NCBI GenBank assembly: GCA_900696455.1
Contig: CAADGB010000264.1
Span: forward strand, 1-35,014
Direction of reading: 5' to 3'
Source: an uncultured delta proteobacterium
GTDB lineage: Bacteria > Myxococcota_A > Polyangia > Haliangiales > Haliangiaceae
Length of the DNA: 35,014 nt
A program made the translations under genes and the position numbers. The notes under the pieces were generated by a model, which saw only the letters and a list, made by a program, of their open reading frames with translations, searched no databases and was not told the DNA's origin. This document shows positions 1 to 35,014 of this stretch, one piece after another; within the stretch, counting starts at the first letter, position 1, and every line of letters begins with the position of its first letter.

Positions 1-929
1 GAGGCCTGGAAGCGCCCGGGCGCCAGCGAGGCGACCGGGGCGGCGGTCCGGCCCGGGGCCAGCGCCGCGCGCACCGCGCGCGCGACCATGCCGGGGCGCC
101 CGGCGTCGGCGCGGGTGCCGGTGTCGACGTCGACGTTGGGGAAGCCGTCGATCGTCGGCACCCGCCCCACCGGCGCGACCGCGAGCAGGTCGGCCGAGAT
201 GCCGCGGCGGGCGTAGGCGGCGGCGTCGGCGGGGGCCGCGGCGTCGAAGGTGGCGCGGGCGGCGTCGTAGACCTCGGTCAGCGTGATCTCGATGGGCGCG
301 GTGTACGACAGGGCGAAGGCCTGGAAGCGCCCGAGCACCAGCGAGTCGACCGGGGTCCACGCCCGGAACGTGGTCGGGTCGTAGGTGGCGGCGATCGCCG
401 GATCGAGCGCGATCCGGCCGTCGCGGAACGCGGCGTTGGCGTGGTTGACGCCGGCGGCGAAGCCCTCGAGCAGGCGCACGATGTCCTGGTCGGCGGGGTC
501 GGTCGACGCCCGCAGGATCGCCCACGCCTCCTCGGCGATGGGGCGCAGGCGGTGGACCCGCATCTCGAGGTCGGTCTCGACCGTGCCGCGGTCGACCGCA
601 CCGAACAGCTCGCCCAGGGTCCCGTCACCGAAGCGGCGCAGGATGTCCATCTGCGGCAGGCGGTCGTGGCCCATGACGTAGCCCTGGGCGAAGCCGAGGT
701 CGCGGACGGTCGTGGCCTGGAGGTGCATGATGCCGTAGCGGTCGCGGGCGGCGTGGACCGGGCCGGACAGCTCGTCGCTGCGGATGTCGGCGGTCAGGCC
801 GAGGCCATCGAACGGTCCGGGCGGCGGCGGATCGGCGGCGTCGGGGCCGGGCGGGGCGATGTACTCGTCGTCGGCGCAGCCGGCCAGCGCCGCGGCCACG
901 AGGGCGGTCGCGAACAGAGTGGACCTCAT
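1..929 (-). CDS. Penicillin acylase family lipoprotein, N-terminal part (partial)
   Basis: The frame is open from an ATG at 929 to the window edge, giving 309 residues of the N-terminus only. It starts with a lipoprotein signal ending LAGC (Cys18), so the protein is probably membrane-anchored outside the cytoplasm. Residues ~57-92 carry the penicillin-acylase N-terminal signature: [30 protein letters not shown], then RRF. Members are Ntn hydrolases that cleave amides (beta-lactams, acyl-homoserine lactones, others) after autocatalytic processing at a Ser; that Ser (usually in SNNW) would lie beyond the edge, so activity cannot be judged. The substrate is unknown. The last ~13 residues repeat, in frame, a segment 105 codons earlier. 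The gene is divergent from hemE across 42 bases. Confidence 0.8.
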
Positions 930-933
930 CGGG

Positions 934-962
934 CGGACGATACACCGGTGGCCGCGTACAAT
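934..962 (+). promoter_or_regulatory. Putative hemE promoter
   Basis: TACAAT (957-962, five of six matches to TATAAT) lies 9 bases before the hemE ATG. A weak -35 (CGGACG, 934-939) sits 17 bases upstream. No ribosome binding site is seen, so the leader would be only a few bases. The promoter is packed back to back with that of the divergent acylase gene. Confidence 0.5.
937..942 (-). promoter_or_regulatory. -10-like element of the acylase gene
   Basis: TATCGT on the minus strand lies 7 bases before the ATG at 929. No Shine-Dalgarno sequence fits in that gap, so a leaderless or nearly leaderless transcript is likely. No clear -35 is seen. It overlaps the possible hemE -35 (934-939). Confidence 0.45.
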
Positions 963-971
963 GACCGTCCG

Positions 972-2036
972 ATGACCGATGCCGCGGCCGCCGAGCCGCT
1001 GTTCCTCCGCGCGTGTCGACGCCAGCCCGTCGAGCGCACCCCGATCTGGATGATGCGCCAGGCCGGGCGCTACCTGCCGTCGTACCGGGCGGTGCGGTCG
1101 CGCGCCTCGTTCCTGGAGATGTGCCGGACCCCGGCCCTGGCCTGCGAGGTGACGCTGCAGCCCATCGACCAGTTCGGCTTCGACGCCGCGATCCTGTTCT
1201 CCGACATCCTGGTCACCCTGCCGCCCATGGGCCTCGAGGTCGCCTTCCCCGAGAAGGGGCCGGTGATCGCCGACCCGGTGCGCGACCGCGCCGCGATCGA
1301 CCGGCTGGTGGTGCCCGATCCGGTGGCCGAGCTGCCGTACGTGATGGAGGCGGTGCGCCAGATCCGCGCCGGCCTGGCCGGGCGAGTGCCGCTCATCGGC
1401 TTCGCCGGCGCGCCGTTCACGCTCGTCACCTACGCCGTCGAGGGCGGCGGCTCCAAGGACTACGTCAACACCAAGCGCCTCCTGTTCGGCGATCCGGAGG
1501 CGGCCCACGCCCTGCTCGAGAAGATGGCCGACACCGTCGCCGCGTACCTCGCGGCCCAGGTCGAGGCCGGCGCCCAGGCGGTGCAGCTCTTCGATAGCTG
1601 GGCCGGGATCCTGTCGCCGCGCGACTTCGAGGAGTACGCGCTGCGCTGGGCCCGCCACGTCATCGCCCGGCTGCGCGCGCACCCGGCGGTGGCGGCGGCG
1701 GGCGTGCCCGTCATCTACTTCGTCAACGGCTGCGCGCCGTACCTCGACAGCTACCCGACCTCGGGCGCCGACGTGCTCGGCGTCGACTGGCGCATCGAGC
1801 TGGCCACGGTGCGGCGGCGGGTCGGCGACGGCGTCGCGCTCCAGGGCAACCTCGATCCCGGCGCGCTGTTCCTGCCGCCCGACGCGCTGCGGGCGCGGGT
1901 CGAGGCCATCCTCGACGAGGGTGGCCCGCGCGGCCACATCTTCAACCTCGGGCACGGCGTCACCCCGCCCACCGACCCCGAGCGGGTGCGGGTGATGGTC
2001 GAGACCGTGAAGGCGCGGCGCTGGGACGGGCGATGA
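972..2036 (+). CDS. hemE: Uroporphyrinogen decarboxylase
   Basis: The 354-residue product is the usual length for HemE, the cytoplasmic enzyme that removes four acetate carboxyls from uroporphyrinogen III to give coproporphyrinogen III in haem synthesis. The family signature [13 protein letters not shown] is at residues ~22-34, followed by the FSDILV segment holding the conserved active-site Asp, the GFAGAPFT motif and the C-terminal FNLGHGV motif. The frame is open far upstream, but the ATG at 972 is chosen because homology begins there and a TACAAT element lies 9 bases before it. Its TGA overlaps the ATG of the next gene (ATGA), indicating translational coupling with protoporphyrinogen oxidase. 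Confidence 0.96.
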
Positions 2037-3391
2037 GGGTCGCCGTCGTCGGCGGCGGCATCGGCGGCCTGGCGGCGGCGCTGCGCCTGGTCCAGGCCGG
2101 TCACGACGTGGCGGTGCTCGACGGCGGCGCGCGTCCGGGCGGCGTCATCGGCACCTCGACGGCGGAGGGCTTCCGCCGCGAGCACGCCGCCAACGGCTTC
2201 CTCACCGGCGCCGACGACGGCGCGGCCGCGCTGTGCGACGAGCTCGGCGTCGGCGTGGTCGAGGCGGCGCCGGCGGCGCGCGCGCGCTGGATCTACCTGC
2301 GCGGCCGCCTCCATCGCCTGCCGGCCGGACCGGGGTCGTTCGCCCGCTCCGGGCTCCTGTCGTGGCGCGGCAAGCTGGCGCTCCTCGGCGAGCCGCTGCG
2401 ACCGGCGCGCGACGTGGCCGCGGCCGGCGACGAGTCGCTGTGGGACTTCGCGGTGCGCCGCCTCGGCACCGAGGCCGCCCACGCCCTGGTCGCGCCGATG
2501 GTGACCGGCGTGTTCGCCGCCGACGCGCGGCGGGTCAGCCTGGCGGCCGGGTTCCCGCGGCTGGCGGCGCTCGACGCCCGCGGCGGCCTGGTGCGCGGCA
2601 TGATCGCCGAGGCCCGCGGGCGGCGGCGCGGCGGCGGGGCGCGGCGGCGCGGCAAGACCACGCTGGCGGCGCCGGCCGGCGGCATGGCCGTCCTGGTCGA
2701 CGCCCTGGCGGCGCGGCTCGGCGACCGCGTCCGCCGCGGCGTGACCGTGCGCGCGGTCGAGCCCGAGCCCGGCGGCGTGGTCGTGGTCGGCGACGATCCG
2801 GCGCGGCGCGAGCGCTTCGACGCCGGCGTGCTGGCGGTGCCGGGCCCGGCGGCGGCGGCGCTGGTGCGCGGCGCCTTGCCCGCCCTGGCCCGCGGGCTGA
2901 CCGAGGTCGAGTACGCGCCGGTGGCCCTGGCCTTCCTCGGCTTCCGCGCCCGCGACGTCCGCGCCGACGTCGACGGCTTCGGCTTCCTGGTGGCGCAGGG
3001 CGAGGCGCCGCGGGTCCTGGGCTGCGTCATCGAGAGCACGGTGTGGCCGGAGCGCGCGCCGGCCGATCACGTGCTGTTCCGCATGATCTACGGCGGGGCT
3101 CGCGATCCGGGCGCGGCCGAGCTCGACGACGACGCGCTGTTCGCGCAGGCCGGCGCCGACCTGGCCCAGATCCTGGGCGTCCGCGCCCGGCCGGTCCACG
3201 CCACCGCGGTGCGCTGGCCGCACGGCATCGCCCAGTACCCGGTGGGGCACGCCGACCGGGTGGCGGCGTGGGAGCGCGACGCCCACGCCGCGCGGCTGGT
3301 GCTGGCGGGCAGCTCGTATCATGGTGTGGCGGTGAACGACTGCATCGCCGACGCCCGCCGCGTGGTCCGCCAGGTGGAGGCGTGGCGCTGA
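2033..3391 (+). CDS. hemG: FAD-dependent protoporphyrinogen/coproporphyrinogen oxidase
   Basis: This 452-residue flavoprotein is of the oxygen-dependent HemY/HemG type that oxidises protoporphyrinogen IX (or coproporphyrinogen III in the CgoX branch) to the porphyrin. The N-terminus holds the dinucleotide-binding motif [15 protein letters not shown], then ARPGGVIGT; the C-terminus has [13 protein letters not shown], typical of this amine-oxidase-fold family. Myxobacterial PPOX is a well-studied close relative, which favours protoporphyrinogen as substrate, but sequence alone does not exclude coproporphyrinogen. The start overlaps the hemE stop by 4 bases, and its own end overlaps the next gene by 10 bases. 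The middle (about residues 195-215) is unusually Arg/Gly-rich. Confidence 0.92.
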
Positions 3392-4290
3392 CGGCGGCGG
3401 CGCGGCGATCGCGGTCCGGGCGGCGCGCGCGGTTCGGCGCCGTCGCGGGCGCGGTCGGGGTTCGCGCCGTCGGGATCGGCGCGCTCGCGCTCGCGCTCGC
3501 CGGTTGCCGCGGCCAGGGGCGAGGGAACGGCGCGCCGGCGGCGTGGCGCGACGCCGGGGACGCCGGGCTGGTCGCCGACGCGACGGCGTCCACCGCGACC
3601 GGCGGCGCGGGCGCGGCGGGGCCACCGGGGCCGGCGACCGTGACGATCAAGGTGCACTGGCCGGACGCGCCGGCGTCGGCGCGGGCCTCGCCCGGCTACA
3701 CCCCGTGCCACACGCCGCGGCCGCCGCGCGCGCGCGTCCACACCCTGCACGGCGTGGCCGGCGCGATGGTCGTGCTCGAGGGCGGGCCCGCCGGCGCGGC
3801 CGCGGCGCCCCCGGCCCGCGACCTGCGGCTGACCGTCCGCGACTGCGCGCTCGAGCCGGTGGCGGCGCTGGCGCGGCCGGGCGCTGCCGTCGAGGTCCAG
3901 AGCCAGGACGGGGCTCACGTGATCGTCGTCGAGCACCTCGGCCAGCCGTGGCAGGGCGGCGACGGCGCGCCGCGGGCCGAGCGCCTGGCGCGGGCGCACC
4001 TGCCGGTCGTCGGTCACACCGCGGCGGTCACCGTCGACGCGCCGGGCGCGATCCGGATCAGCGCCGATCGCGCCGACGCCGCCTGGGTGCTGGTCGCGCC
4101 CCACGCCCACGCCGGGATCAGCGACGAGATCGGCGCGGTCGCGCTCGGCGAGGTCCCGCCCGGCCGGTACCGCGCGATCGCCTGGCTGCCGCCGGCGGCG
4201 GGACAGCCGGCGGTGGGCGGGAGCGCGGAGGTGGTGGTCGCCGGCGGCGGCGCGGTCGAGGCGATCGTGACCCTGGCGCCGGCGCCGTGA
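3382..4290 (+). CDS. Cupredoxin-like / methylamine-utilisation-like lipoprotein
   Basis: The GTG at 3382 is chosen because GGTGGAGG lies just before it and a lipoprotein signal follows (ALALAGC, Cys42). The 302-residue product would be periplasmic or surface-anchored. After an Ala/Gly-rich stretch, residues ~95-210 resemble a plastocyanin-type fold (beta strands around VEVQSQDGAHVIVVEHLG). Next comes a carboxypeptidase-regulatory-like strand set (GAVALGEVPPGRYRAIAWLPP), the arrangement seen in methylamine-utilisation-type cupredoxin proteins. A complete set of copper ligands is not obvious, so copper binding is inference. It overlaps hemG by 10 bases and the Rsm22 gene by 4 (GTGA), so it is translated in the same operon. 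Confidence 0.7.
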   Translation: MALTAAARRSRSGRRARFGAVAGAVGVRAVGIGALALALAGCRGQGRGNGAPAAWRDAGDAGLVADATASTATGGAGAAGPPGPATVTIKVHWPDAPASARASPGYTPCHTPRPPRARVHTLHGVAGAMVVLEGGPAGAAAAPPARDLRLTVRDCALEPVAALARPGAAVEVQSQDGAHVIVVEHLGQPWQGGDGAPRAERLARAHLPVVGHTAAVTVDAPGAIRISADRADAAWVLVAPHAHAGISDEIGAVALGEVPPGRYRAIAWLPPAAGQPAVGGSAEVVVAGGGAVEAIVTLAPAP

Positions 4291-5453
4291 CCGCCGGCTT
4301 CGAGGTCGCGGCGGTGGTCGAGGACGCGCTGTGGGCCGCGGCGCGCGAGCGCCTGCCGGCCGAGCTCCTCGGCGGCCCGGCGCTGACCGCGGCCGTGATC
4401 GACCGCTCGCGGCGCTACACCAGCGAGCGCGAGCGCCTGGCCGCGGCCGGCGGCGAGCGGGCGACCGCCGCCGACCTGGCCGCGCGCGCGCTGTTCTTCA
4501 CCGTCGCCGACGCCGCCAAGCTGCACCTGCCCCTGCGCGAGCTGGCCGGGGCCGGCGACGCCGCGCCGGTCCTGCCCGCGCCCGCCGGCTTCCTGACCGG
4601 CGACGTCCTGCGCGTGCTCGACGTCGGCGCCGGCTGCGGCGCGATGACGCTGGGGCTGTGCACGTTCCTGGCGGCGCGCCCGGCGGCGCCGCGGCTGGCG
4701 GTGACCTTGCTCGATCGCGACCGCGAGGCGCTGGCGCTGGCCGAGCGCGCGGTGACCGCGGTCGCCCGGGCGCTCGGGCTCGCCGTCGCCGTCGAGGTCC
4801 GCGCGGTGGACGTCACCGCGCCGCTGCCGCGCGGCGGGTTCGACCTGGTGGTGGCCGGGTCGGTGCTCAACGAGCTGACCGCGCCGGCGCCGGTGGCGGC
4901 GGCCATGATCGAGGTGCTGGCCCCGGCCGGGGTGCTGATCGTGGTCGAACCAGCGCTGCGCGTCACCACCCGGGCGCTACACACCGCGCGCGACGCGCTG
5001 ATCGCCGGCGGTCACGCGGCGGTGCTCGCGCCATGCACGCGGCGAGCCGCGCCGTGCCCGGCCCTGGCCGCGGCCACCGACTGGTGCCACGACCACCGGC
5101 CGCTGCGCCTGCCGCCCCGGGCCCGCCAGCTCGCCCAGATCACCGGGCTGCGCGACGGCGACATGAAGCTCGCGTACCTGGCGCTGTGCCGGCCGGCGGC
5201 GGCGCCGGCGGCGCCGGCGGCGCTGCGCGTCGTCGACGACCCGCACGCCACCAAGGGCAAGCTGGAGCTGACCCTGTGCGGCGCTGCCGGCTGGATCCCG
5301 GCCCGCCTGCTCAAGCGCCACCGCAGCGCCACCAACCGCGGCCTCGAGCGGGCCCACCGCGGCGACGTGCTGGTGGTCGAGCCGGCGCCCACGGCGGAGG
5401 CGCCCGAGCTGAGCGCGGAGGCGCGCGTCTCCCACCACCCCCTACCCGGGTGA
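4287..5453 (+). CDS. Rsm22/METTL17-type SAM methyltransferase, small-ribosomal-subunit family
   Basis: The 388-residue product has a SAM-binding motif (VLDVGAGCGAM, residues 110-120), the family's post-motif VVAGSVLNEL (188-197) and a C-terminal KGKLELTLCGAAGW strand. Between them lie Cys250, Cys257 and Cys267 (in APC, APCPAL and DWCHDHRPLRLP), with further cysteines at 301 and 331. In mitochondrial METTL17/Rsm22 an equivalent cysteine set binds a 4Fe-4S cluster and the protein assists small-subunit assembly; cluster binding here is inferred from pattern only. The GTG start at 4287 overlaps the previous stop by 4 bases, so translation is coupled to the haem genes. Bacterial members are poorly characterised. 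Confidence 0.82.
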   Translation: MTAGFEVAAVVEDALWAAARERLPAELLGGPALTAAVIDRSRRYTSERERLAAAGGERATAADLAARALFFTVADAAKLHLPLRELAGAGDAAPVLPAPAGFLTGDVLRVLDVGAGCGAMTLGLCTFLAARPAAPRLAVTLLDRDREALALAERAVTAVARALGLAVAVEVRAVDVTAPLPRGGFDLVVAGSVLNELTAPAPVAAAMIEVLAPAGVLIVVEPALRVTTRALHTARDALIAGGHAAVLAPCTRRAAPCPALAAATDWCHDHRPLRLPPRARQLAQITGLRDGDMKLAYLALCRPAAAPAAPAALRVVDDPHATKGKLELTLCGAAGWIPARLLKRHRSATNRGLERAHRGDVLVVEPAPTAEAPELSAEARVSHHPLPG

Positions 5454-5518
5454 GCCGAACGCGGCCGCCACCGCGGACGCGCGTGCTACGCTGGGAACGT
5501 CCAGCCCGGGAGCAGCGC

Positions 5519-5914
5519 GTGAAGAAGATCCTCGTGGTCGAGGACGATCCGGTCAACCTCCAGATCCTGTCCGACTTCCTCGCCGCCCACGGCTACGCGA
5601 CGCGGGGCGCCGCCACCGGACCGGAGGGGGTGGCGTCGTTCTGGAAGGAGCGCCCCGACCTGATGCTGGTCGACGTGCAGCTCCCGCGCAAGAACGGCTT
5701 CGAGGTGTGCTTCGAGATCAAGCGCACCCCCGAGGGCGAGAAGGTGCCGGTCCTCCTCATGAGCGCGGTCTACTCGCCGCGCGACGAGCAGGACCGCCTG
5801 GCCGCGCCCAGCCTGGCCTCCGGCTACCTGGCCAAGCCCTTCGACCTGAGCGAGCTCCTGGCGCGCGTGCGGGGGCTGATCGGCGACGCCGGCGCGGCCG
5901 GCCCCGCGGCCTGA
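5519..5914 (+). CDS. Receiver-only response regulator (CheY-like)
   Basis: The 131-residue protein is a single receiver domain: acidic pair Asp9/Asp10, phospho-acceptor Asp52 (in LVDVQLP), Ser82 at the Thr/Ser switch position and Lys106 in AKPF. There is no output domain, so it must act by protein contact or phosphorelay. The GTG at 5519 is used because the domain begins immediately, and GGGAG lies about 8 bases upstream. A TACGCT element (5487-5492) could be its -10, giving a short leader. It ends 10 bases before the histidine kinase gene, its probable partner. Confidence 0.92.
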   Translation: MKKILVVEDDPVNLQILSDFLAAHGYATRGAATGPEGVASFWKERPDLMLVDVQLPRKNGFEVCFEIKRTPEGEKVPVLLMSAVYSPRDEQDRLAAPSLASGYLAKPFDLSELLARVRGLIGDAGAAGPAA

Positions 5915-5924
5915 GCGCGACGGC

Positions 5925-7259
5925 ATGTGGCTCCCGCCCTTCGTCGAGGAGCTGCGCCGCGAGGAGAACCGGCCCAAGCTGTGGGCCGGGATCTGGACCG
6001 GCTACCTGATCGTCGTCGGCTTCGGCCTCCTCGCCGCCGCCGCGGTCGTGTTCGAGATCTCGCCCTACGGGCGCGAGTTCGGGCTCATCGTCGCCACCAA
6101 GGTCGCGATCAACACGCTGTGCCTGGTGGCGCTGGCCCGGCGCTGGCGGCTGGCGCTCGAGCTGATGACGCTCAACATCACGGCCGACGTGCTGTGCATG
6201 ACCGCCGGCGTCTACTACACCGGCGGGCCCGGCAGCATGCTCATCGCCGTCTACGTCATCGAGGTGGCGGTGATGGCGCTGCTCTCGAACCTGGGCACCA
6301 CGCTGCTCACCGCCGGCGGCATCGTCGCCCTCTACGGCACGATGTGCGTGCTGGTCTGGCAGGGCGTGCTGCCGCCGACCCAGCACCTCGCCGCCGGCCC
6401 CATGGAGGGCTGGCACGTCATCCTCTACCTGGTGTTCGCCTCGTTCGCGATCGGCGTGCCCACCATCTTCACCTCGCGCATCATGCGGCGGCTACGCGAC
6501 CGCGAGCAGGCGCTCGAGGCCCGCACCGCCGAGCTGATCGAGGCCGGCAAGCAGAAGAGCGTGTTCCTGGCCTCGGTGACCCACGAGCTGCGGACCCCGA
6601 TCCACGGCGTGCAGGGCATGGCCGAGCTGATCGCCAGCGGCGTCTACGGCCCGGTCGGCGACAAGCAGCGCGAGGCGGCGGGCACGATCAAGCGCAACGC
6701 CCAGGCGCTGCTCCACCTCATCGACGACCTCCTGTCGCTGGTCAAGGCCGACGTCGGCCGGCTCGAGGTGCGGTGGACGCCGGTCGCGCTGCGCGAGGTG
6801 GGCGAGCAGGTCACCGGCTCGGTGCAGTGGATGCTGACGACCAAGCACCTGCGGCTCGAGGTCGACGTCGACGACGCCACCGTCGAGAGCGACCGTCGTC
6901 TGCTCGGCCACATCCTGGTCAACCTGGTCGCCAACGCCGCCAAGTTCACCCCCGAGCGCGGGGTGGTGCGGATCCGGGCCGGCCGCCGCGGCGACCGCTT
7001 CACGCTGGCGGTCGAGGACACCGGCATCGGCATCCCCGACGACAAGTACCAGGCCATCTTCGAGGCGTTCCGCCAGCTCGACGCCGGCGACGAGCGGACC
7101 TACGGCGGCGTCGGCCTCGGCCTGGCCCTGGTCAAGCGGCTGAGCGATCTGCTCGGCGGCAGCGTCCGGGTCGAGAGCGTGGTGGGCAAGGGCTCGGTGT
7201 TCACGGTCGAGCTGCCGGCGCAGGCGCCGCCGGTGCGCGCCCTCGAGGCCGCGTCCTGA
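5925..7259 (+). CDS. Membrane sensor histidine kinase
   Basis: This 444-residue protein has several hydrophobic membrane spans between residues ~22 and ~185, a short linker helix (RDREQALEARTAELIEAG), then a HisKA domain with the phospho-acceptor His220 in SVTHELRTPIHG. A HATPase_c domain follows with N (LVNLVANAAKFTP), G1 (VEDTGIGIPDD), F and G2 (GGVGLGLALVKRL) boxes. It should autophosphorylate and pass phosphate to the receiver protein encoded 10 bases upstream. The sensor region is almost entirely transmembrane with no sizeable external domain, which suggests sensing within or at the membrane. The signal is unknown. Confidence 0.93.
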   Translation: MWLPPFVEELRREENRPKLWAGIWTGYLIVVGFGLLAAAAVVFEISPYGREFGLIVATKVAINTLCLVALARRWRLALELMTLNITADVLCMTAGVYYTGGPGSMLIAVYVIEVAVMALLSNLGTTLLTAGGIVALYGTMCVLVWQGVLPPTQHLAAGPMEGWHVILYLVFASFAIGVPTIFTSRIMRRLRDREQALEARTAELIEAGKQKSVFLASVTHELRTPIHGVQGMAELIASGVYGPVGDKQREAAGTIKRNAQALLHLIDDLLSLVKADVGRLEVRWTPVALREVGEQVTGSVQWMLTTKHLRLEVDVDDATVESDRRLLGHILVNLVANAAKFTPERGVVRIRAGRRGDRFTLAVEDTGIGIPDDKYQAIFEAFRQLDAGDERTYGGVGLGLALVKRLSDLLGGSVRVESVVGKGSVFTVELPAQAPPVRALEAAS

Positions 7260-7297
7260 TCTGGGGCCGGGCCGCGCCGGCGCCGGGGCTCGTGGGG

Positions 7298-7303
7298 TAG
7301 GCT
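7298..7303 (+). promoter_or_regulatory. -10-like element before the GNAT gene
   Basis: TAGGCT sits directly before the ATC ATC codons where the acetyltransferase frame may begin. No -35 is evident. It is used as one argument for initiation near 7306-7309. Confidence 0.3.
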
Positions 7304-7308
7304 CGATC

Positions 7309-7956
7309 ATCGCCCCGCCCGTCGTCCCGCCCGTCGTCCCGCCCGTCGCTCCCGGTGCCCTCCGCGTCGCGTCGTACACCGGCGACGGGGTCACGCCCTA
7401 CATCCCGGCGATCGCGGCCCTGCGCATCGAGGTCTTCCGCGAGTGGCCCTACCTGTACGAGGGCTCGCGGGCGTACGAGGAGCGCTACCTCGCCGGTTAC
7501 ACGGGGCCGGGCGCGATGGTCGCGCTCGCCTTCGACGGCGACCAGATCGTCGGCGCCTCGACCGCGGTGCCGGTCACGGCCCACGCCGACGAGGTGGCGC
7601 CCGCCCTGGCCGCCGGCGGCCTCGATCCGGCGCAGGTCTACTACTTCGGCGAGAGCGTGCTGCGCGCCGACCGCCGCGGTCACGGCCTCGGCCACCGCTT
7701 CTTCGACGAGCGCGAGGCCCACGCTCGCCGCCTCGGCTACCGCTGGGCCGCGTTCTGCGCGGTCGAGCGCGCCGCCGACGATCCGCGGCGCCCGCCGGGT
7801 CACGTCGGTCATGATCGGTTCTGGACCGGCCGGGGCTTCGTCCGGAGACCGGACATCACGGCCAGCTTCGCGTGGCGGGACCTCGGCGAGGCCGCCGACA
7901 CGCCCAAGCCGATGACGTTCTGGCTCCGCGACCTGGCCGCGCCCCGGCCTCGGTGA
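7309..7956 (+). CDS. GNAT-family N-acetyltransferase, unusual start
   Basis: Clear coding similarity to bacterial GNAT proteins starts at ALRVASYTGDGVTPYI (from about 7360), continuing with ALRIEVFREWPYLYEG and YYFGESVLRADRRGHGLGHRFFDER. The RRGHGLG segment is the acetyl-CoA pyrophosphate loop, and GFVRRPDITASF and KPMTFWLRDL complete the fold. No in-frame ATG, GTG or TTG exists before the internal ATG at 7516, which would delete the first ~50 residues of the domain. The start is placed tentatively at the second ATC after a TAGGCT element; CTG at 7261 or a sequencing error are alternatives. The N-terminus before the domain is a PVVP repeat from 12-base tandem copies. The substrate is unknown. 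Confidence 0.72.
   Translation: MAPPVVPPVVPPVAPGALRVASYTGDGVTPYIPAIAALRIEVFREWPYLYEGSRAYEERYLAGYTGPGAMVALAFDGDQIVGASTAVPVTAHADEVAPALAAGGLDPAQVYYFGESVLRADRRGHGLGHRFFDEREAHARRLGYRWAAFCAVERAADDPRRPPGHVGHDRFWTGRGFVRRPDITASFAWRDLGEAADTPKPMTFWLRDLAAPRPR
7321..7344 (+). repeat. 12-bp tandem repeat, two perfect copies
   Basis: GTCGTCCCGCCC occurs twice in tandem, with a degenerate copy on each side. It encodes a Pro/Val-rich N-terminal tail of the acetyltransferase if translation starts upstream. Confidence 0.8.
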
Positions 7957-8001
7957 ACCCGCCCCCCCGCGCGCCCGGTGACGCCGCGCGACGCCGCCCG
8001 G

Positions 8002-8829
8002 TCAGGGCTCGGTGAAGTCGCGGATGAGGCGGTGGACCTGGCCGGCCGCGACGTCGACCAGGACCTTGCGCTCGACGCCGTGCTCGCGGTTGCGGAAGAC
8101 GATCGTGCGGCGGCCGGGCGCCACCGCGATCCCGCGCTGCGGGGTCCAGCCGATGCGGCGGCCGTCGACGTAGAGCTCGCACGGCGGCTTGCTGTTGATG
8201 CGCAGCTCGGCCAGCCCGGGGCTGGACGGCGCCGCGGCCGGCGGGCGGGGGCGGGGACGCCCGGAGGTGGCGGTCCGGCGGGCGGGGCGGGGCTCGGCGG
8301 CGGGGGCCGCGGGGGCGCGGGTCGAGGGGGCGCGGGCGGGAGCCGCGGGGGCGGAGGCCGCGGGCGCGGAGGCGACGACGGTCACGGGATCGGGGGTGAC
8401 GACGATCGCGGGGACGGGATCGGGATCGGGATCGGGATCGGAGGCGGGCGCGACGACGGGGGCGGGGGCGGGCTCGGGGGCGGGGGCGACGACGGTCGCC
8501 GGGGAGCGCGCGACGGCGGAGGCGGGCGTGAGCGCGGGCTCGACGACGGTGGTCGGCGCGGCGGCGAGGGCGGGCGCGGGCGCGGGGGGCGGGCTGGAGC
8601 GCACCACCAGGGTCGTGATCGCGACCGTGAGCATGCCGGCGACGAAGGCGCCGAGGACGGCGGCGGGCGAGGCGACGACCCGCCGCGCGACGCGCACGAC
8701 CTGGGTCACCTCCTCGCGCGGCAGCCGGCGCGGTCGCGGCGGCTGGAACCAGTCGAGGTCGACGGCGACCGGCCGCTGCTGTGCCAGCTCGATGAGGCGG
8801 GTGACGGCCGTGGACTCGGTCTTCGCCAC
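8002..8829 (-). CDS. Membrane protein with C-terminal PEGA domain
   Basis: This 275-residue protein has a cytoplasmic N-terminus (~1-52), one membrane span (~55-76), a long Ala/Pro/Val linker (~80-205) including an Asp-Pro run, and a C-terminal PEGA domain (LAELRINSKPPCELYVDGRRIG, then TPQRGIAVAPGRRTIVF). PEGA domains are small surface-associated folds common in myxobacterial kinases and secreted proteins. The layout resembles the tail of a kinase-PEGA protein without the kinase. GTG at 8829 is chosen because TAGCCT lies 7 bases upstream; GTG at 8835 is also possible. Its function is unknown. The linker may span periplasm or peptidoglycan. Confidence 0.75.
   Translation of the reverse strand: MAKTESTAVTRLIELAQQRPVAVDLDWFQPPRPRRLPREEVTQVVRVARRVVASPAAVLGAFVAGMLTVAITTLVVRSSPPPAPAPALAAAPTTVVEPALTPASAVARSPATVVAPAPEPAPAPVVAPASDPDPDPDPVPAIVVTPDPVTVVASAPAASAPAAPARAPSTRAPAAPAAEPRPARRTATSGRPRPRPPAAAPSSPGLAELRINSKPPCELYVDGRRIGWTPQRGIAVAPGRRTIVFRNREHGVERKVLVDVAAGQVHRLIRDFTEP
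8416..8439 (-). repeat. Hexanucleotide tandem repeat (GGGATC on plus, four units)
   Basis: Four perfect 6-base units inside the PEGA protein gene encode an Asp-Pro run in its linker. Such tracts are prone to length change by slippage in multiples of two residues. Confidence 0.85.
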
Positions 8830-8836
8830 GATCACG

Positions 8837-8866
8837 AGGCTACGTGGCCTCGCCCTCGCGAGTAAA
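8837..8866 (-). promoter_or_regulatory. Putative promoter of the PEGA protein gene
   Basis: On the minus strand TTTACT (8866-8861, four of six to TTGACA) and TAGCCT (8842-8837) are separated by 18 bases. The -10 ends 7 bases before GTG 8829, so the mRNA would have almost no leader. Confidence 0.45.
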
Positions 8867-8975
8867 GCGGGGCGGTGCGCGGGCGGCGCCGCGCTGGTGG
8901 GCACGCGACCCACATCGGCGCCGGCCCCTGGCCCGGGCGGGATCTCGCGCCGCCGGCGCCTCGCCCGCCGGCGAA

Positions 8976-9004
8976 TTGACCCGGATCGATCGCGGCCGTA
9001 CCGT
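8976..9004 (+). promoter_or_regulatory. Putative promoter of the HEAT/TPR-like gene
   Basis: TTGACC (8976-8981, five of six to consensus) and TACCGT (8999-9004) are spaced by exactly 17 bases. The -10 ends 11 bases before the ATG at 9016, leaving a leader of only a few bases. Confidence 0.55.
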
Positions 9005-9015
9005 CAGGCAGATCG

Positions 9016-10551
9016 ATGGGCAACGTGGGGTCACGCGGCGCGGCCTCCGGTTCCGGAGGCTCGGGGGGAGACCGGCGGACGGGCGTCCAGGGCGTGTCGG
9101 GCTCGTGGGCCGGGCTGCACCGCCTGCGCGCCAGCTTCGATCGACCGCGCACCCCCACCGAGGAGCGGGTGCTGCTCGACCTCGCCCGCACGCTCGGGGC
9201 CACCGCCGTCCCCCTGTGCGCGCGCGCGCTGGCCGGCGCCGCCGACCCCGAGCGCCGGGCCTGGGCGGTGGCGCTCCTGCGCGCGCTCGCCGAGGCCGTG
9301 GCCGACCGGGTGCGGGCGGCGCTCGGCGAGGTCACCGCCGGCGCGGCCGGCGACGACGCCAAGCTGGCGGCGCTCGGGCTCCTGGCCGAGCTCGGCGACG
9401 AGACCGCCACCGCGCGCTTCGTCGATCCCGCGCGGGTCCACCAGCAGTCGCTCCTGCGCTTCGCGACCCAGCTCGACTCCGCCGCCGACGTCGCCAGCGC
9501 CGCCGAGCTGCTGGTCTCGCGCCTGCCCGGCGACGAGCTCGTCCAGTTCGTCGAGGCGTTCGCCGAGGCCAGTCCGGACGGCGCCCGCCGCCTCGCCGAC
9601 GAGCTGTGCGCGCGGGTCGAGCTCGACGTGGCGACGCGCAGCGAGCTGCTCCGGATCGCCGCGCCGCTGCGCCTGAGCTGTCCGCCGCCGGCGGCCCGGC
9701 CCCTGGGGCGGCCGGCGCTCCTCGCCGGCCTGCGTCACCCCGACGGGCGGACCGTGGTCGCGGTCGCCCGCCGCAGCCCGCCGCCGTCCGGGGTGCCGAC
9801 GCGCCGGCGCTGGCGCTTCCTGTGCGTGCTGTGCGATCCGGCCGGCACCATCACGACCGCCCACTACCGCGACGACGCCACCCTGGCCAGCCTGCGCGAG
9901 GACGTGGTCACGCCGCTCGAGGCCGCGGGCTACGAGCGCTTCACGATCTCGGCGCCGGCGGCGCGCCGCCTGGTCGGGACCGCGGCGCGGCGCACCGTCA
10001 GCGGCGGCGGCGCGTTGCCCAGCGCCTACTCCCTCGGCCGCGACCTGCTCGGGATCACCGACGGCCACGTCGTCAACGGCAAGGCCGGCGAGCCGGCGGC
10101 CCTGCTCGGTCGCGCGGTCGACCTGCTCGCCGCCGGCGACAGCCTGCGCGCCCGCCCGCTGCTCGAGCACTACGTCGCCGGCGCGCCCGACGACGCCGAG
10201 GCGGTGTCGAGCCTGGGCCTGTGCCTCCTGGCCCAGGGCGAGCTGGCGGCGGCGCTGCGCCAGCTCGAGCGCGCCGCGCGCCTCGAGCCGGCGTGGCCGC
10301 TCCACCACTGGAACGTGGCCGCCGCCGCCCACCGCGCCGGCGAGCTGCGCGCCTGCGCCCGGGCCCTGCGCGAGTTCCTGGCCCGCGCCGACGATCCGGT
10401 CGCCGCCTCGATCGATCCCGGTCACGGTCGCCGGGTCTCGATCGCCCGCCGCTTCGTCGCCGATCACGCCCGGCTCGAGCGCGCGGCCGACGGCCCCGGG
10501 GCCTCGGGGCCTGGCGGCGGCGGCGACGCGCCGCTCACTCCGCTGGCGTGA
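9016..10551 (+). CDS. HEAT-like/TPR repeat protein, hypothetical
   Basis: I do not recognise a named family for this 511-residue protein. Residues ~35-215 are Ala/Leu/Glu/Arg-rich helices arranged like HEAT repeats. Residues ~235-325 form a mixed alpha/beta region (RRWRFLCVLCDPAGTITTAHY), and ~360-455 contain TPR-like helix pairs (DAEAVSSLGLCLLAQGELAAALRQL and the following pair ending LEPAWPLHHWNVAAAAH). There is no signal peptide or membrane span, so it is probably cytoplasmic and acts as a scaffold. The ATG at 9016 follows a good promoter by 11 bases. Its end overlaps the convergent AgmX-like gene by 17 bases. Confidence 0.8.
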   Translation: MGNVGSRGAASGSGGSGGDRRTGVQGVSGSWAGLHRLRASFDRPRTPTEERVLLDLARTLGATAVPLCARALAGAADPERRAWAVALLRALAEAVADRVRAALGEVTAGAAGDDAKLAALGLLAELGDETATARFVDPARVHQQSLLRFATQLDSAADVASAAELLVSRLPGDELVQFVEAFAEASPDGARRLADELCARVELDVATRSELLRIAAPLRLSCPPPAARPLGRPALLAGLRHPDGRTVVAVARRSPPPSGVPTRRRWRFLCVLCDPAGTITTAHYRDDATLASLREDVVTPLEAAGYERFTISAPAARRLVGTAARRTVSGGGALPSAYSLGRDLLGITDGHVVNGKAGEPAALLGRAVDLLAAGDSLRARPLLEHYVAGAPDDAEAVSSLGLCLLAQGELAAALRQLERAARLEPAWPLHHWNVAAAAHRAGELRACARALREFLARADDPVAASIDPGHGRRVSIARRFVADHARLERAADGPGASGPGGGGDAPLTPLA

Positions 10552-11074
10552 GCACGAAGCGGATCGTGATCCGGGCGACGCCGGCGCGCGGCCGCGCGGG
10601 CAGCGGCCACGCCCGGCTCCGCGCCTCGACGCAGCCCGCGACCGCGGCCAGGCCCACCTCGCCCGGTGGCGGCGTCGTGCTCGCGCCCAGGACCACGCCG
10701 CCCGGATCGATCTCGAGCAGGAGGTCGAACGCCCCGGCCAGGGTCGGTTCGCCCTCGAGCGCCCGGGCGTAGCAGTCCTGGACCTCGGGCAGCCGCGCCG
10801 TGACCGGCGCGACCAGCGCGGCGGCGTGGTCGCTGCCCGTCGGCGCGGGCGACGCTGGCGCGTCGTCCGGGGAGGGCGGCGGCTCGACCGGCGGTGTGCG
10901 CCCCGCCACGGTCACGACGAACGGACCCAGCTCGGCGGTGACGTCCTCGATCGCGGGGAACGCCGGCGGCGCGGCGGGCATCGGCGCCGGCGACGCGCCG
11001 CGCGCGGCGGGGCCGCACGCCGGTCCGGCCGCGGCGAGGGCCGCGGCGAGGGTCGCGGCGACGACCGTGGTCAT
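10535..11074 (-). CDS. Secreted protein with AgmX/PglI-type C-terminal domain
   Basis: This 179-residue protein has an N-terminal signal sequence (MTTVVAATLAAALAAAGPAC) with an imperfect lipobox, a Pro/Ala spacer, and a C-terminal ~80 residues matching the AgmX/PglI-like (TonB-like) pattern: CYARALEGEP, then a GAFDLLLEIDPGG strand, then a second Cys and an RITIRFVL strand. In myxobacteria this domain occurs in proteins linked to gliding or envelope transport, but the single domain gives no specific function. ATG 11074 is preferred to the upstream frame because the signal peptide begins there. It overlaps the convergent repeat protein gene by 17 bases. Confidence 0.72.
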   Translation of the reverse strand: MTTVVAATLAAALAAAGPACGPAARGASPAPMPAAPPAFPAIEDVTAELGPFVVTVAGRTPPVEPPPSPDDAPASPAPTGSDHAAALVAPVTARLPEVQDCYARALEGEPTLAGAFDLLLEIDPGGVVLGASTTPPPGEVGLAAVAGCVEARSRAWPLPARPRAGVARITIRFVLTPAE

Positions 11075-11129
11075 CGGTCGCAGCGCGAGATGCGAGCGTC
11101 GGTGGGGATGGCGAGGCACGTCGGGGTGA

Positions 11130-11135
11130 TAGGAT
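11130..11135 (+). promoter_or_regulatory. -10-like element of the DUF4266-like gene
   Basis: TAGGAT ends 7 bases before GTG 11143. A -35 is not clear. A nearly leaderless transcript is inferred. Confidence 0.4.
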
Positions 11136-11142
11136 ACGACCC

Positions 11143-11358
11143 GTGCTGCGCCTTGGCGTCGCCTTCGCCGCGACTCTCTACCTCGCGACCGCCGGCTGCG
11201 CGGTCGTCCGTCCGCACGAGCGGCAGAACCTGGCCCGGCGAACGATGACCGAAGATCGTCAGCCCGGCCACGGCCGCTTCATCCAGCACCAGACCGGGTC
11301 CCGCGAGGGCGCCGACGGCGGGACCGGCGAGCCCGGCGGCGGGTGCGGATGCAACTGA
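11143..11358 (+). CDS. DUF4266-like mini-lipoprotein with CGCN tail
   Basis: This 71-residue protein has a lipoprotein signal ending TAGC (Cys19), then the DUF4266 pattern: VRPHERQNLARRTM, FIQHQTGSREGADGG, and a Gly-rich end GGGCGCN. The family is of unknown function and typically sits beside DUF3570 barrels, as here. After lipidation the mature protein is only ~53 residues, with a conserved Cys-Gly-Cys-Asn carboxyl end that could bind metal, form a disulfide or be modified; this is inference. The end overlaps the following barrel gene start by 10 bases, so the two are translationally coupled. Confidence 0.85.
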   Translation: MLRLGVAFAATLYLATAGCAVVRPHERQNLARRTMTEDRQPGHGRFIQHQTGSREGADGGTGEPGGGCGCN

Positions 11359-12443
11359 TCCGGCCGGCCAGCCTGGCGGGCCTGGCCGCGCTCGCCCTGG
11401 CGCTCGCGGCCGGCGGGGCCAGCCCGGCGCGCGCCGACGGCGAGCTGACGATGCGCGGCGTCTACTACAAGGAGCGCGCCACCCGCGTCATGCAGCCGAT
11501 GCTCGACGGCCGCTTCGACGTCGGCGATCACGGCCAGGCCACCGGTCACCTCCTGGTCGACGCCATCACCTCGGCCTCGATCGCCGCCGGCAACGACGGC
11601 GCCGCCTTCAGCGAGCGCCGCGTCGAGGGTGGGGCCGGCTACAGCCACGAGCTCGGCGTCTACAAGGTCGGCGGCCTCGTGCGCTACTCGAGCGAGCCCG
11701 ACTACACCTCGACCTTCGCCGGCGTGCGCGGCGCCGCCGAGCTGTTCGACCGCAACCTGACCGTGACCGTCGGCGCCACCGTCGGTCACGACGCGATCTC
11801 CAACGCCGGCGCGCCGCCCATGGTGCCGCGGCGCGAGGACACCCTGACCACGTACCTGGGCTCGCTGAGCGTGGCGCAGGTCCTGAGCCCGAACCTGATC
11901 GGCGCGGTCACCTACGACCTCGGCTACCTCGACGGCGAGCAGGCCAACCTGTACCGGGCGGTGATCGCCGAGGGCATGCTCGTCGCCGAGCGCCACCCGC
12001 GGACCCGGGTCCGGCACGCGGTCGCGACCTCGCTCAAGGCCTTCGTGCCGTCTTCGCTCACCACCGTCATCGCCAGCTACCGCTACTACCGCGACGACTG
12101 GCAGATCGACGGCCACACCCCCGAGCTGCGGGTCTACCAGGACGTCGGCGACAGCGCGGTGTTCGGCGTCCGCTACCGCTACCACCGCCAGGACGCGGCG
12201 TACTTCTACGAGCCGCGCTACGCCTCGGCCTCGCCCGAGTTCCTGTCCGACGACGTCAAGCTGTCGGCCTTCGACAGCCACACCATGGCGGCCCAGCTCG
12301 AGGTCGCGGGCGAGGCCGTGGGCCTGGCGGGGCGGCTGGGCGAGGTCCGCGGCCAGCTCGTGATCGAGTACGTCGACCAGAACAACCGTTTCGGCAACGC
12401 TCTGGTGGCCCATGCCGCGCTCATCATCCCGATCTCGTACTGA
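11349..12443 (+). CDS. DUF3570-like outer-membrane beta-barrel protein
   Basis: This 364-residue protein has a cleavable signal peptide (ending ASPARA) and alternating hydrophobic/aromatic strands through to a terminal IIPISY, typical of an outer-membrane barrel. Segments such as GVYYKERATRVMQPM, DAITSASIAAGNDG and SYRYYRDDWQIDGHT match the DUF3570 pattern. The function is unknown; its partner is the CGCN lipoprotein encoded just upstream with a 10-base overlap. ATG 11349 is chosen over GTG 11343. In other genomes such pairs often lie with thioredoxin or flavin-transferase genes, none of which is seen here. Its end overlaps the next lipoprotein gene by 32 bases. Confidence 0.85.
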   Translation: MQLIRPASLAGLAALALALAAGGASPARADGELTMRGVYYKERATRVMQPMLDGRFDVGDHGQATGHLLVDAITSASIAAGNDGAAFSERRVEGGAGYSHELGVYKVGGLVRYSSEPDYTSTFAGVRGAAELFDRNLTVTVGATVGHDAISNAGAPPMVPRREDTLTTYLGSLSVAQVLSPNLIGAVTYDLGYLDGEQANLYRAVIAEGMLVAERHPRTRVRHAVATSLKAFVPSSLTTVIASYRYYRDDWQIDGHTPELRVYQDVGDSAVFGVRYRYHRQDAAYFYEPRYASASPEFLSDDVKLSAFDSHTMAAQLEVAGEAVGLAGRLGEVRGQLVIEYVDQNNRFGNALVAHAALIIPISY

Positions 12444-13035
12444 CCGTCGTCGTCCCGGGGCCCCCCGGCGTCGCGCGCCGGGCGCGCTCGCCGCGCTGGT
12501 CGGCGGCCTCGCCGTGGCCAGCGCCGGCTGCCCTGGCGACGACGACTGCGGTCCGGGCGGCGCGCCCGCCGCCGGCATCACGCTCACGGTCGAGGGCGAG
12601 ACCGTCGCCTACGGCGGCTTCACCGCGTCGGTGAACAACGACTGCACGATCAGCGGCGCCGGCGTGATCAGCGTCTCGGTCCACGGCACCCAGACCGGCG
12701 GCAGCCAGGCCCTGACCCTGTGCCTGCCCCGACCCGACCTGCTCGGCGCCGACCCGGTCGCGCTGGTGCCGAGCCGGGTCCCGCCGCGGGCCGAGGACCG
12801 GGCCATGGTGATCGACACCAGCGCGGCGCTCGCCGGCGGCTGCACGGTGCAGAAGGATGTCACCGGCGAGCCCGCGGGCACGGCGCGCTTCGCGGGGTAC
12901 TGCGACGGCGGCGCGCACCCCGGCGGCTACGCCCTCGAGCTGAGCGGCACCGTGCCGCTGGTGCGGACCTGCGGCGCGACCATGGACGAGGTCACCGGCA
13001 CCCTCGCCGGCACGGTCGCGGTCGCCGTCGAGTAG
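12412..13035 (+). CDS. Hypothetical lipoprotein
   Basis: This 207-residue protein starts with an Arg-rich n-region (a non-canonical, long leader), a hydrophobic stretch and a lipobox ASAGC (Cys40), followed by an acidic CPGDDDCG segment. The remainder is beta-rich with Cys residues spaced through it (NDCTISG, LTLCLP, GGCTVQKD, GYCDGG, RTCGATM), suggesting disulfides outside the cytoplasm. No known family is recognised. It begins 32 bases inside the DUF3570-like barrel gene; no later in-frame start would leave a signal peptide. It may therefore be a third component of that group. Confidence 0.75.
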   Translation: MPRSSSRSRTDRRRPGAPRRRAPGALAALVGGLAVASAGCPGDDDCGPGGAPAAGITLTVEGETVAYGGFTASVNNDCTISGAGVISVSVHGTQTGGSQALTLCLPRPDLLGADPVALVPSRVPPRAEDRAMVIDTSAALAGGCTVQKDVTGEPAGTARFAGYCDGGAHPGGYALELSGTVPLVRTCGATMDEVTGTLAGTVAVAVE

Positions 13036-13065
13036 CGACGAGGGCGCGCCGGCGTCGCGCGGCGG

Positions 13066-16000
13066 TCACGGCGTGGCCGGCTGGTTGTCGCCGTCGATGA
13101 GCGCCGTGGTGTCGGCGGTGAGGCGGGCCACCAGCTCGCCCGGCGTCGGGGTCGTGGTCGCCGGCACGGTCCACAGGCGGACGGTGCCGTCGCTGCCGCC
13201 CGAGACCACCTGCTCGGGGTCGAGCCAGGCCGCGGTCCACACCGGGCCGACGTGCCCCGACAGCACCCGGCTCTCGCCGGTGGCGACGTCCCACACCCGC
13301 AGCGTCCGAGCGTAGCTGGCGGTCACGACGCGCCGGCCGTCGGGCGAGAAGGCGAGCGCGTTGACCAGGTCGCGGTGTCCGCGCAGCGTCGCTCGCTCCG
13401 CGCCGGTCGCGGTGTCCCAGAGCCGCACCGCGCGCTCCTCCACCGCCATCGCCATCAGCGCGCCGTCCGGTGACACCGCGGCCGCGAGGTGGGCGTGTTG
13501 CGAGCGCGCCAGCGGGATCACCTGGCCGCGGTCGGGATCCCACAGCCGCGCGCCGGTCGCGGTCCCCACCAGCAGGCGCCGGCCGTCGGGGGTGAAGTCG
13601 AGGCCGAGCTTGCCGGGGCTGAGGGCATGATCGGCGCGCGCGAGCCGGGCCAGGGTGGTCCCGCTCGCCAGGTCGACCAGCTCGATGGACTCGGCGTCGA
13701 TGATCGCGGCGCGCCGGCCGTCGCGGCGCACGGCGACGCCCAGCGCCGGCCGGCCCTCGCGCAGCGCCCGGCGGCCGCCGGGCTCCCACACCGCGACGTC
13801 CCCGTCGGGCTCGAGGCCGACGAGGAGCCGGGCGTCGCGGGCGATCCGCGCCGGCAGGGTCGGATCCGGCAGGCGGAGGTCGACGACCTCGCCGTCACGC
13901 CAGAACGTGGCTCGCCCGGGCTCGCGCGGGATCACCACCGACGCGCCGTCGGCCGCGATCGCCGGCTCGCCGTGGGTCGAGGTCGCCTCGTGGCGGAGCG
14001 TGGTCGCGCGGGTGCGGAGGTCGACGTCGGTGATCCGGACCGGATCGGTGAACGACACCGCCCGCACCCGGTCGCCGCCGAGGAGGCCGAGGCCGCGGAC
14101 GTCGCCGAGCTGACCGACGACGACGGTGCGGCGATCGCCCAGCGGCCACAGCCGCGCGGTGCCGTCGAGGCTGGCGGTGACGACGGTGCGGCCGTCGGGC
14201 GTGATCGCGGCGGCGAAGACGTCGTCGTCGTGGCCGCGCAGCACCCGGAGGTCGCCGGTGTCGAGATCCCAGACCCGGGCGGTGCCGTCGTCGCTGGGCG
14301 TCAGCAGGCGCTCGCCGCGGCGGTCGAAGTGCACGGCGTAGAGGGCGTCGGTGTGGCCGCGGCGGCGCTCGACCTTGCCGCTCTCGAGCTCGACCAGGAT
14401 GACGTCGGGGTCGTTGCCGGCGACGGCGCCGCGGCGCTCGGTCGGGTCGATCACGAGCTGCTGCAGCTTGGTCATGCCGTCGGCGACGCGCTCGATCCGC
14501 CCGCGCTCCACGTCCACCCAGTACACCGCCCGGGCGTCGGCGGCCAGCGCGCGCCGGCCGTCGCGGGTCATCGCCACCATCCGCACCGGGCCGGGCAGGC
14601 GGGCGATCGCGCGGGCCTGCGCGCCGCGCCACAGGCGGAGCTGGCCGTCGATGCCGCCCGACAGCCGCACCTCGCCCCGGCGCCGATCCCAGTCGGTCGC
14701 CGCGCGCTCGCGGACCGGCAGCTCGCGGAACAGCTCCACCACCTCCTGACCGCGCTCGAGGTCCCACACCTTGATCGTCCCGTCCGCGGACCGCGACGCG
14801 ACGTGGCCGTCGGTGGTCACGTCGAAGCGGATGGGCTCGCGGGTCTCGTGGACGCCGAGCGGGTGGCCGCGGCCGGTGGCCACGTCCCACCGCCACAGCA
14901 CGCCGCCGCTGTCGGCGGTGACCGCGTGGCGGCCGGAGCCGTCGAAGGTGATCGCGCCGAGCATCGGGCGCTGGCCGAGCACCCGCACCTCGCCCGAGCT
15001 GGCGTCGTAGAGCCGGACCTTGCCGTCGCGCACCGCGGTCGCGACCTGGCGGCCGTCGCGCGAGACCGCGATCCCGACCACCCAGTCGGGGTGGCGCCAG
15101 ACGTGGCGGGCCACGCCGCTGGCCTCGGCCTCGTCGACCAGCGCGGCGATGCGCAGGGCGTGGGCCTGATCGATGGGCAGGTTCTTGAGCCAGGCCAGGG
15201 CGGCGGTGGGATCGCGGCCGACCGCGGCCTGGGCCTGGGCCAGCACCAGCTCGTTCTTGCGGGTCTCGGCGGCGACGCGCGCCAGCTCGGCCTGCTGCCC
15301 CCGGCTCTCGGCGACGCGCCGCTCGTCGACGACGCGGCGGATCAGGCTGGTCGCGATCACCGCCACCGCCGCGAGCGCCACGGCGCCCAGCGCCACGTAG
15401 CCGCGGTGCCGGTGGACCCAGCGCCGCACGAGGCTCCACCGGCCGTAGACCTGGGCGGTGACGAGCTGCCCGGTCTGGAAGCGCTTGAGATCGGCGGCCA
15501 GCTCGCGCGCGGTGGCGTAGCGATCGGCGGGCAGCCGCGCCATCGCCTTGCCAACGATGGCGTCGAGGTCGGCGGGCAGGCCGGGCACCGTCGCGCGCAG
15601 CGGTCGCGGAGGCCCGGCGAGCACGCGGTCGATGATCTCCTGCGCCGAGTCGCCGCCCACCGGCGCCGCCCCCGACAGGACCTCGTACAGCATCGCGCCG
15701 AGGGCGTAGACGTCGGCGCGGGGGTCGACCGGCTCGCCGCGGGCCTGCTCGGGCGACATGTACTGGGGCGTGCCCACCACCTTGCCGGTGACGGTGCGGC
15801 CGTCGCCGGAGCCGGCGGCGCCGGGCTGGGGCGTCAGGTCGCCGGCGCGCAGGTCGCGGGCCAGCCCCCAGTCGATGACCACGGTCTCGCCGTACTCGCC
15901 GAGCAGCACGTTGGCCGGCTTGAGATCGCGGTGGATCACCTCCTGGCTGTGGGCGTAGCCGACGGCCTCGGCGACGGCGATGACGTTGGGCAGGAGCGCC

Positions 16001-16413
16001 AGGCGATCGGCCAGGGTCCGGGTGCCGGTGATGACCTCCTTGAGGGTCCGCCCCGACACCATCTTCATGACGTAGTAGGGATCGCCGTTGGGCCAGCGTC
16101 CGGCCTCGTGCACCGGCACGATGCCGGGGTGCTGGAGGCGGGCGGTGATCATGGCCTCGCGCACGAACAGGGCCTCGGCCAGCTCGTTGGTGCGCAGGAG
16201 CTCCTTCACCGCCACCGTGCGGCCGAGGTGGCGATCGTGGGCGCGCACGACCCGGCCGATGCCGCCGCGGCCGGCCTCGGCCTCGAGCTGGTAGCGGGCG
16301 GCGGCGTCGGCGGGCTGCGCGGGTAACGCGTCGGCGGGCGCGGCGGCGCCGCCGGCGTCGACGGCGCCGGACGAGTCTCGCGGACCAATGGTCTGGGTAC
16401 GATCGAGCGCCAT
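13066..16413 (-). CDS. Transmembrane Ser/Thr protein kinase with WD40 repeats
   Basis: The 1115-residue protein has an N-terminal Hanks-type kinase domain (residues ~41-312). It shows a Gly-rich loop (AGRGGIGRVV), Lys70 in AVKELL, a catalytic loop HRDLKPANV with Asp163, DWGLA in place of DFG (Asp181), and SPEQARG. A single membrane span follows (~339-358), then a short coiled-coil region with Glu/Arg/Ala, and then a long series of WD40-type repeats to the C-terminus (many copies of a GRR-VVTAS- x -D-GTARLWD pattern). Catalytic residues are intact, so it is probably active, with the propeller(s) outside the membrane as sensor or scaffold. ATG 16413 is chosen because kinase homology begins soon after. 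It lies 200 bases downstream of the SNF2 gene. Confidence 0.92.
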   Translation of the reverse strand: MALDRTQTIGPRDSSGAVDAGGAAAPADALPAQPADAAARYQLEAEAGRGGIGRVVRAHDRHLGRTVAVKELLRTNELAEALFVREAMITARLQHPGIVPVHEAGRWPNGDPYYVMKMVSGRTLKEVITGTRTLADRLALLPNVIAVAEAVGYAHSQEVIHRDLKPANVLLGEYGETVVIDWGLARDLRAGDLTPQPGAAGSGDGRTVTGKVVGTPQYMSPEQARGEPVDPRADVYALGAMLYEVLSGAAPVGGDSAQEIIDRVLAGPPRPLRATVPGLPADLDAIVGKAMARLPADRYATARELAADLKRFQTGQLVTAQVYGRWSLVRRWVHRHRGYVALGAVALAAVAVIATSLIRRVVDERRVAESRGQQAELARVAAETRKNELVLAQAQAAVGRDPTAALAWLKNLPIDQAHALRIAALVDEAEASGVARHVWRHPDWVVGIAVSRDGRQVATAVRDGKVRLYDASSGEVRVLGQRPMLGAITFDGSGRHAVTADSGGVLWRWDVATGRGHPLGVHETREPIRFDVTTDGHVASRSADGTIKVWDLERGQEVVELFRELPVRERAATDWDRRRGEVRLSGGIDGQLRLWRGAQARAIARLPGPVRMVAMTRDGRRALAADARAVYWVDVERGRIERVADGMTKLQQLVIDPTERRGAVAGNDPDVILVELESGKVERRRGHTDALYAVHFDRRGERLLTPSDDGTARVWDLDTGDLRVLRGHDDDVFAAAITPDGRTVVTASLDGTARLWPLGDRRTVVVGQLGDVRGLGLLGGDRVRAVSFTDPVRITDVDLRTRATTLRHEATSTHGEPAIAADGASVVIPREPGRATFWRDGEVVDLRLPDPTLPARIARDARLLVGLEPDGDVAVWEPGGRRALREGRPALGVAVRRDGRRAAIIDAESIELVDLASGTTLARLARADHALSPGKLGLDFTPDGRRLLVGTATGARLWDPDRGQVIPLARSQHAHLAAAVSPDGALMAMAVEERAVRLWDTATGAERATLRGHRDLVNALAFSPDGRRVVTASYARTLRVWDVATGESRVLSGHVGPVWTAAWLDPEQVVSGGSDGTVRLWTVPATTTPTPGELVARLTADTTALIDGDNQPATP

Positions 16414-16613
16414 CGCGGCCGGGCCCCTGACGTCAACTGACAGCGAGGATCGCACATTCCCCTGGATGCGGGGCACCGCCGCGCGGTTGACCGCGCCGTG
16501 GGCGCGACCGCTGCGGCGCCCTGCGGCGTCACCTGCGACCGCTGCGACAGCGCCGGCGTCGCACCGCCGCCCGCGGTCCGCGGCAACGCGTGGAAGGGGA
16601 CGGCGCGGCGGGC
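16414..16613. other. 200-base gap between SNF2 and kinase genes
   Basis: No coding signal is convincing here. It holds an 8-base palindrome TGACGTCA (16428-16435) just upstream of the kinase ATG and no T-tract terminator. It may hold the kinase promoter, but no clear -35/-10 pair was found. Confidence 0.4.
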
Positions 16614-18917
<2,304 letters not shown>

Positions 18918-19016
18918 TGATCACCTGGATCGTGGTGATCCGGACGGCGGCGGCGGGCTTGACAGCGCGACCCGGGGACCGGGCGGTCTGCCCGCCCGGG
19001 GCGCCCGCGCTCGATG

Positions 19017-19022
19017 TACGCT
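19017..19022 (+). promoter_or_regulatory. -10-like element of the VanY-like peptidase gene
   Basis: TACGCT ends 6 bases before ATG 19029. A perfect TTGACA at 18959-18964 is too far upstream to be its -35. Confidence 0.35.
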
Positions 19023-19028
19023 GGGCGG

Positions 19029-20228
19029 ATGCGGGTCGCCACCTCGCTGGTCGCCGTCGTGACGCTCGCCGCCGGCGCGGCCTGCGGCGAGGCGCCCGAG
19101 CTGGCGGCGATCGAGCAGGCGGCGACCGTCGGCGATCACGAGACCACGACCTGCACCACCGCGGTCGTGATCGAGCTGTCGCGGCAGATCGCGGCCGAGG
19201 TCGACTGCATGGCGCCCGGCCAGCTCGTGGCCTTCGCCGAGGGCGGCGGCGTGGTCTTCGCCGGCGCCGCGGTCCTGCCCTACGTCAGCGAGGGCGGGCG
19301 CGAGGATCTGCTGGCCGCGGTCGCCGCCGGCGGCGGCATGTCGCTGCAGGTGACGAGCGCGTACCGCTCGGTGGCGCAGCAGTACCTGCTCTACCGCTGG
19401 TTCCAGCTCGGCCGCTGCGGCATCACGGCGGCGGCGGTGCCCGGGCGCAGCAACCACGAGAGCGGCCGCGCCGTCGACGTCTCGCCCTACGCCCCGTGGG
19501 TGTCGCTCCTGGCCGATCACGCCTGGGACCAGACCGTGCCCGGCGATCCGGTGCACTTCGATCACCTGCAGTCGCCCGACCTGCGCGGCACCGACGTGCT
19601 CGCCTTCCAGCGGCTGTGGAACCGCAACCACCCCGAGGATCCGATCGCCGACGATGGTCAGTGGGGGCCCGAGACCGAGGCCCGGCTGGTGCTGTCGCCC
19701 GACGACGGCTTCCCGCAGGGGCCGGCGTGCGCCCCGGGCGGGCTGGCGCTGGCGATCGAGTCGCTCGCCGCGCCGCGGGTGATGGCCCCGGGCGCGCGCG
19801 CGACGGTGTCGCTGGTCCTGCGCAACAGCGGCAGCGCGCCGTGGCCGGCCGGGACCGCGCTGGTCACCGCCGGGCCGGCCGGGCGCGCGAGCGCGTTCGC
19901 GGGCGACGAGTGGCCGGCCGCCGACCGGGCCGCGGTCATCGACGCCGCGATCGCGCCCGGCGCCACCGTCGCGCTCGCCCTCGACGTCGTGGCGCCGCTG
20001 GCCGGCGCCGCCGCCGAGCTCACCGAGGACTTCTCGCTCCTGGCCGGCGACGTGCGCTTCGGCATGATCACGCTGGTCATCCGGGTCGATCCGGACGCCG
20101 CGGCGAGCGGCGGCTGCGCGGCCGGTGGTGGTGGTGGTGGCGCCGGCGGCGGCGGCGCACTCGCGCTGGCGCTCGCGGTGATCGCGCGCCGGCGTCGCCG
20201 GCCGATCACGACCGCGGGCCGAGCATGA
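19029..20228 (+). CDS. VanY/M15-type D,D-carboxypeptidase with PG-binding domain and MYXO-CTERM-like tail
   Basis: The 399-residue protein has a signal peptide ending near AACG (possible lipobox, Cys19). An M15-like zinc peptidase domain follows with SNHESGRAVDV (His143, Asp150) and GDPVHFDH (His176), the family zinc ligands. Next come a peptidoglycan-binding segment (VLAFQRLWNRNHP, DGQWGPETEARL, ~186-220) and an Ig-like NBR1-type domain (~243-340, RNSGSAPWPAG). The C-terminus has a Gly-rich stretch with Cys, hydrophobic ALALALAVIA and a final Arg run, matching the MYXO-CTERM sorting-signal layout. It likely trims peptidoglycan stem peptides and is anchored at the cell surface. It is convergent with, and overlaps by 23 bases, the large protease gene. 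Confidence 0.85.
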   Translation: MRVATSLVAVVTLAAGAACGEAPELAAIEQAATVGDHETTTCTTAVVIELSRQIAAEVDCMAPGQLVAFAEGGGVVFAGAAVLPYVSEGGREDLLAAVAAGGGMSLQVTSAYRSVAQQYLLYRWFQLGRCGITAAAVPGRSNHESGRAVDVSPYAPWVSLLADHAWDQTVPGDPVHFDHLQSPDLRGTDVLAFQRLWNRNHPEDPIADDGQWGPETEARLVLSPDDGFPQGPACAPGGLALAIESLAAPRVMAPGARATVSLVLRNSGSAPWPAGTALVTAGPAGRASAFAGDEWPAADRAAVIDAAIAPGATVALALDVVAPLAGAAAELTEDFSLLAGDVRFGMITLVIRVDPDAAASGGCAAGGGGGGAGGGGALALALAVIARRRRRPITTAGRA

Positions 20229-23200
20229 CGAGCTGGAGGTAGCCGCGGTCGTCGGTGAGGCGGCGGCTGGCCTGGTAGCGGAGGGCCAGCGGCAGGCGGA
20301 ACAGCGACAGGCGCACGGTGAGCGCGCCGCCGGCGGCGAGCAGGTGCCGCGTCCGCGCCGCCGCGGGCTCGACGAGGGCGCCGGCGGCGAAGACCTCGAC
20401 CTCGAGCTCGGACAGGAACGACGCCGGCAGGAAGCCGAGGCTGGGCACGCCGCGGTCGACGATCAGCGGGTAGCGCCACGCGAGGTCGGCGAGGGCCACG
20501 CGCTCGGCGGCGACCGGCAGATCCTCGAAGCCGCGCAGCGGCTCGCCGAAGCGACGCTGCCGGGGCAGGACGCCGTCGCCGAGCCCGAGCTCCGCCGGCT
20601 CGCCGCCGCTCGACCACAGCGCCGGCAGCGCGGCCTCGCCGCCGATCGCGATCAGCGGCCCGGGCGCGCCGAGGACGGCGTGGCCGCGCAGCGTCGCGCG
20701 GACGACGTGGCGACGGGTCCCCACCACCGGCGCGTACACGTCGAGCCGGCCGCGGAGCTCCTGCAGGTCTCCGGCGGGTCGCGGGAACCACGCACCGCCG
20801 GCGCTCAGCGCCAGGCCGCGGCGCGGGCCGCTGGCCCGCGTCGACTCGATCGCGGCGTAGCCGAGCGTGAGCTCCGGTCCGTACAGCCGGAGGGTCGTGG
20901 CGTCGACGCGATCGAGGGCGTACGCGCCGCCGGCGGCGACGCCGTAGGTGCCGCGCCAGGTGCGGCCGAGGGCGAGCACGGCGTCGCGCACCTCGCGCTC
21001 GTACGCGGCGATCAGGGCGCCGTCGTCGGCGCGGACCTCCTCGGGGAAGTGGAGGCGCTGGCCGTGGGCGATCAGCACCCACGGCGCGAGGTCGTTGAGG
21101 ATGACGCCGCCGGCGCCGGACAGCTTGCGATCGCCTGGATCGACGTAGCCGGCCACCGCCCAGCGCACCAGATCGAGGCGGTCCCCGCCGGCGAGGGCGA
21201 GGCCGACCTGGTTCACGCCGACGGCGGGGGCGAGGAGGGCGAGGGTGTGCAGGGTGGGGCGGAAGAGGCCGTCGAGGCGCGAGTAGGGGCGATCGTCGAG
21301 GACGCGAACCGGGGCGGGCGCGGCGGCGGGGTCGGGCGCGAGCGCGGGGACGGATCCGGATCCGGGTCCGGGTTCGGGGCTGGATCCGGGTTCGGGTTCG
21401 GTCTCGGATCCGGGTTCGGGTTCGGTCTCGGAACCGGATCCGGGTTCGGTCTCGGAACCGGATCCGGGTTCGGTTTCGGTCTCGGTCTCGGCCGCGGTCG
21501 CGGTCGCGGTCGCGGGCTCGGTCTCGGGCTCGGTCTCGGCCTCGGGCTCGGCCTCGGGCTCGGCCTCGGGCTCGGCCTCGGGCTCGGGCAGCGCGAGCTC
21601 GTCCAGGGTGTAGCGCCAGCCGTCGCGGGCCAGGAAGCGCAGCGCGCCGCCGCGGGCGCGGACCTCGAGCGCGCCGTAGGGGGCGTCGCTCACCACGCGG
21701 CGCGCGCCGCCGGCGCCGGCCACCGCCACCTGGAAGCGGCCGTCCACCACCGCCAGCAGGACGAGCCGGCCGTCGTCGGTGTAGGCGCCGTCGAAGACCG
21801 GGGTGTCCCCGTCGCCGGCGTGCGTCGCCAGCCGGGCGCCGGTGGTGGCGTCGAGCTCCCACACCGCGAAGCGCGCGCCGTCCCACACGCTCACCGCCAG
21901 GCGCGCGCCGTCGCGCGCGAACCCGGCGCGCAGGGCGTACTGGCCGGGCGCGGCCTCCCACAGCACCCGCCGCCCGCCCGTGGCCAGGTCGCGCGCGGCC
22001 AGGCTCCACCGATCGCCGTCGACGACCATGTGGACGTAGCTCGCGCCGTCGGGCGCGATCGCGCCGCCGGGCCCGAGGTCGCGGGCCACCTCGGCGAGCC
22101 CGCCGCCGCGGCGCCAGCGGACGAGCCGCGTCGTCTGGTAGGTCGCGCCCTGATCGACGCTGGTGAACCACAGGCTGCCGTCGGCGGCGAAGCCCAGGCC
22201 GGAGACCAGGAGCGGCGCCGCCATCACCTGACGGCGCGGCGGCACCAGGTCGACCAGCGCGCGCTCGTCGAGCAGGCGGCCGGCGCCGTCCCACACCCGC
22301 AGCCGCGCCGGCAGATCGAGGTCGCCGTCGATCACCGCCACCTCGCCGGCCGGCCCCCACGCCCAGCGCGCGTCCTCGCCCAGCGCCTGCACCACGCGCT
22401 GCCCCGGCGGTCGTCGCCGCACCGGGTAGCGCGCGGCGACCCAGCGCTGGAAGTCGCCGACGAGCGCCGGCAGGCCCTTGCCGTAGACCTCGGCGAAGCG
22501 GCCGCTCACCGAGAACAGGATCGAGGTCGAGCGCGCCTGCAGCTCGATCACCCGCCACAGCGGGGCCTCGCCGTAGGTCTCGGCCAGGTACTCGACGAAC
22601 ATCGTGCCGACCAGGTAGTGGTGGCCGACCCAGGCCCGCCGGTGCTCGGTCGCCAGGTCGCCGCCGCCGAGCCCGCCGCCGGCGTAGGCGGCGTGGAACA
22701 TGCTCGTGAACACCGGCCACCGCGGCCGACCGACCCCGGGGACCAGCCGCGCCTCGTAGTAGGTGGCCAGCCCCTCGAAGAACCAGGCGTCGAGGCCGAC
22801 CTGGGGCGAGACCAGCTCGCCGAACGCGACCCGCAGCGCGCCCCACAGCCCGGCGATCTGCTTGGCGTGGACGTAGTGGACCAGCTCGTGACAGCCGACC
22901 ATCCCCGGATCCGGCGGCAGGCCGAAGGACGTCGTGAAGTCGAGGGTGTTGGCGGCGGGCACGACCGCGACGTCCTCGAGCCCGGCCACCGGCGGCAGCA
23001 CGTAGGCGTTGTTGAACGGCGCGTCGGGGACGACCACGATCATCTTCTCGCGCGACGCCCGGTTGTCGAGCCGGGCGTGGGCCCGCAGCGCGGTGGCGCA
23101 GCCCTCGAGCCGCGCCGCCATCCGCTCGGCCAGCGCCCGCCGGCCCTCGGGGTAGTAGAGGAGGAGCTGCGCGGTCTCCATCCGCCGCATGTCGGCGCCG

Positions 23201-23346
23201 GCGAGCGCGGCCTGCACGTCGGCGGGGAAGCGCGCCGCCGGCACGCCGCAGGCCGCCGCCGCCCCCAGCGCGGCCACGATCGCCGCCGCGCCCACGACCC
23301 GCGCCATCGCGGCGCCGGGGCGGGGCAGCAAGGGTCGGCGGCGCAT
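20206..23346 (-). CDS. Gluzincin-type metalloprotease with propeller and outer-membrane barrel-like C-terminus
   Basis: The 1046-residue product has a lipoprotein-like signal (ATG 23346, or MARVV at 23307; lipobox AAAC). An N-terminal peptidase domain follows with HELVH (153-157) and the downstream WFFEGLATYYE (Glu191 as likely third zinc ligand), the gluzincin pattern. Residues ~330-640 show beta-propeller (TolB-like) repeats (FAADGSLWFTS, FARDGARLAVS, TDDGRLVLLA). Next is an acidic Glu/Thr/Pro/Gly/Ser linker (21310-21594). The last ~330 residues are alternating beta strands ending LQLVMLGPRS, suggestive of a membrane barrel. The probable role is a surface-exposed protease, but the barrel assignment is inference. 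ATG 23346 follows TATCGT by 8 bases. Confidence 0.82.
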   Translation of the reverse strand: MRRRPLLPRPGAAMARVVGAAAIVAALGAAAACGVPAARFPADVQAALAGADMRRMETAQLLLYYPEGRRALAERMAARLEGCATALRAHARLDNRASREKMIVVVPDAPFNNAYVLPPVAGLEDVAVVPAANTLDFTTSFGLPPDPGMVGCHELVHYVHAKQIAGLWGALRVAFGELVSPQVGLDAWFFEGLATYYEARLVPGVGRPRWPVFTSMFHAAYAGGGLGGGDLATEHRRAWVGHHYLVGTMFVEYLAETYGEAPLWRVIELQARSTSILFSVSGRFAEVYGKGLPALVGDFQRWVAARYPVRRRPPGQRVVQALGEDARWAWGPAGEVAVIDGDLDLPARLRVWDGAGRLLDERALVDLVPPRRQVMAAPLLVSGLGFAADGSLWFTSVDQGATYQTTRLVRWRRGGGLAEVARDLGPGGAIAPDGASYVHMVVDGDRWSLAARDLATGGRRVLWEAAPGQYALRAGFARDGARLAVSVWDGARFAVWELDATTGARLATHAGDGDTPVFDGAYTDDGRLVLLAVVDGRFQVAVAGAGGARRVVSDAPYGALEVRARGGALRFLARDGWRYTLDELALPEPEAEPEAEPEAEPEAETEPETEPATATATAAETETETEPGSGSETEPGSGSETEPEPGSETEPEPGSSPEPGPGSGSVPALAPDPAAAPAPVRVLDDRPYSRLDGLFRPTLHTLALLAPAVGVNQVGLALAGGDRLDLVRWAVAGYVDPGDRKLSGAGGVILNDLAPWVLIAHGQRLHFPEEVRADDGALIAAYEREVRDAVLALGRTWRGTYGVAAGGAYALDRVDATTLRLYGPELTLGYAAIESTRASGPRRGLALSAGGAWFPRPAGDLQELRGRLDVYAPVVGTRRHVVRATLRGHAVLGAPGPLIAIGGEAALPALWSSGGEPAELGLGDGVLPRQRRFGEPLRGFEDLPVAAERVALADLAWRYPLIVDRGVPSLGFLPASFLSELEVEVFAAGALVEPAAARTRHLLAAGGALTVRLSLFRLPLALRYQASRRLTDDRGYLQLVMLGPRS
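21353..21590 (-). repeat. Low-complexity repeat tract encoding an acidic linker
   Basis: The tract contains a perfect 24-base tandem duplication (21427-21450 and 21451-21474) and four consecutive near-identical 12-base units (21541-21588). It encodes ETEPGSGS-type and EPEA-type runs in the protease. The mix of units suggests recent expansion by slippage, always in multiples of three bases. Confidence 0.85.
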
Positions 23347-23354
23347 CGAGCGCG

Positions 23355-23360
23355 ACGATA
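23355..23360 (-). promoter_or_regulatory. -10-like element of the protease gene
   Basis: TATCGT on the minus strand ends 8 bases before ATG 23346. No Shine-Dalgarno is present. No convincing -35 was found. Confidence 0.4.
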
Positions 23361-23411
23361 CCCCGCCAACCTGGTCGGCGGTTGCCACCGCGCGCGCCTC
23401 GGCTCGCGCGC

Positions 23412-24083
23412 TCAGGCGTCGCGCCGGCCCGACGGCGGCACCACCACCGGCACGAGCTCGTCGCCGTCGAGGTCGATCACCGTCGGCGCGCGCGTGCACT
23501 CCGCGGTCGTGACGTTGGCGACGACGGTCCGGCCCTGGCGCCATAGCCCGCCGTCCTCGTGGATGTGGCCGAAGAGGTGGAGGCGGGGCGCGACCTCGGG
23601 CAGCCGGTCGCGCAGGGCCTCGCACCCGGCGTGGGCGTCGCCGGTCCAGCCGGTGCGATCGCCGGTGCCGTGGGGCGGGCCGTGGGTGACGAGGATGTCG
23701 AGGCCGACCGGGATGCGCGCCCACACCTTCGCCAGCGCCGGGCCGCGCGGCAGGTTGAAGGCCCAGGCGAAGAACTCGGGCTGCCACGGGCTGCCCCACA
23801 GGCGCAGGCCGTCGAGCTCGACGCCCTCGTCCTCGAGGTAGATGACGCCGCCCAGGATCGCGCGCGCCTCCTGCGGCTGGAGCTGGCAGGCGCGGTCGTG
23901 GTTCCCGGCGATGACGACCTTGTGGCGGTGGGGCAGGGCCTCGAGCCAGCGGACCGCCCGCTCGAGCTCGGCCAGGTCGCCCCAGTTGCACAGGTCGCCG
24001 GCGTGGATCAGCAGGTCGCCGTCGGGCACGGCGTAGCCCGGACCGTGCGCGAGGTGGGTGTCGGCGAGGGCGACCACGCGCAT
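23412..24083 (-). CDS. Calcineurin-like metallophosphoesterase
   Basis: The 223-residue protein has the full metal-binding set: DTH (Asp8, His10), GD (Asp30), GNHD (60-63), THGPPHG and GHIHE. It is the small 239FB/MPPED-like type and may hydrolyse phosphodiesters; the substrate is unknown. ATG 24083 lies 6 bases after the stop of boxR, so it is likely cotranscribed with that regulator. No functional link to aromatic degradation is known to me, and the adjacency could be chance. No signal peptide is seen. Confidence 0.9.
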   Translation of the reverse strand: MRVVALADTHLAHGPGYAVPDGDLLIHAGDLCNWGDLAELERAVRWLEALPHRHKVVIAGNHDRACQLQPQEARAILGGVIYLEDEGVELDGLRLWGSPWQPEFFAWAFNLPRGPALAKVWARIPVGLDILVTHGPPHGTGDRTGWTGDAHAGCEALRDRLPEVAPRLHLFGHIHEDGGLWRQGRTVVANVTTAECTRAPTVIDLDGDELVPVVVPPSGRRDA

Positions 24084-24089
24084 GCCCCG

Positions 24090-24869
24090 CTACCCCGCCG
24101 CCAGCGCCGCGAGCTGGTCGACGACCGCGGCCACCGGGCGGCGGCTGGTGTCGACGGTGTGGTGGGCGCTGGCGTAGAGCGCGGCGCGGGCGGCGAGCAG
24201 CGCCTCGAGCTCGGCGTAGGCGTGCGGGTTGCGCGCCATGGGCCGGCGGTCGCCCTGCTGGACGACGCGGTTCCAGTGATCCTCGGGTCGCGCCTTGAGC
24301 CAGACCGTCAGGCAGCGCGCGCGCAGGAAGGCGTAGTTGTCGGGGTCGCTGACGATCGAGCCGCCGGTGGCCAGCACCATCGCCGCCGGTCGGGCCAGGA
24401 GCGCGCGCAGCACCTCGCGCTCGACCTTGCGGTAGTAGGCCTCGCCGTGGAGCTCGAACAGCTCGCCGAGCTTGAGCCCGGCCTGCTTCTCGATGTGCTG
24501 GTCGAGCTCGACGAACGGCACGCCGAGCCGCTGCGCCAGCTCGCTGCCCACGGTCGACTTGCCGGCGCCGCGCACGCCCAGGAGCGCCACCGCCTTGCGC
24601 CGGGGCGCCGGGGCCAGCCCGGCCAGCAGCTCGGCCGGGGTCGTGCCCAGGGCCGCCGCCACGTCGGCGAAGCGGGCCAGCGAGATGTTGCCGGCGCCGC
24701 CCTCGAGCTGGGCCAGGAAGCGCTCGCTCACGCCCGAGCGCTCGGCCAGGGCCCGCCGCGACAGCTCGAGCTGCTGGCGGCTGGATCGTACCCGCGCCCC
24801 GACCTGCCCGAGCAGGGTGTCGCCGCGGCCGCCGTGGCCGCCGTGGCCGCGAGAGGAGCGCGAGGCCAT
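24090..24869 (-). CDS. boxR: BoxR/BzdR-type regulator: XRE helix-turn-helix fused to shikimate-kinase-like domain
   Basis: The 259-residue protein has an XRE-type HTH at residues ~25-84 (RALAERSGVSERFLAQLEGG) and a shikimate-kinase-like domain from ~93 with an intact P-loop (GVRGAGKST, 98-106). This fusion is the known layout of BoxR and BzdR, repressors of benzoate catabolism that sense benzoyl-CoA with the kinase-like domain. The identification is strengthened by the divergent boxC-boxB genes. ATG 24869 is chosen: the -10 element TATAGT ends 6 bases before it, so the transcript probably begins at the A of ATG. The upstream frame (to 24908) would place the start inside the promoter. The metallophosphoesterase gene follows after 6 bases. 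Confidence 0.92.
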   Translation of the reverse strand: MASRSSRGHGGHGGRGDTLLGQVGARVRSSRQQLELSRRALAERSGVSERFLAQLEGGAGNISLARFADVAAALGTTPAELLAGLAPAPRRKAVALLGVRGAGKSTVGSELAQRLGVPFVELDQHIEKQAGLKLGELFELHGEAYYRKVEREVLRALLARPAAMVLATGGSIVSDPDNYAFLRARCLTVWLKARPEDHWNRVVQQGDRRPMARNPHAYAELEALLAARAALYASAHHTVDTSRRPVAAVVDQLAALAAG

Positions 24870-24875
24870 GGCGGA

Positions 24876-24904
24876 ACTATAGTGCATATCAGGCGGCGAA
24901 TCAA
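24876..24904 (-). promoter_or_regulatory. boxR promoter
   Basis: On the minus strand TTGATT (24904-24899, four of six) and TATAGT (24881-24876, four of six) are exactly 17 bases apart. The predicted transcription start falls at or next to ATG 24869, so the mRNA would be leaderless. The -35 overlaps the palindrome at 24902-24919, which fits autoregulation. Confidence 0.6.
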
Positions 24905-24919
24905 GCAATAAATTGCTTG
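24902..24919. promoter_or_regulatory. Palindromic candidate BoxR operator
   Basis: CAAGCAAT-AA-ATTGCTTG is a perfect 8-base inverted repeat with a 2-base spacer. It is strikingly AT-rich for this genome and lies between boxR and boxC. TGCA tetramers, the core of known BzdR sites as I recall, occur at 24883-24886 and 24918-24921. It overlaps the boxR -35 and the possible boxC -35, so a bound repressor would block both. Binding by BoxR is inferred. Confidence 0.6.
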
Positions 24920-24946
24920 CAGGTCAAGTCCCGGCCACGCTAGATC
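24917..24946 (+). promoter_or_regulatory. Possible boxC promoter
   Basis: TTGCAG (24917-24922) and TAGATC (24941-24946) are 18 bases apart, each matching three consensus positions. The -10 ends 8 bases before ATG 24955. The -35 overlaps the palindrome. The match is weaker than that of the boxR promoter. Confidence 0.35.
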
Positions 24947-24954
24947 CTGGCCCC

Positions 24955-26589
<1,635 letters not shown>

Positions 26590-26633
26590 GCGCGCCCCGA
26601 TCCACCGCGACCGAATCACGCAGCGAGGGAACG

Positions 26634-28046
<1,413 letters not shown>

Positions 28047-28089
28047 TCGGGGCGCGGTCGCCGGGGCGCCGGGGTCGCCGGGGTCGCCG

Positions 28090-28126
28090 AAAAACACGAC
28101 GGGCAGGCCGCGAGGACCTGCCCGTC
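28090..28126 (-). terminator. Rho-independent terminator after the Cys-repeat lipoprotein gene
   Basis: A perfect 10-base stem (28098-28107 with 28117-28126) and a 9-base loop are followed, on the minus strand, by GTG and five T residues. It is the only clear intrinsic terminator I found in the window. On the plus strand the hairpin follows boxB but has no T-tract there. Confidence 0.8.
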
Positions 28127-28180
28127 ACGTGGGTGGCGCGGACGGCCGCGCCCTACCCCGAGGCGTGCGCTAGCGGACGA

Positions 28181-28372
28181 TCACTCGTCGCCGCCGCACG
28201 GGTCGGCGCCGCACGGATCGCCGCACGGGTCGCCCTCGCCGCCGCCGCACGGGTCACCCGAGGTGTCGGAGCTGGTGTCGGGCGCGGGGGCCGCGGGGTC
28301 CTTCTTCTTGCCGCAGCCGACGGCGAACACGGCGAGGCTCAGGGCGAGAACGGCAACCTTCAGGGTACGCAT
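28181..28372 (-). CDS. Small Cys-rich lipoprotein with DPCG repeats
   Basis: The 63-residue protein starts with a lipoprotein signal (FAVGC, Cys20), a KKK segment, a short acidic Ser/Thr/Asp part, then four DPCG motifs (GDPCGGG, GDPCGDPCG, ADPCGG) to the end. The four regularly spaced Cys flanked by Asp could bind metal or form disulfides; this is inference. It has a strong ribosome binding site (AAGGAGA, spaced 6 bases from ATG 28372) and a strong intrinsic terminator ~55 bases beyond its stop, so it looks like a monocistronic, well-expressed unit. No named family is recognised. Confidence 0.82.
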   Translation of the reverse strand: MRTLKVAVLALSLAVFAVGCGKKKDPAAPAPDTSSDTSGDPCGGGEGDPCGDPCGADPCGGDE

Positions 28373-28625
28373 CGGGGTCTCCTTCGCTTTCGATTCGCGG
28401 CCGCGGCGCGTGCCGGGCCACCGTGGGTTTGCGCGGGCGAATGACCTCGCGCGTCGCGACGGACGGTAGCCCAGGCGGCCGCGCCGTCGCCACCTCCTGG
28501 CCCCAGATTTTCGGCACCGGGCGTGATCCCAGCGATCGCGGCCAGTTCTGCTGGCGGCGCCGCGCGCGCCCTCCCAGGGACGCCGCCGCGCCCGCGGCCG
28601 CGCCCCGATCGTGCGGCCGCGCCCG
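28373..28625. other. ~250-base non-coding gap
   Basis: It lies between the fibronectin-type gene and the Cys-repeat lipoprotein, both on minus, and must hold the lipoprotein's promoter. Apart from the ribosome binding site at its left edge I see no convincing -35/-10 pair, repeat or RNA. Confidence 0.4.
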
Positions 28626-30227
28626 CTACTCCTCGACCTTGAGCCCGCGCACCAGGTCGACCAGCGGGGCCAGGCCGTCGCGAGCGGCGTGGCGCAGGAC
28701 GTCCGAGTGATCGATCGTGTGCGAGAACGCCGGGCCCACCGTGTAGTAGGTCTCGACGAACAGCTCGCCCAGGACGCTCTGGCGCAGGATGCCGTCGCGG
28801 AACGAGCGCAGCATCGAGACCTCGTTGGCCAGCGGCGTGCCATAGGCGGCGGTGGCGACGAAGCAGGCGTCGACCTCGCCGGCCACGCGCTCGGTGGTGG
28901 TGAAGGTCGTCGTGACCAGGGGGCCGAGGTTGCGGCAGTCGTCGAAGGCGCGGACGCCGACGTGGTACGTGGTCTCGGGCAGGAGGTTGGTCAGCTCGAA
29001 GGTCTGGATCTGGCCAGGCTCGTCGGGGGTGACGGCGCGGGCCAGCGGCGAGCTCTGCGCGAAGTTGTCCTCGGTGATCGGGGTCGACGCGCGGTAGCGG
29101 ATCTCGTAGCCGGTGACGGTGCCGACCAGGCCGTCGTCGCCGGGCGCGACGAACGTGAACAGCGCGCTGCGCTGGTCGACCTCGACCGCCCGCAGCTCCG
29201 AGGCCGGGCCGGGGTCGGCGAGGTCGATCTCGGGGCGGGCGATGACCCGCACCCGGAAGCTGTCGGTGCCGTCGCTGTGGAGCAGCAGGCGGGCGGCCCC
29301 GGAGCCCGGGGTGGCGGTGTCGATCGTGGCGTCGGGCGAGCGCAGGGTGCCGTCCTGGCCGTCGGGGTCGCCGTAGCCGGCGTAGCTCGAGGTCAGCGCG
29401 CGCGACGCCTCGGTCCCGATCGCGATCGGGACCCGGTACACCACCGACGGCTGGCCGCGGTAGGGCTCGCCGTACTCGGCCCACGGGATGCCGGTGGGCT
29501 CCGGGTAGGTCGTCGGGTTGTACGTGGCGTTGAAGTCGTACTCCTTGCTGGCCTCGACGAGGAGCACGTAGTCGCCGGGGGGCAGATCGGGTGGGATGGG
29601 CCAGACGACGTTGAAGGGGAGGTCGGCGGCCGGCGTCGCGCCCGAGACCATGTCGAGCGGGTTCATCTGGTCGAACATGGCCACCGACAGGTCGTCGACG
29701 CCGTCGACCATGGCGATGTCCTCGCGCGGCGGGTAGCGGCTGGTCTGGACGCTGTCGAACTTGCCCTTGTCGGTGAAGATCGCCGACGCGCAGGTGCCGG
29801 TGTCCCAGCCCGGCTCGTCGGGGCGCAGCGGCCGGCAGAAGAAGTGCTCCTGCGACGAGTGCGAGAACGGGTGCGAGAGGTTGTGGTCCTCGAGGTTCTG
29901 GAAGACCAGCACCGGGAAGGTGTCGCCGTGGCGGTGGGCCCACACCGGGAACACGGTCTGGCGGCGGCCGTAGGGCCAGCGCGGGCCGCTGTTGAAGTCG
30001 AAGCGCCCGGGCCGGTTGCCGATGCCGCGGCGGCCCACGGCGTCGGTCACGTACAGCGTGCTCACGAAGTTGCCGGCCGCGTCCTCGAGCCACACCACGA
30101 GCTGCAGCTTGTCGGCCGGCTTGAACGTGGTCTCGACGACCCGGCACTCCTTCTCGGCGCGGGCCGTCGGGGCGGGCAGGAGCGCGGCGGCGGCGAGGAG
30201 GACCGTGGCGAGCAGGCGGCGGCGCAT
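28626..30227 (-). CDS. Secreted protein with fibronectin-III-like domain and [10 protein letters not shown]-terminal motif
   Basis: The 533-residue protein has a cleavable signal peptide (ending APTARA). The N-terminal domain resembles DUF2271-type beta sandwiches ([20 protein letters not shown]). A long beta-rich middle follows with Asp/Tyr/Trp, then a fibronectin type III-like segment (~335-440; [26 protein letters not shown]). The C-terminal domain begins [10 protein letters not shown] (Cys455) followed by [19 protein letters not shown] and YYTVGPAFS. This last motif is a widespread, poorly understood tail of secreted bacterial proteins. ATG 30227 is preferred over TTG 30236. Its function is unknown, probably surface or periplasmic. 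Confidence 0.8.
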
Positions 30228-30289
30228 CGAACCCAAGAGTGTCGTCGATCCCCCCGGGGCGGCAAGGGGGAATCATCACAGTGGCTTGC

Positions 30290-30295
30290 TACGGT
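30290..30295 (+). promoter_or_regulatory. -10-like element of the exonuclease gene
   Basis: TACGGT ends 7 bases before GTG 30303. There is no Shine-Dalgarno in the gap. The -35 is not clear. Confidence 0.4.
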
Positions 30296-30302
30296 GCGAC
30301 TC

Positions 30303-31103
30303 GTGGCACGCGCATCGCGCTCCGGCGCCTCCGAGTACCTGGTCCTCGACCTCGAGACCGTGCCCGACCCGCGCTGGCACCGACCCGAGGTCCCGCTCGG
30401 CACCGAGCCGCCGTTCCCGCCGACCTGGGCCCATCGCATCATCGTCATCGGCTGCCTGTGGCTGGGCGCCGACTACCGGCTGCGGCGCATGGGGGTGATC
30501 GGCGAGGGCGGGGCGAGCGAGCGGCCGGCGGGGTCGGACCGCGGCGGTGGCGCGGCGGGCGACAGCGCCGACGAGCGTCACATCCTGGTCGAGCTGTCGC
30601 GCTTCGTCGGCCGCGCCAAGCCGGTGCTGGTCACGTTCAACGGCCGCTCGTTCGACCTGCCGGTGATCGCGCTGCGCTCGCTCGGTCACGGCGTGCCGCT
30701 CGCCTGGTACTACCAGGAGCGCGGCGTGCGCTACCGCTACTCCGAGGAGGGTCACATCGATCTGTGCGACTGGCTCGCCGATCACGGCGCCACCCGCTCG
30801 GGGTCGCTCGACGCGGTGGCCCGGCTCGTCGGCCTGCCGGGCAAGGTCGGCGTCGACGGCTCGCAGGTCGAGGGCCTGTTTCGCGCCGGCCAGCTCGCCC
30901 GCATCCAGGCCTACTGCCTCGCCGACGTGGTGCAGACCGCGTTCGTGCTCCTGCGCTTCCGCCTGCTGCAGGGAGCGCTGACGCCGGCGGCCTACCGCGA
31001 GGCCGCGGCGGCGCTGCTCGACGAGGTCGCCGCCCACCCTCGCACCGCCGAGCTCGCGGCCGCGATCGACCGCGACCAGCTCCTGCTGTCGGGCGCGGCC
31101 TGA
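30303..31103 (+). CDS. Predicted 3'-5' exonuclease (PolB-like, DEDD type)
   Basis: The 266-residue protein has the DEDD exonuclease motifs: LDLETVPD (Asp16, Glu18; motif I), [12 protein letters not shown] (motif II Asp) and [13 protein letters not shown] (motif III Asp). [13 protein letters not shown] and [14 protein letters not shown] are typical of the PolB-like exonuclease family (PF10108). It probably degrades single-stranded or mismatched DNA ends in repair, with no polymerase domain. GTG 30303 is chosen as the nearest start to motif I, following TACGGT by 7 bases. A Gly/Ala/Glu-rich insertion lies around residues 68-85. It heads a plus-strand group that includes a DNA glycosylase. Confidence 0.88.
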
Positions 31104-31166
31104 TCGGTCGAGCGGTCGGCGCCGGGACTTCGCCTCGCCGGCGCGGCCGTGCGATGCTCGCCGGCC

Positions 31167-32783
31167 ATGGGGCGGACCTCACTGTTTGCGTCGATCGAGC
31201 GCGCGCTGCGCCTGGCCTGGGCCGCGGAGCGCACGGGCCTTCCACCGGACGCGCTGCGCGCGCGCGCGGCGGCGCGGCGCGGGTTAAGTCGGCGCGGGCT
31301 GCTCGCCGGCGGCGCCGGCGCGGCGGCGCTCCTGGCCACCGGCTGCGGGCCGCGGGCGGCGCGGCCGGGCGGCGCCGCACCCCGGGTCGGCATCATCGGC
31401 GGCGGCATGGCCGGCCTGACCTGCGCCTGGTACCTGCAGGAGGGCGGCGTGCGGGCCGAGGTCATCGAGGGCAGCGCGCGGGTCGGCGGGCGGATGTTCT
31501 CGGCCCGCGGCAAGTTCGCCGACGATCAGGTCGCCGAGCTGGGCGGCGAGCTCGTCAACTCGAACCACGCCACGATGCACGCCCTGGCCCGGGTCCTCGA
31601 CCTCGAGCTCGTCGATCTCCACGCCAACGAGCCGGCCGGCCACGTGCGCGAGGCGATCGTGGTCGGCGGCAAGCACCTGGGCGAGGCCGAGCTGCTCGCC
31701 GCCTTCCGCCCGCTCGCCGGCCGCATGGCCGCGGCGATGGCCGGCACCGACGCCGACAAGGCGCGCCTCGACGCCCTCGACCAGACCAGCATCGCGGCCT
31801 GGCTCGAGCGCGAGGGCCTGGACTCGCCGCTGCGCGCGCTCCTGGCCGAGGCCTACACCGGCGAGTTCGGCCTCGAGGCCGACGAGCAGTCGGCGCTCAA
31901 CCTGCTGACGATGATCGACTTCGAGAGCACCGACCACTTCCACCTGCTGGGCGACTCCGACGAGCGCTTCCACACCCGCGGTGGCAACGACCTGTTCCCG
32001 ACCCGCCTGGCCGAGCGCCTCGAGCGGCCGGTGACCCTGGGCACGCGCCTGGTGGCGATCGGCGCCGGCAGCGGCGGCGGCTTCCGGGTCGTGCTCGACG
32101 CCGGCGGCGGCCTCCGCGAGCGCGACTTCGATCACCTGGTGCTGGCGCTGCCGTTCACGCTCCTGCGCGAGGTCGACGTCCAGCTCGAGCTGCCGCCGCT
32201 CAAGCGCCAGGTGATCGCCGAGCTCGGTTACGGCACCAACAGCAAGCTGATGGGCGGCTTCACCAGCCGGCCGTGGCGCGAGCGTCACAACGCCGCCGGC
32301 ACCGCGGTCACCGACAACGGGCTGCAGTTCATCTGGGACACCGCCCGCGGCCAGCCCGGCGCCGCCGGCCTCCTCACCAACTACTGCGGCGGCAAGCGCG
32401 GCCTCGGCCTCGACGCCGGCACCGCCGACGCGCAGCTGCGGGCGGCGCTGCCGCAGATCGATCAGCTCTTCCCGGGCACCGCCGCCGCCTACGCCGGCAC
32501 CGCGGTGCGCATGCACTGGCCGAGCGTCAAGCTGGCCCGGGGCAGCTTCGCCTGCTACCGCGTCGGGCAGTGGGCGCTGAGCGGGCAGGAGGGGACGCGG
32601 GTCGGCAACCTGCACTTCTGCGGCGAGCACACCTCCGAGGAGTTCCAGGGCTTCATGGAGGGCGCGGCCGAGACCGGCGCCGGGGTCGCCCGCACGATCC
32701 TGGCCGAGCTCACCGGGGCCGCGACCGCGCCGGCGCCGGTGTCACGGCGCGCCCTCATCGGCGCGCGGCGGCGCGCGGGCTGA
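31167..32783 (+). CDS. FAD-dependent amine oxidase with Tat-type lipoprotein signal
   Basis: The 538-residue protein starts with a ~40-residue leader, then a twin-arginine-like signal (SRRGLLAGGAGAAALL) with a lipobox ATGC, so it is probably exported folded and lipid-anchored. The FAD-binding motif RVGIIGGGMAGLTCAW is at ~75-90, then RVGGRMFSA; the C-terminus has NLHFCGEHTSEEFQGFMEGA, the flavin-contact segment of monoamine oxidases. The substrate is unknown; relatives include monoamine and polyamine oxidases. ATG 31167 is preferred over GTG 31149. It starts 63 bases after the exonuclease gene and ends 9 bases before the glycosylase gene. Confidence 0.88.
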   Translation: MGRTSLFASIERALRLAWAAERTGLPPDALRARAAARRGLSRRGLLAGGAGAAALLATGCGPRAARPGGAAPRVGIIGGGMAGLTCAWYLQEGGVRAEVIEGSARVGGRMFSARGKFADDQVAELGGELVNSNHATMHALARVLDLELVDLHANEPAGHVREAIVVGGKHLGEAELLAAFRPLAGRMAAAMAGTDADKARLDALDQTSIAAWLEREGLDSPLRALLAEAYTGEFGLEADEQSALNLLTMIDFESTDHFHLLGDSDERFHTRGGNDLFPTRLAERLERPVTLGTRLVAIGAGSGGGFRVVLDAGGGLRERDFDHLVLALPFTLLREVDVQLELPPLKRQVIAELGYGTNSKLMGGFTSRPWRERHNAAGTAVTDNGLQFIWDTARGQPGAAGLLTNYCGGKRGLGLDAGTADAQLRAALPQIDQLFPGTAAAYAGTAVRMHWPSVKLARGSFACYRVGQWALSGQEGTRVGNLHFCGEHTSEEFQGFMEGAAETGAGVARTILAELTGAATAPAPVSRRALIGARRRAG

Positions 32784-32792
32784 CGGCGCTCG

Positions 32793-33422
32793 ATGCCGGC
32801 GCGGCGGACGACGCGCGGCGGCCCGGGGGCGCACGCCACGGCCGCGCTGCGCGCGCGCCGGCTGCCGCTGACCTGGTTCGCCCGTGACACCGAGGTGGTG
32901 GCCCGCGGGCTGCTCGGCTGCGCCCTGGTCCACCGCGGGCGCGCCGCCGTGATCGTCGAGACCGAGGCCTACCTGGGCCCGAGCGATCGCGCCTCCCACG
33001 CCCGCTTCGGCCCGACCCCTCGCAACCGGGTCATGTTCGGGGCCAGCGGCACCAGCTACGTGTACCTTTGCTACGGCGTGCACGAGCTGTTCAACATCGT
33101 GGCCCGCGACGAGCGGACCGCCGAGGCCGGCGCGGTGCTGGTGCGGGCGGCGGCGCCCCTCGCCGGCCTCGCCGACGATCCGGAGGTGGCGCGCGGCCCC
33201 GGCAAGCTGACCCGCGCGCTGGCGCTGTCGCGCGCCCAGCATGGCGTCCGCCTCGACGCCGACGAGCTGTTCGTGGCGGCGTGGCGCGAGGTGCGGGCGG
33301 GCGCGGTCGTGCGCTCGCCGCGGGTGGGCGTCGACTACGCCGGGGCGTGGGCGCGGCGCCGCCTGCGCTTCTCGATCGCCGGGCACCCGGCGGTGTCGCG
33401 GCCGCCGCGGCGAGGGCGCTGA
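32793..33422 (+). CDS. 3-methyladenine DNA glycosylase (AAG/MPG family)
   Basis: The 209-residue protein matches the alkyladenine glycosylase (MPG) family: [21 protein letters not shown] with the catalytic Glu, [35 protein letters not shown] and GVHELFNIV, and a [10 protein letters not shown] strand. It removes alkylated and deaminated purines, acting in base excision repair. The start is 9 bases after the amine oxidase stop, and the end is 2 bases before the ferredoxin start, so this is a compact operon. Length is typical. Confidence 0.93.
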
Positions 33423-33424
33423 TC

Positions 33425-33748
33425 GTGGCCCGGGTCACCTTCGAGCCGTCCGGCGTGACCGTGGAGTGCCCCGACGGCACGACGCTGTTCGACGCCGGGG
33501 CGCGGGCCGCCGGCGTCGCCATCGAGACCGCCTGTGTGGGCAAGGGGACGTGCGGCCTGTGCCGGGTGAAGATCCTGGCCGGCGCCGACGCCCTGTCGCC
33601 CTACACCGAGGAGGAGGAGCGCCACCTCGGCAACCTCTATCACCTGACCCGCGTCCGCCTGTCGTGCCGGACCCGGGTGAGCGGCGAGGTCACGGTCGCG
33701 CTGGCGCCCCGTCCGGGTAAGGGGCGTCCGCGACCTCCTCGGGGGTGA
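33425..33748 (+). CDS. Plant-type 2Fe-2S ferredoxin
   Basis: The 107-residue protein has four Cys ligands, Cys37, Cys43, Cys46 and Cys81 (C-x5-C-x2-C-x34-C), on a beta-grasp fold (VTFEPSGVTVECPDGTTLFD). The C-terminus is an Arg/Pro/Lys-rich tail. It carries single electrons in the cytoplasm; its partner is unknown. It follows the DNA glycosylase gene by 2 bases. It could in principle feed BoxB, but it is 5 kb away and in another operon, so this is speculation. Its last 59 bases overlap a convergent lipoprotein gene. Confidence 0.9.
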   Translation: MARVTFEPSGVTVECPDGTTLFDAGARAAGVAIETACVGKGTCGLCRVKILAGADALSPYTEEEERHLGNLYHLTRVRLSCRTRVSGEVTVALAPRPGKGRPRPPRG

Positions 33749-34274
33749 GCACGCGGGCGTCGTAGAAGGGCTGGAAGTCGTCGACGTAGGCGCGCAGCGC
33801 CGAGACGTTGGCGGGCAGGATCGACTGCCAGCGCTCCTGCCAGGCGACGCGGAAGTAGCGCTCGGCGTCGTGGATCATGAGGAAGTCGCGGACCAGGCCG
33901 GGGATGTTGGCCGGGTCCTCGAGGATGAACTCGCCCGCGCCGCGATGGTCGAAGTCGGGCGGGATGAGCGCGGCGAGCTGGTGGAGGTCGTGGACGCCCA
34001 TCTTCTCCAGCTCGTCGAGCAGGTCGTCCTCGGTGCCGTTGTACTCGGCGACGAAGGTGCCGGCGTCGAGCTGGGCGGCGAAGCGCCACGACAGGAGGTC
34101 GGCGATGCTGCGCGCGGTCAGGCGCTGGTTGGGGACGCCGATCACGGCGGCGCCGGGGTCGAGCGGCCCGCTGGGGCGGTTCTCGAGCCGCGGCGCGGCT
34201 GGCGCCGGGGCGCGGCAGGCGAGGGCGAGCGCCGCCAGCGCCAGCCCGATCGCCGCGAGCCGGGCCCGGGTCAC
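33690..34274 (-). CDS. Hypothetical lipoprotein
   Basis: The 194-residue protein has a lipoprotein signal ending LALAC (Cys20) and a mainly helical body (GTEDDLLDELEKMGVHDLHQL). No known domain is recognised. GTG 34274 overlaps the stop of the upstream PEGA gene (GTGA), so translation is coupled to it. Its 3' end overlaps the convergent ferredoxin gene by 59 bases; a shorter end in this frame is not available. Confidence 0.7.
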   Translation of the reverse strand: MTRARLAAIGLALAALALACRAPAPAAPRLENRPSGPLDPGAAVIGVPNQRLTARSIADLLSWRFAAQLDAGTFVAEYNGTEDDLLDELEKMGVHDLHQLAALIPPDFDHRGAGEFILEDPANIPGLVRDFLMIHDAERYFRVAWQERWQSILPANVSALRAYVDDFQPFYDARVLTPEEVADAPYPDGAPARP

Positions 34275-35014
34275 TCCAGCCTCGCGGCGTAGGTCCGGGT
34301 CTGGTCGGCGCGGACCTCGACGTCGAGGGTGGCCGCCTTGCCGGTCGGCGGGTTGACCACCCGCAGCCGGTGCTTGCCCACCGGGAGGCTGATCGGGCGC
34401 GCGCCCACGCCGGCCTCGCCGATCTTCTTGCCGCCCAGGTAGACGTCGCCCCAGCTCGGCCCGCCGCCGTCCTCGGCGGTGAGCGTGATCGTCCCGGTCG
34501 GGGTCGGCGCCGCGCGCAGGACCCGGAACACCCGCGCCTCCTCGCCGCCGATGAGCTCGACCGGCACCGTCACCGGTACGTAGCCGGTCCGGGTCAGGCG
34601 CAGGCGGGCGTGCTTGCGCGGCGCCAGGTCGCGGCGGACCAGCGGCGTCTTGCCCAGGGTCTCGCCGTCGAGCTCGACGTCGACCTCGGGCGGATCGGTC
34701 TCGACCGCGAGCCGGGCTCGCGCCGGCGTGAGCGTGAGGTGGAGGCGCAGGGTCTGCCCGGGCTCGACGCGGACCCGCTCGTCGACGTAGGGCTCGTGGC
34801 CGGCCAGCTCGAGCCGCAGCGGCGCGGCGCCGGCCGGGAGCTGGAGCGTCGCCGGGGTCGGCCCGAAGGCCAGGCCGCCGGCGGTGCCGTGGGCGCCCGG
34901 CGGGACGGTCTCGACGATCAGGATCGACGGCGCGACCGCCGCGCGGGCCCCGGCGTCGACCCCGGCCGCCGCGGGCACGGCGCCGTCGGCGCGGGTCGCC
35001 AGCGGTGCGCCGCC
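34271..35014 (-). CDS. PEGA-repeat protein, C-terminal part (partial)
   Basis: The frame is open from the window edge to a TGA at 34271, giving 247 residues of the C-terminus. Three PEGA-like repeats are visible: SILIVETVPPGAHGTAG with GPTPATLQLPAG; LAVETDPPEVDVELDGETLG with TPLVRRDLAPRKH; and TITLTAEDGGGPSWGDVYLGGKKIG. In myxobacteria such tails often follow kinase or membrane domains, but those would lie outside the window. The stop overlaps the downstream lipoprotein start by 4 bases. Confidence 0.8.
   Translation of the reverse strand, partial: GGAPLATRADGAVPAAAGVDAGARAAVAPSILIVETVPPGAHGTAGGLAFGPTPATLQLPAGAAPLRLELAGHEPYVDERVRVEPGQTLRLHLTLTPARARLAVETDPPEVDVELDGETLGKTPLVRRDLAPRKHARLRLTRTGYVPVTVPVELIGGEEARVFRVLRAAPTPTGTITLTAEDGGGPSWGDVYLGGKKIGEAGVGARPISLPVGKHRLRVVNPPTGKAATLDVEVRADQTRTYAARLE

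Follow-up and report, generated by a model that had tools for sequence, protein, structure and literature searches.

The window, by which we mean the whole stretch of DNA that was analysed (35,014 nucleotides), carries on its minus strand a coding sequence for a protein of 1046 residues, in which a probable zinc metalloprotease domain, a TolB-like propeller, a low-complexity linker and a predicted β-barrel follow one another. The first-pass annotation had placed a three-part protease here, and a minus-strand open reading frame with the claimed parts was indeed found. The features are listed below in the order of the protein, with the basis of each in parentheses.

20206..23346, minus strand: whole coding sequence, 1046 aa (open reading frame and relatives)
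23248..23307, minus strand: possible lipoprotein signal peptide, M14 to Cys33, AAAC (sequence, judged by eye)
22417..23244, minus strand: probable zinc metalloprotease domain, aa 35-310 (motif conservation)
22876..22890, minus strand: HELVH, aa 153-157, zinc-binding motif (H153, E154 and H157 invariant in 4/4 proteins)
22753..22785, minus strand: WFFEGLATYYE, aa 188-198, with E191 as probable third zinc ligand (invariant pattern in 4/4 proteins)
21592..22416, minus strand: TolB-like β-propeller, aa 311-585 (full-length model, structure matches)
21301..21591, minus strand: low-complexity linker, aa 586-682, with PE, TE and GS repeats (sequence)
21535..21587, minus strand: perfect 12-base array, 53 nt, 4.4 copies, EPEA repeats (repeat scan)
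21417..21474, minus strand: perfect 24-base tandem duplication, 58 nt, 2.4 copies, ETEPGSGS (repeat scan)
21382..21432, minus strand: second perfect 24-base duplication, 51 nt, 2.1 copies (repeat scan)
20209..21300, minus strand: predicted Omp85-type 16-strand β-barrel, aa 683-1046, no POTRA domain seen (low-confidence model)
20527..20535, minus strand: RGF, aa 938-940, at the Omp85 L6 position, within the long loop that joins strands 11 and 12 (invariant in 4/4 proteins)

A contig scan with residues 143-262 of the 1046 as query gave 51 candidate stretches and, from these, three relatives (L001, L002 and L003), all from Myxococcales MAGs, so that every comparison reported here involves four proteins, the window protein and its three relatives. 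All parts of the window protein are kept in the relatives, whose identities to it are 65, 65 and 50% over the whole protein. Taken part by part, the protease domain shows 78, 75 and 61% identity, the propeller 70, 68 and 58%, the linker 36, 31 and 30% and the barrel 59, 65 and 38%; among the four proteins conservation is highest in the protease domain, and of the folded parts the barrel changes fastest. In all three relatives the protease gene has a VanY-type gene and an SNF2 helicase gene on its 3' side, with the VanY match at 0.2, 1.3 and 2.3 kb from the protease stop. Because the relatives share both the parts of the protein and these 3' genes, 20206-23346 is, on sequence comparison, a real coding sequence. 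No relative of its product was found in plasmid records searched at E up to 0.01 or in the viral contigs searched.

The VanY-type gene of the window is convergent with the protease gene, the two open reading frames overlapping by 23 bases at their 3' ends (20206-20228), and is therefore probably not co-transcribed with it. On the upstream side, a phosphoesterase and a regulator with a shikimate kinase domain are both present in L001 too, while neither was matched in the approximately 9 kb of upstream DNA of L003 or in the little upstream DNA of L002. None of the neighbouring genes suggests envelope assembly, and none names a function.

A later ATG at 23307 (M14) provides an alternative start, giving a protein of 1033 residues. 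It would create a more ordinary lipoprotein-like signal, of 20 residues with a cysteine at its end, and may be the true start. As the N-terminus of L002 is not readable, the N-terminal comparison covers three of the four proteins, the window protein and two relatives; in all three a cysteine is aligned, by eye, after the hydrophobic stretch, and one of them, L003, has a strict lipobox (LAGC). These sequences make an N-terminal lipid anchor on the protein possible.

Both motifs first noted in the protease domain, HELVH and the downstream WFFEGLATYYE, are present and, in the forms HExxH and WFxEGLATxYE, invariant in the four proteins, and no loss of zinc ligands was seen among them. The Glu of WFxEG always lies 34 residues after the second His (H157), and this residue, E191 in the window protein, is the probable third zinc ligand as judged from the alignment. 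In the full-length model, HExxH falls in a predicted helix at 150-178 and E191 in one at 187-201, in a region of low confidence with pLDDT < 50 across most of the domain. Motif and conservation fit a gluzincin (clan MA(E)). Since conservation is highest in this domain and all ligands are retained, preservation of catalysis is suggested.

The protease domain had no significant family match in the family and structure sequence searches. Matches to NXF1 (0.4) and oxosteroid dehydrogenase (0.46), as well as those to SpmX (0.0067) and flagellinolysin (0.11) in one member each, were set aside as sub-threshold or unrelated. RHA1_ro05818_N (0.057) and Peptidase_M9 (0.3), likewise in one member each, and MXAN_6640_HExxH (0.22, in 2/4 members) remained sub-threshold. 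The HExxH families among these sub-threshold matches agree in motif, which falls short of demonstrating membership.

The propeller-like repeats of the earlier description correspond to a TolB-like propeller in the full-length model. The mean pLDDT of this model is 41.6, and within residues 331-550 it reaches 57-86 in 21 of the 22 ten-residue blocks, the remaining block (371-380) having a value of 32. The structure matches listed for the full-length model fall mainly in the propeller region. The first 15 Foldseek matches are all TolB, with best E values of 1.2e-8 for a computed model and 2.4e-8 for a crystal structure, and VIA-align superimposes TolB with a Z of 19.8 (rmsd 3.1, 241 residues), followed by other propellers (YncE, RBBP5, WDR5) with Z of 17-18. 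The likeness to TolB lies in the propeller fold; TolB differs in being a periplasmic protein without protease or barrel. A profile of the four sequences matched TolB (0.051) and other propellers (0.16-0.19) before unrelated chains, and an EML propeller (0.0046) and PD40 (0.043) were each matched by one member of the four; none of these sequence matches was counted as significant. Matches to NESP55 (0.28) and PARP (0.32), each in one member of the four, and to Cytochrom_D1 (0.34) and CopC (0.82) were rejected as sub-threshold or unrelated.

The linker between propeller and barrel had been credited with a perfect 24-base tandem duplication and four 12-base units. Both were recovered at the positions listed above, together with the second 24-base duplication. 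The longest period-12 and period-24 runs were matched by 0/2000 codon shuffles and 0/2000 codon-pair shuffles of the linker, and a chance origin of the repeats was rejected on this basis. The length of the linker is 97 residues in the window protein and 75, 87 and 30 residues in the relatives, and its make-up differs as well: L001 has a perfect 6-base ACCGAG array with CCGCAA units, L002 has DATA- and SPSA-like units, and L003 has a short proline-alanine stretch whose DNA repeats are only weak. The simplest cause of these differences is repeat slippage. Of the earlier picture of an expanding, fast-evolving linker, the variation in length (30-97 residues) and make-up among the four proteins is borne out, and the expansion itself is not. 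A match to the MXAN_5453 family (0.022) was judged compositional because it runs mostly across the linker.

The C-terminus was folded alone, using the four sequences, and gave an Omp85-type barrel of 16 strands with low confidence, the best of five models having a pLDDT of 54.9 and a pTM of 0.53 and the other four a pLDDT of 52.5 to 32.1. In the full-length model the barrel part has a pLDDT < 50, and past residue 902 it contains no strands save one isolated residue. The proposal of a strand-rich, barrel-like C-terminus thus holds at the level of a low-confidence model, and a soluble C-terminus without a barrel did not appear on structure prediction in these four proteins. Its extent has to be corrected from the last 330 residues to about 364. 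With the barrel model as query, Foldseek returned 101 matches with E up to 0.001 (best E 2.4e-7); the best 50 of the 101 titles comprise 45 BAM/BamA, 3 TamA, 1 mitochondrial SAM complex and 1 "a membrane complex" (5ayw), which we take to be BAM. The 50 matches listed by VIA-align are CdiB, BAM/BamA, FhaC and TamA, with CdiB at the top (Z 20.1, rmsd 3.9, 295 residues).

In proteins of the Omp85/TpsB superfamily, loop L6, which joins strands 11 and 12, carries an RG(F/Y) motif. In the barrel model the longest loop, of 56 residues, connects strands 11 and 12 and contains RGF 938-940, which is found in all four proteins, and the 16-strand barrel of BamA/FhaC type typical of the superfamily is seen in the low-confidence model (pLDDT 54.9). 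The C-terminal residue, which is aromatic in many barrels, is not aromatic in the window protein. Pfam gave no match for any of the four barrel sequences at E up to 10, which is an insensitive test, and the barrel profile had no match to E. coli BamA, an insensitive comparison with a single BamA; searched against solved structures, the profile retrieved just two unrelated chains (E 1.4 and 2). The predicted fold match is consistent, though the model is weak.

No POTRA domain was seen, the order being propeller, low-complexity linker and barrel, and the protein can therefore belong only with the POTRA-less Omp85 groups. Such groups are counted inside the Omp85/TpsB superfamily by Heinz and Lithgow (2014; PMC4104836), who distinguish ten subfamilies, among them WD40-Omp85 and "Metallo"; in the wording of a paper on PlpD, Omp85 members have at least one POTRA domain, and the subfamilies with WD40-like domains are not well characterised (PMC11116518). 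In WD40-Omp85 proteins an Omp85 barrel is preceded by a TolB-like propeller and POTRA is absent; these proteins are described as reminiscent of a BamA-BamB fusion (PMC4104836). The window protein has the same order of propeller and barrel, by predicted fold only. It differs from the subfamily, as far as the published description of the latter goes, in its additional N-terminal metalloprotease and its long repeat linker. The architecture had been called unusual; it is less isolated than that word implied, since WD40-Omp85 was named in 2014 (PMC4104836). Within the literature searched, the phrase WD40-Omp85 occurs in no paper other than PMC4104836. None of the literature matches listed describes a protease-propeller-Omp85 fusion in its title or the opening of its abstract. 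Database entries with this order of domains probably exist in other phyla.

Two further groups of Omp85 fusions and one separate enzyme offer partial parallels. The "Metallo" subfamily shares a metal-dependent enzyme domain on an Omp85 barrel (PMC4104836), but the Pfam number printed for it, PF00149, is the Metallophos phosphoesterase family; the metalloprotease label in that text therefore looks mistaken, and the subfamily apparently has no protease like that of the window protein. PlpD, of the patatin-Omp85 type, is likewise a hydrolase fused to an Omp85 barrel, and its hydrolase is reported to be periplasmic; it differs in that the enzyme is a patatin-like lipase and not a protease, POTRA is present, and no propeller is named in the available text (PMC11116518). 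BepA is a zinc peptidase of family M48 that resides in the periplasm and acts at the BAM complex, in the assembly and degradation of the outer-membrane protein LptD (PMC8423444). Unlike the window protein, BepA is a separate protein with no barrel fusion, and the two may be likened by role.

In the barrel model, loops of 8, 4, 5, 2, 6, 56, 6 and 6 residues are found on the side that bears the long 11-12 loop, and turns of 5, 2, 3, 3, 7, 16 and 2 residues on the opposite side. In barrels, outer loops are usually the most variable. With strand limits taken from the low-confidence model, four sequences, and gaps merged by hand, 11 indel sites were obtained in the barrel, of which 6 fall inside outer loops, 4 are no more than 3 residues away from one (a margin set after the sites were seen) and 0 are near inner turns; the remaining site is mid-strand, at barrel residues 188-191, and fits no loop. 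When the region of the largest loops was left out, 8/9 sites were in or near outer loops (binomial p 0.0006). Invariant positions make up 17/38 of the inner turns and 14/93 of the outer loops (Fisher p 0.0006), and 10/22 versus 6/37 without L6 and T6 (p 0.03). Since the loop and indel pattern matches the expected variability of outer loops, the N-terminus of the barrel, and with it the propeller and the protease, should lie in the periplasm. By sequence, model and analogy, the N-terminal domains are thus probably located at the inner face of the outer membrane, a topology that is moderately supported; lipidation of the N-terminal cysteine, if it occurs, would agree with this placement.

Our preferred reading, to which we give about an even chance, is that of a WD40-Omp85-type protein of the outer membrane, in which a zinc metalloprotease domain sits on the periplasmic side and cuts envelope proteins. 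Its anatomy is backed by conservation and prediction, and we infer the task and the substrate. The C-terminal barrel would be inserted by BAM, and propeller and protease would be suspended in the periplasm, held at one end by the lipid and at the other by the barrel. The disordered linker would sit where most Omp85 proteins carry POTRA domains and could serve as a length-tolerant tether. The propeller may serve to bind substrates or partners, and cleavage of proteins at the membrane would fall to the protease, with envelope proteins that are misfolded or immature as its likeliest targets; this task would resemble, by analogy, the work of BepA on the BAM complex.

An alternative that we consider unlikely is that the main work of the protein is barrel assembly or translocation, assisted by a BamB/TolB-like propeller, and that the protease fold binds or only trims. 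The barrel and propeller models fit such a role, as does the published comparison of WD40-Omp85 with a BamA-BamB fusion (PMC4104836); against it, the protease domain is better conserved than the barrel (78, 75 and 61% versus 59, 65 and 38%) with all its ligands kept, and no POTRA was seen. We find it rather improbable that the barrel is a mere anchor for a protease whose targets are periplasmic proteins, peptidoglycan-associated or otherwise, that have nothing to do with the assembly of outer-membrane proteins: the rapid change of the barrel and the VanY-type peptidase gene found 3' of the protease gene both in the window and in 3/3 relatives would suit this explanation, but that gene is convergent and the RGF motif is invariant in 4/4 proteins. 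Display of the protease by its own barrel, which the first-pass annotation had envisaged, is equally improbable and not favoured; the linker would thread the barrel, and propeller and protease would be carried outward for feeding or predation. In its favour, 4/4 proteins have at least 30 residues of low-complexity linker ahead of the barrel, which would in principle be long enough to cross it, and display had earlier been suggested for PlpD (type Vd; PMC11116518). Against it, the loop and indel patterns place the barrel N-terminus inside, and the protein N-terminus may be lipidated. The enzyme of PlpD, moreover, is by now reported to remain periplasmic; passage of a folded domain through a barrel of the Omp85 kind is argued to be highly unfavourable, and passengers that do cross fold outside, for example as β-helices (PMC11116518).

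If the reading of a periplasmic envelope protease on a WD40-Omp85-type barrel is carried further, the protein may be a quality-control machine of the outer membrane in a single chain, which we put forward tentatively. It would combine a BepA-like protease, a TolB/BamB-like propeller and an Omp85 barrel, anchored by lipid and barrel, with a microsatellite-coded tether that replaces POTRA and varies between close relatives without loss of function. A WD40-Omp85 protein bearing a protease would provide a testable handle on what such barrels do, and the linker a natural test of whether a plain flexible tether can replace POTRA domains.

Several further observations concern the surroundings of the gene. 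In L001, about 2.3 kb (8400-10689) separate the protease stop from the VanY match, as opposed to the overlap of the open reading frames in the window. The gene at 19014-20228 encodes a VanY-type peptidase with an NBR1-like Ig domain, and its C-terminus (Gly/Cys, hydrophobic, Arg-rich) resembles a MYXO-CTERM anchor. Farther away, the minus-strand open reading frame 8002-8913, without a Pfam match, contains GC-rich tandem repeats of several overlapping periods at 8245-8594. The window also has a stand-alone PF00149 gene at 23412-24083, and genes of the benzoyl-CoA (box) pathway adjoin the protease gene at 24090-28046, where the regulator with a shikimate kinase domain (NF006015), BoxC (TIGR03222) and BoxB (TIGR03225) are encoded.
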